Of a DNA stretch of 64,000 nucleotides, positions 1 to 64,000 are shown one piece after another. The notes under the pieces were generated by a model, which did no database searches, was not told where the DNA came from, and worked only from the letters and a program-made list of their open reading frames with translations. The DNA is taken from the NCBI GenBank assembly GCA_017461475.1, contig JAFTXX010000033.1, positions 48,786 to 112,785 of the forward strand, read 5' to 3'. The position numbers were made by a program, and so were the translations under genes. Position 1 is the stretch's first letter. Each line of letters opens with the position of its first letter. The DNA comes from Clostridia bacterium. GTDB lineage: Bacteria > Bacillota > Clostridia > Oscillospirales > CAG-272.

Positions 1-1
1 A

Positions 2-622
2 AACAAGCTTACCGAACTTGAAAACGCAAAGGTTCGCATTGCAGAGCTTGAAAAAGAGGCTGAAACGCGCGAAAAGCTTATCGCCGAATACATAGAAAAG
101 GTTGAGCATCAGGCAGCCGAGATTGAAAATCTCAATGCGACCAACGATAGTGCTGAAAGTGAGATCGTGAAATTGACCGAGAAAATTGCTTCTCTTTCCG
201 AAGCGATTGCAAAGTCCGAAAAGTATGACGATATCAGCAATCAGATAGGCGAAATTATTCTTTCCGCACGCTCTACGGCGGACAGCATAGTCGCAAAAGC
301 CAATGAAGAAGCTGCAGAAAAGCGTGCCGCTGCAGATGCGGAATTGGAAAACGCTGCAGCGAACTTTAACGCACGTGCCGCTACCGCCGCATATGCAATA
401 AAGGGGCAAATGAAAAAAATCGCTCAGGATTCCTATGCAACGCTTGCGGGAAAAGCGGCTGAAACTTCCGATTTGCTCAGAAATCTCGCGGCTCATATCA
501 GCGGTGCAGCTGAGGATTTTGACAAAGGACTTGCAAACGGTAAATCCGAAGCAGAAGCCGCCATTTCGGATGAAGCGGCAAAAATTTTTACGGACGAGAA
601 CAGACTTTCCTTTAAAAAATAA
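2..622 (+). CDS. Coiled-coil protein, DivIVA-like, 5'-truncated by window edge
   Basis: The reading frame is open from base 2, so the gene starts upstream of the window; an in-frame GTG at 167 is not a convincing start because charged heptad-like sequence continues upstream of it. The visible part is almost entirely Glu/Lys/Ala-rich coiled coil (repeats such as AELEKEAE), then a segment with ILSARSTADSIVAKA that resembles the C-terminal coiled coil of DivIVA/GpsB-like cell-division proteins. No membrane segment is visible. Its stop overlaps the start of the fumarase beta gene (TAATG), so the two are probably translationally coupled. The family call is inference from composition; other cytoplasmic coiled-coil proteins are possible. 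Confidence 0.6.
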   Translation, partial: NKLTELENAKVRIAELEKEAETREKLIAEYIEKVEHQAAEIENLNATNDSAESEIVKLTEKIASLSEAIAKSEKYDDISNQIGEIILSARSTADSIVAKANEEAAEKRAAADAELENAAANFNARAATAAYAIKGQMKKIAQDSYATLAGKAAETSDLLRNLAAHISGAAEDFDKGLANGKSEAEAAISDEAAKIFTDENRLSFKK

Positions 623-1143
623 TGAAAAAGTATTCAACGCATAATTACAGAGAATGGGCAAGTGAAGTAAGCGCCGGCGAAGAGATTCTGCTCTCGGGCG
701 TTGTTTATACATCGCGTGATGCCGCACACAAGCGTATTTTTGAAGCGATGAAAAAAGGTAATGAATTGCCCTACGATATAAAAGACGCATTCATTTACTA
801 CGCAGGTCCCACTCCCGCAAAAAGCGGTGCCGTCGGTTCGTGCGGACCTACCACCTCGTCAAGAATGGACGTATATGCGCCGACACTTTACGAAATGGGG
901 CTTGCGGCCACAGTGGGTAAAGGAGACCGAAGTGACGACGTTTACCGCGCGATTAAAGAGAACGGCGGTATTTATCTTTGTGCTATAGGCGGCGCAGGTG
1001 CGCTTGCTTCTAAGGCTATAAAGAAAGCCGAAGTCATTGCATACGACGACCTTGGATGCGAATCGGTGAAGCGATTCGAGATAGAGGACTTCCCTCTTTA
1101 TGTCGCCATTGATACTCAAGGAAACAGTATTTTTAAAAAATAA
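622..1143 (+). CDS. Fumarate hydratase class I, beta (C-terminal) subunit
   Basis: The 173-residue protein matches the C-terminal half of class I Fe-S fumarases/tartrate dehydratases (FumA C-terminal/TtdB). Recognisable motifs are TSRDAAHKRI near residue 30, YYAGPTPAKSGAVGSCGPTT near 60-75 with SSRMD after it, and GKGDRS near 100. In two-subunit enzymes this subunit pairs with a [4Fe-4S]-carrying alpha subunit to hydrate fumarate to malate. The alpha subunit is normally encoded immediately upstream, but here the preceding gene is a coiled-coil protein, so alpha must lie elsewhere or before that gene. Tartrate dehydratase beta cannot be excluded from sequence alone; fumarase fits the fermentation context. 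Confidence 0.85.
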   Translation: MKKYSTHNYREWASEVSAGEEILLSGVVYTSRDAAHKRIFEAMKKGNELPYDIKDAFIYYAGPTPAKSGAVGSCGPTTSSRMDVYAPTLYEMGLAATVGKGDRSDDVYRAIKENGGIYLCAIGGAGALASKAIKKAEVIAYDDLGCESVKRFEIEDFPLYVAIDTQGNSIFKK

Positions 1144-1160
1144 AAAGGAGTTGTGCCGCA

Positions 1161-2030
1161 ATGTCGATAGGAAGCAAAATCAAACGCCTACGCAAGAAGC
1201 GCGGCATGACGCAAGCTGAACTTTCCGACGGCATTATTACACGCGGTATGCTCAGCAGGATTGAAAGCGGCAGTGCGGTGCCATCCATGCAATCACTTGA
1301 TGCCATCGCTTCCCGACTTGAAGTTTCACCGTCATTCTTACTTGAGGCGGGTGACGACATTCTTCCCGCGGAGTACGCGCGCGTAAAAAAAGCAATCGAG
1401 ACAGAGTACCGTGCAAAAAACTTTAAAGAATGCTATGAAATCTTTTCACTTTGGACATCTGTGGACGATCCTACTTTAAGCACAATCTTTGCCACAACTG
1501 CTTTTGAAGTTGCACTTAACGCTTTCTATGTCGGAAATTTTGTCAAGTCCAAAGAGATATTAAAAGAAATTGAACAGTTACTGCCTACATTACTTATAAT
1601 TTCTCCGTATGCAAATCAAAAACGAATTGATTTTTTGCTTAATGTTATCGAGCACATCGACAACTTAGAAACTGCTGTTGAGCTCGCTGACAATATTCCG
1701 GATTTTGAATTTTCGCCATCTGTTTTTTTCATTATGCTGAAGCTGATTAAAGCAGGACGGCATGCGGAATGCAATACTCTGATGGAATTTTGCGCGCTTG
1801 ACGACTGCTATACTGAATACATCTCTGCACAGCTTACTATTAAAGATTATAAATTCATCGACGCTATAATCATAATGAAGTCACTAATCGCAAAAAAAGA
1901 CTGCCCCGTTTTCCTCAAACTGCTTTGTTTAAATTCAATAGAAAACTGTTGTAAGCTATGCGAAGACTACAAAGGTGCGTACGAAAATCATCTTGCATAT
2001 CAAACTTTGCTTAGTGAAATCAAACGTTAA
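1161..2030 (+). CDS. XRE-family transcriptional regulator with TPR-like C-terminus
   Basis: Residues 1-65 form a classic helix-turn-helix of the Cro/CI (XRE) type: KIKRLRKKRGMTQAELSDG, then MLSRIESGSAVPSMQSLDAIA. The remaining ~220 residues are helical and hydrophobic/acidic with a TPR-like look, as in Rgg/PlcR-type (RRNPP) regulators that sense peptides; that resemblance is inference. The start follows an AAAAGGAG ribosome site at about 1142-1150, 17 bases after the fumarase stop, so it may be cotranscribed with the two genes before it. A terminator follows. It could regulate the adjacent decarboxylase operon, but nothing in the sequence proves this. Confidence 0.85.
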   Translation: MSIGSKIKRLRKKRGMTQAELSDGIITRGMLSRIESGSAVPSMQSLDAIASRLEVSPSFLLEAGDDILPAEYARVKKAIETEYRAKNFKECYEIFSLWTSVDDPTLSTIFATTAFEVALNAFYVGNFVKSKEILKEIEQLLPTLLIISPYANQKRIDFLLNVIEHIDNLETAVELADNIPDFEFSPSVFFIMLKLIKAGRHAECNTLMEFCALDDCYTEYISAQLTIKDYKFIDAIIIMKSLIAKKDCPVFLKLLCLNSIENCCKLCEDYKGAYENHLAYQTLLSEIKR

Positions 2031-2044
2031 TTTTATCAATAGTA

Positions 2045-2077
2045 AATGCCGATAGATGCATTCTGTCGGCATTTTTG
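2045..2077 (+). terminator. Rho-independent terminator after the XRE gene
   Basis: Stem AATGCCGA (2045-2052) pairs with TCGGCATT (2066-2073), followed by a T-run. It separates the upstream genes from the decarboxylase operon. Confidence 0.85.
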
Positions 2078-2142
2078 TGTAAAATGCATAACCGAGTGAA
2101 AATACTTGAACATATTCTGTCAAAATTTTAACTTAAATTTGT

Positions 2143-2171
2143 TTGAAAAAGTAAAATATTTGTGGTATAGT
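2143..2171 (+). promoter_or_regulatory. Sigma-A type promoter of the decarboxylase operon
   Basis: TTGAAA at 2143-2148 and TATAGT at 2166-2171 are separated by 17 bases, about 105 bases before the first gene of the operon. A TATAAT at 2173-2178 overlaps but has no good -35 at correct spacing. The remaining leader (2180-2265) shows no obvious riboswitch. Confidence 0.6.
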
Positions 2172-2275
2172 ATATAATGGGTAAGAAAGTGGATTTTACC
2201 TCTTTGGCATACACCCGACATTTCCACAGTGTTACAAAGAAAAAAATATATTATTAAAGTAAACGGAGGTTTACA

Positions 2276-3736
2276 ATGGAGAACAAAATCAAATCTGCGG
2301 CAGCTCTCCGCAAGGCGCTTGAAAGAAAAGACGCCGACAGCGTAAAGGCAGCCGCAACGGCAAAGAATTTCTCCGCAAGACAGATTATTACTTCTGTTCT
2401 TGACGAAGGTACATTTGCCGAAATCGGCGCATACGTCAAGCGTACACCCGACAGCGAAGAGTTTGAGGGCGTTATCTGCGGCTACGGCGCAATCGACAGC
2501 CGTCTTGTATTTGTATTTGCACAAGACTTTTACCGAATGAAAGGCGCGTTTGACGACAGCCAGGCAAAGAAGATTTGCGCACTGTATGAACTCGCTGTTA
2601 AGAACGGCGCTCCCGTCATCGGCATCTTCAACAGCGCGGGCGCTGTTATCAGCGAAGGCGTTGACGCTCTCGGCGCATACGGCAAGGTTATGAGTGCTGT
2701 TGCAAAGGCTTCCGGCGTTATCCCGCAGATTGCTTACATTGACGGTATCTGCGCAGGCAGCGCGGCTGTTATCGCTTCGATGTTTGACATCGCGGTTTCG
2801 GTGAAGGACAAGTCCAGTGTTTATGTAAATCCCCCTTCTCTGCTTAAGGGCAACGCGGGCACAAGCGAATACGCTTCTGCAAACGGTCTTGTTTCAAAGG
2901 TTTACAAAGGTGTTGGCGAAGCTCTCGGAGGTATCCGCACACTTGTAAACTATCTCCCCCAGAACAATATGGAAGGCACTGTTACCGAAATGATGACAGA
3001 CGACCTCAACAGACTCGTTGATGTATCGTTTGTTGCAGACGGCAACTATGATGTAAAGAAAGTTATCACCGCAATTGCGGATAACTGCAACTACATCGAA
3101 CTTTCAGAAGACTATGCACCCGAAGCGGTCTGCGCTCTCGCTACTATCGGCGGCAGCGTCGCAGGCGTTGTCGCAAATCAGCCGAGCGTAAACGGCGGTC
3201 GCCTTACTCCTTTCGGAGCAAGAAAGATTGCAAAATTTGTTTCTATGTGTGACAGTTTTGCTATTCCCGTTGTTACGCTTGTTGACAGCGAAGGCTTTGC
3301 AGTAGGCGATGAATATGAAAACATGCCTTTTGCGGCTGAACTCTCAAAGCTCGCTTATGCTTACTCGGGCGCTACCACCGCTAAGGTAACCGTAGTTCTC
3401 GGCAATGCATTCGGCGGTGCGTTCACTCTCATGGGCTCTAAGTCCATCGGTGCTGATGTTGCTTTTGCTCTTGACAGTGCAAAGATAAGCATTATGTCTC
3501 CCCGCAGCGCAGTTGCGTTCCTCTGCAACGAGCGCGTTGCAAAGAAGACTCGCGAAGAGGTTGAAGCAAGTTGGGCGGCTGAAAATGCAGCTCCCGTTAT
3601 GGCGGCGGTTCACGGCGAAATTGACGACATTATCGCAAATACAGAACTCCGTCAGCGCATTTGCGCGGCGCTTTCGATGCTCGCATCGAAGTGCGGCTGT
3701 ACTCCTGAGCGCAAGCATCCCAACATGCCCCTTTAA
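2276..3736 (+). CDS. Acyl-CoA type carboxyltransferase subunit (MmdA/PccB-like)
   Basis: This 486-residue protein has the two-part carboxyltransferase fold of the biotin-dependent acyl-CoA carboxylase beta/methylmalonyl-CoA decarboxylase alpha/transcarboxylase 12S family. N-terminal landmarks are VLDEGTFAEI and KNGAPVIGIFNSAGA (118-123), then a divergent GICAGSAA (157-163). The C-terminal half has GNAFGGAFTLMGSK (376 onward), close to the family consensus. It would move carboxyl between an acyl-CoA and the biotin carrier encoded two genes downstream. The N-terminal oxyanion-hole motifs, usually SGGA and CAGGA, are changed to SAGA and CAGSA, so substrate and activity are uncertain. A GGAGG ribosome site precedes the ATG. 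First gene of the operon. Confidence 0.85.
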   Translation: MENKIKSAAALRKALERKDADSVKAAATAKNFSARQIITSVLDEGTFAEIGAYVKRTPDSEEFEGVICGYGAIDSRLVFVFAQDFYRMKGAFDDSQAKKICALYELAVKNGAPVIGIFNSAGAVISEGVDALGAYGKVMSAVAKASGVIPQIAYIDGICAGSAAVIASMFDIAVSVKDKSSVYVNPPSLLKGNAGTSEYASANGLVSKVYKGVGEALGGIRTLVNYLPQNNMEGTVTEMMTDDLNRLVDVSFVADGNYDVKKVITAIADNCNYIELSEDYAPEAVCALATIGGSVAGVVANQPSVNGGRLTPFGARKIAKFVSMCDSFAIPVVTLVDSEGFAVGDEYENMPFAAELSKLAYAYSGATTAKVTVVLGNAFGGAFTLMGSKSIGADVAFALDSAKISIMSPRSAVAFLCNERVAKKTREEVEASWAAENAAPVMAAVHGEIDDIIANTELRQRICAALSMLASKCGCTPERKHPNMPL

Positions 3737-3747
3737 GGAGGTAAACG

Positions 3748-4146
3748 ATGTTTGATTTTATGTTAGATGCCGCACAGATAAGACAGGTTCCTCACGAAAC
3801 AGTTGGTGAAAAACTTGCAGTCGGCGGCGAAGTTTCCCTTCGCGGCATGTTAACGGTTTTTGCCGTTCTCATCCTCATCTGGGGTATTGTTGAACTTCTG
3901 CACCTGATTCTCGGTGAGAAGACTAAACCTGCAAAGGTTGTGGAAGAAGTTTCTGCTCCCGCTTTAGCGGAAGTACAAGCCGAAGAAGTTGCTCCCGCGG
4001 TTGTTCCGGAAGTGAATGCGGCTGCCGACTACGACATTATCGCAGTCATTACCGCGGCAGTTGCCGCAGCAAGCGGCTCTTCGCCTAACTCGTTCAGAGT
4101 TGTATCTTTCAAGCGCGCAAACAATAAATTTTCCAGCGGAAAATAA
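3748..4146 (+). CDS. Sodium-pump decarboxylase gamma subunit (OadG family)
   Basis: A 132-residue protein with one N-terminal-proximal membrane helix (about residues 31-55, rich in Leu/Val/Ile) followed by an Ala/Pro/Glu-rich flexible stretch and a short basic C-terminus. This architecture and its position between carboxyltransferase and biotin carrier match OadG/MmdD-type gamma/delta subunits, which anchor the soluble carboxyltransferase to the membrane beta subunit. GGAGG lies at 3736-3740, overlapping the end of the previous gene. Primary sequence of this family is poorly conserved, so the call rests on architecture plus operon position. Confidence 0.8.
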   Translation: MFDFMLDAAQIRQVPHETVGEKLAVGGEVSLRGMLTVFAVLILIWGIVELLHLILGEKTKPAKVVEEVSAPALAEVQAEEVAPAVVPEVNAAADYDIIAVITAAVAAASGSSPNSFRVVSFKRANNKFSSGK

Positions 4147-4165
4147 TCATTAAGGAGAAATTAAA

Positions 4166-4579
4166 ATGAAACAGTATACAATTACAGTTAACGGCGTTGC
4201 ATATGACGTTACCGTTGAAGAAATCGGTGCAGTTCCCACTGTTGCCCCCGTAGCAGCCGCTCCCGTTGCAGTTCCCGTGGCAGCGCCTGCAGTTGCTCCC
4301 GCTCCCGCCGCTGCTCCTGCTCCTGCAGCAGCACCCGCAGCTCCCAAGGCATCCGGTGCTCAGGGCGCAGTTAAGGTAAACGCTCCTATGCCCGGAACCA
4401 TTCTCAAACTCAATGTTACCGTCGGTCAGACCGTTAAGAGCGGCGACTCTCTCTGCGTGCTTGAGGCTATGAAGATGGAAAATGACATTCCTGCTCCTCA
4501 GGACGGTACTGTTGCTTCTATCGAAGTTACCACCGGCGCATCCGTTCAGAGCGGCGACGTTCTTGTCACTCTCAACTGA
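4166..4579 (+). CDS. Biotin carboxyl carrier subunit with Ala-Pro linker
   Basis: Residues 1-20 form the small N-terminal strand region, residues ~25-65 an Ala/Pro/Val linker (repeats of APA/APV), and residues ~70-137 a biotinyl domain with the biotinylation motif EAMKMEN, target lysine K103. Length 137 is typical of free-standing MmdC/GcdC/1.3S biotin subunits. It would carry carboxyl-biotin between the carboxyltransferases (genes at 2276 and 5801) and the membrane decarboxylase (4604). Start has AAGGAG at ~4152. Confidence 0.95.
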   Translation: MKQYTITVNGVAYDVTVEEIGAVPTVAPVAAAPVAVPVAAPAVAPAPAAAPAPAAAPAAPKASGAQGAVKVNAPMPGTILKLNVTVGQTVKSGDSLCVLEAMKMENDIPAPQDGTVASIEVTTGASVQSGDVLVTLN

Positions 4580-4603
4580 CTTTAAAAGAAAGTTGGTACT
4601 CAC

Positions 4604-5782
4604 ATGCTTGACGTTATAATGGAATTTGTGAGGAGTACAGGCATAAACGAGTTTATCAATGACCCTGTTTTGCTTGGAAAAACCCTTGCAATGTATGTTA
4701 TTATCGGCGTGCTGGTATACCTCGCTATCGGTAAAAAATATGAGCCTTTGCTCCTTTTGCCAATCGCTTTCGGTATGTTGCTTGCCAATCTTCCCGGAGC
4801 GGAACTCTTCCACATGGAATACTTCCTCCAGGACGAACTAAACTATTCGCAGATACTTCACGGCGGACTTGTTGACATTCTTTATCTCGGTGTTAAACTC
4901 GGTATTTATCCTTCGCTGATATTCCTCGGTGTCGGTGCAATGACCGACTTTACCCCCCTTATCGCCAACCCGAAGAGCCTTCTTCTCGGTGCGGCGGCAC
5001 AGTTCGGCGTATTTGCCGCATTCTTCGGCGCACTTTTCCTCGGTTTTGCTCCCGAAGCCGCGGCTGCTATCGGTATCATCGGCGGTGCCGACGGTCCTAC
5101 CGCTATTCTTGTAACCAAGAACCTTGCACCTCAGTTGCTCGGCCCTATCGCGGTTGCCGCATACTCTTATATGGCGCTTATTCCGATTATTCAGCCTCCG
5201 TTTATGAAGTTGCTGACCACAAAGAAGGAACGCGCTGTGGTAATGAACAATCTTCGCCCCGTTTCCAAGGTTGAAAAGGTTGTATTCCCTATCGCCGTTA
5301 CCATTGTGGTTTGCTTGCTTGTTCCCGATGCCGCTCCTCTTGTAGGTTTCCTTATGCTCGGCAACCTCTTTAATGTTTGCGGTGTTACCGACCGCCTTTC
5401 CAAGACCGCTCAGAACGAACTTTGCAACATTCTTACCATCTTCCTCGGCGTTTCGGTAGGTGCTACTGCAAGTGCAGACACGTTCCTTTCACTTGATACT
5501 CTCAAGATTATCGGTCTCGGCCTTGCGGCGTTCATCCTTGCTACATGCGGCGGCGTGCTTTTCGGCAAACTTATGTATGTTGTTACCGGCGGTAAAATCA
5601 ATCCGCTTATCGGTTCGGCAGGCGTAAGCGCCGTTCCTATGGCAGCACGTGTTTCCAACACCGTAGGTCAGGAGACCAATCCCGCAAACTTCCTTCTCAT
5701 GCACGCAATGGGCCCCAATGTCGCAGGCGTTATCGGTTCTGCGGTAGCCGCAGGTGTATTCCTGCAGTATTTCTTAGGTTAA
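4604..5782 (+). CDS. Na+-translocating decarboxylase beta subunit (OadB/MmdB/GcdB family)
   Basis: A 392-residue polytopic membrane protein with the conserved signatures of the beta subunit: GIGAMTDF-like segment ([15 protein letters not shown] near 109), the [20 protein letters not shown] loop (about 158-177) carrying the essential Asp, and [16 protein letters not shown] near 336. It decarboxylates carboxybiotin and couples this to Na+ export. AAAGAAAG at ~4583 is a modest ribosome site. Placed between carrier and alpha subunit, it is the membrane pump for whichever carboxyltransferase is active. Confidence 0.95.
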
Positions 5783-5800
5783 TACGAGAGGTAAAATAAA

Positions 5801-7198
5801 ATGGCAAAAGTAAAAATTACTGAAACCGTACTGCGCGACTCTCACCAGTCGCTTGCGGCTACGAGAATGACCACCGCCGAAATGCTTCCGATTCTCGAAG
5901 CACTTGACGCGGTTGGATATCACGCACTTGAAGCGTGGGGCGGCGCTACATTTGACTCCTGCCTCCGTTTCCTTAACGAAGACCCCTGGGAAAGACTTCG
6001 CACTATCCGCGACCATGTAAAGAACACAAAGCTCCAGATGCTTTTCCGCGGTCAGAACATCCTCGGCTACCGTCACTATGCTGATGATGTAGTTGAATAC
6101 TTCGTTCAGAAGTCGATTGCAAACGGTATTGACATCATCCGTATCTTTGACGCGCTCAACGACCCTAGAAACCTCAAGACCGCTATCAATGCAACAAAGA
6201 AAGAGGGCGGTCACGTTCAGGTTGCGTTCAGTTACACAACCAGCCCTGTTCATAACAACGACTATTTTGCAAAACTTGCAAAGGACATGGAGAACATGGG
6301 CGCAGACTCTATCTGTATCAAGGATATGTCCGGCCTTCTCCTTCCCTACGATGCTTACGACCTTGTTCAGAAACTCAAGGCGAGTGTTAAAGTTCCGATT
6401 GAACTTCATACCCACTACACCGCAGGTGTTGCATCCATGACTACTATGAAGGCTATTGAGGCAGGCGTTGACATCGTCGACACTGCAATTTCTCCCTTTG
6501 CTATGGGTACTTCTCAGCCCGCAACCGAGCCTATCGTTGCCGCTCTTGCAGGCACTGAGTACGACACAGGTCTTGACCTTGAAAAACTCAATGTCGTTTC
6601 CAAGTATTTTGACGGTATCCGCGAGAAATATCTCGAAAGCGGTCTTATCAATCCTAAGGTTCTTAAGGTTGACGTTAACGCTCTTCGTTACCAGGTTCCC
6701 GGCGGTATGCTTTCCAACCTTGTTTCTCAGCTCAAGCAGGCGGGCAAACTCGACCAGCTCGACGAGGTTCTTGCAGAAGTTCCGCGCGTTCGCGCAGACG
6801 CTGGCTATCCTCCGCTTGTAACTCCTACTTCCCAGATCGTTGGTACTCAGGCAGTATTCAACGTTATCTCGGGCGAGCGTTACAAGATAGTAACCAAGGA
6901 GTTCAAGGGCATTGTTCACGGCGACTACGGTACCACTCCCGTTCCGATTTCCGACGCTTTCAAGAAGCAGATTCTCGGCAACGAAAAGCCTATTACCTGC
7001 CGTCCCGCTGACAACATCAAACCCGAACTTGCATCTCTCCGCGATAAGGTTAAGCCTTATATGGAGCAGGAAGAGGACGTCCTCACCTATGCTCTGTTCG
7101 AGCAGGTTGCAACCAAGTTCTTTGAAGACCGCAAAGCGAAACTTTACGAACTTGACGGTGCAAACGCTGATAAAGACCTCGGCGTACACAGTGTATAA
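5801..7198 (+). CDS. oadA: Oxaloacetate decarboxylase alpha / pyruvate carboxylase B-type carboxyltransferase (5S-like)
   Basis: 465 residues: TIM-barrel carboxyltransferase with RDSHQS at 12-17, DALNDPRN near 116, metal-binding HTH (H203, H205), KDMSGLL near 173, and the conserved carboxylase domain to the end. It lacks the C-terminal biotinyl domain of Klebsiella OadA, consistent with the separate carrier gene and with transcarboxylase 5S. It transfers carboxyl between oxaloacetate/pyruvate and biotin. Presence with an MmdA-like subunit in one operon allows decarboxylase or transcarboxylase function. Last gene before a strong terminator. Confidence 0.92.
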   Translation: MAKVKITETVLRDSHQSLAATRMTTAEMLPILEALDAVGYHALEAWGGATFDSCLRFLNEDPWERLRTIRDHVKNTKLQMLFRGQNILGYRHYADDVVEYFVQKSIANGIDIIRIFDALNDPRNLKTAINATKKEGGHVQVAFSYTTSPVHNNDYFAKLAKDMENMGADSICIKDMSGLLLPYDAYDLVQKLKASVKVPIELHTHYTAGVASMTTMKAIEAGVDIVDTAISPFAMGTSQPATEPIVAALAGTEYDTGLDLEKLNVVSKYFDGIREKYLESGLINPKVLKVDVNALRYQVPGGMLSNLVSQLKQAGKLDQLDEVLAEVPRVRADAGYPPLVTPTSQIVGTQAVFNVISGERYKIVTKEFKGIVHGDYGTTPVPISDAFKKQILGNEKPITCRPADNIKPELASLRDKVKPYMEQEEDVLTYALFEQVATKFFEDRKAKLYELDGANADKDLGVHSV

Positions 7199-7206
7199 AT
7201 GAAAAC

Positions 7207-7242
7207 GCCTCTGCGGTATAAAAAGACCGCAGAGGCAGTTTT
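7207..7242 (+). terminator. Rho-independent terminator of the decarboxylase operon
   Basis: Perfect 11-bp stem GCCTCTGCGGT (7207-7217) / ACCGCAGAGGC (7226-7236) with an 8-base loop, followed by AGTTTTAT. Confidence 0.9.
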
Positions 7243-7259
7243 ATAGATAGGTGGTAAAT

Positions 7260-7850
7260 ATGCTGAATTTGTTCAATAGTCCTGATAAAAAGTTAAAATC
7301 CGAATTGTTCAAACTTTTAAAAGACAAAATCAACGAATGGGAAAGCACCGACATTTATGCAATTTCTCTTTATGTCGAATCGGAGTGCGACAATCCGTTT
7401 GACACTACCGTAACGTTAGGCTTTAACACCGAAGCGAACTTCCAAAATAATATTTCTCGAGCGTGGGACGAACAAGAGGCACGTTGGAACTACGCTTTTT
7501 GGATTCAAAACCAAGAGTTAGTCTTTGGAATCGGTGAAACTAAAGAGTGCTTTAAAAAATGGCTTGTCGATAAAGGATATGGCTATTATTCATATGATGA
7601 ATTATATAGCTGCGATAATTCTGACAAGTTGTGTGAAATCGGAGAAAAAGCATTCGCGGATTTTATAAAAATACTAATCACAGTAGTACAAGAATTTCAT
7701 TCTTGCGGATACATACGCAAAAAGTTCGGACACGAAATTCCGATTTTAATTCACGAATTGGAATACTATGAGAAAATTGCAACTCAAAATATCGAAGCAA
7801 ACACACAAGAACTTGTAGCCGATTTCGTAAAATTCTGCAGAGGTGAGTAA
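7260..7850 (+). CDS. DUF4303-like cytoplasmic protein
   Basis: A 196-residue soluble protein of unknown function. The N-terminal pattern DIYAISLYVESECDNPFDTTV followed by TLGFNTEANF is characteristic of DUF4303 proteins, which often occur among contact-dependent toxin/immunity loci; no toxin is seen here. An upstream in-frame GTG at 7251 exists, but AGGTGG at 7249-7254 is properly spaced for ATG 7260, so that start is preferred. It sits between two strong terminators only 15 bases after the first, so its own promoter is not apparent and it may be expressed by read-through. AT-richer than the operon before it. Confidence 0.65.
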   Translation: MLNLFNSPDKKLKSELFKLLKDKINEWESTDIYAISLYVESECDNPFDTTVTLGFNTEANFQNNISRAWDEQEARWNYAFWIQNQELVFGIGETKECFKKWLVDKGYGYYSYDELYSCDNSDKLCEIGEKAFADFIKILITVVQEFHSCGYIRKKFGHEIPILIHELEYYEKIATQNIEANTQELVADFVKFCRGE

Positions 7851-7851
7851 C

Positions 7852-7886
7852 AAAAAAGACGGACAGCAAACTGTCCGTCTTTTTTG
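7852..7886. terminator. Bidirectional terminator between the DUF4303-like gene and rplS
   Basis: AAAAAAGACGGACAG (7852-7866) pairs perfectly with CTGTCCGTCTTTTTT (7871-7885) around a CAAA loop. The A-run and T-run make it functional for both converging genes. Confidence 0.95.
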
Positions 7887-7903
7887 ACTGTTTTAGGTAA
7901 GAC

Positions 7904-8251
7904 TTAGTTATCGATCTTTTCCTTAACTTTTGCACTCTTACCAACGCGCTCGCGGATGTAGTAAAGCTTCGCACGGCGAACCTTACCAACTCTTACGAGT
8001 TCAACCTTAACAACGTTGGGAGAATGGAGCGGGAAGGTCTTCTCTACGCCGCAACCGTATGCAACACGTCTTACAGTGAAGGTTTCCGAGATTCCACCGC
8101 CGTGCTTTGCGATAACGGTACCCTCGAAAATCTGGATTCTCTCCCTTGCACCCTCTTTGATTCTGTTGTGAACCTTAACGGTGCTACCTACTTCGATTAC
8201 AGGGGGATTTTCCTTAATCTGCTCATTAACAAAAGCCTCAATCTTATTCAT
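7904..8251 (-). CDS. rplS: 50S ribosomal protein L19
   Basis: 115 residues covering full-length L19: [11 protein letters not shown] start, then the [20 protein letters not shown] core and [12 protein letters not shown] near the C-terminus. L19 sits at the 30S/50S interface. An in-frame start 7 codons upstream is rejected because AAGGAGG lies just before the ATG at 8251. In most Firmicutes rplS precedes lepB/rbgA/rnhB on the same strand; here it is transcribed divergently from that group, with apgM in between. Confidence 0.98.
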
Positions 8252-8339
8252 TTTTGGCTCCTCCTTATACATCGAACATTCATGCAGAGCTTCGCAGCGG
8301 ACTGTTCTAAATAATTGTTGCTTTTACACAACGCATTTG

Positions 8340-8368
8340 ATTATAACACAAGGATTTAGAATTTGCAA
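8340..8368 (-). promoter_or_regulatory. rplS promoter
   Basis: On the minus strand TTGCAA (8368-8363) and TATAAT (8345-8340) are separated by 17 bases, about 90 bases upstream of the rplS start. No L19 autoregulatory structure was recognised in the leader. Confidence 0.75.
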
Positions 8369-8422
8369 TAGAAAAATGCAAAATTTTCAGCAATTTTTGC
8401 AAAAATTGTTCTCATTAAATTA

Positions 8423-8451
8423 TTGAATATTTAAACTTATTATGTTATAAT
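8423..8451 (+). promoter_or_regulatory. apgM operon promoter
   Basis: TTGAAT (8423-8428), a 17-base spacer and TATAAT (8446-8451), about 50 bases before the apgM ATG, in a very AT-rich stretch. Confidence 0.75.
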
Positions 8452-8501
8452 AAAAAAATAATATGGAATACTATATTTTTATTTAGCGAAAGGCATTTAC
8501 A

Positions 8502-9710
8502 ATGAAATACTTTGTCCTCGTCTGCGACGGTATGGCAGACAGAAAAATCAAAGAACTCGGCGACCGCACCCCTATGGAAGCCGCAAACAAACCCATGATG
8601 GACATGCTTGCATCCAAAGCGATGTGCGGCACCGTTTCCAATGTTCCAAACGGTATGGTTCCCGAAAGCGATACTGCAAATCTTGCTATTCTCTCTTATG
8701 ACCCTAAAGTTTACTCCAAGGGACGGTCCCCGCTTGAGGCTATGAGCATGGGACTTGACATGCAGCCCGATGAAACCGCGTATCGCTGCAATGTTGTTAC
8801 TCTCAGCGACGACGAGGACTATGACAATAAAATAATGCTTGACCACAGCGCGGACGAGATTACCACCGAAGAGGCTGACGCGCTTATCAAGACGCTTGAG
8901 GAAAAGCTCGGCAACGAAATGCGCCATTTCTACACCGGTGTTTCCTACCGTCACTGTCTGCTCTGGAAGAACGGCTCGGAGACATACAACTTCATGCGCC
9001 CGCACGACATTCTCGGTCAGTGCATCAAGGACTATCTGCCGCACGGCGAGGAAGGCAAGCCTTTTTACGACCTTATGCGCGCAAGTTATGACATTCTCAA
9101 AGACCACCCCGTAAATGTTGCAAGACGTGCCGCCGGCAAGCGAATTGCAAACTCTGCGTGGCTCTGGAGTCCCGGTAAGAAACCCGCTCTTCCCTCTTTC
9201 TCCGAAAAGTGGGGACTAAGCGGTGCTGTAATTTCCGCAGTTGACCTTATCAAGGGTATCGGTATTTGCGCGGGAATGAAGTCTATCGACGTTGAGGGTG
9301 CTACCGGTAACGTTCACACCAACTACGACGGTAAAGCTGACGCGGCTATCAAGGCGTTCAAGGACGGACACGACTTTGTATTTGTTCATGTTGAAGGTCC
9401 CGACGAGTGCGGTCACCGTGCCGAGATTGACAATAAGGTGCTTGCTATTGAGAAAATAGACTCTATCATTCTCAAGAAAGTTTATGAATATCTCAAGGAC
9501 AGCGGCGAAGACTTTAAGATTTTCCTGCTCCCCGACCATCCCACACCTATTGAGATTCGCACACACAGTATGGAGCCTGTTCCCTTCTTTGTATACTCCA
9601 GTAACAAAGAGACACGCGGAGTTGAAAAGTTCACCGAGGCTACCGCTGAGGCTACAAAGCTTTACTATCCCGCAGGTCATCAGCTTCTCGACTACATAAT
9701 CGAAAAATAA
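8502..9710 (+). CDS. apgM: Cofactor-independent phosphoglycerate mutase, archaeal type
   Basis: 402 residues of the alkaline-phosphatase superfamily ApgM group: N-terminal CDGMADRKIKELGDRTPME, then PNGMVPESDTANLAILSYDP containing the Ser nucleophile/metal region, GRSPLEAMSMG, and C-terminal HVEGPDECGHR and LLPDHPTP metal ligands. It interconverts 3- and 2-phosphoglycerate in glycolysis. ApgM-type proteins can also act as phosphonopyruvate decarboxylase-like or homoserine kinase-related enzymes. That alternative is worth noting because threonine synthase lies five genes downstream in the same probable operon and no thrB is visible nearby. RBS GCGAAAGG precedes the ATG. Confidence 0.9.
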   Translation: MKYFVLVCDGMADRKIKELGDRTPMEAANKPMMDMLASKAMCGTVSNVPNGMVPESDTANLAILSYDPKVYSKGRSPLEAMSMGLDMQPDETAYRCNVVTLSDDEDYDNKIMLDHSADEITTEEADALIKTLEEKLGNEMRHFYTGVSYRHCLLWKNGSETYNFMRPHDILGQCIKDYLPHGEEGKPFYDLMRASYDILKDHPVNVARRAAGKRIANSAWLWSPGKKPALPSFSEKWGLSGAVISAVDLIKGIGICAGMKSIDVEGATGNVHTNYDGKADAAIKAFKDGHDFVFVHVEGPDECGHRAEIDNKVLAIEKIDSIILKKVYEYLKDSGEDFKIFLLPDHPTPIEIRTHSMEPVPFFVYSSNKETRGVEKFTEATAEATKLYYPAGHQLLDYIIEK

Positions 9711-9722
9711 AGGAGACATTTT

Positions 9723-10316
9723 ATGTCTAAAAAAGAAACGGTAAAAGGCCCTGAACCCAAGCTTTCACTCGCCGCTTCAATATTTGAATGGATAGAAATG
9801 ATAGTTATGTCGGCGTGCGTTGTGCTGCTGATATTCACTTTCATTGCACGTCCTGCGAGCGTTGACGGACACTCTATGGAAAACACTCTGCACGACAAGG
9901 AGCTTCTTATAATTTCGAATTTGTTTTACGAGCCCGAGCGTGAAGATATTGTGGTAGTACAAAAAATCAACTCTGCACATTCCGCGCCTATTGTCAAGCG
10001 CGTTATTGCCACCGAGGGTGAAACCGTTGACTACGACTTTGTAACAGGCAAGGTTACCGTTACCGATGTGAGCGGAGAGACCACTGTACTTGACGAGGGC
10101 GACTACATCAAACCCGAGCTTCCCGAGGCATACAAGAGCACACCTATGGATTTTCCTATAACGCTTGAAGAGGGCGAAATGTTTGTAATGGGCGACAACC
10201 GCAACAATTCGCTTGACAGCCGCTCTATGGCTATCGGTATCGTTACGGAAGATGAAATAGTCGGTCATGTGCTTTTGAGAGTATTTCCGTTTAACAAGTT
10301 CGGAACAGTGAATTAA
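9723..10316 (+). CDS. lepB: Signal peptidase I
   Basis: 197 residues with a single N-terminal membrane helix (about 24-46), then the catalytic serine motif PASVDGHSMENTL (S51), the general-base lysine in VKRVIA (K92) and the family box MGDNRNNSLDSR near 159. It cleaves signal peptides of Sec-exported proteins at the outer face of the membrane. Twelve bases separate it from apgM; GGAG precedes the start. lepB-rbgA-rnhB-yraN is a conserved Firmicutes neighbourhood. Confidence 0.97.
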   Translation: MSKKETVKGPEPKLSLAASIFEWIEMIVMSACVVLLIFTFIARPASVDGHSMENTLHDKELLIISNLFYEPEREDIVVVQKINSAHSAPIVKRVIATEGETVDYDFVTGKVTVTDVSGETTVLDEGDYIKPELPEAYKSTPMDFPITLEEGEMFVMGDNRNNSLDSRSMAIGIVTEDEIVGHVLLRVFPFNKFGTVN

Positions 10317-10327
10317 GGAGAAACGAA

Positions 10328-11200
10328 GTGGGTAATTCGCAATATCAAATTCAGTGGTTCCCCGGTCATATGGCGAAAACTCGCCGACTGATAAGCGAAA
10401 ATCTGAAATATACCGACATTGTAATTGAACTTCGCGACGCAAGAATTCCGTACAGTTCAAAAAATCCCGAGATAGAAAAACTTGTCGGCGACAGACCGAG
10501 ACTTATTCTTCTCAACAAGGCTTCCCTTGCAGACGCAAATATCAATAAAAAATGGCTCAAATATTTTGAGTCGCGAAATGAAAAGTGTTTGCTTATTGAC
10601 TGCGTTACGGGCGCGGGACTCAAAGATATTTATCCTGCCGTTTGCGACATTTTGAGCGAAAAGATGTTGCGCTGGGCAGAAAAAGGCATGAACAAAAAAG
10701 TTCGCGCGATGGTTGTCGGCATACCTAATGTAGGAAAGTCGTCGTTTATCAACCGAATTGCGGGTTCAAAGAAAGCAAAAGTCGAAGACCGTCCCGGTGT
10801 TACGTTAAACAAGCAATGGGTCACCACTACCATAGGTCTTGAACTTATCGATATGCCCGGCGTTTTATGGCCGAAGTTTGATGAAAAAAGAGTTGGCGAA
10901 AATCTCGCTATGACAGGCGCTATCAAGGACCAGATTCTTGACACAGAGGAGCTTGCAATGCTTCTTTGCGGACGCTTACGCGACACCGCGCATGATGCGT
11001 TTGCGGAGCGATACAAACTCACCGATGCTGACGGTTGGGAAGCCATGGATCTTTATGACTTGTTTGAACTCATCGGCAAGAAACGCGGATTTTTGATGTC
11101 GGGCGGTGTTATTAATCACGAGCGTACTGCCGACACGCTTTTAAACGAATTCAGAGCCGCCACCATAGGCGCAATTTCACTGGAGGCACCTAAATGCTGA
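10328..11200 (+). CDS. rbgA: Ribosome biogenesis GTPase A (YlqF/RbgA)
   Basis: 290-residue circularly permuted GTPase: the N-terminal WFPGHMAKTRR motif, then G4 LLNKASL (usually NKAD), then G1 VGIPNVGKSSF and G3 DMPGVLWPK in the permuted order G4-G1-G3. It acts late in 50S subunit assembly in Firmicutes. GTG start at 10328 behind AAGGAG. Its last 7 bases overlap rnhB. Confidence 0.96.
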   Translation: MGNSQYQIQWFPGHMAKTRRLISENLKYTDIVIELRDARIPYSSKNPEIEKLVGDRPRLILLNKASLADANINKKWLKYFESRNEKCLLIDCVTGAGLKDIYPAVCDILSEKMLRWAEKGMNKKVRAMVVGIPNVGKSSFINRIAGSKKAKVEDRPGVTLNKQWVTTTIGLELIDMPGVLWPKFDEKRVGENLAMTGAIKDQILDTEELAMLLCGRLRDTAHDAFAERYKLTDADGWEAMDLYDLFELIGKKRGFLMSGGVINHERTADTLLNEFRAATIGAISLEAPKC

Positions 11201-11802
11201 CATATGATTTTGAACTCGCGCTCAAAGAAGACGGATACATCGCGGTTTGCGGTGTCGACGAGGCGGGACGCGGGCCCCTCGCGGGTCCTGTTGTTGCCGC
11301 CGCTTGTATTTTGCCAATCGGTTGCGAGATCGAAGGGCTGAACGACTCGAAAAAATTATCCGAAAAAAAGCGCGAACAACTTTTTGATGAAATAAAAGAG
11401 AAAGCTGTTGCATATTCAATAGCGTCGGCAACAAACGAGGAGATTGACAAATTCAATATTCTCAACGCCACGATGATAGCAATGGCACGCGCCATTGAAG
11501 GACTGCCGAAAAAGGCTGATTTTGCAATAGTTGACGGCAACTGCGTGCGCAACTTTCCCGTTCCCGCTATGACTATCGTGAAAGGCGATGCGAAGTCTCC
11601 TTCCATTGCGGCCGCGTCTATTCTTGCAAAAGTTACGCGTGACCGATACTGCCTTGAAATGGACGAAATGTATCCCGAATATAATTTCAAAAAGCACAAG
11701 GGATATCCTACAAAGGAACATCGCGAACTTGTAATTAAGTACGGTCCGTGCCCGCTTCACCGCAAAACTTTCCTTAAATTTATGGATAAGGAAAACGGAT
11801 AA
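11194..11802 (+). CDS. rnhB: Ribonuclease HII
   Basis: 202 residues with the RNase HII signature GVDEAGRGPLAGPVVAA (catalytic D-E pair) near residue 20, VDGN near 112 and KGDAKSPSIAAASILAKVTRD with another metal-binding Asp downstream. It removes RNA from RNA/DNA hybrids and single ribonucleotides. Overlaps rbgA by 7 bases and yraN by 1 base. Confidence 0.97.
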   Translation: MLTYDFELALKEDGYIAVCGVDEAGRGPLAGPVVAAACILPIGCEIEGLNDSKKLSEKKREQLFDEIKEKAVAYSIASATNEEIDKFNILNATMIAMARAIEGLPKKADFAIVDGNCVRNFPVPAMTIVKGDAKSPSIAAASILAKVTRDRYCLEMDEMYPEYNFKKHKGYPTKEHRELVIKYGPCPLHRKTFLKFMDKENG

Positions 11803-12179
11803 TGCTGTTTGGGAACAGTACCAAAGCCATCGGTGCGGCGGGAGAAAAAGCTGCGGCGAAGTTTTTGAAAAAGCGCGGATATAAAATTGTAAAAAAGAAT
11901 TTTTTATCTGCTCACGGCGAAATTGACATAATTGCCGAAAATCATGAATTTCTTGTCTTTATCGAAGTAAAATCGAGAAAAGACTCGGATGAAAACTTTA
12001 AGAACTACGGTTTCCCCGCCGAAGCAGTAGACAAAAACAAGCAAAAGCATATCATATATACAGCACGCTGTTTTTTGCAGCGTTATCCTACAGATAAGGC
12101 TATGCGATTTGACGTAATTGAGGTTTACCTTGGAGAAAAGATAAAAGTTAATCACATCGAAGACGCGTTTTGCCTTTGA
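11802..12179 (+). CDS. YraN/UPF0102 family endonuclease-like protein
   Basis: 125 residues with the UPF0102 core: GEKAAAKFLKKRGYKIVKKNF, GEIDIIAENHEFLVFIEVKSR and a C-terminal basic segment. The E-x-D...EVK pattern is that of restriction-endonuclease-like folds; the cellular role is unknown. TAATG overlap with rnhB indicates coupling. Confidence 0.93.
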   Translation: MLFGNSTKAIGAAGEKAAAKFLKKRGYKIVKKNFLSAHGEIDIIAENHEFLVFIEVKSRKDSDENFKNYGFPAEAVDKNKQKHIIYTARCFLQRYPTDKAMRFDVIEVYLGEKIKVNHIEDAFCL

Positions 12180-12190
12180 AAGGAGCAACA

Positions 12191-13132
12191 TTGGAACACA
12201 GACTTTTTGACCTGCATTGCGATACGCCGTATCGCATGTACAAAGAAGGTCAGCCTCTGAAATCTAACTCTTTACATGTCGCACTGGATAAACTTGCACC
12301 GTATTCAAAATACGCACAGATTGCGGCGATATGGAGCGACAACACGCTTAGCGACGAAGAGGCGTATGCCGCGTTTTGGAGGATACTGAACAACTTCAAA
12401 AATGAAATCGAAGTTAACCGTCAGCGTGCGGCTATTTGCCGTTCGTATGACGAATATGCACATCTTCCCGACAAATATGTCGCGTTTTTCTTAGCGATTG
12501 AAGACGCACGGATTCTCAGCGGCAACGTTGAAAGAATACGGGAGGTTTACGACGCAGGAATCCGTTTTATTTCACTCAACTGGCAGGGTGAAAACTCTCT
12601 CGGCGGCGGTTATGACACAAACTCTCCTCTGACACATTTAGGACATACCATTGCTTCTACCGCGCTTGACCTCGGAATGGTTTTAGATGTATCACATTCA
12701 TCCGCCAGAGTTTTTGACGAGATTGCTGAAATGGCGGCTTCACTTAAGCGTCCTATAATTGCAACGCATTCCGACTCAAATTCGGTAGCTGTACATCCGA
12801 GAAATCTTACAGACGACCAGTTTACAAGAATAAAAAACAGCGGCGGAATTGTAGGAATTTCACTGGCACGTTCACATTTATGCGGCAAAGGTAATTATAC
12901 CTCGGAAATTAACGATATTATTGACCACATTGAATATTATCTCGGTCTCGACGGTCAACACACTGTTTGCCTTGGATGTGATTTTGACGGTATTGAAACT
13001 ACTCCGACAGAAATTTCGAATATATCTGAACTTTACAAACTTGCAGAGGCAATGTCTGCAAAGAATTTCAGCGACGAATTGATAAATGCTATTTTTTATC
13101 AGAACGCGCACAACTTTTTGAAAAAAATATAA
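12191..13132 (+). CDS. Membrane dipeptidase-like protein (peptidase M19)
   Basis: 313 residues of the renal-dipeptidase family: DLHCDTPYRMY with the HxD zinc pair near the N-terminus, AIEDA with the bridging Glu, DVSHSSARVFDEI, ATHSDSNSVAVHPRNLTDD and GCDFDGI near the C-terminus. These zinc enzymes cleave dipeptides, sometimes with D-residues. A TTG at 12170 gives a longer frame, but AAAGGAG at 12178-12184 is ideally spaced for TTG 12191, so that start is chosen. No signal peptide, hence cytoplasmic. Confidence 0.9.
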   Translation: MEHRLFDLHCDTPYRMYKEGQPLKSNSLHVALDKLAPYSKYAQIAAIWSDNTLSDEEAYAAFWRILNNFKNEIEVNRQRAAICRSYDEYAHLPDKYVAFFLAIEDARILSGNVERIREVYDAGIRFISLNWQGENSLGGGYDTNSPLTHLGHTIASTALDLGMVLDVSHSSARVFDEIAEMAASLKRPIIATHSDSNSVAVHPRNLTDDQFTRIKNSGGIVGISLARSHLCGKGNYTSEINDIIDHIEYYLGLDGQHTVCLGCDFDGIETTPTEISNISELYKLAEAMSAKNFSDELINAIFYQNAHNFLKKI

Positions 13133-13161
13133 AAAGACATATATCCACGAAAGGACAAAAA

Positions 13162-14643
13162 ATGAATTACTCCAGCACAAGAAGTACAAACGAAAACGAA
13201 AAAGTTTCTGCCGCACAGGCAATCAAGCAGGGACTTGCAAACGACGGCGGTCTCTTTATGCCCGACGAAATTCCTCAGATAGCGCTTGGTGATATCGAAG
13301 CACTTATCAACAAGAGTTATGTTGAGCGTGCAACCGAAGTTCTCTCGATGTTTCTCACCGACTACACAAAAGAAGAACTCCGCGCTGACTGCGAAGCCGC
13401 TTACAGCGAGACACGTTTTGTCGGCGGCGCCGCTCCTCTTAAGAGCATCGATGGAAAGGTATTTTCTCTCGAACTCTGGCACGGCCCCACATGCGCATTC
13501 AAAGACATGGCACTCCAAATCATGCCTCGCCTTCTCTGCCGTGCACTTGAAAAGACCGGCGAAAAGCGCGACGCAATGATTTTGGTTGCAACCTCGGGTG
13601 ACACCGGCAAGGCGGCACTTGAAGGCTACCGCGACATTGACAAGATAAGAATCAAGGTATTCTATCCTGTTGACGGTGTAAGCCGCGTGCAGAAGCTCCA
13701 GATGGCTACCCAGGGCGGCAACAATGTTGATGTTTGTGCTATTTACGGTAACTTTGACGATGCTCAGACCGGCGTTAAAAAGATTTTTGCTGACGCTGAC
13801 ATTGCCAAAGAACTTAATGACAAGGGTATCTTTCTCTCCAGCGCCAACTCTATCAACTGGGGCAGACTTGCTCCTCAGATAGTTTACTATGTTTCCGCTT
13901 ACTGCGACATGGTAAAGATGGGCGAGATAAAGCTCGGCGACAATATCGACGTTTGCGTTCCCACCGGTAACTTCGGCAACATTTTTGCCGCATACATCGC
14001 AAAGATGATGGGACTGCCGATTGAAAAGTTTGTTTGCGCGTCCAACAAGAACAACATTCTTACCGACTTCCTTGCAACCGGTACATACGACCGCAACCGC
14101 AAATTCTACACCACAATGTCTCCTTCCATGGACATTCTCATTTCCAGCAACCTTGAGCGTCTTCTCTACACTCTCGCAGGCGCAGAAAAAACAGCTGCTT
14201 ACATGAAGGATCTTAACACAACCGGCAAATACACTCTTGACGCTGAAACAAAGGCAAAGATTGATGCAAACTTCTACGGATACTCATGCGACGAGGAAGG
14301 CACCGCAAGCATCATTCGCGAGACATTTGACAAGTACGGATACCTCTGCGACACTCATACCGCGGTAGGTCTTTCCTGCGCAAGACAGTATGCGTCAGAG
14401 CACGGCGGCAACAAGATAGTTCTCGCTTCAACCGCAAGCCCTTACAAGTTTGCAAACGATGTTTACACTGCGGTTTCGGGTAAAACTGCGGCTGACGAAC
14501 TCAGCGCGCTCAAGGAGCTCTCCGCATACACAAGCACAGAGATTCCTGCACCGCTTTGCGACATTGACAAGCGCGAAATTCGCTTTACCAAGACCATCGA
14601 AGCGAGCAATATGCCCGCGGATGTAATGTCTTTCGCTGACTAA
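13162..14643 (+). CDS. thrC: Threonine synthase
   Basis: 493 residues, long (class II-like) threonine synthase: N-terminal YSSTRS, then LELWHGPTCAFKDMALQIM with the PLP lysine K114, VATSGDTGKAALEG and VPTGNFGNIFAAY. It converts O-phosphohomoserine to threonine with PLP. It lies in the probable apgM-phosphoesterase operon, 29 bases after the dipeptidase gene; no T-box leader was found in the short gap. Confidence 0.96.
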   Translation: MNYSSTRSTNENEKVSAAQAIKQGLANDGGLFMPDEIPQIALGDIEALINKSYVERATEVLSMFLTDYTKEELRADCEAAYSETRFVGGAAPLKSIDGKVFSLELWHGPTCAFKDMALQIMPRLLCRALEKTGEKRDAMILVATSGDTGKAALEGYRDIDKIRIKVFYPVDGVSRVQKLQMATQGGNNVDVCAIYGNFDDAQTGVKKIFADADIAKELNDKGIFLSSANSINWGRLAPQIVYYVSAYCDMVKMGEIKLGDNIDVCVPTGNFGNIFAAYIAKMMGLPIEKFVCASNKNNILTDFLATGTYDRNRKFYTTMSPSMDILISSNLERLLYTLAGAEKTAAYMKDLNTTGKYTLDAETKAKIDANFYGYSCDEEGTASIIRETFDKYGYLCDTHTAVGLSCARQYASEHGGNKIVLASTASPYKFANDVYTAVSGKTAADELSALKELSAYTSTEIPAPLCDIDKREIRFTKTIEASNMPADVMSFAD

Positions 14644-14668
14644 AATTTTACCGCCGAGGAGGAAAGGT

Positions 14669-15406
14669 ATGTCTTTATATACAATTGCTGATTTACACCT
14701 TTCCCTCGGTGTGGGTCAAGAAAAGTCGATGGACGTTTTCGGCCGCCGCTGGCAAGGTTATGTTGAAAAACTTGAAAAAAATTGGCGTGCAATAGTTGAC
14801 CCTGAAGACTCAGTAATCATTCCCGGCGATATTTCTTGGGCGCTTGGGATGGACGAAGCTCTCGAGGACTTAAAGTTCATTGACGCCTTGCCCGGTACCA
14901 AGTATATCGGCAAGGGCAACCATGATTTTTGGTGGGCTACGCTCAAAAAGTTGACCGACTTTTTTGAGGCGCACAACATTACCACTATCAAAATTCTGTA
15001 CAACTGTGCTTTTGAGGTTGAAGACTATATAATCTGCGGCACACGTGGTTGGTTTTACGACGAGTCGGTTTCAAACATTCCGAAAGGCACCGACTTTGAC
15101 AAAATCGTAAACCGCGAAGCTCAACGGCTTAAAATCAGCCTTGACGAAGCGAAGAAACTTTCCGAAAAAAGCGGCAAGCCGATACTTTGCTTTTTGCACT
15201 TCCCCGTTGTATGGAACGGCACCGAGTGTGAACCGCTGATGAACATTCTCACCGAGTACGGTATCAAAAAATGTTACTTCGGTCACATACACGGTTCGTA
15301 TGCCGTACCCGCGTCCTTTGAACACAAAGGAACAACCTTTGCAATTATCTCGGCGGACTATCTCAATTTCATTCCGCGGATAATTTTTCCGCCTGAAATT
15401 GATTAA
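14669..15406 (+). CDS. Calcineurin-like metallophosphoesterase
   Basis: 245 residues with the metallophosphoesterase motifs in order: ADLHL (D-x-H), GDISW (GDxxW), GNHDFWW (GNHD), CFLHFPV and GHIHG (GHxH). Two metal ions are expected in the site. Substrate is not predictable from sequence. AGGAGGAAAG precedes the ATG, 25 bases after thrC. Likely last gene of its operon. Confidence 0.9.
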   Translation: MSLYTIADLHLSLGVGQEKSMDVFGRRWQGYVEKLEKNWRAIVDPEDSVIIPGDISWALGMDEALEDLKFIDALPGTKYIGKGNHDFWWATLKKLTDFFEAHNITTIKILYNCAFEVEDYIICGTRGWFYDESVSNIPKGTDFDKIVNREAQRLKISLDEAKKLSEKSGKPILCFLHFPVVWNGTECEPLMNILTEYGIKKCYFGHIHGSYAVPASFEHKGTTFAIISADYLNFIPRIIFPPEID

Positions 15407-15453
15407 AATTCGCGAAAATTACCGCATTTTGCTTATTTTATTTCAAAAACATC

Positions 15454-15482
15454 TTGACTTTATATAATTATGGAAGTAAAAT
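15454..15482 (+). promoter_or_regulatory. tig promoter
   Basis: TTGACT (15454-15459), a 17-base spacer and TAAAAT (15477-15482), 41 bases before the tig start. Confidence 0.7.
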
Positions 15483-15523
15483 AAAGTTTGTGCAACTATA
15501 AGTTTTTTTGGAGGACACTTAAA

Positions 15524-16981
15524 ATGAGTTTTAAGAAAGTCGAAAAGAAGGAAACCAATGTTTATGTAATTGAGTTTCAGATCGCTAAGGCAGATTTTGA
15601 TGCCGCAAACGACAAGGCATTCAAAAAGAATGCAAAGAACATAAACATTGCCGGATTCAGAAAAGGCAAGGCTCCCCGTCACCTTATCGAAAAGATGTAC
15701 GGCAAGGGCGTATTCTACGAAGAAGCAATCAACGATTGTCTCCCTGCTGCATATGAAGCAGCTGCCAAGGAGTCCGGTCTTGACATCATCGGTCAGCCCG
15801 AATTTGATGTTACTTCTATCGATGATAACGGCGTTGCAATGACCGCTACCGTTACCACTAAGCCCGAATGCAAAATCGACGGCTACAAGGGTATCAAGGT
15901 TACCAAGGATACAAAGTCTGTCACCGCCGCTGACGTAAAGAAAGAAATTGAAACCGTTCGCGAGCGCAACAGCCGCGAAATCGAAGTTACCGACCGAGCA
16001 GCAAAGAATGACGATATCGCTAATATCGACTTTGAAGGTTTTGTTGACGGTGTCGCTTTTGAGGGCGGCAAGGCTGAGGGTCACAACCTCAAGATTGGTT
16101 CCGGCGCATTTATCCCCGGCTTTGAAGACCAGATTATCGGCAAGAAGATCGGCGAAGAGTTTGACGTAAATGTTGAGTTCCCCGCTGACTACCATGCAGA
16201 AGAACTCGCAGGCAAACCTGCTGTATTCAAAGTAAAGCTCAACGGTCTTAAGGTTACCGAACTTCCCGAGCTTGACGACGAATTTGCAAAAGATGTTTCC
16301 GAATTTGATACTTTCGATGAATATAAAGCTGATGTTAAGGCTAAACTCACCGAGAGAAACGAAAAGGAAGCTGAGCTGAATGTTGACGACCAGCTTTACG
16401 AAGCTGTACTCGGTCTGCTTGAGGCTGAAATTCCCGAAGTAATGTATGTAACCGAGACCGAGAACTTTGTTCGCGACTATGACAACCGTCTCCGCATGCA
16501 GGGTCTTGACCTCAACACCTACTTTAAGTACACCGGTCAGACTCTTGATGATCTCCGCAAGCAGATGCGTCCTCAGGCTGAAAAGCAGGTTAAGATGCGT
16601 CTTGCCCTCGAAACCATCGCAAAGATTGAAAACATTTCCGCTACCGATGCTGAAATCGACGAAGAATATGCAAGAATCGCTGAAAGCTACGGCATGGAAG
16701 CTGACAAGGTTAAGGATCTTATCGCTAAGGAAGACATCAATGCTGACCTCGCTGTAAAGAAGGCATTTGACCTTGTTAAGGAAAATGCAGTTATTACCAA
16801 GAAGTCTGCAAAGAAGGCTGCTGACGGTGAGGCTGCAGAGGAAAAGAAGCCTGCTGCTAAAAAGACAACAGCTAAGAAGACCACTGCGAAGAAGGCTGAA
16901 GACGGCGAAGCTGAAGAAAAGGCTACCGCAAAGAAAACTACAGCTAAGAAGACTACCGCAAAAAAAGCAGAAGATAAATAA
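15524..16981 (+). CDS. tig: Trigger factor with Lys/Ala/Thr-rich C-terminal tail
   Basis: 485 residues. N-terminal ribosome-binding domain with [17 protein letters not shown] (family signature GFRxGxxP), central FKBP-type PPIase domain ([19 protein letters not shown] to ~240), and a C-terminal helical chaperone domain. The final ~55 residues are an unusual tail with repeats of KKTTAKK interrupted by acidic AEDGEAEE segments. The start at 15524 is set by TTGGAGGA at 15509-15516; an upstream in-frame ATG has no ribosome site. It is a ribosome-bound folding chaperone and sits in the conserved order tig-clpP-clpX. Confidence 0.96.
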
Positions 16982-16987
16982 CAAATT

Positions 16988-17018
16988 GGCGGGTACATTA
17001 TGTTACCCGCCTTATTAT
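16988..17018 (+). terminator. Hairpin after tig
   Basis: GGCGGGTA (16988-16995) pairs with TACCCGCC (17004-17011), followed by TTATTATT. The weak T-run suggests partial termination before clpP. Confidence 0.65.
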
Positions 17019-17052
17019 TCTAAATTTTATATTTGAAAGAGAGGTTATTAGT

Positions 17053-17637
17053 ATGGCACTTGTACCAATGGTCGTAGAGCAAACAAACAGAGGCGAACGT
17101 TCCTACGATATTTATTCGAGACTGCTCAATGACAGAATCATCATGCTTAACGATGAGATTAATGATGCTACCGCTTCCCTTGTCGTCGCTCAGCTCCTTT
17201 ATCTCGAAGCACAGGACCCTGACAAAGACATTTCTCTTTACATCAACAGCCCCGGCGGGTCTGTTTCCGCAGGTTTTGCTATCTATGACACTATGAACTT
17301 TATCAAGTGTGACGTTTCCACCATCTGCATGGGTATGGCGGCATCCATGGGTGCTTTCCTTCTCTCCGCTGGTGCCAAGGGCAAGCGTCTTGCACTTCCC
17401 AACAGCGTTATCATGATTCACCAGCCTCTCGGCGGCGCGCAGGGTCAGGCGAGCGACATCAAGATTCACGCTGAACACATTCTCAAGACCCGTGCAAAAC
17501 TCAATGCAATTCTTGCAAAGAATACCGGCAAGCCGCTTGACGTTATCGAGCGTGACACCGACCGCGACAACTTTATGGATGCTGACGAGGCTTGCGCATA
17601 CGGTCTTGTTGACAAAGTAATTACCGAAAGGCCTTAA
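17053..17637 (+). CDS. clpP: ATP-dependent Clp protease proteolytic subunit
   Basis: 194 residues with the catalytic triad in context: S98 in [11 protein letters not shown]123 in [13 protein letters not shown] and Asp in [11 protein letters not shown]. It forms the tetradecameric protease chamber that works with ClpX (next gene) and ClpC (45073). GAGAGGT precedes the start. No CtsR heptad repeat is seen upstream, unlike in Bacillus. Confidence 0.98.
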
Positions 17638-17652
17638 ATTAAAGGAATAATT

Positions 17653-18909
17653 ATGCCTACGAACAACAACGAAACAGGGCTTCGCTGTTCTTTTTGCGGC
17701 AGAGGCGAGCATGAAGTTGATATACTCATCCCCGCCGCAAAGCAAGGCGCGGCCATTTGCAGCGACTGTATTACTACTTGCGCTAACTTTTTAGATGAAC
17801 TGGTTCCCGAAGAGCCCGCTGAAGTTTCAGACGGTGAAATTCTCAGCATGGATACCCTTCCAAAGCCCGCGGAACTCAAAGCGATTCTTGACGAATACGT
17901 AATCGGGCAGGACGCTGCCAAACGTGTACTTTCTGTTGCGGTGTACAATCATTACAAGCGTCTGATTTACCGCGAAAAAGCCGAAAAAGACGATGTTGAG
18001 CTTCAAAAAAGCAATGTACTTTTGCTTGGTCCCACCGGCGTGGGTAAGACTTTTCTTGCACAGACTTTGGCAAAGGCTTTGAAAGTTCCGTTTGCTATCG
18101 CCGACGCTACCACTCTTACAGAAGCGGGATATGTCGGTGAAGACGTTGAAAATATTCTGCTCCGCCTTATTCAAGCGGCAGATTTCAATATTGAAAAGGC
18201 CGAAAAAGGTATCATCTACATCGACGAGATAGACAAAATTTCACGCAAGGGCGAAAACCGTTCTATCACACGCGATGTTTCGGGCGAAGGCGTACAGCAA
18301 GCACTTCTCAAAATTCTTGAGGGTACGGTTGCAAACGTTCCTCCGCAGGGCGGACGCAAGCATCCCAATCAGGACTTTATCCAAATTCATACCGAAAATA
18401 TCCTCTTTATCTGCGGCGGCGCGTTTGACGGTCTTGACAAGATTATTGAACAGCGCAAAGGAAATCAGACAATTGGTTTCGGCGGGGACATAAAGAAGAA
18501 GCAGGAAAAGGTGGACAACGGCATTTACAAGGATGTAAATGCTCACGACATCGTAAAATACGGTCTTATACCCGAACTTGTAGGCCGTCTCCCTGTTATT
18601 GTCGCACTCGAAAGCCTTGATGAAGCCGCGCTTGTAAAGATACTCAGCAAGCCTAAAAATGCTATTATCAAGCAGTACACAAAACTGCTCGGTCTCGACG
18701 GCGTTGAACTTGTTTTCGGTGAAGGTGCATGCGAGGCTGTTGCAAAACTTGCGATTGAACGCAACATCGGCGCGCGCGGACTCCGTTCAATTATGGAAGA
18801 ATTTATGACTCCCATTATGTACGAAATCCCGTCAAAAGAAGGCGTAACCAAGGTCGTTATCACAAAAGAGCTTGTGAACGGCACGGGCGAAGCCGAATAT
18901 ATCTGCTAA
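17653..18909 (+). CDS. clpX: ATP-dependent Clp protease ATP-binding subunit ClpX
   Basis: 418 residues: N-terminal C4 zinc-binding domain ([11 protein letters not shown], later CSDC), Walker A GPTGVGKT near 121, Walker [14 protein letters not shown], and the GAFDGL and VGRLPV landmarks of ClpX. It unfolds substrates and feeds them to ClpP. Lies 15 bases after clpP and ends at a strong terminator. Confidence 0.98.
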
Positions 18910-18943
18910 AATAAAAATCTCCGCTTTCGCGGAGATTTTTATT
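18910..18943. terminator. Bidirectional terminator after clpX
   Basis: AATAAAAATCTCCGC (18910-18924) pairs perfectly with GCGGAGATTTTTATT (18929-18943), loop TTTC. Serves clpX and the converging HPr-like gene. Confidence 0.93.
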
Positions 18944-18949
18944 TTACTT

Positions 18950-19180
18950 TTACGCTACAATATAATCGGCAAGTTCTGCTTTGAGTGCGTCAACATTTTC
19001 TGTGTGAGCTGTAAGCAGAATTTTGTTCATAAGGTCGAGGCTGAAAATACCCATAATGGATTTTGCATCTACAACGTATCTGCCCGAAGAAAGATCGATA
19101 TCGTAGTCCTGTCTTGTAACGATCTCAACGAACTTGCGAATGTCCTCGATAGTCGAAAGTTTAATGTTAAAAGTGTTCAT
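18950..19180 (-). CDS. HPr-like protein lacking the phosphorylated histidine
   Basis: 76 residues with the length and fold pattern of PTS HPr. The C-terminal half has AKSIMGIFSLDL, equivalent to the Ser46 region of HPr. At the position of the catalytic His15 motif (normally GLHARP) the sequence is STIEDIRKFV with no His, so phosphotransfer from EI is not possible in the usual way. The retained Ser suggests a regulatory rather than transport role, as proposed for Crh-like proteins; this is inference. Single gene with its own promoter and GGAG site. Confidence 0.85.
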   Translation of the reverse strand: MNTFNIKLSTIEDIRKFVEIVTRQDYDIDLSSGRYVVDAKSIMGIFSLDLMNKILLTAHTENVDALKAELADYIVA

Positions 19181-19215
19181 TGTCTTATCTCCTTTTAAAA
19201 GTTTTTTACAGTTAG

Positions 19216-19245
19216 ATTATACTTTAGTTTACCCGAGTTTGTCAA
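19216..19245 (-). promoter_or_regulatory. Promoter of the HPr-like gene
   Basis: Minus strand TTGACA (19245-19240), 18-base spacer, TATAAT (19221-19216). The -35 box overlaps the stop codon of the PBP1A gene. Confidence 0.75.
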
Positions 19246-22007
19246 CCCTCATATTCGGTATTATTCTCACCTTCGGAAGGAATTGTTGCTTCGGGAGCAG
19301 GCACGGTTGTCGTCGAAGCTGTTACAACCGTTGTCTCGGCAGGTTCTGTTGCCTGTGTCTCCGCGACAGTGGTTTCGGCGGGAGCGGATGTTTCATCGGT
19401 CGTATCGGTGGTTTCGGGAGTGGGATTGTCAAACTTTGAGAAGTCATAATTTTCGTAACTGAAACGATTGAACTGACTGTCAACATTTGAAGAGCCAACA
19501 TAGGTTCCTTCGGGAATGGAATTGATGAAGAACGGTACTCCCCACCAACCGCCGGGTCTGACGCCACTCGGGAGGGCTCTGTAAACATACTGAGCATCTA
19601 CAACAGTTATTTGATACGGGAAAGAACGAGTGTTCTCGCGGATAAGCGCTACCTGATAGGTACTTGTGGAATACTCGTGTGCAACTGCTTTGGTAGTTGA
19701 GTCATAGTCAACAACAACATGAACATCGCAAGTTTCAAACGGTCTGTTGGAGCGTGTGAAATATCCGGTCTCCGTTCTATCTCCGCGTGGGTCGAGAGAA
19801 CATGCCGCGGATGGAAGTTTGCCTGAGTCGATGCAGTATTCAACCTGGATAATGTCGGACGGGCGGTTATCGTCGAACTTTTTGAGTTTTTCGCCGCTCG
19901 CGTTCACTTCTTCAATTATATCATCGTGGATTTTTGTCATAACGAGGTCGAAGAGCTTATTTGAGGGATTGGAAATGTTGCCGATAGTCTTGGGATAAGA
20001 ATATCCGTACCAAACCGCGCCTACGTAGTAGGGCGTAAATCCGACAAACCAACGGTCATAGTCGTTACCCGCGGTACCTGTTTTACCTGCAACATCAACC
20101 TTTTTACGAAGAGAAACGCTTGTAGCAGTACCCTTATTTACAACATTGTTCAGTATTTTTGTCATTATATAAGCAGTCTGCTCACTGAAAACTACACTTT
20201 GAGGAGCGGTGGTGGTTCCGTCATTAAGCAAAATTTCAGTCTCGTTAGAAAGAATTACATTACCGTTGCTATCCTCTACGCGGAGATACGAGGTGCATCT
20301 TGAATAAACGCCGCCGCTGGGAAATACCGTATATGCTGCTGCCATGTCCCGCACGGTTACGCCGTAGTTGAGCTGACCGAGTGCAAGCGCGGCAAGACCT
20401 TTATCCGTGTAGCCTGTGCCGTCAGAAGTTTCGGCATACTCAATAAGGTAATCAAAGCCGAGACGTCTTGTAAGATAATCAAAAGAAACATCTATTGTAA
20501 GATCTTCCAGCACCTTCATCGCTATGGTGTTTACAGAGCGTTCAACAGCACTGTTTATCGTTGTAAGCCCTTTATAGGTATCGGGAGTGTTCTTAGGATA
20601 CGGGGTACTTCCGTTGAATTTTAAGGGGGTATCGTCATATACGGTTCCGTAAGTGATAATTCCCTCTTCGAGTGCCGGACCGTAAACCGAGAGCGGTTTT
20701 AAAGAAGAACCGGGGGCACGCTGCGTCTGTGTAGCGTAATTCAAAATCAAGTTGCCGCGTTTTTCTCCTCTGCCGCCTATTATTCCGAGAAGGTCTCCGG
20801 TGTACGGGTCGACAATCGCCATTGCAGCTTCTGCGGGAATACCGGAAGTTTGCGGGAAACTGTCTTCGTCCTCAAAAACCTCTTCCATTGCCGCCTGAAC
20901 ATCGGGATCGATATTAGCGATAATGGTAAGTCCGCCGGAGTTTATCATATTCATGGCGATTTGCTTAGAAATTCCGTACTTGGTTACAAGGTCATCGCGC
21001 ACATCGGTGATTACCGTGTCGATATACCACGAATTCACTTCATTGACATTTTCTTTTTCTCCGCTTTCCGAATTAACGCCCTTTAATACAAGCTCTTCTT
21101 CGTAAGCGGTGTCGCGTTCCTCCTCGGTGATATAGCCTTCTTCACACATTACATAAAGAACGTCATTGCGGCGGGTCTTATTGTTATCTGGGTTTTGGAT
21201 AGGGTCATATTTTGTGGGATATTTTGTTATAGAAGCAAGCGCCGCACATTCGACGAGTGTGAGCTCGCTGAGGTCTTTGCCGAAATATGTTTCTGCCGCG
21301 GCACGAACGCCTATACAGCTCTGAGAAAGAGGAACGATATTGAGATAAAGCTCTAGAATCTGATCCTTTTCCATTGTTTTTTCAAGGTTCAGAGCGCGCA
21401 GAATTTCTTCAACCTTACGCTGAATAGTGGCTTCATCCTCGCCTGTAACATTCTTGATAAGCTGCTGGGTGATTGTGGAGCCGCCGTATGAGGTATCATC
21501 AAAACCGACAAAGAAGTTGAGCACAGCTCCTGCAGTTCTCCTCCAGTCTACACCGTCATGAGTTCTAAAGCGCTTATCCTCGATAGAAATAAAAGCATTT
21601 TCGAGGTTGTCGGGAATCTCTTCGATTGACGCCCATTGGCTATTCTCCGTACCGTAAATTTTTTTAAGCTCTACCAGCTCGGTATCGGAGTCACGGTTGC
21701 GGCGAGCCTCTGCATCTGCATAATCGTAATAGCAAATAGTGGTCGTCTGCTCGCTTGTAGATGTATAAAACAACATTTCGTCAACTGTGGGATCGATATA
21801 CTCGCTGACGTAAATTGCAAAAGCACAACCGACAATAATGCCCGCTATAAGCCCGACAAGCAGAATCGTCATAAGCGCGCACATAAGGTATTTAAACACC
21901 TTACCGACGGTTCTCGCCGTCTTGCCGACCCCTCTTAAAAATGAGGGTTTCTCGTGCTTGAAGCTGTCAATTTTCAATTCTTTATAAGTATTTTCACTCT
22001 TTTTCAC
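19242..22007 (-). CDS. Class A penicillin-binding protein (PBP1A-type)
   Basis: 921 residues: short cytoplasmic N-terminus, one membrane helix (about 38-68), GT51 glycosyltransferase domain with EDKRFRTHDGVDWRR and GGSTITQQLIKN, then transpeptidase domain with SSLK (after APG), SVN in ERSVNTIAMK and KTGT in DVAGKTGTAG. A Thr/Pro/Glu-rich tail of ~60 residues ends the protein, as is common in surface-exposed PBP1 of Firmicutes. It polymerises and cross-links peptidoglycan outside the membrane. GTG start with AGAGG upstream. It is followed by the HPr-like gene with only 61 bases between. Confidence 0.97.
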   Translation of the reverse strand: MKKSENTYKELKIDSFKHEKPSFLRGVGKTARTVGKVFKYLMCALMTILLVGLIAGIIVGCAFAIYVSEYIDPTVDEMLFYTSTSEQTTTICYYDYADAEARRNRDSDTELVELKKIYGTENSQWASIEEIPDNLENAFISIEDKRFRTHDGVDWRRTAGAVLNFFVGFDDTSYGGSTITQQLIKNVTGEDEATIQRKVEEILRALNLEKTMEKDQILELYLNIVPLSQSCIGVRAAAETYFGKDLSELTLVECAALASITKYPTKYDPIQNPDNNKTRRNDVLYVMCEEGYITEEERDTAYEEELVLKGVNSESGEKENVNEVNSWYIDTVITDVRDDLVTKYGISKQIAMNMINSGGLTIIANIDPDVQAAMEEVFEDEDSFPQTSGIPAEAAMAIVDPYTGDLLGIIGGRGEKRGNLILNYATQTQRAPGSSLKPLSVYGPALEEGIITYGTVYDDTPLKFNGSTPYPKNTPDTYKGLTTINSAVERSVNTIAMKVLEDLTIDVSFDYLTRRLGFDYLIEYAETSDGTGYTDKGLAALALGQLNYGVTVRDMAAAYTVFPSGGVYSRCTSYLRVEDSNGNVILSNETEILLNDGTTTAPQSVVFSEQTAYIMTKILNNVVNKGTATSVSLRKKVDVAGKTGTAGNDYDRWFVGFTPYYVGAVWYGYSYPKTIGNISNPSNKLFDLVMTKIHDDIIEEVNASGEKLKKFDDNRPSDIIQVEYCIDSGKLPSAACSLDPRGDRTETGYFTRSNRPFETCDVHVVVDYDSTTKAVAHEYSTSTYQVALIRENTRSFPYQITVVDAQYVYRALPSGVRPGGWWGVPFFINSIPEGTYVGSSNVDSQFNRFSYENYDFSKFDNPTPETTDTTDETSAPAETTVAETQATEPAETTVVTASTTTVPAPEATIPSEGENNTEYEG

Positions 22008-22100
22008 GCTGAACCTCTTTATAATTTTGCAATGCGATGTCTGTATAGTTCACCGCATGTTGCAAATAATATTATTAACAAAAAACAAAGGAACATTTGT

Positions 22101-22463
22101 ATGAAACTAAAAATTCCAAACAAAGAAAGTATATTCTTCGGTGCCGCCGCGGCAGGCATTGCCGTTTGCATCGTTATACAATGTGTAACGCTACACAGTA
22201 TAAACAGAATAGTCTCGGATGTACATGAGGACGAAGTCGTCATATGTAATGTAACCCCTGAAATTTCCGGCGGCGCTATATACCGACTTTACGAATGCGG
22301 TGGAAAAATCGGCATATACGACGCAGGAACAGAAGTTATTATAGACATCATTGACATCTTTGTGTCTACTCTGCCTAAAAACGACAGAGAGGCTTTGAAA
22401 AAAGGAATTGACATCTACTCTTTTACCGAGCTGTCGAAAATAATCGACGATTTCACAACATGA
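22101..22463 (+). CDS. Membrane-anchored protein with BofC C-terminal-like domain
   Basis: 120 residues: N-terminal membrane segment (about 11-32, GAAAAGIAVCIVIQCV), then a short extracellular domain with YRLYECGGKIGIYDAG and DIFVSTLPKNDREALKKGI followed by TELSKIIDDF. This pattern (one strand pair, then a Leu-Pro and acidic helix) resembles the BofC C-terminal domain family of clostridia; the link to sporulation is inference. A longer frame from 21954 is rejected since AAAGGA precedes ATG 22101. It converges on dnaE with stop codons abutting. Confidence 0.65.
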   Translation: MKLKIPNKESIFFGAAAAGIAVCIVIQCVTLHSINRIVSDVHEDEVVICNVTPEISGGAIYRLYECGGKIGIYDAGTEVIIDIIDIFVSTLPKNDREALKKGIDIYSFTELSKIIDDFTT

Positions 22464-25400
22464 TTATTTTGCAACAACATTGTCTGCACCGAACATGGCT
22501 GACAGTGAAGATAGAAGCGTGTCGGTAATATTTGCTTTGTATCCGACAGCTTTTACATATTTTGCGGTTTGCATATCGTAAAGAACCACTTCTGTGTTTC
22601 CGTTCTTACCGATTAGCAAAAGTGCGTTTTCGGTTTCTTTAGAGGAAACCGACGGAACTCGCAGATACAATGTTTTGGGTTTATCTTGCGCAAAGCGTTC
22701 ATTGGGAACCAACGGTATGCAGGTATTGAGCAACACCTTTGGCGGCTCGTCATCTTTTACGGACAGATTACCTGTAATTGCAACGGGATTTTCGACGAAC
22801 AGCAGTCCCGAAAAACGTTCAAACTTCGACGCAAAGACTACCGCTTCCATTTCGCCCGTTTTATCCTCGATGCTGACAAACGCCATATTATCACCGTTTT
22901 TTGTGTTTTTTACTGTACGCTTTGTAATAATACCGGCAATCTGTACGTTTTGACGGTCTTTAAATCTTCCCTCATACTCACCTTCCTCAAAAGCGTCAAG
23001 TATCTCGGATATATTATTTGTTTTCAAGGAAGAAATATGCTTTGAATAATCATTGAGCAAGTGCCCCGAAAAGTACATGCCCGAACACTCTTTTTCAAGC
23101 ATAAGTTTTTCTTTGAGCGAAAATTCGGGAATGTCGGGGTATTTGAACTTGACGGGAGCTACTACGGAAGATTCCTCTACTATTGAAAAGATGTCAAACT
23201 GTCCCTCAATTTCGGTACGGCTTGCGCTCTGCACATTTGAGACTATTTCCTCATATGAAGCAAGCAATTGGCTGCGGTATACCCCGAGATTGTCGAACGC
23301 GCCGCTCTTTATCAGCGATTCAACCTGCCGTTTATTGAGGTCATAACCTCTCATGCGGTTGACAAAGTCCTCAAAACTTTCAAAAGCGCCGTTCTCTTCT
23401 CTGTCTGCTATTATCTGATCGACAAACAGTCTACCGACACCTTTAAGTGCGAGCAAACCGTAGCGTATTTTTCCGTCTACGGTGCCGAATGTGGCGATAC
23501 TTTCGTTTATATCAGGCGGAAGCACCTGTATACGTGCGCTCTTGCACTCGCTGATATATTCCGCGGTCTTACCGAAATCGCCGAGCACGCTTGTGAGGAG
23601 CGCCGCCATATACTCTGCCATATAATGCGCTTTGAGGTAAGCGGTTCGGTAGGTAACAACGGCATATGAAGCAGCATGGCTCTTATTGAACGCGTAACTT
23701 GCGAAACTTGCCATGTCTTCAAAGAGTTCGTTTGCATCGGATTCGCTCATATCACGCTCTTTTGCACCCGCTATAAATGCGGTGCGCTCAGCTTCCATTA
23801 CCGAGGCTTTTTTCTTTGACATTGCGCGGCGGACTATATCCGCTTTGCCGAGAGTGTAGCCTGCGATTTCACAGAAAATCTGCATTACCTGCTCTTGATA
23901 TACTATGCAGCCGTAAGTTTTGGAAAGTATTCTTTCAAGCGCGGGATATTTGTATTCGGTTTTCTGTCTGCCGTGGCGACGTTCGATATACATGGGTATC
24001 GAATCCATCGGTCCGGGGCGATAAAGCGCTATTGCGGCGATGACATCATCAATGGAGTCCGGGCAAAGTTGGGTAAGAACCCGTTTCATTCCCTTTGACT
24101 CAAGCTGGAACACGCCACCGGTCTGCCCTGCGGAGATAAGCGAGTATGTTTCTTTATCGTCAAAAGGTATCTTATATATATCGAAGTCCGGATGCGTCTT
24201 TTTAATGAGTTCCTCAGCATCGGAAATAATGGTTAGATAGCGGAGTCCGAGAAAGTCAAACTTTACAAGTCCGAGTTCGGCAACGGTGTCCATGTCAAAC
24301 TGAGTAACTATTGTATCGCCGTTTACCGCAAGAGGAACATATGACGAAACTTCCCTGTCCGTGATAACGACGCCTGCGGCGTGAGTGGACGCATGGCGCG
24401 GCATGCCTTCAAGCGCTCGCGCGGTATCAAGCAGCCGTGCAATATTGGAATCCGTTTCGTACAAGTTTTTAAGTTCCTTACGGCGCATTGCGTCGCTTAT
24501 GGTCACTCCCATTTCGCGAGGAACAAGGTTTGCAACTTTATCGACTTCGGAATAACTCATTCCGAGTGCTCTGCCTACATCGCGTATAGCGGCACGTGCC
24601 GCCATTGTGCCAAATGTGACTATCTGTGCGACATGGTCTTTGCCGTATCGCTCGGAGACGTATTTTATGACTTCTTCGCGGTGTTCGTCACAGAAGTCAA
24701 CATCAATATCGGGCATGCTGACGCGCTCGGGATTAAGAAATCTCTCGAAAAGCAGGTCGAATTTAAGCGAATCGACATCGGTGATGCCTATAAGATAATT
24801 CACAAGGCTGCCCGCGCCCGAGCCTCTGCCGGGGCCTACGGCAATGCCGCTTTCTTTTGCGTGGGTGACATAATCGCGCACGATAAGGATATAATCGGTA
24901 AATCCCATTTTGTCGATTACCGAAAGTTCATACTCGGCGCGTTTTATATAATCTTCTTTTGAGTAATTTTCAAAAGTGATATAACCTTTTTTACATTTTT
25001 CTTCAAGTCCCGCAAAGGTGTATTCCTTTAAGAGTTCCGCCGGGTCGCGGTGTTCGATTGAAGAAATCTTGGGCAAATAGAGATTGCCAAATGAGAAATC
25101 AAAATTGCACATATCGGCAATTTTTTTGGTGTTTTCAAGTGCTTCTGGATATTCGCGGAACAGTTTTTCCATTTCCGCGGTGTTTTTGTAATAAAACTCG
25201 TCAGTTTCAAAACCGATTGGTTTTCCCTCTGACAAGGTGTTGCCGGTTTGTATACACATCATCACCGCCTGATACTCGCTGTCGAGTTTGCGAAGATAGT
25301 GTACATCGTTTGTGGCAACGAGGGGGAGATTTAACTCCTTGGACATCTTTACAAGTTCCGCGTTTACTTCCTTTTGCTCGGGAAGTCCATGGTCTTGCAT

Positions 25401-25919
25401 TTCGAGATAAAAATTTCTGTCGCCGAATATGGCGGCGAGTTCTTTTGCGTGTGCTCTCGCACCTGCGTAATCACCGCTTGTTATGGCGCGTGGGATATAT
25501 CCCGCAAGACAAGCAGAAAGCGCAATTAGTCCTTCGGAATGACTGCGAAGCAGTTCAAGGTCGACACGCGGCTTTTGATAAAAGCCTTCGGTAAACGATT
25601 TTGAAACGATATAACTGAGATTTTGGTAACCTTTTGCATCTTTGCAAAGCAGAACAAGGTGATTTCCCGAAAGGTCGCGCCTGCCTTCTTTATCAAATCG
25701 CGTACGGTTGGCAACGTATACCTCACATCCGATTATGGGTTTTATCCCCTCAGCTTTGCACGCTTTGTAAAATGCGACGGCACCATAGAGCACGCCGTGG
25801 TCGGTTATCGCAACCGCGCTGTGCCCTGCGGATTTTGCCGCCTTTGGAATATCGGCAATGCGACACGCGCCGTCGAGCAAACTGTACTCGCTGTGCAGAT
25901 GAAGATGAACAAAATCCAT
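22464..25919 (-). CDS. dnaE: DNA polymerase III alpha subunit (DnaE)
   Basis: 1151 residues: N-terminal PHP domain (HLHLHSEYSLLDGACRI), polymerase palm with GPGRGSGAGSLV and the catalytic PDIDVDFCDEHR, YQEQVMQI, and a C-terminal OB fold near 980-1060. In Firmicutes DnaE works with PolC in replication. Start ATG 25919 is preferred over a GTG three codons upstream because AAAGGAG is spaced for the ATG. Last gene of the long minus-strand run; 20 bases after whiA. Confidence 0.97.
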   Translation of the reverse strand: MDFVHLHLHSEYSLLDGACRIADIPKAAKSAGHSAVAITDHGVLYGAVAFYKACKAEGIKPIIGCEVYVANRTRFDKEGRRDLSGNHLVLLCKDAKGYQNLSYIVSKSFTEGFYQKPRVDLELLRSHSEGLIALSACLAGYIPRAITSGDYAGARAHAKELAAIFGDRNFYLEMQDHGLPEQKEVNAELVKMSKELNLPLVATNDVHYLRKLDSEYQAVMMCIQTGNTLSEGKPIGFETDEFYYKNTAEMEKLFREYPEALENTKKIADMCNFDFSFGNLYLPKISSIEHRDPAELLKEYTFAGLEEKCKKGYITFENYSKEDYIKRAEYELSVIDKMGFTDYILIVRDYVTHAKESGIAVGPGRGSGAGSLVNYLIGITDVDSLKFDLLFERFLNPERVSMPDIDVDFCDEHREEVIKYVSERYGKDHVAQIVTFGTMAARAAIRDVGRALGMSYSEVDKVANLVPREMGVTISDAMRRKELKNLYETDSNIARLLDTARALEGMPRHASTHAAGVVITDREVSSYVPLAVNGDTIVTQFDMDTVAELGLVKFDFLGLRYLTIISDAEELIKKTHPDFDIYKIPFDDKETYSLISAGQTGGVFQLESKGMKRVLTQLCPDSIDDVIAAIALYRPGPMDSIPMYIERRHGRQKTEYKYPALERILSKTYGCIVYQEQVMQIFCEIAGYTLGKADIVRRAMSKKKASVMEAERTAFIAGAKERDMSESDANELFEDMASFASYAFNKSHAASYAVVTYRTAYLKAHYMAEYMAALLTSVLGDFGKTAEYISECKSARIQVLPPDINESIATFGTVDGKIRYGLLALKGVGRLFVDQIIADREENGAFESFEDFVNRMRGYDLNKRQVESLIKSGAFDNLGVYRSQLLASYEEIVSNVQSASRTEIEGQFDIFSIVEESSVVAPVKFKYPDIPEFSLKEKLMLEKECSGMYFSGHLLNDYSKHISSLKTNNISEILDAFEEGEYEGRFKDRQNVQIAGIITKRTVKNTKNGDNMAFVSIEDKTGEMEAVVFASKFERFSGLLFVENPVAITGNLSVKDDEPPKVLLNTCIPLVPNERFAQDKPKTLYLRVPSVSSKETENALLLIGKNGNTEVVLYDMQTAKYVKAVGYKANITDTLLSSLSAMFGADNVVAK

Positions 25920-25939
25920 TGCCGACACTCCTTTCGTAT

Positions 25940-26827
25940 TTAAACTTCTTTATTTTTTATGTTTTCGGAAAACGCGTAGATCTTTTCAAGTCTGTGATAA
26001 AGTCCGGGTTTGCTTACTGCCGGAGTCATCGACTGACCGAGTTGAACAAGCGACATTTCGGGGTATTTTAGCCGCATCTTTGCCGTATATTCAAGCTCGG
26101 GTCCAAGCTCGGATAGTCTGCCGTGCTCGGAAAGATATTTTATCGCGTTTATATATTTTGCCGCCGAAGTTGTTGCGCGCGCGATATTGCTTGTCTCACA
26201 GTTTGTGCGACGGTTGATATCGTTTTTGATTTCGTGGCTGATTTTAGCGTTCATAAAATCAAACGCCTGCCTATTTGCACCGATGTAGAATAGAAAATCG
26301 CCTATAGTTCCGCTGTCTTTGACGTACATACTCTGCTTGCCAAGGCGCGTGGAAATCTTAAACTCAAAACCGAACTCGGAACATATATCCGCAAGTTCTG
26401 ATAAATCGCTTTTTATACGGCTCTTAACTTCTAAGTGATAGTTTTTCTTTCCCGGCTCACTGACCGTTCCTCCGCTAACAAAAATTCCGCGTAAAAACGA
26501 ACTTTGACACTCAGGGCATTTTATAACTTTTGTGATGTCGATGTTATCGGCAGCCTTCAAAAACTCGACGGCGCTTTTTGAAGTAAACTGCAAAAGCATT
26601 ATTCCCCTGCCGCCTGTTTTCTCAGGCACGGTATCTCTGCCAAACTGGTCTTTGATGATATGGGAACAAATTTCAGCAACGGCTTCGCTTTCAACATACA
26701 GCGAAACCGTATCATCGCAAATCTCCGCGCCCGAAATCAAAACGCCGTTTATAAATGCGCGGCGGCAACACGGTTTTTTCATTGGGAACGCCGCCGCTTC
26801 AATTTTTGCTTCAAGTGAAAACGACAT
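25940..26827 (-). CDS. whiA: DNA-binding protein WhiA
   Basis: 295 residues: N-terminal LAGLIDADG-like domain lacking nuclease residues (KPCCRRAFINGVLISGA; SFLRGIFVSGGTVSEPGKKNYHLE) and C-terminal helix-turn-helix (NCETSNIARATTSAAKYINAI, then LRYPEMSLVQLGQ-like sequence). WhiA is linked to cell division and chromosome segregation in Firmicutes and sporulation in actinobacteria. It overlaps murB (TAATG). The rapZ and yvcK genes that often separate murB from whiA in clostridia are absent here. Confidence 0.95.
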   Translation of the reverse strand: MSFSLEAKIEAAAFPMKKPCCRRAFINGVLISGAEICDDTVSLYVESEAVAEICSHIIKDQFGRDTVPEKTGGRGIMLLQFTSKSAVEFLKAADNIDITKVIKCPECQSSFLRGIFVSGGTVSEPGKKNYHLEVKSRIKSDLSELADICSEFGFEFKISTRLGKQSMYVKDSGTIGDFLFYIGANRQAFDFMNAKISHEIKNDINRRTNCETSNIARATTSAAKYINAIKYLSEHGRLSELGPELEYTAKMRLKYPEMSLVQLGQSMTPAVSKPGLYHRLEKIYAFSENIKNKEV

Positions 26828-27756
26828 TACTTTTCACCAACAAAACGAATTTCACATTCGAGTTCAACTCCGAACATTGAACGGACTTTTTCTTTAACGA
26901 TATCAATAAGCGAAAGCACATCGGACGCTGTTGCGTTGCCTGTATTGATTATAAAGCCTGCGTGTTTAGGTGAAACCATTGCACCACCGACACTTGTGCC
27001 TTTCAGTCCTGCGTCCTCTATGAGTTTGCCTGCAAAATATCCCGTAGGACGCTTGAACGTACTGCCTGCGCTGGGGTATTCAAGCGGTTGTTTTTCGCGG
27101 CGAGCCTTTAAATGCTCGTTCATTTTTGCTTTTATTGCATTGGGGTCGCCTTTTATAAGTTTTAGAGTGGAAGAAAGAACGATATAGTTTTTCTCCATAA
27201 ATATGCTGTGGCGGTAATCGAATTTCTGCGCGGCGTTATCAAGGGTGATTATTTCATCGCTATCAACATCGTAACAGGTTGTGGAACATACGATGTCGGA
27301 CATCTGTCCGCCGTATGCACCCGCGTTCATATATACAGCTCCGCCGACGGTGCCGGGGATGCCGTTTGCAAACTCTGCACCGCTGAGACCCGCGGTACTT
27401 GCATTGGTTCCCACACTGCCCAGGAGACAGCCGCAACCTGCGGTGAGATATTCGCCGTCTATTGTAACTTTACGCATTTCGGTGGTGACAAAAACCACTC
27501 CGCGAAAGCCTTTATCGGATGCAAGTGTATTACTGCCGTTTCCTATAACAAGGTAAGGAACACCGATTTTTTTGGCAGTGGAAATCGCAAACGCAAATGC
27601 CTCGGCATCTGCAGGATATACCGCCATATCGGCGGGACCGCCGATACGGAAAGAGGTTATGCGCTTCATGGAATAATCGCGTCGGATAAAGAACTTGCTC
27701 TTGCCGATGTTCTCGGAATATTCTGTGAGCGCATTTTCAAAGTTTTGTAAAGACAT
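26827..27756 (-). CDS. murB: UDP-N-acetylenolpyruvoylglucosamine reductase
   Basis: 309 residues of type IIb MurB: FAD-binding TSFRIGGPADM near 41, VIGNGSNTLASDKGFRG, the GAEFANGIPGTVGGAVYMNAGAYGG-type segment (catalytic region), YPSAGSTFKRP with the catalytic Ser, and C-terminal HAGFIINTGNAT. It reduces UDP-GlcNAc-enolpyruvate to UDP-MurNAc in peptidoglycan synthesis. The frame extends 42 codons upstream of 27756, but that part overlaps tyrS and does not resemble MurB. Confidence 0.96.
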   Translation of the reverse strand: MSLQNFENALTEYSENIGKSKFFIRRDYSMKRITSFRIGGPADMAVYPADAEAFAFAISTAKKIGVPYLVIGNGSNTLASDKGFRGVVFVTTEMRKVTIDGEYLTAGCGCLLGSVGTNASTAGLSGAEFANGIPGTVGGAVYMNAGAYGGQMSDIVCSTTCYDVDSDEIITLDNAAQKFDYRHSIFMEKNYIVLSSTLKLIKGDPNAIKAKMNEHLKARREKQPLEYPSAGSTFKRPTGYFAGKLIEDAGLKGTSVGGAMVSPKHAGFIINTGNATASDVLSLIDIVKEKVRSMFGVELECEIRFVGEK

Positions 27757-27775
27757 AAAAACCGTCCTTGAAAAT

Positions 27776-28999
27776 TTAGATTGTGAAACGGTGGAAGGTC
27801 TTTTTACCTTTCTTAACAACCATTCCGTCACCTGCAAAATCGTCCTTGCCGAAGGTCTTGTCAAAGGCTTCGACCTTGACATCGTTTGCTATTACTCCGC
27901 CCTGCTGAATAAGTCTGCGCGCTTCGCCCTTGGAAGGTGCAAGACCGGAAACAACAAGCATATCGATAACTGTGATTTTTCCGTCGGTAAAGTTATCGTC
28001 GGTAAGTGTGGTGGAAGGCATATCGGCAGAAACACCGCCGTTTGCAAACACCGCTTTTGCAGCCGCAAGAGCCTTTTCTGCTTCCTCTTTACCGTGTACG
28101 AGTTCAGTAAGCTCATAGCCGAGCTTTTCCTTTGCACGGTTGAGATCGCTGCCCTCGAGTTTTTCATACTCAGCAATTTCTTCAAGGGGCATAAATGTGA
28201 GCATCTTCATGCACTTGATAACATCGGCATCATCAACGTTTCTCCAATACTGGAAGAAATCGAAGGGACTGGTCTTGTTGGGGTCGAGCCATACAGCGTT
28301 GCCCGCGGTTTTGCCCATCTTATTGCCGTGGGAGTCGGTGAGGAGAGTGATGGTCATGCAATGTGCGTCTTTGCCGAGCTTTCTGCGGATGAGTTCGGTA
28401 CCGCCGAGCATGTTGGACCATTGGTCATTACCGCCGAACTGCATATTACAGCCGTAGGTCTTGAAGAGGTGGTAGAAGTCGTAGCTCTGCATTATCATGT
28501 AGTTAAATTCAAGGAAGGAAAGTCCCTTTTCCATACGTTGCTTATAGCATTCTGCGCGGAGCATATTGTTTACAGAGAAGCATGCGCCTACTTCACGGAG
28601 AAGGTCAACATAGTTGAGGTCAAGAAGCCAATCGGCGTTATTAACCATCTGTGCCTTATCGGGACCAAATTCAATAAAACGCTCCATCTGCTTTTTAAAG
28701 CATTCTGCGTTATGGTCGATATCCTCTTTTGTTAGCATCTTACGCATATCGCTTCTGCCGGAGGGGTCGCCTATCATGGTAGTACCGCCGCCGATAAGAG
28801 CGAAGGGACGGTTACCCGCCATCTGAAGACGTTTCATAAGTGTGAGCGCCATGAAATGGCCTGCGGTAAGGCTGTCTGCGGTACAGTCAAATCCGATATA
28901 GAAAGTCGCCTTGCCGGCGTTGATCATATCTCTGATTTCATCTTCATCTGTGAGCTGTGCAAGAAGTCCTCTTGCTTTGAGTTCTTCAAAAAGTGTCAT
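27776..28999 (-). CDS. tyrS: Tyrosyl-tRNA synthetase
   Basis: 407 residues: class I core with DCTADSLTAGHFMALTLMKR (HIGH-like), GGGTTMIGDPSGR, the tyrosine pocket LNYMIMQSYDF and GGNDQWSNML, the KMSKS-like GNKMGKTAGNAVW and a C-terminal S4 domain (SKGEARRLIQQGGVIAND). It charges tRNA-Tyr. Only 29 bases separate it from recN and there is no T-box leader, so it is probably read through from the long operon. Confidence 0.97.
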   Translation of the reverse strand: MTLFEELKARGLLAQLTDEDEIRDMINAGKATFYIGFDCTADSLTAGHFMALTLMKRLQMAGNRPFALIGGGTTMIGDPSGRSDMRKMLTKEDIDHNAECFKKQMERFIEFGPDKAQMVNNADWLLDLNYVDLLREVGACFSVNNMLRAECYKQRMEKGLSFLEFNYMIMQSYDFYHLFKTYGCNMQFGGNDQWSNMLGGTELIRRKLGKDAHCMTITLLTDSHGNKMGKTAGNAVWLDPNKTSPFDFFQYWRNVDDADVIKCMKMLTFMPLEEIAEYEKLEGSDLNRAKEKLGYELTELVHGKEEAEKALAAAKAVFANGGVSADMPSTTLTDDNFTDGKITVIDMLVVSGLAPSKGEARRLIQQGGVIANDVKVEAFDKTFGKDDFAGDGMVVKKGKKTFHRFTI

Positions 29000-29028
29000 T
29001 GTGGTTCTCCTAAATTTTATGTGTATTT

Positions 29029-30705
29029 TTAAATATTATTTCCTTCGTTTATAAGTTCTCTTGCGGAAACGAGCATATTTTCGCTGACGGTCACGCCGCC
29101 GAGTATTCTCGCTATTTCTCGCACTCTGTCCTCGCCAGAAATGGGTGTAACGGTGGTCTCTGTTCTCTCGCCGACAGCACTCTTTTTAATAAGCATATGC
29201 GAATTTGCAAGAGAGGCTATCTGTGCCGAGTGAGTGACGCAGACGGTTTGAGTTGCAACGGCGCTTTGCTTGAGTTTTATGCCGATTTTGCGTGCGGTCT
29301 TACCCGAAACACCGGTGTCGACCTCGTCGTATATGACGGTGTGAACGCCGAAAGCGTCGGCGAAAACAGTCTTTACCGCAAGCATTATTCTTGCAAGCTC
29401 GCCGCCTGACGCTATCTTGGAAATCGGCTTTGGCTCTTCGCCGCGATTTGCGGAGATGAGGAACAAAACTTTATCCGCACCGTCTTGCGTAAGCGCGCCG
29501 CACGGTGTCACAGCTATATCAAACACAACCTTTTGCATATCAAGGAATTCAAGTTCGGAAAGGACTAAAGGTATAAGTTTTTTTGCCGCCGCTTTACGAG
29601 TATCTGTGAGCTTTTCCGCTGCCGAAAGCGCTTCTTTTTCAGCGTTATCGCAAGCTTTCTTGGCACGGTCGAGCGCGTCGTCCATATTGGAAAGGTCGTT
29701 TAGCTCCTGCTTTGTTTTTTCAAGCAGTTCAATAAGTCCAGCCTCGTCGGTGGCAAAATGCTTTTTGAGTTTGTTAATGGTATTGAGGCGGCTCTCAATT
29801 TTATCAAGAGCTGCGGTGGGGTCATCGCCGATGTCACCGGTGAAATCATAGACAGTCTCTGCAATGTCCTCAATCTCATATCGCATATCGCTGAGCTTGG
29901 CCGCAAGGGTTGCCGCCTCGGGCACGCTATCCGCAATCTGCAAAAGCGATGTCGCGGCGCGGTCGAGAATATATGCAGCGTTTGCCTTTTCGGCATCTTT
30001 TAATGCACGATAGACAAATGATGTCTGCTTTGAAATCTTTTCAGCGTTTGCAACAATTTTTCTTTCGGCGAGCAGGCGGTCCTCCTCACCAACTTTGACT
30101 TTTGCACTTTCAAGCAATTTGGCAGTGTGCCTAAGCTCAGAAATGCGCTTTTCTTTTTCGTCGTTTTTACCTTCAAGTGACGAAAGTTTTTTCTTTGCTT
30201 CTCTCAGCGCTTCGTATTTATGCGAATACTCGGCTGACAGATGTGAATTTTCTGCATATGCGTCAAGAAAAACAATGTGATTATTGTCATCGAGAAGACG
30301 CATACTGTCGTTTTGGCCGTGGATATTTACAAGCATTGGGGCAATTGCTTTTACAGAAGAAGTATTTACCGCTCTGCCGTTGATTTTACTTTGCGTTCTG
30401 CCGTCGGCGCTCATGGTACGGCTTATTATAAGATTACCGTCTTCGTCGGGCGAAGCGTCGCTTTCGGCAAGCAGTTTTATATCGTGCTCGCTAAAGCCGC
30501 CGAACATTGCACTGACGAGCGCTTTTTCCTCACCGCTTCTCAAAATGTCTTTGGAAGTTCGCGCACCGAGCAAAAAGTTGATACTGTCAATAAGTATCGA
30601 CTTTCCCGCGCCCGTTTCGCCCGTGAGTGCTGTAAAACCCACGTCAAAATCTATATCCACGCATTTTATTACTGCGATATTTTCAATATGCAGAGAATAA
30701 AGCAT
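29029..30705 (-). CDS. recN: DNA repair protein RecN
   Basis: 558-residue SMC-like ATPase: Walker A GETGAGKSILIDSINFLLGAR, a central coiled coil (about 150-350) and the C-terminal signature SGGELARIMLAVKTVF with YDEVDTGVSG. It organises DNA ends in double-strand break repair. Preceded by argR with a 15-base gap. In most clostridia recN is followed by spoIVB-spo0A; here it is followed by tyrS. Confidence 0.96.
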   Translation of the reverse strand: MLYSLHIENIAVIKCVDIDFDVGFTALTGETGAGKSILIDSINFLLGARTSKDILRSGEEKALVSAMFGGFSEHDIKLLAESDASPDEDGNLIISRTMSADGRTQSKINGRAVNTSSVKAIAPMLVNIHGQNDSMRLLDDNNHIVFLDAYAENSHLSAEYSHKYEALREAKKKLSSLEGKNDEKEKRISELRHTAKLLESAKVKVGEEDRLLAERKIVANAEKISKQTSFVYRALKDAEKANAAYILDRAATSLLQIADSVPEAATLAAKLSDMRYEIEDIAETVYDFTGDIGDDPTAALDKIESRLNTINKLKKHFATDEAGLIELLEKTKQELNDLSNMDDALDRAKKACDNAEKEALSAAEKLTDTRKAAAKKLIPLVLSELEFLDMQKVVFDIAVTPCGALTQDGADKVLFLISANRGEEPKPISKIASGGELARIMLAVKTVFADAFGVHTVIYDEVDTGVSGKTARKIGIKLKQSAVATQTVCVTHSAQIASLANSHMLIKKSAVGERTETTVTPISGEDRVREIARILGGVTVSENMLVSARELINEGNNI

Positions 30706-30720
30706 TTAGCGGAGCCTCCT

Positions 30721-31179
30721 TTAAACGGAACGCATCATTTGTTTGAGTTTTTCCGAAGTTTCTTTTGCCGCAAGCTCGTTTTTAAGCACGATAATAACTG
30801 TGTCATCACCTGCTACGCATCCGAGTATATCGGGCGAATGTATCGCGTCAATGCCAGAACCTATTGCATTGGCAAGTCCCGGAAAGGTTTTGAGCACGAT
30901 AATGTTATTTGCATATGAAACCTTGATAATAGAGTCAACCAGCACGCCGTTAAACTTAGGCGTAGGATTTGAAACTTCGGCTCTGTGCCCTGCAGCGTAG
31001 CGGTAATTACCCGTACTGCCCACTATCTTTGTAAGTTTGAGTTCACGAATGTCTCGCGATATGGTCGCTTGCGTTGTCTCAAAACCGTATTTATTTAAAT
31101 AGAAAATGAGTTCTTCCTGTGTTTCTATTTCAAACTCGGATATAAGTTCAAGTATTTTTTCCTGTCTCTTACTCTTCAC
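30721..31179 (-). CDS. argR: Arginine repressor ArgR/AhrC
   Basis: 152 residues: N-terminal winged helix (KRQEKILELISEFEIETQEEL...TQATISRDIRELKL) and C-terminal arginine-binding/oligomerisation domain (NNIIVLKTFPGLANAIGSGIDA and GCVAGDDTVIIVL). It represses arginine biosynthesis when arginine binds. GTG start behind GAGGA. Position between nadK and recN is canonical. Confidence 0.95.
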   Translation of the reverse strand: MKSKRQEKILELISEFEIETQEELIFYLNKYGFETTQATISRDIRELKLTKIVGSTGNYRYAAGHRAEVSNPTPKFNGVLVDSIIKVSYANNIIVLKTFPGLANAIGSGIDAIHSPDILGCVAGDDTVIIVLKNELAAKETSEKLKQMMRSV

Positions 31180-31192
31180 TGTTGTCCTCTTT

Positions 31193-32059
31193 CTATTTCT
31201 TCAGTTCGTATTTAGAAATCTTGTTATTTAATGTTTCAAAGAAGCCTTCGTCTTTAAGCGAAAGCATTTTTACATACTTTTCGGAACGTCTTATTATAAG
31301 TTCTTCGCCGCAACGCAAAGGGGTTACCCCCTCGCCGTCAATGGTTACATTCCAACTTTCATTGCGGTCATCGCTATGTATGACTGTAAGCGTGCTGTTA
31401 CCGGAAAAAACTATCGGACATGCATAACGCGAGCTCGGACATATCGGTGTCGCACAAATACATTCAAGCGTAGGATCAAGTACACTTCCGCCTGCCGACA
31501 TAGAATATGCTGTAGATCCTGTAGGTGTTGACAATATCAAACCGTCAGCACGAATAGTGCGAACACTTTTTCCGTCAGCATAAAGGTCAATGTCAATGCT
31601 TCGGGTATATCCGCCGCGATTTATAACAACATCATTGAGTGCATCTCTAATAGGAAAAGTCTCTCCGTCGCGGCAAACATCAATTGAAAGCACCATGCGT
31701 TCTTCGACCCGATACTTGCCTTTGTAAATATTATTTATAAGATGAAGTTCATCTTTTTCAAGCTCCGCCATATAGCCGAGCCTGCCAAGGTTAACTCCAA
31801 GTATCGGAACATCTACTGTAAGCGCTTTTTCTGCCGCGCGAAGTATTGAACCGTCGCCGCCCAGCACTACTATAAGGTCGCAGTTTTTATACAGATCATC
31901 TCCGCATGCAAACTTTGCACCGTTTGCATACTGCATTGTGCTATGTTTGACATCCATCCACACCTCGGCTCCGTTATTAATAAAATGCGAAACCGTCTCC
32001 GTTGTGTACATATCGTCATTTTCTTTACGAATAACAGGTATAATTACAACTTGTTTCAT
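31193..32059 (-). CDS. nadK: NAD kinase
   Basis: 288 residues with LVVLGGDGSILRAAEKAL (GGDG motif), GVNLGRLGYMAEL, LILSTPTGSTAYSMSAGGSV and the C-terminal VTIDGEGVTPL. It phosphorylates NAD to NADP. A GTG two codons upstream is possible, but GAGG spacing favours ATG 32059. The gene ends 13 bases before argR. Confidence 0.96.
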   Translation of the reverse strand: MKQVVIIPVIRKENDDMYTTETVSHFINNGAEVWMDVKHSTMQYANGAKFACGDDLYKNCDLIVVLGGDGSILRAAEKALTVDVPILGVNLGRLGYMAELEKDELHLINNIYKGKYRVEERMVLSIDVCRDGETFPIRDALNDVVINRGGYTRSIDIDLYADGKSVRTIRADGLILSTPTGSTAYSMSAGGSVLDPTLECICATPICPSSRYACPIVFSGNSTLTVIHSDDRNESWNVTIDGEGVTPLRCGEELIIRRSEKYVKMLSLKDEGFFETLNNKISKYELKK

Positions 32060-32066
32060 ATGCACC

Positions 32067-32849
32067 TCAGTTAACGCAATCAGAAATAAGTAAGCTTATA
32101 TTACCGCTAAAACCGGACATTGCACCGCCGCGGGAAAAGCATGCAAGAAATTCGGTGTTACCGTCGCCGCCCTTTATGGGTGAGACTATAAGACCGACAA
32201 AGTCAAAACCGTTTTCGGCGGCACAGCCAATAACTTTGCGAATCGACATGGCGCGGGCAACCGCGCTTTTTACAATGCCGCCTTTACCTACCGCTTCTCT
32301 GCCCGCTTCAAACTGCGGTTTTACAAGGCTGACGAGCACAGACTTTTCAGCCATTACGGTAGTAAGCGACGGAATAATCAACGTTTGCGATATGAAAGAA
32401 ACATCCATCACGGCAATTTCACAAGGCTCTGCAAAATCTGCAGCCGAGAGGTTTCGTGCGTTGTATTTTTCCATAGATACGACGCGAGAATCCAAGCGAA
32501 GTTTTTCGGCAAGCTGATTTGTACCCGAGTCAACGGCGTACACTTTAGAAGCACCTTTTGAAAGAAGATATTCTGTAAATCCGCCGGTAGACGCGCCGAC
32601 ATCTATTGCAACTTTGCCGTCTGCTGATAGGTCGAAAGCTTCAAACGCTGCTTTGAGTTTGAGTGCACCGCGGCTGACATATCCTATGGGGTCATTTCCT
32701 ACCTCTACAGTGTCGCTGTCCGAAATATCCATAGACGATTTCACTGCTGTTTTACCGTTGACCGTGACGCGGCTGTCAGAAATGAGCAGTTTGGCGCGCT
32801 GACGGCTGTCGGCATACCCGTTTTGAGTGAGGTAAATATCAAGTCTCAT
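32067..32849 (-). CDS. tlyA: TlyA-family S4/FtsJ rRNA methyltransferase
   Basis: 260 residues: S4 RNA-binding domain (MRLDIYLTQNGYADSRQRAKLLI) then a Rossmann methyltransferase with SAM motif VAIDVGASTGGFTEYLL, acidic loop VYAVDSGTNQL, and MDVSFISQT. TlyA methylates 2'-O of rRNA; hemolysin naming is historical. Overlaps ispA (TGATG). Confidence 0.95.
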   Translation of the reverse strand: MRLDIYLTQNGYADSRQRAKLLISDSRVTVNGKTAVKSSMDISDSDTVEVGNDPIGYVSRGALKLKAAFEAFDLSADGKVAIDVGASTGGFTEYLLSKGASKVYAVDSGTNQLAEKLRLDSRVVSMEKYNARNLSAADFAEPCEIAVMDVSFISQTLIIPSLTTVMAEKSVLVSLVKPQFEAGREAVGKGGIVKSAVARAMSIRKVIGCAAENGFDFVGLIVSPIKGGDGNTEFLACFSRGGAMSGFSGNISLLISDCVN

Positions 32850-33724
32850 CAGCTTTTGCGGTTTAAAAGCATGTTTGCAAGGTCGATAAGCGTTTCGGAA
32901 TTTTCATACCCGCTTATTGCCGCGCATGCTTCATCGGTAACTTTTTTCGCGTATTCCATAGCATCTTTGACGCTCATAAACGAAAGGAAAGTTGTCTTTT
33001 CGTTCTTTGCATCGCTTCCGACAGGCTTGCCGAGTTCTTCGGTACTACCATATTTATCAAGGATATCATCAATTATCTGGAATGCAAGTCCTACGCCAGC
33101 GCCGTAAGTGTCGGCTGCTTTGAGAGCGGCATTGTCGCCGCCTGCAGCTATAACGCCGAGTTTTGCGGCGACGCGAATAAGCGCTCCGGTTTTGTGTGCG
33201 TGAAGGTTTAAAAGTTCATCAAATTCAAGTTTCTTCCCCTCGCTTGCGATATCTATCATCTGTCCTTCACACATTCCCTCGGCACCCGAAGCAAGTGCGA
33301 GAGTTTCAACCGCTTTGAGTTTACTCTCGGCGGTGACATTTGTGTTTGACATTGCGCATTCAAACGCTGAGAAAATAAGAGCGTCGCCGGCGAGAAGCGC
33401 GGGGGCTTCGCCGAAAACCTTATGATTTGTCGGTTTGCCGCGGCGCATATCGTCATTATCCATGCACGGAAGGTCGTCATGGATAAGAGAAAATGTATGT
33501 ATCATCTCAAGCGCGCAGGCATACGGCATTGCCGCATCTTCACCGCCGCCTAAAAGTTTACAAAATTCAAGTACCAAAAACGGTCTAATGCGCTTGCCGC
33601 CGCACATTGTGCTGTATTTCATTGCTTTATACAGTGTGGTGTCACGGTGAGCGTCAAAAAAAGATTTCAGCGCGTCTTCGGTCAGTGTGGCGTTTTCCTC
33701 TACTTTGAGTTTGATATCGGACAT
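32849..33724 (-). CDS. ispA: Farnesyl/geranyl diphosphate synthase
   Basis: 291 residues with first Asp-rich motif DDLPCMDNDDMRRG, second motif QIIDDILD, and GGKRIRPFL near 44. It condenses IPP with allylic diphosphates for undecaprenyl and other isoprenoids. One-base overlap with xseB. The dxs gene usually found between ispA and tlyA in clostridia is absent. Confidence 0.96.
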   Translation of the reverse strand: MSDIKLKVEENATLTEDALKSFFDAHRDTTLYKAMKYSTMCGGKRIRPFLVLEFCKLLGGGEDAAMPYACALEMIHTFSLIHDDLPCMDNDDMRRGKPTNHKVFGEAPALLAGDALIFSAFECAMSNTNVTAESKLKAVETLALASGAEGMCEGQMIDIASEGKKLEFDELLNLHAHKTGALIRVAAKLGVIAAGGDNAALKAADTYGAGVGLAFQIIDDILDKYGSTEELGKPVGSDAKNEKTTFLSFMSVKDAMEYAKKVTDEACAAISGYENSETLIDLANMLLNRKS

Positions 33725-33963
33725 TACTTTGCTCCTCCGACAAAGTCGGTTTCTTGTAAGTTACCGTCATCGCCTTTGGCAAGCAGTTTTACCTTTTGTT
33801 CAGCGCCTTCGAGCTTCGCATTGCAGAGTTTTACAAGGGTGATTCCCTCTTCAAAAAGTCCGAGAGAGTCGTCAAGCCCCGCTGTGCCGCCGTCGAGTGC
33901 GCGTACTATTTCTTCAAGGCGTGCCATTGCCTCTTCAAATGTTTTTTCTTTATTTTCTGCCAT
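33724..33963 (-). CDS. xseB: Exodeoxyribonuclease VII small subunit
   Basis: 79-residue helical hairpin with TFEEAMARLEEIVRALDGGT and the SLGLFEEGITLVKLCNAKL family segment. Partner of XseA (next upstream). Confidence 0.95.
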   Translation of the reverse strand: MAENKEKTFEEAMARLEEIVRALDGGTAGLDDSLGLFEEGITLVKLCNAKLEGAEQKVKLLAKGDDGNLQETDFVGGAK

Positions 33964-33974
33964 TTCTTTTCTCC

Positions 33975-35207
33975 TTAGTTCACTGTGGCATCAAGCGTGC
34001 CGTCGCTGAGTCTGAGCGTAAATGTGTCACCCTTTGACACGTCGTTTACGGATGAAATAACTTTACCGTCCGCACCCGCGGCTACCGAATATCCCCTTGA
34101 AAGAATACCGAGAGGACTGAGTGCCTCAAGTTTTGCAGTGCGCTGTGCCAAAAGCGCGCGGTCTGCGGTTAGCTTTGTATTCATCGAAGTTTCAAGCCGC
34201 TGACCGAGCATGAGAAGTTGCATTTTGCGATCTTCAAACATGCGCTCGGGGTATGCGAAAATCCCCTGCGTTTTATAAAAATCGAGGATCTGTCTGCCAC
34301 TTTCAATACGTCTCGAAAGCAACAACGACATTCTGCCGATTATATTATCAATTTTGTGCATGAGCTCGTGAGTTTCGGGTACTGCAAGTTCTGCCGCCGC
34401 AGAAGGAGTGGGCGCACGACGGTCTGCAACAAAGTCGCAGATGGTAAAGTCGGTTTCGTGTCCTACCGCGGATATAGTTGGAATTGCCGATGCCGCAACG
34501 GTTCTCGCAAGTGTTTCGTCATTGAACGCCCAAAGGTCCTCTATTGAACCGCCGCCGCGGCCGATGATGATAACATCAACGTTTCTCTGCTCGTTGAAAT
34601 AGTTCATACCGGCTATAAGTGAAGGCGCAGCTTCCGCCCCCTGAACAAGCGCAGGATAAAGAATAACCTTTGCATATGGGAAACGTCTTCCGAGGATATT
34701 GATTATATCGCGTATCGCAGCGCCTGTGGGAGATGTGATAACTCCTATGCGCGTGGGGATTTTAGGAAGCGGCTTTTTGCGCGCTTCATCGAAAAGTCCT
34801 TCAGCGGAAAGTTTTTTCTTTAGTTGTTCAAAGGCAAAATAGAGCGCGCCTATACCGTCGGGCTCCATTGCGTCACAGTAAAGCTGATACTGACCGTCGC
34901 GGACAAATGCCGAAACTCTGCCGCGAGCGACAATCTTCATACCGTTTTCGGGAACGAAATTAATCTTTGACGCGGCGCTGCGGAACATGACCGCCTTTAT
35001 CAGCGAGCCTTCGTCTTTGATGGTAAAATAGAAGTGCCCTGTTTTATAGTGATTAGTAAAGTTTGAAATCTCGCCCTTTACAGTTACGCGGGAAAGAAAT
35101 GCGTCGCCGTCTATTTTTGACTTTATATATTCATTGAGCTGAGTGACAGTTATCGCACCGTCGCCCTGCTTTTCAGGTGTTCCGAAATTTTCGTCAAACA
35201 CACCCAT
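33975..35207 (-). CDS. xseA: Exodeoxyribonuclease VII large subunit
   Basis: 410 residues: N-terminal OB fold (TVKGEISNFTNHYKTGHFYF), catalytic core with RIGVITSPTGAAIRDI, VIIIGRGGGSIEDLWAFND and SAVGHETDFTICDFVADRRAPTPSAAAE-type sequence, then a coiled-coil arm. Degrades single-stranded DNA with XseB. Confidence 0.96.
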   Translation of the reverse strand: MGVFDENFGTPEKQGDGAITVTQLNEYIKSKIDGDAFLSRVTVKGEISNFTNHYKTGHFYFTIKDEGSLIKAVMFRSAASKINFVPENGMKIVARGRVSAFVRDGQYQLYCDAMEPDGIGALYFAFEQLKKKLSAEGLFDEARKKPLPKIPTRIGVITSPTGAAIRDIINILGRRFPYAKVILYPALVQGAEAAPSLIAGMNYFNEQRNVDVIIIGRGGGSIEDLWAFNDETLARTVAASAIPTISAVGHETDFTICDFVADRRAPTPSAAAELAVPETHELMHKIDNIIGRMSLLLSRRIESGRQILDFYKTQGIFAYPERMFEDRKMQLLMLGQRLETSMNTKLTADRALLAQRTAKLEALSPLGILSRGYSVAAGADGKVISSVNDVSKGDTFTLRLSDGTLDATVN

Positions 35208-35216
35208 TTGTTTCTC

Positions 35217-36164
35217 CTATCTGTTTTTGAAATACTTTTGCCTTGCAAGCTCAGCTATACCGACAGCGTTATCTGATGACAATGCAGGTTCGGCAAAGCA
35301 AACATTTCCTAAAGTTTCAAGCATATTGCGTATGCGTTTATTACTCATTACGCCGCCGCCGAATACTATCGGCATATCGCCGTAACTTTCTCTTGCATCC
35401 TCTGCCATTTTATGCAAGGTTCTCGCAACAAAGTCGAGTACAAACGCACTTGTTGCCGATTTATCGTTTGTATCTTTATAAACTTTCGAGGAAAGGTTCT
35501 GCAGCCCCGAAAGGTTGCAGTATGCGTCTTTTACGCTGATTTTGGCTTTTTGAATTTTCGCGGTATATTTTTCCGCTTCTTTTTCAAGCTCGGCACCGCA
35601 TGGAAATCCCATACCCATCATTACACCGGCGCGGTCAATTGCCTGACCTGCACTCAAATCTCGTGTGCCGCCGACAATTTCGGTGTCAAAGCCGTCGTCA
35701 CCGCGTTTGCAAAGCAGAACTTCTGTTGTACCGCCCGAAACATGGAACGCGATAAATTTTTCATCAGCGATGTTCCACGCATCGGCGGAAGTGAGTGCCG
35801 CGGAAATGTGACCGCATTGGTGGGAAAAAGCATATGCGTCTATCCCTCTCCCTGTTTTAAAAGCAAGAGCAGTATCGACTCCGCAAAGGAAACACGGCAT
35901 ATACGAGCCTTCGACATTGCGAGGTCTTGACGAATATCCGACCGCTTTTACTTCACTGCAACAGAGAACTTCATCGGCTTTAGCAAGCACTTCGGGAAGA
36001 TTTTTGATGTGTGCAAACACTGCGTCACTCTGACGAAGTCCGCATTCGCCGCTTGCAACGGGCAAAAGCTTTTTGATATTGGCTATGACCTTGCCGTTTT
36101 CGTCAACAATTCCGACCGAGGTTGTATAGTTGCTTGTGTCGATGCCGACAAAGAAGGCACTCAT
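35217..36164 (-). CDS. Kae1/TsaD-like domain protein (peptidase M22-type paralog)
   Basis: 315 residues of the ASKHA ATPase family: N-terminal VGIDTSNYTTSVGI, metal-binding HQCGH motif near 116-120 (HxxxH), FHVSGGTTEVLL and FGGGVMSNKRIR. It resembles TsaD/Kae1, which makes t6A in tRNA, but with a divergent N-terminus (GIDTSNYTTS rather than GIETSCDET) it matches the clostridial paralog usually annotated as O-sialoglycoprotein endopeptidase-like. True tsaD would be elsewhere. Overlaps nusB by 4 bases. Confidence 0.82.
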   Translation of the reverse strand: MSAFFVGIDTSNYTTSVGIVDENGKVIANIKKLLPVASGECGLRQSDAVFAHIKNLPEVLAKADEVLCCSEVKAVGYSSRPRNVEGSYMPCFLCGVDTALAFKTGRGIDAYAFSHQCGHISAALTSADAWNIADEKFIAFHVSGGTTEVLLCKRGDDGFDTEIVGGTRDLSAGQAIDRAGVMMGMGFPCGAELEKEAEKYTAKIQKAKISVKDAYCNLSGLQNLSSKVYKDTNDKSATSAFVLDFVARTLHKMAEDARESYGDMPIVFGGGVMSNKRIRNMLETLGNVCFAEPALSSDNAVGIAELARQKYFKNR

Positions 36165-36565
36165 TTGCCAAGTTCCTCTTTAACCGAGTTGAGAACACCG
36201 TTTACAAATCCCTTGGTCTTTTCATCATCGTATGTTTTTACAAGCTCGACTGCCTCGTTGATAGCGACACTTGCGGGAATAGAGTCTATATAGAGCATCT
36301 CATATATCGCGATACGCATGATGGATTTTGCCACCTTTGCAATGCGGGACAGTTTTCTGCCCTTGGAATATTTTTCGATATATGCGTCAATTTCGTCAGC
36401 CTTTTCAACAATGCCGAAAAAGACAGTCTTTATATACTCATTTTCCTCAATACCGCGAGCTTCAAGCGCGGTGGTGTAAAGTTCATCTTTGTTCTCGTAG
36501 CAACCGTATTCATTTTCAAAAACGAGGCCGAGTACCGCCTCTCTTGATTCACGTCTGTTAAGCAT
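36161..36565 (-). CDS. nusB: Transcription antitermination factor NusB
   Basis: 134 residues: NRRESREAVLGLVFENEY start, VFGIVEKADEIDAYIEKYS-type middle and ASVAINEAVELVKTYDDEKTKGFVNGVLN at the C-terminus, matching NusB. It binds boxA RNA with NusE for rRNA antitermination. First gene of the long minus-strand run, with a consensus-like promoter upstream. Confidence 0.96.
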   Translation of the reverse strand: MLNRRESREAVLGLVFENEYGCYENKDELYTTALEARGIEENEYIKTVFFGIVEKADEIDAYIEKYSKGRKLSRIAKVAKSIMRIAIYEMLYIDSIPASVAINEAVELVKTYDDEKTKGFVNGVLNSVKEELGK

Positions 36566-36614
36566 AAATTCTCCGTTTCAATAGTGTAAAAATGTAATAC
36601 TTATCTAAATATAT

Positions 36615-36643
36615 ATTATATAATATAATATCTGTGTTGTCAA
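36615..36643 (-). promoter_or_regulatory. Promoter of the nusB-to-dnaE run
   Basis: Minus strand TTGACA (36643-36638), 17-base spacer, TATAAT (36620-36615). Only short gaps (under ~35 bases) follow for 14 kb, so one transcript could cover nusB through dnaE, though internal promoters are possible. Confidence 0.8.
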
Positions 36644-36679
36644 TGAATATCGGCAAACATTCACGCATAAAAATACATC

Positions 36680-36708
36680 TTGAAACAATGCGGAAATTGT
36701 GATACAAT
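36680..36708 (+). promoter_or_regulatory. Promoter of the small membrane protein gene
   Basis: TTGAAA (36680-36685), 17-base spacer, TACAAT (36703-36708), divergent from the nusB promoter. Confidence 0.7.
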
Positions 36709-36736
36709 AACGGTATATTCTTTAGGAGATATCATC

Positions 36737-37162
36737 ATGTTAAAAAAGATATTAACCGATTCGTGCATACTTTTCACTGTTTTTGTATTTATTTTACTGT
36801 CGGTAAATTGTTTGTTTGTACCTGCTGACGAAGGAATTGTCAGCGGTCTTTCGTTTGAAACTTCATTGCTTTTGTTTATTTCGGCGGTGCTGCTTAGAAT
36901 TTATTACGGCGTTCTAAGTGTGAAAACAATTCCGCTGCCGCTTCGTGTGATAATAAATTATGTACTTGTTGTAGGTACCGGTTACGGCGTGATAAAGCTT
37001 ATCAACACGGCTACAAACCGTCAGCAAAACTCATTGAGTTTGTTTGTGATACTTGCCGCACTTGCCCTTATCTACTCTGCAGTTATTATCATTGTTTTCG
37101 CAATCAAAGGCAAGAAAAACGAAAAGAAAAACGAAGAAAAAGAATACAAATCCATTGTTTAA
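36737..37162 (+). CDS. Small four-helix membrane protein (DUF3021-like topology)
   Basis: 141 residues with four predicted membrane helices (about 8-27, 41-60, 68-90, 101-122) and a Lys/Glu-rich cytoplasmic tail (KGKKNEKKNEEKE). Size and topology resemble DUF3021 proteins, but no adjacent LytTR regulator is present, so the family call is weak. Start set by TTTAGGAG before ATG 36737; the frame extends upstream without a ribosome site. Confidence 0.55.
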   Translation: MLKKILTDSCILFTVFVFILLSVNCLFVPADEGIVSGLSFETSLLLFISAVLLRIYYGVLSVKTIPLPLRVIINYVLVVGTGYGVIKLINTATNRQQNSLSLFVILAALALIYSAVIIIVFAIKGKKNEKKNEEKEYKSIV

Positions 37163-37176
37163 AATATGCGACGTTG

Positions 37177-37203
37177 AAAGCACTTTAATATTTCGGGTGC
37201 TTT
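37177..37203. terminator. Hairpin abutting the GDSL start codon
   Basis: AAAGCAC (37177-37183) pairs with GTGCTTT (37197-37203); the next base is the A of the ATG of the GDSL gene. It may act as a weak terminator for the preceding gene or mask translation initiation. No Shine-Dalgarno sequence is visible for the ATG. Confidence 0.45.
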
Positions 37204-37941
37204 ATGCGTAATTTTGAACTTTTGACGGCGGCGTGCGCATGCGCGTTATGCATTGCCGTCACTCCGTGTCAAATAAGCCTGCACCAAACGGTGCAGGCTT
37301 TTTCTGATGTTGCAACTGTAAATTCGGTGATACTGCAAAAAACCGCGCACGGCGGCGCGGAATATCTCAGCAAGATAGTTTTTTTGGGTGACTCACGAAC
37401 ATACGGACTAAAAGCCTTTGCTATGCTTGAGGGCGGCGAAGATACAACAAAGGTTTGGACGCCTAAAAACGGAACGATGTCTATCTGGGATATGCAATTT
37501 CAAAAAGTAGTGCATCCTACGTCGGGAGTTGAAATGACGAGCGCCGAAGCGGCGGCTGTTGACAAGCCGGAAATACTGATAATTTCCCTCGGATTCAACG
37601 GATTTGAAATGGTTGGAAAAGAATACTTTGTATCGGAATATGTGAAGCTTATCGAGTCAATAAAGGCGGTCAGTCCCGTCACAAAGATAATTCTGCAGTC
37701 AATGTTCCCTGTCTGCCGCTCGTACACTTACATAGACAACGGCTCAATCAAGGAAGGTAACGGGTGGATAATGGAAATCGCTGAGAGTACGGGATGCTTT
37801 TACCTAAACACTGCGGAAGTTCTGTGCGACAGCGACGGATATCTTATCGAAGATTATTCGTCCGACGGATGTCACCTTACACCACTCGGGTTAGACGTTC
37901 AAATCGAATATATTTGTACTCATATGATAGGAGACAACTGA
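37204..37941 (+). CDS. Exported SGNH/GDSL-family hydrolase
   Basis: 245 residues: N-terminal signal-like segment (LLTAACACALCIAV), then GDSL block I VFLGDSRTYGL (nucleophile Ser), block III-like LGFNGF and block V SDGCHLTPLG with the Asp/His pair. Such enzymes often deacetylate or de-esterify cell wall polymers. It is paired with a DUF4358 lipoprotein just downstream, a common clostridial pairing. The start is uncertain: no ribosome site, a hairpin abuts the ATG, and a perfect terminator-like hairpin lies inside codons ~24-33. Confidence 0.78.
   Translation: MRNFELLTAACACALCIAVTPCQISLHQTVQAFSDVATVNSVILQKTAHGGAEYLSKIVFLGDSRTYGLKAFAMLEGGEDTTKVWTPKNGTMSIWDMQFQKVVHPTSGVEMTSAEAAAVDKPEILIISLGFNGFEMVGKEYFVSEYVKLIESIKAVSPVTKIILQSMFPVCRSYTYIDNGSIKEGNGWIMEIAESTGCFYLNTAEVLCDSDGYLIEDYSSDGCHLTPLGLDVQIEYICTHMIGDN
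37275..37304 (+). terminator. Terminator-like hairpin inside the GDSL coding region
   Basis: Perfect 11-bp stem AAGCCTGCACC (37275-37285) / GGTGCAGGCTT (37290-37300), loop AAAC, followed by more T. It is in the sense orientation, 71 bases after the presumed start codon. Possible attenuator. Confidence 0.7.
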
Positions 37942-37942
37942 T

Positions 37943-38407
37943 ATGAAAAAAATATGTTTTTTATTGGTTTTATGCATTCTGCTTTGCTCATGTTCTTCTG
38001 TAAAAGACGACATTCCGGTGCAGATACTTGCCGCTTCGCTCGGTGAAGAGATTGACGGTTTTGAAAACATGGCAGAGGCCAGCACTGATTACATAAAATA
38101 CTGTATGAACAGTGATTTGTCACTTTATTCGGAATACATTGTGCTATATCCGTTTGCAGGTACGGTTTACAACGAGTTTGGTATTTTCAAGGTAAAAGAC
38201 AAGGCAAATTTGGACAAAGGAATTGAAGAAGTTAACAACTATCTTGCGTTCAAAAAATCCAACTGGGATACCCGTTACAAGAGTGAAGAATTAAATAAGA
38301 TCGAGAAAGCGAAAACCGTGAACATAGGACGTTATATTTTATATGTGATACTTGGCAGCGAGGATAGCGCAGAAGTTATTGAAAAGTTCAAAGAGGAACT
38401 TAAATGA
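37943..38407 (+). CDS. DUF4358 lipoprotein
   Basis: 154 residues with a lipoprotein signal (MKKICFLLVLCILLCSCSS; lipobox LLCSC) and a small exported domain with YIVLYPFAGTVYNEFGIFKVKD, typical of DUF4358. Function unknown. It starts 1 base after the GDSL stop with AGGAGA upstream, so the two are co-translated partners. Confidence 0.8.
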   Translation: MKKICFLLVLCILLCSCSSVKDDIPVQILAASLGEEIDGFENMAEASTDYIKYCMNSDLSLYSEYIVLYPFAGTVYNEFGIFKVKDKANLDKGIEEVNNYLAFKKSNWDTRYKSEELNKIEKAKTVNIGRYILYVILGSEDSAEVIEKFKEELK

Positions 38408-38450
38408 AAAAGCGACGGCTAAAGGTTTCTTCTCATAAGGATATTAAAAG

Positions 38451-38480
38451 CCCGACAGATTTTACAGTCTGTCGGGTCTT
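38451..38480. terminator. Terminator between DUF4358 and the converging unknown gene
   Basis: CCCGACAGA (38451-38459) pairs with TCTGTCGGG (38468-38476). The T-run is better on the minus strand (GGGCTTTTAAT), so it mainly serves the gene at 38516. Confidence 0.8.
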
Positions 38481-38515
38481 CTGTTAGACAAATATGGATT
38501 TGTTGGTTTCATAAT

Positions 38516-38926
38516 TTATAACTCAAAAGTAGAAACACCAGATTCCATAGCATTTTTTACTTTTATTAATGCTTCAATCGCTTCTTCTTTACTTTGATAA
38601 TATGCTATGTTTTCCCAACTGCTAATTCTGGTTTGTATCATCAAAGAAGAACCAGCAACACGAAGTCCACCATAGCAAATAAGTAATTTAGATTTATCAG
38701 GACTAAACACTTTCATATGTTGTTTTGGTCTGACAATAGTTCCATCTTTAAGAACGAACTCAAAATCAGAAAAACTTTCACCTAACGCCTCGGGCATTGC
38801 ATCTTGTATAGCGCAAGCAACTGCAGAATCAACTTGGTCAATTAGAGCATCCTCAATCATATCTTCCAGTCGGGAAGACAATTCATCCATAATGCTGTCT
38901 AAATCAAAGTTTTTGTTTTTTTCCAT
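38516..38926 (-). CDS. Hypothetical protein, function unknown
   Basis: 136 residues, soluble and acidic; not recognised. The N-terminal half is helical and acidic (LDSIMDELSSRLEDMIEDALI), the middle contains FEFVLKDGTIVRPKQHMKVFSP and the C-terminal half a strand-rich YGGLRVAGSSLMIQTRISSWENI followed by a helix. GGAGCGGAGAG precedes the start. Base composition is AT-rich with codon choices unlike the neighbouring housekeeping genes, and the leader contains the nested-palindrome element, suggesting an acquired segment. Confidence 0.6.
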   Translation of the reverse strand: MEKNKNFDLDSIMDELSSRLEDMIEDALIDQVDSAVACAIQDAMPEALGESFSDFEFVLKDGTIVRPKQHMKVFSPDKSKLLICYGGLRVAGSSLMIQTRISSWENIAYYQSKEEAIEALIKVKNAMESGVSTFEL

Positions 38927-38957
38927 AAATCTCTCCGCTCCTTTATCAAATTCTTAT

Positions 38958-39035
38958 TTATCGAGTTGATTTAGAATAAGAACCAGCATCGCATTTGTCT
39001 GTACAAATACCCTCATGGGCTAAGCCCCAATACAT
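38958..39035 (-). CDS. Possible 25-residue Cys-containing peptide
   Basis: A short frame reads MYWGLAHEGICTDKCDAGS then YSKSTR and a stop, lying between the nested-palindrome element and the gene at 38516. It has two Cys and no clear ribosome site. It might be a leader peptide or only part of a repeated leader sequence. Low confidence as a gene. Confidence 0.25.
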   Translation of the reverse strand: MYWGLAHEGICTDKCDAGSYSKSTR

Positions 39036-39066
39036 CTTATCATAACATATTGGTCGATATTATTCA

Positions 39067-39218
39067 AGTTATATTCCGACTTCGTCGGAGTGATATTATT
39101 GCCTTATGGCAATAGTGTTATTGAAACCTTGCGGTTTCAGTGGTATTTTATTCGCCTAAAACTGCCGAAGGCAATACCACTCGGCGTCAGCCGAATATCA
39201 CTGCGAAGCAATATAACT
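39067..39218. repeat. Nested palindrome built of hairpins separated by conserved 9-mers
   Basis: Conserved 9-mers AGTTATATT (39067), AGTGATATT (39089), AGTGTTATT (39114) and AGTGGTATT (39139) alternate with four perfect small hairpins (39076-39088, 39098-39113, 39123-39138, 39163-39173). On the right, AATACCACT (39173), AATATCACT (39194) and AATATAACT (39210) are exact reverse complements of three left 9-mers in mirrored order, again with hairpins between (39182-39193, 39202-39210). The whole folds as one long stem with side arms. Confidence 0.85.
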
Positions 39219-39240
39219 CGACAATTGAAAATTGGCGAAT

Positions 39241-39274
39241 AAAACTGCGAGACTTCCTTATGAGAAGTCTCGCA
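39241..39274 (-). terminator. prs terminator
   Basis: Perfect 11-bp stem TGCGAGACTTC (39246-39256) / GAAGTCTCGCA (39264-39274); on the minus strand the T-run follows at 39244-39241. Downstream TTTTATTCGCC on the minus strand also pairs with 39146-39156 of the nested palindrome. Confidence 0.88.
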
Positions 39275-39295
39275 ATGCCGTCGCTTGATTTATAC

Positions 39296-40426
39296 TTAGC
39301 TGTTTCTTTCAGCAAGTTCCTTTGCATGCTTATCAATAAGTTTGTGAACACGCTTAGCGGGGTTGAGAAGGTTGCTGATAGTTGCGTCGTGATTGAGTGT
39401 ATCAATGAGATAAGCAACATACTTACACATGTTAACCGACTGATACCACTCGCGGGATTTAACATCTTCCTTATTGTAGATGAGGTTTGTGGTGAAAATC
39501 TTGGTGAACACGCCGTTTTCATATGCTTCATCAAACTTATCGAGACCATTGCAGAACAGACCGAACGTTGCGAATACGAAGATACGATTTGCGCCTTTTT
39601 CTTTAAGCTGTACGCAAACATCGAGCATGGATTCTCCTGAGGAAATCATATCGTCAACAACGATAACATCCTTGCCTGTGAGGTCTCTGCCAAGGTACTC
39701 ATGTGCCTCAATGGGGTTCTTGCCGTCAACAACTACAGAATAGTTGCGGCGCTTATAGAACATACCGAGGTCAAGGCCGAGGAGCGAAGAATAGAACATA
39801 CATCTGCCCATTGCACCCTCGTCGGGAGAAACGATCATAAGGCTGTCATGTGTAAAGGAAACATCGGGAACTGCCTTAACGAGAGCCTTGATCATCTGAT
39901 AAGTAGGTCTTACATTATCAAAGCCATGGAGCGGAATTGCGTTCTGAATCTTGGGGTCGTGCGCGTCGAAAGTGATGATGTTGCTGACGCCCATGTTTAC
40001 AAGTTCCTGAAGTGCAAGCGCACTGTCAAGAGATTCACGCATGGTACGGTTGTGCTGTCTGCCCTCATAAAGCATAGGCATGATAACGGAAATTCTGCGA
40101 GCCTTACCGCCTATTGCGCTGATAATACGCTTAAGGTCCTGGTAGTGGTCATCGGGGCTCATCGGCACGGTCATACCGTACATCTTGTAAGTAACACCGT
40201 AGTTGAATACATCACAAATGATATAGACATCGCGGCCTCTTACGGACTCATGGATAAGACCTTTAGCCTCGCCCGAGCCGAATCTGGGGCAATCAGCCTT
40301 GGTTATGTAGGTTTCGTCCTCTACGTGACGGCGCCAATCCTTGATGTAGTTGTCTACCTCAGCGGTAAACTCCTCGCATCCGCGCATACCAATAATACTG
40401 AGATCTCCGAAGAATGAATCGTTCAT
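39296..40426 (-). CDS. prs: Ribose-phosphate pyrophosphokinase (long form)
   Basis: 376 residues, longer than the usual ~315. Recognisable are RRISVIMPMLYEGRQHNR (flexible-loop and catalytic region), IITFDAHDPKIQNAI, and the PRPP-binding loop VIVVDDMISSGESMLDV. The first ~60 residues differ from standard PrsA and include a predicted insertion with GSGEAKGLIHESVRGRD. It makes PRPP from ribose-5-phosphate and ATP. GGAGGACATA precedes the ATG; an upstream TTG is less likely. Extended -10 promoter and strong terminator make it a single-gene unit. Confidence 0.9.
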   Translation of the reverse strand: MNDSFFGDLSIIGMRGCEEFTAEVDNYIKDWRRHVEDETYITKADCPRFGSGEAKGLIHESVRGRDVYIICDVFNYGVTYKMYGMTVPMSPDDHYQDLKRIISAIGGKARRISVIMPMLYEGRQHNRTMRESLDSALALQELVNMGVSNIITFDAHDPKIQNAIPLHGFDNVRPTYQMIKALVKAVPDVSFTHDSLMIVSPDEGAMGRCMFYSSLLGLDLGMFYKRRNYSVVVDGKNPIEAHEYLGRDLTGKDVIVVDDMISSGESMLDVCVQLKEKGANRIFVFATFGLFCNGLDKFDEAYENGVFTKIFTTNLIYNKEDVKSREWYQSVNMCKYVAYLIDTLNHDATISNLLNPAKRVHKLIDKHAKELAERNS

Positions 40427-40475
40427 TATGTCCTCCAATACGCTTTTTGTTGTCGGAATTTTGGGTTACTGTGTT

Positions 40476-40484
40476 ATTATACCA
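40476..40484 (-). promoter_or_regulatory. prs extended -10 promoter
   Basis: Minus strand TGGTATAAT (TG-N-TATAAT extended -10) about 50 bases before the prs start; the -35 region is poor. Confidence 0.55.
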
Positions 40485-40534
40485 TACTTTACGAAAAAAA
40501 GGTACAAAAAAATCATTTTTTATCTTTTTTTGAA

Positions 40535-40569
40535 TTTTGCACAAAAGAAGTAATGTTTTTGGTGCAAAA
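40535..40569. promoter_or_regulatory. Inverted repeat upstream of the SleC-like cluster
   Basis: TTTTGCAC (40535-40542) and GTGCAAAA (40562-40569) form a perfect inverted repeat with a 19-base spacer, 42 bases before the first gene of the cluster; TATAAT follows at 40572-40577. Could be an operator. Confidence 0.4.
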
Positions 40570-40610
40570 CCTATAATATTTACTATTACGAATTACAGAA
40601 AGGACAGTAT

Positions 40611-41030
40611 ATGAACCATCAAAATCAAAACGAATATACTTCAAGCGGCAACTTGGTAGTTTCTGTCTCGACGGCATCGGGCGCAATTCCCGTTGAAGGC
40701 GCCATTGTAACGGTGCGCGGAGGAGACATGGAAAACTCGGGCGTTATAACCGTGATGTACACAGACCGAAGCGGAAACACCGAAAGAATAACACTCCCTG
40801 CTCCGCCTGCTTCGCTTTCGGAAGCGCCCGGAAACATATCGCCGTATGCAAGGTACAACCTTGAAATCGACAAAGAGGGATTTAACACGCGTACATTTAT
40901 TAATGTTCCGATATTTTCGGGAACAACATCAATTCAACCTGTGAACCTTATTCCGAGAACGGAGTTTGAAGGACAGGCGATTATTCCTAACGACGGTACC
41001 GTTACCGAAAACCAAAATCCCGAACTTTAA
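40611..41030 (+). CDS. SleC N-terminal-like domain protein
   Basis: 139 residues with a beta-sandwich pattern: NLVVSVSTASGAIPVEGAIVTV, a variable loop, then LPAPPASLSEAPGNISPYARY and PIFSGTTSIQPVNLIP. This is the carboxypeptidase-regulatory-like N-terminal domain found at the front of clostridial spore cortex-lytic enzyme SleC; here it is a separate gene. No signal peptide, consistent with spore-associated proteins made in the mother cell or forespore. Translationally close (10 bases) to the next gene. Confidence 0.78.
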   Translation: MNHQNQNEYTSSGNLVVSVSTASGAIPVEGAIVTVRGGDMENSGVITVMYTDRSGNTERITLPAPPASLSEAPGNISPYARYNLEIDKEGFNTRTFINVPIFSGTTSIQPVNLIPRTEFEGQAIIPNDGTVTENQNPEL

Positions 41031-41040
41031 GGAGGACAAA

Positions 41041-42441
41041 ATGCCGACAGGATTACCTACGATCCCAGAAAACATCACCGTTCATCTCGGCGCACCGAGT
41101 GAAAGTGCGCAGAATGTAACAGTCCCTTTTATCGACTATATAAAAAATGTTGCATCGAGTGAGTTATATCCTACATGGCCCGAGAGCGCCATCCGTGCAA
41201 ATATTTATGCCCAGATTTCCTTTGCTTTAAACAGAATTTTCACAGAATATTATCGTAGCCGCGGATATGACTTCGACATAACCAACGCAACACAATACGA
41301 CCAGTACTTTGTACTCGGCAGAGATTATTTTGAAAACATTTCTCATATAGTTGACGATATTTTCGACAGTTATATACGCCGTCAAGGTGCAATTGAGCCA
41401 TTGTTTGCGCAATATTGCGACGGAGTTAAAACTACATGCGAAGGATTGTCGCAATGGGGCTCGGTGACGCTTGCCAATGAAGGGCTTGTGCCGTATGAGA
41501 TACTTCAGGATTTTTACGGCAACGATATCGACATTGTGATGGATGTTCCGCTTGCTCAGCTCGGAGCAAGTCTGCCGGCAGCGCCGCTTGAGTTTGGTAT
41601 GGGAAGCGATGCTGTGCGTCAGGTGCAGATACGTCTCAACCGTATTTCAAGCAACTATCCCGCAATACCAAAGATTTCACCAGTTGACGGGTATTTCGGC
41701 AAGGAAACCGAAGATGCGGTAAAAGAATTTCAAAGAATTTTCAATCTTACTCCCGACGGAATCGTAGGCAGTGCTACGTGGTATGCGATACTCAGAATTT
41801 ACAACAGCGTAAAAAGGATTTCCGAACTCAATTCCGAGGGAATTACGCTTGACGAAGTGTCACGGCAGTACCCCGAAAAGTTAAGTGTCGGAAGCGAGGG
41901 CGACGGTGTACGTCTTTTGCAATACTTTTTATCATATATTTCGGTGTTTGTTCCGACAGTAAACAGTACTGCGATTGACGGTGTTTTCGGAGAATCAACA
42001 GCGGCGGCGGTGAGAAGCTTTCAAACCGCATACTCATTGCCCGTGACCGGCGAAGTTGATGAGGTGACATGGCAAGAGATTTACAATGTTTACCGCGGAC
42101 TTTTGGCATCGGTTCCCGAAAGATTTACAGAAGGTTTAACGGTGCCGTACCCAGGTTTTATACTGCGGGTGGGAAGTGAGAATGAGTATGTTTCATTTTT
42201 ACAGGAATACCTGAATTACATAGCATTGACTTATAACCAGATACCTACAACTCCCGTTACCGGATATTTCGGCGCGCTGACATACAACGCAGTATCTGCT
42301 TTTCAAAAGCTATTCGGACTTGAGGATAACGGTGTTGTTAATCTTGAAACATGGAACAAGATAGTAAGCGTATACGATGACCTATTCAGCGGTGCTACCA
42401 CATCACCCGGACAGTTCCCAGGTTTCACAATAGGCGAATAA
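41041..42441 (+). CDS. SleC-like spore cortex-lytic protein with SpoIID-type domain and three PG-binding repeats
   Basis: 466 residues. N-terminal ~165 residues match the SpoIID-like lytic transglycosylase domain of SleC: VPFIDYIKNVASSELYPTWPE (E41 aligns with the SpoIID catalytic Glu), ANIYAQISFALNRIFTEYYRS and CEGLSQWGSVTLANEG. Then three peptidoglycan-binding-1 repeats (about 185-260, 285-355, 375-450), each with VDGYFG/IDGVFG/VTGYFG and an FQ segment. Start at ATG 41041 behind AAGGAGGA; the upstream frame overlaps the previous gene. Predicted to degrade cortex peptidoglycan on germination. Confidence 0.85.
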   Translation: MPTGLPTIPENITVHLGAPSESAQNVTVPFIDYIKNVASSELYPTWPESAIRANIYAQISFALNRIFTEYYRSRGYDFDITNATQYDQYFVLGRDYFENISHIVDDIFDSYIRRQGAIEPLFAQYCDGVKTTCEGLSQWGSVTLANEGLVPYEILQDFYGNDIDIVMDVPLAQLGASLPAAPLEFGMGSDAVRQVQIRLNRISSNYPAIPKISPVDGYFGKETEDAVKEFQRIFNLTPDGIVGSATWYAILRIYNSVKRISELNSEGITLDEVSRQYPEKLSVGSEGDGVRLLQYFLSYISVFVPTVNSTAIDGVFGESTAAAVRSFQTAYSLPVTGEVDEVTWQEIYNVYRGLLASVPERFTEGLTVPYPGFILRVGSENEYVSFLQEYLNYIALTYNQIPTTPVTGYFGALTYNAVSAFQKLFGLEDNGVVNLETWNKIVSVYDDLFSGATTSPGQFPGFTIGE

Positions 42442-42452
42442 AGGAGAATATA

Positions 42453-42974
42453 ATGACATTCCAAAACACAGATAGGGCGAGTGCAATTTCGCAGGTGCAG
42501 GAGTTTTTGAGAATAATACAGATAGCCGACGGCGGGGATGTTACGGTCCCTGTCGACGGGATATACGGCAGCGCCACTGCGGAAGCGGTGCGACAGTTTC
42601 AAAGAAGAAACGGACTTGCGACTACCGGCACGGTAGACAAGGCGACATATGACCTGCTGTATGAGAAGGCACTTGAAGCGGAATTTGAAATGAGCGAGCC
42701 GCTCCCATTGTATTTTTTCCCGAGAGGGCGCTCTGTTTCAAAGGGAGAAATAAGCGATTTTGTAATACTGATTAAAATAATTCTCAATGCGCTTACTGTC
42801 GCTTATGACGACTTTGAACCTTTGCCTGTTAACGGTATATTTGACGATGATACGGAAAACGCGATAAAGCTTTTCCAGATGCGAAACAAGATACAGCCTA
42901 CCGGCATTGTAAACAAACAAACATGGAACGCTTTAGTCGAAAACTACAACAAATTCGGAAGTCAAAATCAATAG
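42453..42974 (+). CDS. Peptidoglycan-binding protein with two PG_binding_1 repeats
   Basis: 173 residues consisting of two PG-binding-1 domains (about 10-75 with VDGIYGSATAEAVRQFQRRNGL, and 95-165 with VNGIFDDDTENAIKLFQMRN). No catalytic domain or signal peptide. Eleven bases after the SleC-like gene, it completes a three-gene cluster that looks like a split and extended SleC. Confidence 0.85.
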   Translation: MTFQNTDRASAISQVQEFLRIIQIADGGDVTVPVDGIYGSATAEAVRQFQRRNGLATTGTVDKATYDLLYEKALEAEFEMSEPLPLYFFPRGRSVSKGEISDFVILIKIILNALTVAYDDFEPLPVNGIFDDDTENAIKLFQMRNKIQPTGIVNKQTWNALVENYNKFGSQNQ

Positions 42975-43004
42975 AAAATTCAAGAAAAACGTTGATTTAA
43001 CAAG

Positions 43005-43047
43005 AAAAAGCGAGAAAAACCAATTGTATTTGTTTTTCTCGCTTTTT
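43005..43047. terminator. Bidirectional-type terminator after the PG-binding cluster
   Basis: AAAAAGCGAGAAAAAC (43005-43020) pairs with GTTTTTCTCGCTTTTT (43032-43047), 16 bp, loop of 11. It insulates the ctsR operon. Confidence 0.9.
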
Positions 43048-43048
43048 G

Positions 43049-43094
43049 TTTGACTTTATTTGACTTTGACTTTGTTTGACTTTGATTTTAAAAT
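43049..43094 (+). promoter_or_regulatory. Tandem CtsR operators overlapping the ctsR promoter
   Basis: Four TTTGACT heptads lie as two direct-repeat pairs with 3-base spacers: 43049-43055/43059-43065 and 43065-43071/43075-43081. This matches the reverse complement of the CtsR box (GGTCAAA-N3-GGTCAAA) except C to T in the last position. TTGACT at 43066-43071 with TAAAAT at 43089-43094 (17-base spacer) is a promoter inside the operators, implying autoregulation. Confidence 0.88.
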
Positions 43095-43126
43095 ATAGGT
43101 GTAAAAAGAAAACAGGAGGCAAAAAT

Positions 43127-43579
43127 ATGCTTATTTCCGATTCTATTGCGGCATTTATCGACGAAATGCTTAACGATTGCGGTGGTACACTTGAAATTAA
43201 AAGAAACGACCTTGCCAAAAAACTGGGCTGTGTGCCTAGCCAGATCAACTATGTGGTTGCTTCCCGCTTTACACCCGAACGCGGTTATATTATCGAAAGC
43301 AGACGCGGCGGCGGCGGTTATATTCGCATTATCCGCAAGGTGATGAGCGAGGACGACATCCTTTTAAAATTTTTCAACGATTCAAAGGACGGCCTTGCAG
43401 AACGAGAACTTGAGGCTATTCTTAGCACACTGTATTCTTCGGATATAATCACCGCGCGTGAGGCAAGATTTATCCGCGCCTGTCTGTCACAAAGTGCACT
43501 GTCTTCCCTGCCTAAAGAGGTTCAGGAAACGATTCGCGGCGACAGTTTCAGAAACATGTTGCTCACACTTATGAATTAA
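43127..43579 (+). CDS. ctsR: Transcriptional repressor CtsR
   Basis: 150 residues: winged helix with LKRNDLAKKLGCVPSQINYVVASRF-type sequence, the beta-wing GGGGYIRI (arginine-containing ESRRGGGGYI) that binds DNA and senses heat, and a C-terminal domain. It represses clp genes; McsB phosphorylates or titrates it. Start set by ACAGGAGGC before ATG 43127. Confidence 0.96.
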   Translation: MLISDSIAAFIDEMLNDCGGTLEIKRNDLAKKLGCVPSQINYVVASRFTPERGYIIESRRGGGGYIRIIRKVMSEDDILLKFFNDSKDGLAERELEAILSTLYSSDIITAREARFIRACLSQSALSSLPKEVQETIRGDSFRNMLLTLMN

Positions 43580-43604
43580 GCTTATAGCTTAAGGAGGAAA
43601 AATT

Positions 43605-44087
43605 ATGCTTTGTTCAAAATGCAAAACCAATCAAGCGACCTTCTTTTATACGCAGAGCATAAACGGAAATGAAAGTTCGGTGGCTTTGTGTAAAAACTGT
43701 GCCGAAACAAGCGGTATGAACACGGTTTCGCCGTTATTCGGTTCATTCTTCGGCACCCCTGCGAAAAGCACGCGTGACATACAAAGACAGAGTAAAAAAT
43801 GCTCACTTTGTGCTTTGACCTTTAATGACATTCTTTCAATGGGAAAGGTGGGATGCCCCGAATGTTACAACACTTTTAAAGAAGAACTCGGCGACACAAT
43901 ACGTTCCATCCACGGCACCGCAAAGCACGTTGGACGCACGCCGAGCGGTACCCCCGCAAACGAAATTAAACAACTTTCCGAAGAAGAAGTTCTGCGCGGC
44001 AAACTTACAGAGGCGATAAAAACCGAAAACTATGAGGAAGCCGCGGCTATACGCGACAAAATCAAGGCGTTGAAAGGAGAAAACTGA
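43605..44087 (+). CDS. mcsA: McsA, zinc-binding activator of McsB
   Basis: 160 residues: two pairs of CxxC zinc ligands at the N-terminus (CSKC, CKNC) and a second set (CSLC, CPEC), then a C-terminal UVR motif (LTEAIKTENYEEAAAIRDKI). McsA activates the arginine kinase McsB. AAGGAGG precedes the ATG; it overlaps mcsB by 1 base. Confidence 0.95.
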   Translation: MLCSKCKTNQATFFYTQSINGNESSVALCKNCAETSGMNTVSPLFGSFFGTPAKSTRDIQRQSKKCSLCALTFNDILSMGKVGCPECYNTFKEELGDTIRSIHGTAKHVGRTPSGTPANEIKQLSEEEVLRGKLTEAIKTENYEEAAAIRDKIKALKGEN

Positions 44088-45058
44088 TGACAAACGATGT
44101 AATTCTGCGCAGCCGTGTACGCATTGCGCGAAATATCAAAGACTATCCGTTCCCTCCCGTGCTTAACGACGCGTGTCGCAAGGAAATAATAGAAAAAGTA
44201 ACAACTGCATCTGCAGGTCACGGTTATATTAACGATGATAAAATCGCGGATGCAGTATACGCTCACACTTTGTCGGAGGAAAACCTCATCAGCCGCGAAT
44301 TTGCCGCTGAAAAAGAGCGTCACGCACTGCTGAAAAACGAAGATTGCGAAACATACATTATGGTCTGCGAAGAAGACCATCTCAGAATACAAAGTTTTTC
44401 TGACGGACTTGACCTTGCAAAAGCGGGAGAGCGCGCTATTGAGTGCGAGAAATTGCTCAGCAAAAAGATAAACTTTGCATTTAACAGCGACCTTGGCTAT
44501 CTCACGCGCTGCCCTACAAATCTCGGCACCGCCATGCGCGCGTCGGTAATGATGTTTTTACCCGCGCTGACTATGACGCACCGAATGGGTGATGTAAAAA
44601 CACAGCTTGAAAAAATCGGCATGACTATCCGCGGTATGTACGGCGAAGGTTCAAATGCTGACGCGTACATGTATCAGATTTCCAACAGACTGTCGCTCGG
44701 GCACAGTGAGCAAGATCTTTTGAGCAAAACCGCAGCGGTGGCGAAGCGAATTGCAGAGGATGAGCGAAACGCGCGAAGCGCGGCTTTTGAAGCTAATAAA
44801 GATGTGCTCACCGATAAAATAATGCGTTCGCTGGGCACGCTCAAATACGCACATGTAATATCGAGCAAGGAGTTTTTGGACTGCTACGCATATGTCAGAC
44901 TTGGCAGTGTGCTCAAGCTTTGTGATGTCCCCTGCGAAAAACTTGACAAACTGCTATACAAAGCCATGCCGGCACACATTATGATGTTGAGAGAAAACGC
45001 AGAAAACTCACATGAGCGCGACAAAATGCGCGCAAAAATTATCAAGGAATATTTATAA
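44087..45058 (+). CDS. mcsB: Protein-arginine kinase McsB
   Basis: 323 residues of the guanido kinase superfamily: N-terminal ILRSRVRIARNIKDYPFPP, IMVCEEDHLRIQSF, LGYLTRCPTNLGTAMRASVMM and RGMYGEGS. It phosphorylates arginine on proteins, targeting them to ClpCP. Slightly shorter than the ~350-residue relatives, lacking part of the C-terminus. Confidence 0.96.
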   Translation: MTNDVILRSRVRIARNIKDYPFPPVLNDACRKEIIEKVTTASAGHGYINDDKIADAVYAHTLSEENLISREFAAEKERHALLKNEDCETYIMVCEEDHLRIQSFSDGLDLAKAGERAIECEKLLSKKINFAFNSDLGYLTRCPTNLGTAMRASVMMFLPALTMTHRMGDVKTQLEKIGMTIRGMYGEGSNADAYMYQISNRLSLGHSEQDLLSKTAAVAKRIAEDERNARSAAFEANKDVLTDKIMRSLGTLKYAHVISSKEFLDCYAYVRLGSVLKLCDVPCEKLDKLLYKAMPAHIMMLRENAENSHERDKMRAKIIKEYL

Positions 45059-45072
45059 AGGAGATGCTTTAA

Positions 45073-47511
45073 TTGACAAACCGTTTTACAGAAAAAGCGC
45101 AGAATGCACTTAACAACGCGCTGGCAATTGCCCGCGAGATGGGACATACCTATGTCGGCTCGGAGCATCTGCTGGTCGGACTTTGCTCCGAGGAAACAGG
45201 TGTTGCGGCGCGTATTCTTACCGCTCGCGGCGTTACAAAAGAAAAAGTAGCGTCCACCATTGCAAGCAACATGGGCACGGGCACGCCCACAAACATAAAC
45301 GCGTCCGACCTTACCCCGAGAACCAAACAAATTATCGAAATGTCGGCATATGAGTCATCCAGATACGGTCACGGATATATCGGTACCGAGCACATTCTGC
45401 TTGCGCTTATCAGCGAGGGCGGATGCGTTGCAAACAAAATTCTCGCAGCTCTCGGCGTTGATATAAACGAGCTTAAAAACGATGTGATTTCATATCTTGA
45501 GGGGATGGAACTCGGAAACAATGACTCTGCTCCTTTAGGCAAGACTTCAAAGAACAAAACATCTGACATCAAGGACTGCCCCACTCTTTCTTCTTACGGC
45601 AAAGACCTGACTGCACTTGCCAAAGCGGGAAAGACCGACCCTATTATCGGGCGGGATAACGAGACCGAGCGAGTTATACAGATACTTGCACGCCGCACGA
45701 AGAACAATCCCTGCCTTATCGGCGAACCCGGTGTCGGCAAGACCGCCGTTGTTGAAGGTCTCGCACAGCGAATTGCAGACGGAAACGTTCCCGAAATGCT
45801 CGCTGACAAGAAAATCGTAACACTTGATATTTCCTCAATGATTGCGGGAGCAAAATACCGCGGTGAATTTGAAGAAAGACTCAAAAACGTAATGAACGAA
45901 GTCTCGAAAAAGACGGATATCATTCTGTTTATCGACGAAATTCACACTCTTGTCGGCGCGGGTGCCGCTGAGGGTGCGATGGACGCAGCTAATATTTTAA
46001 AGCCTGCCCTTTCGCGCGGTGAAATACAGATTATCGGTGCAACTACGATAAACGAGTACCGCCAGAACATCGAAAAGGATGCGGCTCTTGAAAGACGTTT
46101 CCAGTCGGTAATGGTAGGCGAACCTACAGCCGAAGAAGCGCTTCAAATTCTCAAAGGATTGCGCGACAAGTATGAGGCACACCACAAACTAAAGATTTCG
46201 GACGAGGCTCTTGAAGCGGCTGTAAATCTTTCCACAAGATACATCAACGACAGATATCTTCCCGACAAGGCTATAGACCTTGTTGACGAGGCGGCGTCGA
46301 GACTGCGCATATCAAACTTCACTTCCCCTCCCGACATAAAGGAGATTGAAAAGAAAATCGACGACCTTCGCCGCAGCAAAGAAGAAGCAATAAAGGCACA
46401 AAACTTTGAGGAAGCGGCAAAACTCCGTGACGAGGAACACAAACTCACAGAGAAACTCGAAAGTCAGAAAGCGACATGGGAAAAGTCACGCGACACAAGC
46501 ACACTTACCGTAACAAAGGAAAATGTTGCCGACATTGTCACCGCGTGGACAGGCATCCCAGTAAAGCAACTTGAGAGCGAGGAAAGCAAGAAACTCTTAA
46601 ACCTTGACAAAATTCTCAAAGAAAAAATCATCGGACAGGACAAGGCTGTTGACGCTGTTGCAAAGGCTATCCGCCGCGGCAGAATGGGACTCAAAGACCC
46701 GGGGCGCCCGCTTGGCTCGTTTATTTTCCTTGGCCCTACGGGTGTCGGTAAAACAGAACTTACAAAGGCACTTGCAAAAGTAATGTTCGGGGATGAAAAT
46801 GCGATGATACGCGTTGACATGTCCGAGTTTATGGAAAAACACAGCGTCTCAAAACTTATCGGTTCGCCTCCCGGTTATGTCGGATACGATGAAGGCGGTC
46901 AACTTACCGAGAAAATCCGCCGCAAGCCCTATTCGGTGGTATTGTTTGACGAGATCGAAAAGGCTCATCCCGATGTATTCAACATCATGCTTCAGATACT
47001 TGACGACGGCATTCTCACCGACTCGCAGGGACGCAAAGTTGACTTCAAAAACACCGTTATTATTATGACTTCAAACGTCGGTGCAAGCGCGCTTACCGAA
47101 AAGACAAAGTCGCTCGGATTTACTTCGTCCGAAAGCGAACAAAGCAGTATCGAAAGCAATGTTATGCAGGCGCTCAAAGGAACTTTCCGCCCCGAATTTC
47201 TCAACCGTCTTGATGAAATAATTGTGTTTAACCGTCTTGGCGACAGTGACATCAAGAAGATTGCAACGCTCATGCTTGACGAACTTAAAAAGCGTATCGG
47301 CAACATCGGTGTGAACATCACGTTTGACGAAACGCTTGTCGAGTTTGTTGCAAAGAAAGGATTTGATGAAATCTACGGTGCGCGTCCGCTCCGCCGCGCT
47401 ATTACAAGTCTTGTCGAGGACTCCTTCTCCGAGGCTATGCTTGAAGGCAAATTCAAAGCAGGCGACAGTGTTACCGCAAAAGTGGTTGACGACAAAGTTG
47501 TTTACGAATAA
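45073..47511 (+). CDS. clpC: ATP-dependent Clp protease ATP-binding subunit ClpC
   Basis: 812 residues: N-terminal repeat domain ([20 protein letters not shown]), AAA1 with [18 protein letters not shown], a middle domain with UVR-like [20 protein letters not shown], and AAA2 with [18 protein letters not shown] start at 45073 behind AAAGGAG. It unfolds arginine-phosphorylated proteins for ClpP. Last gene of the CtsR operon. Confidence 0.98.
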
Positions 47512-47516
47512 TGCTA

Positions 47517-47550
47517 TGAAAAATGCAGACCGAACGGTCTGCATTTTTCA
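47517..47550. terminator. Bidirectional terminator between clpC and the GH43 gene
   Basis: AAAAATGCAGACC (47519-47531) pairs with GGTCTGCATTTTT (47536-47548), loop GAAC, extendable to 15 bp. Confidence 0.93.
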
Positions 47551-49791
47551 TTATTTTACAAGTTCATCGATTATCGCCATTGCATCGTACTCGTCAAGGC
47601 GGTTGTTGCAGTCTGTGTCATATATGCCGCTGTAGGTTGAGGGTTTATCGCGGAGAACCTTCATTGCGTCGTAAAGGCTGATTATTCCGCTACGGTTGAT
47701 ATCGTAACGGTAGATATTCGACGGTTTTATCTGCGGTGTGGTGGAAGGGCCGTTTACCGTGAGGATGTCAGGGCCGCCCTCGGGGTCTGCGACGAATTTT
47801 ACCTGGTCGATACAAGTATAACGCGAACTGTACTTACCTGGGGTCTCATGCTGATGGTAGACCATCCAGAGTTCGGTGCCGTCGGGCGACTGAACAAATA
47901 TTCCGTCACCTACACCGTCGATATGCTTGTTTGATGTGAGTATTTCGTTATACTCATATTTTGTGTAGGGGCCGAGGATGTTTTCGGCTACCGCATATGC
48001 TTCGCCATAGTGTCCCTGATAATGCCCTGCCGCATAAATCATATAGTAATAACCATTATGCTTATAAAGCACGCCGCCTTCGCTGATATGACCGTAGCCG
48101 TCAATTTCATACTCGTGAGTAGGCGAAATGACCTTTGTAAGTGTGCCGGGAACGACGGCGAAAACGCCGTCGTTGAGGGTTATTTCCTCGAGGTAGATGT
48201 GGTTGCCGTTATCAAAGCGAACATATGAGATGTAGATTTTGCCGCTGTCGGCGTCGTAATACGGATGTCCGCCGATTTCCGAAACATCGTGGAGTGCGGT
48301 TTGTCCGTTTTTGTGGGTAAAGGGTCCATAGGGGCTATCGGAAGTTGCGTAGAAAAGTCTGTTTTTACCATCGGTATTCTTCGCGGCGTAAAAAAGATAA
48401 AATATACCGTCATGGTAGAACACATTGGGGCTCATATATCCTGTTGTGGTAAAAGAGTCGTCAATCGAGAAAACAGCACTTCGCGCTGTCCATCTTACAA
48501 GGTCGGGAGAAGTATAAACGCGGAAGATATCGTTGCCTGAATGTATACGGTTATAGAGATAATACGTGCCGTCGTAGAAAAGCACATCCGGGTCTGCGCC
48601 CCATGCGACGGGATTTGTGTAAGTTTCGCCGGTTATGCCGTCGGTTTCGGTGACGCTCAAGTTTTTGACATTGCCACCCTCGAGCCATACGCCGAATTTG
48701 CCGCCTGCGTAATCGGTAAGTTTGAAATCGAAACTCTTGAAAGCATCCTCGCCTTCGAAAAATGCATCAAAAGTAACGGTTGCGACACTGTCGGTTACTT
48801 CTACGGTTACGGTGTGTTCGCCGTCGTAAACGGGCGCATTCTTTACGCCGAGGCGGATATACTCGCCGTTTGTAATCTGATAAAACGCAACGGTTTCACG
48901 GGTTCTATTGATTTCAAACGCGTAGCCGTTGTTATTGTCTTTCATACCGAAGAAAACTTTAGAGTTATTTTCGGGGGTAAGTGTAAGAGACGCTTTGAAG
49001 TTATCGGCAAGTGCTGACTGCGTAAGCATTGCGCCGCTCCCCGAGACGGCACCCGATGAAAGTTTAAGACCGTTTGAAGACTTGAAACCGAAACCGTCAA
49101 GGTCTACTGTTTTACCGAGAGAAGGAAGTTCGTCTTCCTCGTAAACGGTAACTTTGAGGTTATCAAACGCGCCTTTATCGGTATAAAACTTACGCAAAGC
49201 GATATTGCCGGTAAATGCGCTGTAAATATCGCGTGTAGTATTTGTTCCGAGCGTGTAAGTGACGCCGTAGTAAGTGGTTTTGCCGTCGAGAGATGTTACG
49301 GTAAAGGTAAGTTCGTTATCGTAAACCTCTACGGAAAAATGAATGTCCGACGCGGTAATTATGTCGCTGCCGACAACGATGTTACCGCTCCATGAGCCGT
49401 CGGCTTTGTAACAGCCGAGTGCGGCTTTTTTGCCGTTGCCGCCTGTAAAGCAGTCAAATCCGTGAAAAAGAGACGGGGTTCCGGTAACAGTATCACCTGC
49501 TGCGCCAATGGAGATACCGCCTGTTGAAGTGTGACCGATAAAGTCAACATCAACTCTGTAGTTACAACCATCGTACACATCTGGAATATCATAATACAGA
49601 TATGCCGTGCCGGTACCAGTACCTGTCTTTAAAACGCCGTCGGACACGACCCATGAGCCGTTCGAGGTGAATTCATCAAGATAGTCAAAAGAAAAATCGT
49701 TTTCGTATACAACAACTTCCTTTGCATTTGCGCTTATAAACATAAGCGCAAGCAGTGCAGTGACAAAAAGATATTCAATCAGTTTTTTCAT
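47551..49791 (-). CDS. Secreted GH43 glycosidase with dockerin
   Basis: 746 residues: signal peptide (about 1-23), a tandem of beta-sandwich carbohydrate-binding-like domains (25-385, LamG/DUF1080-like pattern with SGAMLTQSALADNF), a GH43 five-blade propeller (about 390-675; VAWGADPDVLFYDGTYYLY with D400 as likely general base) and a C-terminal dockerin with two Ca-binding loops (DINRSGIISLYD and DTDCNNRLDEYD). GH43 acts on arabinan/xylan side chains. The dockerin implies attachment to a cohesin scaffold. Confidence 0.9.
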   Translation of the reverse strand: MKKLIEYLFVTALLALMFISANAKEVVVYENDFSFDYLDEFTSNGSWVVSDGVLKTGTGTGTAYLYYDIPDVYDGCNYRVDVDFIGHTSTGGISIGAAGDTVTGTPSLFHGFDCFTGGNGKKAALGCYKADGSWSGNIVVGSDIITASDIHFSVEVYDNELTFTVTSLDGKTTYYGVTYTLGTNTTRDIYSAFTGNIALRKFYTDKGAFDNLKVTVYEEDELPSLGKTVDLDGFGFKSSNGLKLSSGAVSGSGAMLTQSALADNFKASLTLTPENNSKVFFGMKDNNNGYAFEINRTRETVAFYQITNGEYIRLGVKNAPVYDGEHTVTVEVTDSVATVTFDAFFEGEDAFKSFDFKLTDYAGGKFGVWLEGGNVKNLSVTETDGITGETYTNPVAWGADPDVLFYDGTYYLYNRIHSGNDIFRVYTSPDLVRWTARSAVFSIDDSFTTTGYMSPNVFYHDGIFYLFYAAKNTDGKNRLFYATSDSPYGPFTHKNGQTALHDVSEIGGHPYYDADSGKIYISYVRFDNGNHIYLEEITLNDGVFAVVPGTLTKVISPTHEYEIDGYGHISEGGVLYKHNGYYYMIYAAGHYQGHYGEAYAVAENILGPYTKYEYNEILTSNKHIDGVGDGIFVQSPDGTELWMVYHQHETPGKYSSRYTCIDQVKFVADPEGGPDILTVNGPSTTPQIKPSNIYRYDINRSGIISLYDAMKVLRDKPSTYSGIYDTDCNNRLDEYDAMAIIDELVK

Positions 49792-49890
49792 ACATTTTGT
49801 CCTTCCCGAGGTAAAATATATATGAATATTTTATCAAATTGCACTAATTACGTCAAGGTTGATATTAAACATATAAATCCGAAAATAAAC

Positions 49891-49916
49891 AAAATGGGCT
49901 GTGGACAGCCCATTTT
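49891..49916 (-). terminator. Terminator of the MGMT-like gene
   Basis: AAAATGGGCTG (49891-49901) pairs with CAGCCCATTTT (49906-49916); it overlaps the stop codon of the minus-strand gene at 49915. Confidence 0.85.
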
Positions 49917-50214
49917 ACATTCTGTATTTTTCGAGGTCTACTCTGCCGTCGACTACTTCTACGCCTTCGGCGCGGAGCATTTCGGCTTGAACGCCGTCAC
50001 CGCCGAAAACAAAACCTTTTGCAAGATAACCTTTGGAATTTACAACGCGGTGGCACGGCACGATTCCGTAATACGGATTTTGGTGCAACGCGTTGCCTAC
50101 CACGCGGCACATTCGCGGATTGCCTGCCATTGCGGCAACCTGCGCATAGGTTGCCACTTTACCGCGCGGAATCGTTTGCACCGCGGCGTAGATTTTTTCA
50201 TAAAGTTCGCTCAT
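49915..50214 (-). CDS. MGMT-type DNA-binding domain protein (methylated-DNA cysteine methyltransferase-like)
   Basis: 99 residues comprising only the C-terminal MGMT domain: IPRGKVATYAQVAAMAGNPR (helix-turn-helix), VGNALHQNPYYGIVPCHRVVNS with the active-site PCHR. The N-terminal domain is missing, as in small MGMT/ATL proteins, but unlike ATLs the catalytic Cys is present. It would repair O6-alkylguanine or flag it. Starts 2 bases from the end of the next upstream gene. Confidence 0.9.
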   Translation of the reverse strand: MSELYEKIYAAVQTIPRGKVATYAQVAAMAGNPRMCRVVGNALHQNPYYGIVPCHRVVNSKGYLAKGFVFGGDGVQAEMLRAEGVEVVDGRVDLEKYRM

Positions 50215-50216
50215 AT

Positions 50217-51425
50217 TTACCTCACTGCATCGCGCTCAAGTGCGTTGATAAATGCCGTACCTGTCATAAGTGTGTAGCCGTAGACTTTATCGTTTACGTC
50301 GAGCAATTTATTCTGACCGTATCCCGCAGCGTAAATAGTGTGCGGCGTGGGAGAAACGATAAGCACTTTCGTTCCCTCTCCGTCAAACGCATAAGTAAAA
50401 TCCGTATGAAACTGTGCAAGGTCGTCGGAGAGTTTATGCCATATGGTTCCGCTTTGAGAAAACGGCGCGGCACGCAAACTGCGGTATTTAAAGGTAAAGC
50501 GGCGTATTATTTTGCCCCTGCCCTCTTCTTCAAAGTACATCGGATCGCCGTAATGCAATCCCGACAGCAGTTTGCAATCGTATTCTTTGCCGTTTGCTAT
50601 TATCGTAAAACTGCGCTCGTCGTGGTCTACAAAAAGCGATGAATACGGGTGCGCAATTTTGGAAAGAACATATCCGTTTTTTATCGCAGCCTTTTTTAAA
50701 TTCCGCAAAAATTTGAAACGGATAATAAACGCCCGAAGATAAGCAAATATGTTAAAGAACAAAATCAATGCGATTACAAGCGGCAGAAAGACGAGACATA
50801 TCATAACCGCAACTTGCGGCAACGTTCTGAACGTCGGGAAAAATATCGGCAGCAGATACGCCATTATCGGATATGCAAGGCAACTGCTCACAATATATTT
50901 AATAAGATGTGATATGTCTTTGCTCTTGCTTTTCTCTTTTCTGATTTTCTCCTGGGTCTTTTTTAAATTACGAAGTCCCTCAAACCATGTCAAAACGAAA
51001 GTGACGAGGAAAGCGGAGGCACAAATGATATATACATATGCCTTAGGGATTTCAAGCCAGCCGTAAACCGATTTGACAGCAAAAGCGTTCGGGAAAATCA
51101 AAAAGAAAACGACGGTTATAATGAAAGATATTTTTACTTCTGAGGAAGATGCAAGATATCTCAGCATTTTTGCTTGGCTGTCGCAAAAATCGCATCTTAC
51201 CGCTGAATCGGTGATAATAAACATGCGCAAAAACGAGTGATACGCAAGTACGCTCAAAATTATATGTATAGCGCGGATAACATCTTCACTAACCTCTGTG
51301 GTCATACGCTGCGCAGTAAAATATGAAGTCTTGTTTGAAAGAGATGAAATTGCGGTAAAAAGCGCAAGTGCTGAGGTAAAGCGGAATATGCGCACGGCTA
51401 TGTATTTGGTTTTGTGTATGTCCAT
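50217..51425 (-). CDS. Polytopic membrane protein with a C-terminal soluble domain, function unknown
   Basis: 402 residues. About five to six membrane helices in the first 235 residues (around 12-28, 50-66, 97-115, 128-146, 180-200, 205-235), a basic cytoplasmic loop (KKTQEKIRKEKSKSK), then a ~150-residue soluble domain with IIANGKEYDCKLLSGLHYGDPMY and VLIVSPTPHTIYAAGYGQ. Not recognised. GAGGTGAAATC precedes the ATG. The following gene (MGMT-like) is 2 bases away. Confidence 0.6.
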   Translation of the reverse strand: MDIHKTKYIAVRIFRFTSALALFTAISSLSNKTSYFTAQRMTTEVSEDVIRAIHIILSVLAYHSFLRMFIITDSAVRCDFCDSQAKMLRYLASSSEVKISFIITVVFFLIFPNAFAVKSVYGWLEIPKAYVYIICASAFLVTFVLTWFEGLRNLKKTQEKIRKEKSKSKDISHLIKYIVSSCLAYPIMAYLLPIFFPTFRTLPQVAVMICLVFLPLVIALILFFNIFAYLRAFIIRFKFLRNLKKAAIKNGYVLSKIAHPYSSLFVDHDERSFTIIANGKEYDCKLLSGLHYGDPMYFEEEGRGKIIRRFTFKYRSLRAAPFSQSGTIWHKLSDDLAQFHTDFTYAFDGEGTKVLIVSPTPHTIYAAGYGQNKLLDVNDKVYGYTLMTGTAFINALERDAVR

Positions 51426-51446
51426 GATTTCACCTCGATTAATTTT

Positions 51447-52766
51447 TTACCTCGGACTCTGTGCGAGCAATTCTACGTATGCTTTATCTATTCGCATATT
51501 GAAATCTGCGGTTTTATCTTTGAAGAACAAGGAAAAACGGAAATACTGATTTTCATCGGTCATGCGAACTGCGTATATACTAAAAGTATCGTAATTGAAT
51601 CCGTCAAGGGCTCTTACCTGCTCCAAAATATCCTCGGAGCATTCGCCTGTTTTGCGATTGACTACATATATTCTGTCTTTAACCGCGCCGAGTTGCTTTG
51701 ACTCGCGCATATGCACGATATAGTAATCGTCGGTTGAATATGTATACTTTATAAAGTCATAGGGATTTTTCAACAGTTTACCGAGAAGTTCTTCCTTTTC
51801 TGCAGTTTCTTCATCCTTTGGGAAAAGCATTTCATACGGTTCGCCCTGTACTTCGCCTATTGAAATACGTATCTCTTCGATTTCGTCTGCTTTATATTTC
51901 GGCAAACCGCTGACGGTTATACTGAAGTCTACGTGTCCGTTACCTGCGCCGCTTCGTACAGCAATCTGCTTTGCCTCATGCCCGTTTATTGAAATTTTTA
52001 ACAGTTCGTTTACTTCATCGTATTTTTCCGACGGGTCACACTCAAAGCCGCTTTCATATTGGTAGCAAGCAACTTTCATCAATTTACTATGTAAGTCTGT
52101 TGGTCTGTAATTTTGATAAAAGGACATTGAGAAATTATATGTTTCGCCGCACGACATAGACATACCGAAGCAGTTTGCATCGTCGGTGGCTATAACGCCA
52201 TTCTTAGTATAAGTAATTGAAAACGCACCCACTCCGCGCTCGGTTCCTTCTACACCGCGTGACAAGGAAATGCTGTATGTATTTCCTGCTCTGTCGGGGC
52301 TTGTAATAGCAAGGCTGCGCTCGTCTGCGTTCCATATTACTTCATAGCCGAAGTCCCGCATTTGTTCTGCGTGGATATATGTTCTTCCGCCGATATTGTA
52401 AGCGGTGATAGGTTTATTATCAAGATATGTCACAATATCGGTCTCGTAATAGTAACCGAGAACCGAACCAGACGGCTTGCTTGATTTTTTTACCTCAGGC
52501 GGGATGCCGTTTTCTGCGTGTTTAATCGAATTTACTCTCAAAGTTCTTTCATTTGCGTCCCATCTGACGGTGAAACTGTAATAATACATATCCTCTGCGC
52601 TGATGAGAGTTTGACCGCCTATGTTTATCGCGTCTATTTCCACACCGTTTAAAGTTGTTACTATATCGGTGCTGTAATATTTACCAGCGATGTCGCCCGA
52701 TTTTGCGCTTACGCATATTGTCATAAGCAAGCATAAGGTGACAAGAAGGAATGTGAATTTTTTCAT
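51447..52766 (-). CDS. Secreted protein with two stalk-like (copper amine oxidase N-terminal-type) repeats
   Basis: 439 residues: signal peptide (about 1-22, ending SAKSG), then two ~52-residue repeats, YYSTDIVTTLNGVEIDAINIG to TLRVNSI and YYETDIVTYLDNKPITAYNIG to SLAITSP, with the IGGxTxIxAE core of copper-amine-oxidase-N/stalk domains common in Gram-positive surface proteins. The rest is an unrecognised soluble domain. GGAGGT supports ATG 52766 over an upstream TTG. Repeat family call is from pattern. Confidence 0.7.
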   Translation of the reverse strand: MKKFTFLLVTLCLLMTICVSAKSGDIAGKYYSTDIVTTLNGVEIDAINIGGQTLISAEDMYYYSFTVRWDANERTLRVNSIKHAENGIPPEVKKSSKPSGSVLGYYYETDIVTYLDNKPITAYNIGGRTYIHAEQMRDFGYEVIWNADERSLAITSPDRAGNTYSISLSRGVEGTERGVGAFSITYTKNGVIATDDANCFGMSMSCGETYNFSMSFYQNYRPTDLHSKLMKVACYQYESGFECDPSEKYDEVNELLKISINGHEAKQIAVRSGAGNGHVDFSITVSGLPKYKADEIEEIRISIGEVQGEPYEMLFPKDEETAEKEELLGKLLKNPYDFIKYTYSTDDYYIVHMRESKQLGAVKDRIYVVNRKTGECSEDILEQVRALDGFNYDTFSIYAVRMTDENQYFRFSLFFKDKTADFNMRIDKAYVELLAQSPR

Positions 52767-52856
52767 ATGCAATTACCTCCGTGGTGGTGTGATTTAATTA
52801 TAGCAAAATCGGCGTGGTAAAGCAATATGGGAAATGTAAATTAATGTTTATGTTAC

Positions 52857-53013
52857 AAACATCTCCGCCCGAGATCCTTCGCTTACGCTCAAGGATGACA
52901 AGGGCGGGTTCAAGCAAAGTGCTAAAAACTCTTATTCTATCGCGTTGTAACAGCCCCCGCTTGTCATCCTCGAACGGAGCGTAGCGAAGTGAAGGATCTT
53001 GCGGGGAGATGTT
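52857..53013. repeat. Imperfect long inverted repeat (MITE-like)
   Basis: Left arm 52857-52908 begins AAACATCTCCGC and ends AAGGGCGGG; right arm 52953-53013 is its near reverse complement (CCCCCGCTTGTCATCC ... GGGGAGATGTTT). Arms share the GATCCTTCGC...GGATGACAA core. The ~45-base centre is not conserved. A 242-base open frame over it is judged to be repeat-derived. The remaining gap up to 53060 shows nothing else. Confidence 0.85.
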
Positions 53014-53060
53014 TATCGCTCCTCTAAACATTATTTTCACATATTACGCAAAAAGGAGCA

Positions 53061-54635
53061 TTACTGCTCCTTTTTGTATATACATTCGCCGCGTTTGTAA
53101 GTTGCGAGTATGTTTATATCGCGGATAGTTTCTTTAGGGACTTCGAGGGGATTTTTATCAAGGAGAATGAAGTCAGCGAGTTTGCCTTTTTCTATTGTTC
53201 CCTTTTTGTCTTCCTCAAAATACTGGTATGCGGCGTTTACGGTGACGGCGCGGAGAGCGTCAAGGACGGAGATTTCCTCGCCTGCAAGGTGTACGCCGTT
53301 TCTTGTGATGCGGTTTGCGGCGCACCAGACGGTTTCGAGCATATCGGGTTCGATAACGGGTGCGTCCTGGTGGAAAGTAAATGTCACGCCGTTTGCAAGT
53401 GCGCTTTTTGTGGGGCTGACCTTATATCCGCGCTCATTGCCGAGGTTGCGAAGGTGTGTATCGGCAAAGTGGTATGTATGTGCAACGAAGAAAGAAACTA
53501 TGACTCCGAGTTCTGCCGCTTTTGAAAGTTGGTCTACGCCCATGAGTTGGGCGTGGATTATTGTATGGCGGAGTTTTGTAGACTTGGGGTATTCTTTTGC
53601 GACTATCTCAAGACAGCGCAAAAATTGCTCAACAGCGGCGTCTCCATTTGAATGGATGATGATTTGTGCATGGCGCTCCGCAGCAAAGCGGAAAGCCTCT
53701 ATTACATCTTCGTCGCTGTGAATCTGCGTTCCCATGTCTTTGCCGTTTCCGCCGAGGTAAGGTGTGCGTACCCATGCGGTGCGAAGTTGCGGCGAGCCGT
53801 CAAGGAAGTATTTTACACCGCCGAGATGCGCTCTTATGCCTTTGGGCAAAGCGTCCGTTTTTTCTTTTAGCTTGTCGTAATAAAGTTTCGGAGCGTAAGA
53901 TATGATATCTAGTTTCAAATCGCCGCGCTCATGGAGTTTTGTGTAAATCGCAGTCATGCGGCTGTTAAGATAGCCGTCCTGCGCGGTGGTGATGCCGTTT
54001 GACGCATATAATCTTTGTATTTTTTTATGCGCTTCGCACGCCTTATCGATATCTATAGGCGGCACTTTCCCACGTATCATGGAAAGCGCGCTTTCCTCGA
54101 GTTCGCCCGTGAGTTTTCCGTTTTCGGTAACTATTTTACCGCCCGACGGCACGGGAGTTTCAGGCGTGAGGTTGAATTTTTTAATCAAACATTCGTTGAC
54201 AAGACCAGTGTGTCCACTGCTGTGCTTTATCATAAGAACATGGTTCGGTGCTATGGAATCTATCTGCTCTTTTGTTGGGTGCTTATGGTTTGGAAAAAGC
54301 GCATGGTCGTAGTTGCGACCTATCACCCACTCACCATCAGGGATACCGTTGTCGCGGATATGTTTTTGGATCGCGTTTTTCATATCCTCAAAGTTATCTA
54401 TTCCGCCGAGCGGCACCTGCGTAAGAGTAGTTGCGTACTCGGTAAGGTGACTGTGCGCATCGATAAAACCGGGCATAAGTGTTGCGCCGTTTAAATTAAC
54501 AAATTCGTCTGCGTTTTGGCGAAGTTCCGCTTCTCTGCCGACCGCGATTATTCTTTCATTTTCAACAATCACAGCCTCTGCGTAAAGCGGCTCCGCCATT
54601 GTAATTATATTTCCACCGTAAAATAATGTTTTCAT
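53061..54635 (-). CDS. YtcJ-like amidohydrolase
   Basis: 524 residues of the amidohydrolase-3 family: N-terminal strand-rich domain, metal motif FIDAHSHLTEY (HxH), MIKHSSGHTGLVN, IIHSNGDAA, HTIIHAQL and C-terminal ADFILLDKNPLEV. Substrate unknown; YtcJ relatives are broad-specificity N-acyl or cyclic amide hydrolases. GGAGGAAC precedes the ATG. Single gene without signal peptide. Confidence 0.9.
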   Translation of the reverse strand: MKTLFYGGNIITMAEPLYAEAVIVENERIIAVGREAELRQNADEFVNLNGATLMPGFIDAHSHLTEYATTLTQVPLGGIDNFEDMKNAIQKHIRDNGIPDGEWVIGRNYDHALFPNHKHPTKEQIDSIAPNHVLMIKHSSGHTGLVNECLIKKFNLTPETPVPSGGKIVTENGKLTGELEESALSMIRGKVPPIDIDKACEAHKKIQRLYASNGITTAQDGYLNSRMTAIYTKLHERGDLKLDIISYAPKLYYDKLKEKTDALPKGIRAHLGGVKYFLDGSPQLRTAWVRTPYLGGNGKDMGTQIHSDEDVIEAFRFAAERHAQIIIHSNGDAAVEQFLRCLEIVAKEYPKSTKLRHTIIHAQLMGVDQLSKAAELGVIVSFFVAHTYHFADTHLRNLGNERGYKVSPTKSALANGVTFTFHQDAPVIEPDMLETVWCAANRITRNGVHLAGEEISVLDALRAVTVNAAYQYFEEDKKGTIEKGKLADFILLDKNPLEVPKETIRDINILATYKRGECIYKKEQ

Positions 54636-54712
54636 AAGTTCCTCCGTGGAATTGTGCTATTATAATTATAAATTTTAGGAATTACAACCGCAAGTTAAAA
54701 AAGAGTGTTTAA

Positions 54713-54738
54713 AAGGCAGGTGAAATTTCACCTGCCTT
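54713..54738. terminator. Perfect 26-bp palindrome between accessory genes
   Basis: AAGGCAGGTGAAA (54713-54725) followed directly by its reverse complement (54726-54738). It belongs to the same family as the hairpins at 59664, 61575 and 62991 but has no flanking T-run or coding overlap. Confidence 0.8.
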
Positions 54739-54775
54739 AAATCAGTCGGAAAAATAAAATTTTTTCCACTGAAGC

Positions 54776-54853
54776 AAGTCACAAGCCTCGCGGCGCGCTC
54801 ACCGCGCGTGACTTTTAAGGAGTTTTAAAGCCGGCGCATGTCCGTCTTTAAAA
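54776..54853. other. Structured intergenic stretch (two hairpins)
   Basis: AAGTCAC (54776-54782) pairs with GTGACTT (54808-54814) around a GC-rich inner segment (GCGGCGCGC...CCGCGCG), and TTTTAAAG (54823-54830) pairs with CTTTAAAA (54846-54853). It lies downstream of the dockerin-M14 gene on the minus strand. The rest of 54636-54875 holds only the palindrome at 54713. Confidence 0.55.
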
Positions 54854-54875
54854 CATTTTTATTATAATTATGATT

Positions 54876-57800
54876 TTATGCAACAGCGAGTTTCAAAATT
54901 CTGATTATATCGACAAGTGAAACCTTACCGTCGCCGTTCATATCGGCTGCGGCAAGCGGCTTGTCATTTACAAGTGCAGTGAGTGCTGTCATAACATCCG
55001 CAATATCGACATCGCCGTCACCGTCGATGTCACCAAGCACTTCGACAAGGTCGGCTATTACAGTTGACATATAAGATGTTTCAGAGCGGTAGAGTGCATC
55101 ATCGCCCGTGATATAACCCATGTGAGTAATGCTGTGGGTGTGCTCGTCCGCCTTGTTATACGGGAAACTGTCGGGTTCAAAGAGATATGTGATAAGATAA
55201 GCATCCGAGGTGTCCGTGGTGATAACATATGCGCCGTTTTCAAATGTTACTTCTTCGCTGTCGCCTATGGTAACCTCGTCGGCAAGACTTGCTATGGTGT
55301 CAAGACCCGCGTACTTACGAAGAGTGAGCGTTGAACCCGCACGAATTTTGGTATACTTGATACCGTGCATATCAAGAAGATTTAAAATCTTATCGATATC
55401 GCTCTCGTCCGCGGGAATTACATATGCGGTTGCCATTGAAACGAAATCGCTGACTGTATCGTGATGTCCCATTGTAACATCTACAGCCTCATCTTTAACC
55501 GTACCGTCGATATAAACGGTATTGCGCTGATATGTGAATGACACGCGCTTTGTATATGTCGTAGACTTGGCAAAAACATTGTTTTCGTCATACTCGGTTA
55601 CTGCCGCCGCCTGTCTGCCGTCATAAACATTCTTTGCCATTTCACCCGCACGGGAGAAAACTTCATCGGTGATTGCCATAATAGCCTCGGACTGTGCGAA
55701 TACCGCGCGTTCATAGCGGGTCTTTCCCGACCAGATACGCATGGTTTCAATCAAAAATCCGTAAGAGCCGCGAGCCTTGGCATATGGCCACGATGTATTG
55801 GGCATGGTATTTGAAACATAGTAAACGCCCGCACGAAGTCCCATATTATTGAGACTGCCTATGGCATTCATCTGAATATCCATACCTACTTGGTCTGCAG
55901 CGGGAGTTTCGCCGCCTATAACGGTATCTATATCTACGATAGGCGAATTTTGTAACGGCGAGTAACGTATCGCAACGTCCTCAAAGTGAGAAAGAGAGCC
56001 GTTTGCCGTATATGAAATTGAGTAATCGGTTGGGTCAATTTTGATAGTGCTGAAGTCCTCATGGTTATCAATATAGACGGTAGGCAGGAAGGTTTTGTAA
56101 ACATAAACCTGATTTTGCGTACCCTCTACCTGTAGCGCCATAAGGTTGCGCTGGGGATTTATGCCTTCCTCATAAGGAAGTGTCTCATCATAGAGGTACT
56201 GGCGCGCGAGACGCTGATAATTGTCAACGCTTACGCACGGGATAATTACGACCGCGCCGAATTTTTCGTTTGCAAGTATGTTTTCGCCGTATTCTCCCGC
56301 CATTTCTTTAGCAAATACAAGTTGGCTTTCCACGCCCGTGGGTTCGATGCCGTGTACGCCGCCCGTAGTCATAAGTATCTCGCGTATGCCGCCGCTTTGC
56401 ACTATTTCGCCGACCTCTTCAAAGGTTGCATCAGCGGGTATGTCATCCTTGGTGAACACGATTACAGGATATTTATTGCCGTATTCGCTGAGCGGGAACG
56501 GATAATAAACGTACATATAATCACATTCGGCATTGAGATTTTCGATGTATTCGCAAATCTCGGCGTTGCTCATAAATGTGCGGTTATCGTCCGCATGATT
56601 GGTAAAGGTAGGCGTATCGAGGCGCTTGAAGCCGTTCATGTTGAAGAAGTTTTCTATTATCTCATCGTTCATAAAATACGCGCGGGTCTCCATGTAGGAT
56701 TTTTCCTGATACGGGCGCATTTCATGCGTATATGCAAGAGTTTCCTCTTTGCCGCTGATGTAGAAATACTTCCACTGATAGTCGTTGCTTGCGTAATAAC
56801 AGTTGTAATAATAAAGTCCCGGGGTAAGCGACACGGTTGCGGTATTATGACCGTTTTCGTCGGTGCCGTAGGTGATCCCTTCGGTTATCTTTGTGCTTGT
56901 TTCGCCGTATTTCCAGAAAGTTATATCAGGCTGCTTGTCGCCGCCGTCGGGATTGTAGTAAGTAACCGTTACTGCGGTGGTTGAAAAAATGCCGTCAATG
57001 GTATAGTAAACGCCGTTTTCGTCGCTAGTTTTGGTAAACTTTGCGTCTTCGCCGCCGTAGGTAACTGTGCCTGCTGCGGATGTATCTGTAACGGTAACAT
57101 AGGTCGTACCGGGCCATGTTTTGCCGTCGATATAAACGGTGATATCGCCAGTGAGCGATGCCGCGGTGAGACTGCCTGCTGAACTCAGAGTAAGCGCACC
57201 GCCGCCGACTGCACTGTTTGCGGTAATATCGCCGCCGACTTTGAGGTCACCGCCTGCGCTAAGGTCAATATCCACGGTGTCAGCCGCGGTATTTGCCGAG
57301 CCGCTTTTGAGTGTAACGGTTCCCGTCGCGCCGCCGAGAGTTACATCGCCTGTTACAGCAGTACCGTCAAGCACTATTGCGGATGTGCCGCTGACAGTGC
57401 CTTTTACGGTGTCGCTTGTGTAGCCGCCGTTGCCGCGGATGTCGTTTGCTGCAGTGTTTCTGCTGCCGACAGTACCGCCGCTTGCGACAACGGACGCATT
57501 GCCGTCAACCGTACCCGTAGCCGAACCCGCGGTAAGATTGCATCCGACATCACCGCCCGTCATTTCCACAGAGGAATTGCCGACGACCGTGCCTTTATAT
57601 CCTGCGCCGCACACACTGCCTGCTATGTACGCGTTATCTGCGACAGTAACAGCGACGTTGCCCGTAACGGTTCCCTGCTGAGGGCCCGCGCATAAGTATG
57701 TAATGCTCATATCCAACGGAATATTGCAGTTTGCATTTTCGCGCACGGTTACGGCAATGCCGTTGTCACTTGCGGCAAGGTTACCGTAAAATCCACCGCC

Positions 57801-58700
57801 GTAAATATGACGGTTGGTTTCGGCGTTGCCGTAAATGTCAATGGTAATATCTCCCGACATTGTAACGTTGTTGCGACGGGAAACACCGAAGATATTTGAG
57901 TAAATCTTTGCATCACCGTAGATGTTTATGTTTACATTGCCCGTGAAAGTATATGCAGTAGTTGTAGCGTCGCCGATATTTGCGCCGATAACACCTGCTT
58001 CGGTGTTAAGTTCGACCACAGCACTGCCGCCGATATTGACAGTTGCGTTACCTTCAAACGCACCTAATGAAGAGCCGCCCGCAACTGCGTAAAGCACCGT
58101 ACCGCCGAGGAAGTTTATCTCGCTGTTGCCTGTGTGCTTAGTCTTGACATTGCCGCCGATAATTGAGTGCCATGTGCCGCCTTTGACGGTGACAACGTTA
58201 TTTCCGCTGCCTGCACTGTCCCAGCGTCCACCTGCAATTATCGGGTACATCATGCCGCCGTTTGTACTTGTGGTGGTAACACCCGCGCCTATGGTAAGCG
58301 GATAGTTGCGCGCCAGAATGTAGCGTTGGGTCGTACCGCTGTTTTCAAAATTGATATTGTCAAATTCGATTTCGCCACCCATGATTATTCTCGCTTTGAG
58401 AATAATCGACGCGTTGTAATCGGTACCGCCGTACTCGGATGTGACTAAAATTTTACCGCTGTGAGTAGGCAAAATCGTAGCCGCCGAATATGTAACGTCC
58501 CCCACAAGGACTACTGTACCGCCTTCTGCCGCAGCGGTTATGCCCTCGCCGAGAGTTCTAAAGGCGGTTTCGGGTGTCAGTCCGTCACCACTTGCGCTTG
58601 ACGAGCCGTCGACGTACACAACGGTGTCTGCCGCAAATACCGAAAACGTAAACAATACAATTAAAAGGAAAGATGCGAAAAGAAAAGATAATTTTTTCAT
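54876..58700 (-). CDS. Giant secreted beta-helix / M14 metallopeptidase / dockerin protein
   Basis: 1274 residues: signal peptide (about 1-23), a long Gly/Thr/Val-rich right-handed beta-helix-like region (about 25-540, repeats of GTVTGNVAVTV type), a linker and strand domain to ~690, an M14-type zinc peptidase domain with H783-G-I-E786 (in GGVHGIEPTG), H880 (DNHED) and candidate catalytic E985 (YGFLIETMRIW), and a C-terminal dockerin with two Ca loops (DIDGDGDVDIAD and DMNGDGKVSLVD). It would cleave peptide or amide bonds in polymer-bound or cell-wall substrates while docked to a scaffoldin. GGGAGGAC precedes the ATG. Confidence 0.85.
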   Translation of the reverse strand: MKKLSFLFASFLLIVLFTFSVFAADTVVYVDGSSSASGDGLTPETAFRTLGEGITAAAEGGTVVLVGDVTYSAATILPTHSGKILVTSEYGGTDYNASIILKARIIMGGEIEFDNINFENSGTTQRYILARNYPLTIGAGVTTTSTNGGMMYPIIAGGRWDSAGSGNNVVTVKGGTWHSIIGGNVKTKHTGNSEINFLGGTVLYAVAGGSSLGAFEGNATVNIGGSAVVELNTEAGVIGANIGDATTTAYTFTGNVNINIYGDAKIYSNIFGVSRRNNVTMSGDITIDIYGNAETNRHIYGGGFYGNLAASDNGIAVTVRENANCNIPLDMSITYLCAGPQQGTVTGNVAVTVADNAYIAGSVCGAGYKGTVVGNSSVEMTGGDVGCNLTAGSATGTVDGNASVVASGGTVGSRNTAANDIRGNGGYTSDTVKGTVSGTSAIVLDGTAVTGDVTLGGATGTVTLKSGSANTAADTVDIDLSAGGDLKVGGDITANSAVGGGALTLSSAGSLTAASLTGDITVYIDGKTWPGTTYVTVTDTSAAGTVTYGGEDAKFTKTSDENGVYYTIDGIFSTTAVTVTYYNPDGGDKQPDITFWKYGETSTKITEGITYGTDENGHNTATVSLTPGLYYYNCYYASNDYQWKYFYISGKEETLAYTHEMRPYQEKSYMETRAYFMNDEIIENFFNMNGFKRLDTPTFTNHADDNRTFMSNAEICEYIENLNAECDYMYVYYPFPLSEYGNKYPVIVFTKDDIPADATFEEVGEIVQSGGIREILMTTGGVHGIEPTGVESQLVFAKEMAGEYGENILANEKFGAVVIIPCVSVDNYQRLARQYLYDETLPYEEGINPQRNLMALQVEGTQNQVYVYKTFLPTVYIDNHEDFSTIKIDPTDYSISYTANGSLSHFEDVAIRYSPLQNSPIVDIDTVIGGETPAADQVGMDIQMNAIGSLNNMGLRAGVYYVSNTMPNTSWPYAKARGSYGFLIETMRIWSGKTRYERAVFAQSEAIMAITDEVFSRAGEMAKNVYDGRQAAAVTEYDENNVFAKSTTYTKRVSFTYQRNTVYIDGTVKDEAVDVTMGHHDTVSDFVSMATAYVIPADESDIDKILNLLDMHGIKYTKIRAGSTLTLRKYAGLDTIASLADEVTIGDSEEVTFENGAYVITTDTSDAYLITYLFEPDSFPYNKADEHTHSITHMGYITGDDALYRSETSYMSTVIADLVEVLGDIDGDGDVDIADVMTALTALVNDKPLAAADMNGDGKVSLVDIIRILKLAVA

Positions 58701-58749
58701 AATGTCCTCCCTATATATTTTGTCAATTATACTATATCACAAAATTTAC

Positions 58750-58778
58750 TTGACGTAAAATACATATTAATGTATTAT
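58750..58778 (+). promoter_or_regulatory. lysR promoter with overlapping dyad operator
   Basis: TTGACG (58750-58755), 17-base spacer, TATTAT (58773-58778). A dyad AATACAT-N4-ATGTATT (58759-58776) of the LysR T-N11-A type lies across the spacer and -10, suggesting autorepression. It is in the divergent region shared with the M14-dockerin gene. Confidence 0.6.
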
Positions 58779-58810
58779 TATATATACTAAAATATATAAG
58801 GAGTGGTAAA

Positions 58811-59677
58811 ATGGAACTTCTTCAGTTAAAATACTTCCGCGATGCGGCAATATCAGAAAACTTCTCTCAAGTCGCAGAAAAATACTACGTTCCGCAGTCA
58901 TCAATAAGCCATACTATTTCACGTCTTGAGGACGAACTCGGGGTAAAATTATTTACCCGTAACGGCAGAAAGGTTCGGCTCAACGAGGCGGGAAAAGCAT
59001 TTTACGAAGAAATTGACGCGGCTCTTGCAAAGATAGAAAAAGGAGTCCGCCGCGTAAAAGATTTAAAGCACAATACCGTTCGTCTTTCCATGGTTCAGGG
59101 TACTGTTGCCATGATTCCGCTTATCGCGGAATTTCAAAAGCAAAATCCCGATGTTGAAATCACTTTTGCCAACCCCAGCGACCGACTTAAAGGCAACCTG
59201 TTTTTCGATTTGCGCATCGGCACAAAGCCGTCGGCATCGGAAAAGAACTGTTCGTCAATGCCGCTGTTTGTCGAGCGAATACTCATCGCAGTTCCCGCAT
59301 CGCATCCGCTTGCAAAAAAGAAGGCACTGACCATTGACGACATACGCGGCATTCCCGTAATCGGTCTTTACCCAAATTCAGGCATGTACAACTTGATGAA
59401 CGCGTACTTTGTGCAAAACGAATACGCGCCCGAAATAAAGGTGGAGAGTGAAAATCATAACACCGTTGCACAATTCGTAAAAGGCGGATACGGTATCGCT
59501 TTTTACCCCGAAATATCGTGGTCGGCTGTCGGTACTGATGGTATAGCGTCACTTCCCTTCGCGGATTTTGATGGCAAACGCACGGTGTACATTTTTTGGC
59601 CCAACGATTATCCCAAGAGTGAAGCAACGGATAAGTTCATTGAATTTGCAGTCGAGTGGTTTAAAAAAGGAAGGTGA
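58811..59677 (+). CDS. LysR-family transcriptional regulator
   Basis: 288 residues: N-terminal winged helix (LLQLKYFRDAAISENFSQVAE and SSISHTISRLEDELGVKLFTR) and a periplasmic-binding-type effector domain (LSMVQGTVAMIPLIAEFQ). LysR proteins often control a divergent gene, here the M14-dockerin gene. The C-terminal codons (KKGR-stop) fall within a terminator hairpin. Confidence 0.93.
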   Translation: MELLQLKYFRDAAISENFSQVAEKYYVPQSSISHTISRLEDELGVKLFTRNGRKVRLNEAGKAFYEEIDAALAKIEKGVRRVKDLKHNTVRLSMVQGTVAMIPLIAEFQKQNPDVEITFANPSDRLKGNLFFDLRIGTKPSASEKNCSSMPLFVERILIAVPASHPLAKKKALTIDDIRGIPVIGLYPNSGMYNLMNAYFVQNEYAPEIKVESENHNTVAQFVKGGYGIAFYPEISWSAVGTDGIASLPFADFDGKRTVYIFWPNDYPKSEATDKFIEFAVEWFKKGR

Positions 59678-59692
59678 TTAGCCTTCCTTTTT
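59664..59692. terminator. Terminator overlapping the lysR stop codon
   Basis: AAAAAGGAAGG (59664-59674) pairs with CCTTCCTTTTT (59682-59692). The TGA stop is in the loop. Also serves the converging minus gene ending at 59697. Confidence 0.9.
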
Positions 59693-59696
59693 GCTA

Positions 59697-60986
59697 TTAC
59701 TGAATCTTTATATAAACCTTTCCTGTATAACTTGAAAGCACAAGGTTACCTTCGCTGATATCTTCATCTACAAGGTACGCGACTTTATATTGTCCATCAC
59801 AAAGATATTCACGGTATATAGGCTCACATGTCATTGCATGGTTTTGCGGTTTTGCATCTATTACAGAATTATCAGATATCTGCTTGACTTCGCCATTTTC
59901 AACGGTATAACCGTGCAGATGAAATCCGTTTACACAAGCATATATCATTTCTTCATTTTGATTTATATCGGACATTGTAAGTGTTATGCAGTACAGTTTC
60001 TTAGCCACTTGAGTTGACTGGCCGAATTCTTTGGTGCCATCTTCATTATAAATTATCGGTGTGCGATTATAAGTAATCAGTTTGCCGCTATCGTCGATAA
60101 ATTTATCAACCTTTTCTTTGTTAAGTATATATTTAGGATTAAGCACTGCTGTGCTATCATATATACTGACATCATTCACGGTAACGGTGTACCAATCCTC
60201 TACGTCACGAACCGAGTCGCCGATTTCCGATAGTTCCGACTCCAATACATGTCGTTTTTCTAAATTCACAACTTCGGGTATATAATTATCCGCAGTTATA
60301 TTTTCGTTCATGATCGGTATAGCAACCGATGTATCGGCAGTTTCTTCAATAGTTATGTCGGACACAATATTCAAGAGTTCTGTTTCTGTGATTCCGTAAC
60401 CTACCCACATCATCAGCACCAGTTCTTCTTCCTCGAATACAATGAATGCTATACGGCTGTAAAAAGAAGTTTCGCCTTTTTCGATAACATAAACGGAATT
60501 ATCACCAGCTGACAAACTCTTTATTTCGGTTGCATCTCCGACAACCGTATTCAAAGCACTTCTGCGCAGATCAATGCCATTGATAGTTATAGCACGCGAA
60601 TCGTCACTGCCGTGCCATTTTCCCGGTGCGGTTTTGTCTTCAATCATATCAGAAGGCATTCCTGGGATTTTAAGTTGTATGCTAATCTCTCCATTTTCTG
60701 CTCGCCAACTACGAAGAGGCTTTGATTGGTCGTCACTATTTTCAGTTTGAATAATACCTGCATGTACATAAACATCGTTTTCGTCTTGCTCGATATGAAA
60801 ATCGATCCATTGAATGGCTGCGTAAACACTTAATGTCAACGCCGACAGTATGGCTACCACAGCAACTATTTTTACCGATATATGCGATTGATCTCTTTTT
60901 CTCACGGTACTTTCATGGCATAATGCCGCACGCACAGCCTTTTTTCTCTTTTCATAAGATTCAGAAAAAACATGGTTGTTCTCCAT
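59697..60986 (-). CDS. Membrane-anchored anti-sigma-like protein
   Basis: 429 residues: short cytoplasmic N-terminus with Arg/Lys (VRKRDQSH), one membrane helix (about 38-58, VVAILSALTLSVYAAI) and a large extracellular domain. The segment FVVFEEEELVLMMWVGYGITE-type (near 180-200; IVFEEEELVLMMW) resembles DUF4367-like domains of anti-sigma factors. It starts 2 bases after the sigma gene's stop, in an operon typical of sigma/anti-sigma pairs. The ligand is unknown. Confidence 0.65.
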   Translation of the reverse strand: MENNHVFSESYEKRKKAVRAALCHESTVRKRDQSHISVKIVAVVAILSALTLSVYAAIQWIDFHIEQDENDVYVHAGIIQTENSDDQSKPLRSWRAENGEISIQLKIPGMPSDMIEDKTAPGKWHGSDDSRAITINGIDLRRSALNTVVGDATEIKSLSAGDNSVYVIEKGETSFYSRIAFIVFEEEELVLMMWVGYGITETELLNIVSDITIEETADTSVAIPIMNENITADNYIPEVVNLEKRHVLESELSEIGDSVRDVEDWYTVTVNDVSIYDSTAVLNPKYILNKEKVDKFIDDSGKLITYNRTPIIYNEDGTKEFGQSTQVAKKLYCITLTMSDINQNEEMIYACVNGFHLHGYTVENGEVKQISDNSVIDAKPQNHAMTCEPIYREYLCDGQYKVAYLVDEDISEGNLVLSSYTGKVYIKIQ

Positions 60987-60988
60987 GA

Positions 60989-61489
60989 CTAATCCTCCTT
61001 ATTGGTCTTAATGTTCTTCAGAAGTTTTCTTGCGCGCTCACATCTCTTACGCACACAAGTTTCGCTGATCTTCAGTACCGCCGAAGTCTCACGTATACTC
61101 AATTCATTGATAAAAAGACAATCTAAAACAGCCGCATATTTCTGTGGCAATTCCGCTATCGTTGAAACAACTGTGCTTATATCAATATCCTCGTCGCTAT
61201 GTAGAAAATCGGCGACCTCGGCATACTCACAGCAATTCTCTCGTTGCTTTTTCTGCATTCGATAAATATCAAACGCCGAACTTTTCAACGTCTTGTATAC
61301 ATAACTACGCACCTTCGGTGAATTCGGATCCTTTATTTTATCTCTGTTTCTAATCAGCCGTAAAAAGGCTTCATGTACCGCATCCTCAGCTAAATGCTCA
61401 TCGCGCAATATTTTATACGCCTCATGATACATTGATTGTTCATAAAGTTTGTACAAACTGTCGATAAGGTCTTCTTCATTATATTGCAT
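60989..61489 (-). CDS. ECF-type sigma-70 family RNA polymerase sigma factor
   Basis: 166 residues: region 2 (AYKILRDEHLAEDAVHEAFLRLIRNRDK, DxxHEAFL pattern) and region 4 (ELPQKYAAVLDCLFINELSIRETSAVLKISETCVRKRCERARKLL). No region 3. AAAGGAG precedes the ATG. The downstream membrane protein is the likely anti-sigma factor. Confidence 0.9.
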   Translation of the reverse strand: MQYNEEDLIDSLYKLYEQSMYHEAYKILRDEHLAEDAVHEAFLRLIRNRDKIKDPNSPKVRSYVYKTLKSSAFDIYRMQKKQRENCCEYAEVADFLHSDEDIDISTVVSTIAELPQKYAAVLDCLFINELSIRETSAVLKISETCVRKRCERARKLLKNIKTNKED

Positions 61490-61574
61490 ACCGTTTCTCC
61501 TTTCTGCTTTTTATCCGGACATTAATTATAACGATTAAAAATGGAATTTGTGACAAAATTCAAAAATATATTGC

Positions 61575-61602
61575 AAAAGGAAGGTAAAATTACCTTCCTT
61601 TT
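61575..61602. terminator. Palindromic terminator at the end of the unknown gene
   Basis: AAAAGGAAGGTAA (61575-61587) pairs with TTACCTTCCTTTT (61590-61602), 2-base loop. The last codons (KGR-stop) of the minus gene at 61590 are inside it. Confidence 0.88.
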
Positions 61603-62444
61603 AAAGATTCTATTTCGTATGATTTGAGTTTTTTAAATATTGGTACGCCTCTGACGCATACACCTATCGTATAAAAAGTTTCATCGTGGGTTTTAAAAGT
61701 AACCGTTCCGCAATACTCTGGACCATCGTTTTCAAGAATTCTTTTCAAATCTACGAGATAAAAATCTCCTTTTAGCACAATGATTTGCTTTATATTGCAT
61801 AAATAACAAACATTTTTATATATGCGCCACCAATACTCATATTTTTTATCGTCAGACAAAAATTTATATTTTAATGCCATACGGTCAAGCAACGTTCGCT
61901 CTTCCGCTTTCCTTCGCAAAATAGGCATACTTATTTTTTTGCTGATTTTATCTAAGAAATCTAATCGGCTGTTTAATATCTCCGCTTCAATGTGGTTGGG
62001 ATTGCCTGTGGAAATAAATCTGACATATTCCCTGACTTTGACAAGTATTTCTCTTGTAAACTGCCGATAAGAAACTTCTTCGTTTGACCATTCCCCTGAT
62101 TTTATTTCATTTCTAGTTTGAAATTCGATATCCGAACTACCGTCACATTTCTCGCTCTTTATCATGCTGGCAAAAAGTTTATCGTCATTTCTTCGAAATT
62201 CAATCCAACCGTCAATATCTTCGATGCAACTTAACAGAACGTATTTCTTAGTTTTAAGGTGTATTGCCACCTCTACCAAATGACACAGCCAATCATATAA
62301 ATTTTCGGGATAAATTTTATCAATTACATCTTCCGAATATATCTCGCCAAAAGATTTTTGATTAAAGCGGAACTCAAAAAAGCCGTTTTGCCCGAAAAAA
62401 TCATCAAATTGATTTTTAACTACAATATATTTTAAAGAAAACAT
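61590..62444 (-). CDS. Hypothetical protein, function unknown
   Basis: 284 residues, soluble, Lys/Glu/Phe-rich; not recognised. It contains FDDFFGQNGFFEFRFNQK near the N-terminus, a basic middle (RRKAEERTLLDRMALKYKF) and VTFKTHDETFYTIGVCVRGVP near the C-terminus. It overlaps the GNAT gene by 13 bases, so the two are cotranscribed. AT-rich. A companion or substrate-binding role for the acetyltransferase is conceivable but unsupported. Confidence 0.6.
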   Translation of the reverse strand: MFSLKYIVVKNQFDDFFGQNGFFEFRFNQKSFGEIYSEDVIDKIYPENLYDWLCHLVEVAIHLKTKKYVLLSCIEDIDGWIEFRRNDDKLFASMIKSEKCDGSSDIEFQTRNEIKSGEWSNEEVSYRQFTREILVKVREYVRFISTGNPNHIEAEILNSRLDFLDKISKKISMPILRRKAEERTLLDRMALKYKFLSDDKKYEYWWRIYKNVCYLCNIKQIIVLKGDFYLVDLKRILENDGPEYCGTVTFKTHDETFYTIGVCVRGVPIFKKLKSYEIESLKGR

Positions 62445-62938
62445 GAACTCAGTCCCCGCTGTATTTTATTAAAATATCTATCGTTTAACGCGCTAAATTT
62501 ACCGCGCATATGAATAATTCCGTCTTCACGACCTATTTCCGACAAACCTATGCGTGATTGAATACGTATTGAATTAGTGTTTTCAACATGAGCAAATGCT
62601 TCTATGTATTTCAAATCTTTCGGCAAAACATTCTTCATAAAATGCATCAGTTTTACAAATACACCGCTCATTTGATATGCAGGCATTATTTGCAGTTCCT
62701 CAATACAAAAAGTTGTGTTATCCTTGCTGATAAAATACTGCAAAAAACCGACGATTTCCTCGCTCTCATAAAAAAGCAATATTTGTCTGTTTTCTGCCAT
62801 AAGACCTGAGGTTACCGCAGAAATAAACTCATTTTTCGGCATCACCTTTGGTACTATCGCACTCATATTTTCATACATTATATCATAAAGAATCGGTAAC
62901 ATAGTTTGGGAATCTGATTTTTTCATATATGCAAACAT
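62432..62938 (-). CDS. GNAT-family N-acetyltransferase
   Basis: 168 residues with the GNAT fold pattern: ILLFYESEEIVGFLQYFISKD (beta strands), FCIEELQIMPAYQMSGVFVKLMHFM (acetyl-CoA-binding motif A, degenerate QxxGx) and IEAFAHVENTNSIRIQSRIGLSEIG (motif B). Substrate unknown. GAGGTGG precedes the ATG. Overlaps the following gene. Confidence 0.82.
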   Translation of the reverse strand: MFAYMKKSDSQTMLPILYDIMYENMSAIVPKVMPKNEFISAVTSGLMAENRQILLFYESEEIVGFLQYFISKDNTTFCIEELQIMPAYQMSGVFVKLMHFMKNVLPKDLKYIEAFAHVENTNSIRIQSRIGLSEIGREDGIIHMRGKFSALNDRYFNKIQRGLSSCFL

Positions 62939-62990
62939 GTTTCCACCTCTTTATAATGTTTTATATAAGTATAGCATAACTTTAAGCAAA

Positions 62991-63015
62991 AAGGAAGGTG
63001 AAATTCACCTTCCTT
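62991..63015. terminator. Palindromic terminator at the end of pnuC
   Basis: AAGGAAGGTGAA (62991-63002) pairs with TTCACCTTCCTT (63004-63015), 1-base centre. The last codons (EGR-stop) of pnuC lie inside it. Confidence 0.85.
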
Positions 63016-63694
63016 CATTTTGTTTTTTCTGCATTTTTTGCCAGTTTATAAAGCCGTAAATGTCGTTTGCCATAAATGCTATAAAGCAGATTATTACAGA
63101 AAGATAACTGATATCTGTCATGGCGGCAAGGATCCATAAGACTATCAGTACAACGTCATTGGCTGCATAGACAAGCGCGTAATACGGACTGCGTTTATAA
63201 GTGAGAAGTACGGCCAAAAAACTGGTCGCGACAGATACCGTACTTGGAATAAGATTTGCGGTATCAAACGCTTTGAGAATAAAATAAAACACAACAGTAA
63301 CCGCCAAAGTCAAAATTAACATAAAAGTTATATCTTTTCTTTTCAAACGGCTCACAGTAACTTCGGAAACATTGCCTTTATATGGGTTTCGTATCCATGC
63401 GACAAAGGAAAAGATGGACATCGGAACAGTCATACCGACATAGGTTATCATTTCTCCGTAATAACGGAAGGAAAAAGAAATTATTCCGTAAAGAATCCCG
63501 AAGATTATCATTAAAAACGGGCCTATTGGGTTTCCTTTGGCGCAAAATATCAAAGATGTGGCACCGATAAGAGATGCAATCAGAGTCAAATAGCCTTCTC
63601 TGTCAAATATTATAAATGAAAATGTTATCAAAAACAGCGAAGAAAACCAAAGTATAAGTTCGCCTTTTGTAAAATAAAATAATAGTTTTTTCAT
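63005..63694 (-). CDS. PnuC-type nicotinamide riboside/vitamin transporter
   Basis: 229 residues with about seven membrane helices and the PnuC family pattern: GNPIGPFLMIIFGILYGIISFSF, YVGMTVPMSIFSFVAWIRNPY and the C-terminal FMANDIYGFINW. PnuC facilitates nicotinamide riboside (or, in PnuT/PnuX, thiamine/riboflavin) uptake. GGAGGTTATT sets ATG 63694; an upstream TTG is less likely. A structured leader precedes it. Confidence 0.88.
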   Translation of the reverse strand: MKKLLFYFTKGELILWFSSLFLITFSFIIFDREGYLTLIASLIGATSLIFCAKGNPIGPFLMIIFGILYGIISFSFRYYGEMITYVGMTVPMSIFSFVAWIRNPYKGNVSEVTVSRLKRKDITFMLILTLAVTVVFYFILKAFDTANLIPSTVSVATSFLAVLLTYKRSPYYALVYAANDVVLIVLWILAAMTDISYLSVIICFIAFMANDIYGFINWQKMQKKQNEGR

Positions 63695-63710
63695 AATAAC
63701 CTCCAAAAAT

Positions 63711-63793
63711 CAAAAAAGCACTCGCATACATCTTCAAAGACCTAACGATGTACGTCGAATGCTTACGCATCTTTGTCGCCCGGTGGTGACAAA
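63711..63793 (-). promoter_or_regulatory. pnuC leader with terminator/antiterminator-like structure
   Basis: On the minus strand, stem TTTGTC/GACAAA (63793-63788 with 63777-63772) is followed by hairpin ATGC-N4-GCAT (63770-63759), which overlaps the 5' arm of a terminator: AAGCATTCG (63764-63756) pairs with CGAGTGCTT (63724-63716), with an inner paired arm (63754-63747 with 63732-63725) and a T-run at 63717-63712. The mutually exclusive pairing suggests attenuation. No known riboswitch class was recognised. Confidence 0.6.
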
Positions 63794-63801
63794 AAATTAA
63801 A

Positions 63802-63820
63802 AGCAGGTCATTGACCTGCT
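63802..63820 (-). terminator. rRNA operon terminator
   Basis: Minus strand AGCAGGTCA-A-TGACCTGCT (63820-63802) followed by TTTAATTTTTT. It ends the rRNA transcript before pnuC. No 5S rRNA sequence was found between it and the 23S end. Confidence 0.85.
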
Positions 63821-63905
63821 CTATTGCAAATGTTCATTCAAAACCGAATAAATAGGAAACTGCAAGCGATACGAAGCATAGCATGCTTGAAAACTGTGCA
63901 ATACA

Positions 63906-64000
63906 GTTCAAGCCCTCGGTCTATTAGTATCAGTCAGCTGAACACATTACTGTGCTTACACCTCTGACCTATCAAACTTGTAGTCTGCAAGTGACCTTAC
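63906..64000 (-). rRNA. 23S rRNA, 3' end, truncated by window edge
   Basis: The minus strand reads the conserved 3' terminus of bacterial 23S rRNA, including TTTGATAGGTCAGAGGTGTA, then AAGCACAGTAATGTGTTCAG and ACTGATACTAATAGACCGAG followed by GGCTTGAAC. The exact 3' end (about 63906) is estimated by similarity to other 23S ends. The body of the gene lies beyond the window. Confidence 0.92.

Follow-up and report, generated by a model that had tools for sequence, protein, structure and literature searches.

A nested hairpin array in a 64,000-nucleotide stretch of a Clostridia bacterium genome (the whole stretch is hereafter termed the window) is probably one copy of a class of dispersed mobile hairpin arrays located at intrinsic terminators, for which proteins of the PF05635 (S23/IVP) family would act as trans-acting partners in a manner resembling REP/RAYT systems. 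Such arrays are dispersed in multiple copies with sharp ends, are targeted to terminators, display compensatory changes in their hairpin arms, and are linked to IVP genes, with linker sequences that co-vary with the IVP proteins. The linker sequence tracks a widespread protein family of hitherto unassigned role, and the arrays are dispersed across many gut bacteria at the ends of genes. The initial annotation of this region had interpreted it as a nested palindrome under selection on structure; that interpretation is partly supported, and it missed the array's membership in a dispersed family that overlaps the Rfam family Gut-1.

Architecture of the window array

The core array (39067–39218, minus strand) is composed of AGTKATATT-like linkers together with their reverse complements, and most of the gaps are occupied by a small hairpin. 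In plus-strand order it contains four linkers on the left and three on the right. Direct reading placed the left 9-mers AGTTATATT at 39067–39075, AGTGATATT at 39089–39097 and AGTGGTATT at 39139–39147, and their reverse complements, in mirrored order, at 39173–39181 (AATACCACT), 39194–39202 (AATATCACT) and 39210–39218 (AATATAACT); an extra fourth left linker, AGTGTTATT (39114–39122), has no exact partner. The three mirrored pairs are present as the initial annotation described them, and dinucleotide shuffling of the segment, a check on nested complementarity that it had proposed, produced three nested pairs in 0 of 2000 shuffles, two pairs in 1 and one pair in 57. The same annotation regarded every spacer as a perfect hairpin, which holds for six of them (CCGAC(TTC)GTCGG, ATTGCC(TTAT)GGCAAT and GAAACC(TTGC)GGTTTC for the first three, and TGCC(GAA)GGCA, CGGC(GTCA)GCCG and GC(GAA)GC for the others) and fails at the middle of the array (39148–39162), which forms no hairpin. 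The last of those spacers, GCGAAGC (39203–39209, plus strand), was read directly in the window and is what we take to be an extraordinarily stable DNA mini-hairpin. A melting temperature of 88.5 °C for 5'-CGCGAAGCG-3' is given in the part of PMC10527192 consulted here, which also describes DNA mini-hairpins of the C(GNA)G and C(GNNA)G type.

A linker–hairpin chain score of at least 18 was reached once in the 64-kb window, by this array, and in 0 of 20 shuffled windows (best score 16.5); the chain detector is blind to short stems, and its counts do not constitute a census. Folded as RNA, the region 39050–39240 yields −67.4 kcal/mol (z = −6.6), a value matched by 0 of 200 shuffles.

The feature extends beyond 39067–39218 to include an outer closing stem (39146–39244), in which TTTTATTCGCC (39146–39156) pairs with GGCGAATAAAA (39234–39244), and an outer hairpin, H0 (39246–39274, minus strand), of the form TGCGAGACTTC-loop-GAAGTCTCGCA. 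Both arms of the closing stem depart jointly from the TTATATTCGCC/GGCGAATATAA found in many sibling copies. The sequence CTTCTCATAAGGAAG of H0 is also present in L308, an array that precedes an IVP gene in genome G012 and that shares with the window array 73% identity over 196 alignment columns and the same H0 loop. Sibling arrays are best read along the window's minus strand, on which the order is H0, linker–hairpin units, a centre, and units with inverted linkers.

Copies in related genomes

The Rfam Gut-1 model (RF01706) matched the window at 39169–39247 (minus strand) with 48.7 bits over model positions 1–77, below its gathering cut-off of 50 bits, and gave a weak mirror-image match of 24.3 bits in the inverted half (39066–39132, plus strand). 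The window's genome (G000) contains 33 Gut-1 matches, several of them arranged as inverted pairs, and 21 of the 33 exceed the cut-off; the family therefore includes siblings of the window array, and the window copy falls slightly short of the curated score. In the portion of PMC2864571 drawn on here, Gut-1 is presented as a candidate noncoding RNA known solely from human gut metagenomes.

The additional copies that the initial annotation proposed to seek were thus found in the genome itself and also in its relatives, with Gut-1 matches in 28 of 40 family genomes (24 with matches over the cut-off, and a maximum of 59 in one genome). In a phylum sample of 398 genomes, searched with stricter filters, Gut-1 was found in 5, the window's own included, and genome G339 of that sample appears by eye to share this architecture but to use a different linker, ATGAAGT. 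Of the 14 controls, E. coli was also matched by the Gut-1 model, below the cut-off. A subfamily pattern search identified at least 112 stretches in named genomes, and the 80 such loci listed all come from metagenome-assembled genomes (MAGs) titled Clostridia, Oscillospiraceae, Bacillota or similar; the genomes compared throughout are mostly incomplete MAGs. The subfamily-A pattern occurred in 0 viral contigs, the array had no plasmid match, and phage records gave one match (75% over 59% of the query).

Linkers, hairpin arms and loops

Linkers are uniform inside one copy and differ among subfamilies (AGTKATATT, RTGAAAT, GTGAAG, GTGATG, ATGATG and others). Arms were compared in the 80 pattern-fetched loci, using spacers of 9–30 nt bounded by recognized linkers (57/60, 39/40, 33/39 and 31/32; the remainder of the 80 loci were unparsed). 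Hairpins lying outside the search pattern are unbiased by the search, and stems of at least 4 bp were present in 52/57, 34/39, 31/33 and 26/31 of the parsed spacers there, against 5–14% in shuffles and 17–44% after halves of different copies were joined. With 16–20 distinct 5' arms per hairpin position, the arms vary yet remain complementary. A right half could be parsed in 25 of the 80 loci, or 19 after removal of near-duplicates. The stem counts, set against the half-swapped controls, bear out the earlier statement that pairing persists as the arms diverge in sequence; the statement that conservation lies in the linkers is also upheld. Selection on structure, which had been taken to follow from the pattern, agrees with the retained complementarity and is only one of two readings of it, since template switching from arm to arm could likewise keep the arms complementary.

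Loops of the form C(TN1-2C)G occur in 35 of 52 left-half hairpins and C(GN1-2A)G loops in 56 of 88 right-half hairpins; both classes together make up 8 of the 207 other (background) hairpins of the window, where stems of at least 5 bp and loops of 3–4 nt were counted, as opposed to stems of at least 4 bp and loops of 3–6 nt in the arrays. Loops of the C(GNA)G and C(GNNA)G types are exceptionally stable in DNA. Because one strand of each half carries these DNA-stable C(GN1-2A)G loops, the pattern points to folded single-stranded DNA as the form that would be recognized.

Two further observations concern individual loci. Small palindromes have apparently been inserted inside array hairpins in L185, L165, L199, L241 and L182, creating a hairpin within a hairpin, and other repeats of the form GTAGGGGCGA...TCGCCC, with a REP-like look by eye, are found near the arrays of L014, L112 and L115.

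Dispersal and placement at terminators

Near-identical copies with sharp unit ends and unrelated flanks were observed at L017/L023/L031, L019/L022/L024, L132a/b and L134/L135. At orthologous tRNA loci of two same-genus genomes, arrays sit at matching positions but differ in linkers and arms (L032/L134 and L023/L135), and in the orthologous pair L026/L145 the array is conserved, with changes mainly in the loops. Array copies are located directly behind or inside intrinsic terminators. A tRNA or tmRNA 3' end lies no more than 90 nt upstream on the same strand in 17 of the 80 listed pattern loci and on the opposite strand in 0, and in the tRNA-linked loci that we looked at a terminator hairpin separates the tRNA from the array.

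A subtype with GAGGC ends, an element of ~350 bp, was found 28 times, and the 17 copies with an intact right end were used in a flank test. Complementarity of at least 9 nt was present in 12 of 17 own pairs of flanks versus 22 of 272 mismatched pairs; because own flanks are complementary far more often than mismatched ones, we conclude that copies of this subtype sit in terminator loops. Terminal inverted repeats are clear in the GAGGC subtype; none are evident where an array follows an intact tRNA terminator. No consistent target-site duplication was seen by eye, and in L020 the 5' terminator arm is duplicated. Among the genomes compared we observed no excision or insertion event, and found no clean same-site pair of empty and filled loci free of other changes. 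We also considered whether the repeat at the right terminus of the GAGGC subtype is a general element end and rejected this, since it is present in only 3 of 59 family genomes and not in G000.

The island downstream of prs

The window array is located downstream of prs and not in an rRNA gene; separately, the 3' end of a 23S rRNA gene occupies the window's edge (63903–64000). The hairpin beside the array that had first been annotated as the prs terminator turned out to be the array's own outer hairpin, with no U-tract. The arms of an apparently split prs/DUF4358-gene terminator are AAGCGACGGC (38410–38419) and GCCGTCGCTT (39277–39286), which provide 10-nt complementary flanks, lie 857 bp apart and enclose both the array and a 136-aa gene; from the sequence, they look like a single terminator split by an 857-bp island. 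In the same-genus genome G002, prs is followed by an unbroken terminator (AAAAGCGACTC-TTT-GAGTCGCTTTT), and no array was found in the 420 nt 3' of the gene in G002, G003 or G005, the three genomes of the same genus in which prs was matched. In this comparison the 136-aa gene was gained or lost together with the array. A candidate 13-nt inverted repeat near the island ends (38429–39267; CTTCTCATAAGGA at 38429–38441 and TCCTTATGAGAAG at 39255–39267) was read directly.

The 136-aa gene (38516–38926, minus strand), which belongs to no assigned family and has no Pfam match, sits where some sibling arrays carry an IVP gene. A promoter-like sequence, TTGAAT-17-TATGAT (39039–39067, minus strand), starts on the final base of the terminal linker, an arrangement shared with IVP-coupled arrays. 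At least 8 IVP loci have a −35 element that starts on the final linker. The same strict promoter pattern is present no more than 140 nt from the gene start in 24 of the 59 regions upstream of IVP genes and, among pattern-fetched arrays, at the end of 1 of 39. In our reading, the window copy would be an IVP-type array with its promoter that now heads an unrelated 136-aa gene, the IVP gene having been replaced or lost. An argument for IVP deletion based on a segment shared behind the array was abandoned, since that segment proved to be a dispersed repeat in its own right. The 136-aa gene was also considered as the element's own gene and rejected; it is present in only 4 of 98 family genomes, the window's included, and the detector found no array beside its three relatives (one short partial). 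The interval separating the array from the 136-aa gene contains a dispersed repeat distinct from the array (38985–39032, minus strand), in which GGGCTTnGCCC precedes a small ATTTGTA/AAATGC hairpin; this repeat is also found in L308, L297, L099, L190, L226 and L055.

These loci bear on the possibility that the arrays are functional RNAs (as a 3'-UTR or an independent noncoding RNA, as the Gut-1 entry would have it) that stabilize transcripts or aid termination, with IVP binding to RNA. The exclusively same-strand placement of arrays behind tRNAs would fit such a role, as would the strong RNA fold of the window array, the listing of Gut-1 as an sRNA in Rfam, and the transcription and RNase III processing of rRNA intervening sequences (IVS) described in passages of PMC4990558. 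We nevertheless consider it unlikely, given the presence and absence of the array at prs among same-genus species, the sharp-ended dispersal of copies with two mirrored halves, and the preference for DNA-stable loops in one strand of each half. A functional RNA would furthermore be expected to be conserved at orthologous genes; some orthologous loci do have arrays, but with other linkers.

Association with S23/IVP proteins

The S23/IVP family emerged from a survey of 921 ORFs around array loci, in which a four-helix-bundle protein, corresponding to PF05635/TIGR02436, was located beside 10 locus names; these reduce to 7 distinct places because L004/L034 and L074/L075/L079 overlap. An ABC-transporter-like cluster was about level with it (9 locus names, 8 distinct places), and we therefore treated the survey as a lead, and the later co-occurrence, upstream-repeat and linker analyses of PF05635 as its test.

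PF05635 is present in 25 of the same 40 family genomes that were searched for Gut-1 and in 0 of 14 controls. Both IVP and Gut-1 were found in 22 of the 40, Gut-1 only in 6, IVP only in 3 and neither in 9 (Fisher 0.003, several of these MAGs being incomplete), and their counts correlate with a Spearman rho of 0.74; the corresponding values for the Y1 transposase and Gut-1 are 0.72 (Fisher) and 0.11 (rho). A hairpin array lies directly upstream, by eye, in 18 of 27 PF05635 loci, often after a tRNA and its terminator (30 family loci were read and 3 lacked a recognized motif, as did 8 of 30 in the phylum-wide set). Counted without linker labels, the most frequent 6-mer is found at least 6 times upstream of 40 of 59 IVP genes (39 of 54 without five array-fetched loci), compared to 3.0% of 1180 shuffles and 9 of 279 windows of prs loci.

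The more alike two IVPs are, the more alike their arrays tend to be (Mantel 0.47 over 58 loci, 0 of 5000 permutations), and the correlation is 0.31 (again 0 of 5000) when only pairs under 80% IVP identity are used; the set for the upstream-repeat and Mantel analyses excludes L390, L400, L405, L407 and two duplicate rows. On a tree of 23 array-bearing IVPs, 7 linker states, hand-assigned from the commonest 6-mers, require 7 changes, versus at least 11 in 300 label shuffles. Correlation of this kind is partly expected under co-inheritance of whole loci, and is no proof of binding. The match between dispersed arrays and the resident IVP by linker is weak and partial: GTGAAG-type arrays away from IVP genes were found in only 2 of 4 genomes with the cognate IVP, and also in 4 genomes in which the IVPs detected were of other types. 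The window's genome encodes 4 IVPs, 2 of them without a hairpin array. It also contains a GTGAAG-type array (L415, G000:C49:16596-16668), for which no IVP of that linker was found in the 76% complete assembly. A further locus, L400 (G427:C22:84600-86400), consists of an IVP gene with a second, partial array and promoter copy ~160 bp downstream.

Outside the family, IVP genes occur in 47 of 299 phylum-sample genomes. In the phylum loci (L311–L340) the gene is surrounded by simple repeats of short units, and hairpin arrays are not evident; in L313, L316, L318 and L321 the units appear by eye to be direct upstream and inverted downstream of the IVP gene. Solved relatives of IVP include 2rld and, more distantly, 2gsc, and we know of no catalytic site in the family. 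The passages of PMC4990558 drawn on here state no known function for S23p, describe one solved relative as a pentamer, and record an early proposal that the S23p ORF is a mobility component. In the literature, as judged from titles, abstract openings and passages (with subscription papers mostly outside the scope), we found no account linking IVP to dispersed hairpin arrays.

It is quite improbable, in our estimation, that the arrays have spread by homologous recombination, gene conversion or a conventional transposase, with IVP a passenger of the same terminator niche. That H0 is included in some shared segments and absent from others is consistent with such spread, as are the MITE-like terminal inverted repeats of one subtype; a mere passenger, however, sits poorly with an array directly upstream in 18 of 27 PF05635 loci and a −35 element at the last linker in at least 8, or with linkers that track the IVP clade across genera, and the Y1 transposase (the sole transposase family tested) is uncorrelated with the arrays. 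Maintenance of arm complementarity with no selection, through replication template switching that corrects imperfect palindromes in inert, decaying arrays, would account for arms that change in step while linkers stay and for the concentration of changes in the loops of L026/L145, but is highly improbable because switching through a loop would scramble the observed association of loop class with array half (35/52 left and 56/88 right, against 8/207 in the background).

A proposed model for array mobility

Our preferred explanation is that of dispersed mobile arrays with IVP as their partner. IVP, perhaps as a pentamer like the one solved relative, would read the linker repeats, with recognition occurring on folded single-stranded DNA. 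Arrays would then be inserted beside or into terminator hairpins, because the hairpins themselves are the proposed target, much as intervening sequences of 23S rRNA replace hairpin loops; joining might be carried out by a host or other enzyme, and the chemistry of mobility in this model is conjectural.

We more tentatively entertain a wider form of this model, in which S23/IVP proteins in general might serve a very large class of selfish DNA as its sequence-specific partners. Every clade of IVPs would recognize its own unit of 6–8 nt, arranged either as inverted blocks of repeats flanking the gene or as linkers alternating with DNA mini-hairpins, and the resulting complex would insert such elements into hairpin loops, whether of terminators, of tRNA ends or of rRNA. 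The rRNA intervening sequences and Gut-1 could then represent two faces of one mobile system that operates with no classical transposase.

If correct, these proposals would unite an Rfam 'noncoding RNA' with a Pfam family of no known function in one testable system, would supply IVP proteins with a candidate substrate in the form of their own linker, and would provide a general explanation for the arrival of intervening sequences in the hairpin loops of rRNA. The table of linkers and clades predicts which IVP should bind which DNA, and such binding is directly testable.

Comparison with known systems

The initial annotation's view that the feature is neither a CRISPR array nor a REP element of the RAYT type is upheld. 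CRISPR arrays have direct repeats in one orientation and non-palindromic spacers, and the window array has two inverted halves and hairpin spacers. REP/RAYT (TnpA-REP) systems consist of short repeats that form hairpins and are scattered through extragenic DNA, some copies being accompanied by a cognate gene, and a hallmark of REP is a conserved hairpin with GTAG or a similar tetranucleotide at its base. The arrays resemble these systems in their many extragenic copies and in the cognate gene that adjoins some of them. They differ in that the linkers (AGTKATATT in the window, in place of such a tetranucleotide) are conserved while the hairpin arms vary. Membership in REP/RAYT by way of a Y1 domain (PF01797) was rejected: there are 0 matches in G000 (76% complete), the domain is present in 13 of 40 genomes with no association, and 6 of the 8 genomes that exceed 20 Gut-1 matches lack it.

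With regard to MITEs, the window island has the candidate 13-nt inverted repeat near its ends, and the GAGGC subtype has clear, MITE-like terminal inverted repeats. The part of PMC10053308 consulted here notes that PF05635 resembles Avd of diversity-generating retroelements, to which we found a weak NCBIfam match (E = 0.082). The likeness to Gut-1 RNA, with 48.7 bits over the full model in the window and 21 sibling copies in the genome above 50, is accompanied by the difference that Gut-1 here represents one half of an inverted, dispersed array.

The intervening sequences of 23S rRNA take the place of small hairpin loops, an S23p gene is present in some of them, and the Coxiella copy has heptameric repeats just upstream of the S23p start codon (passages of PMC4990558). 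The arrays, by comparison, occupy terminators and tRNA ends, have hairpins between their repeats, and are also dispersed as copies with no gene. The window copy itself is located behind prs rather than within an rRNA gene and is accompanied by a gene other than S23p/IVP, which some siblings do carry. Insertion into a hairpin loop is a feature common to both, as seen in 12 of 17 copies of the GAGGC subtype and in the 10-nt complementary flanks of the window island.
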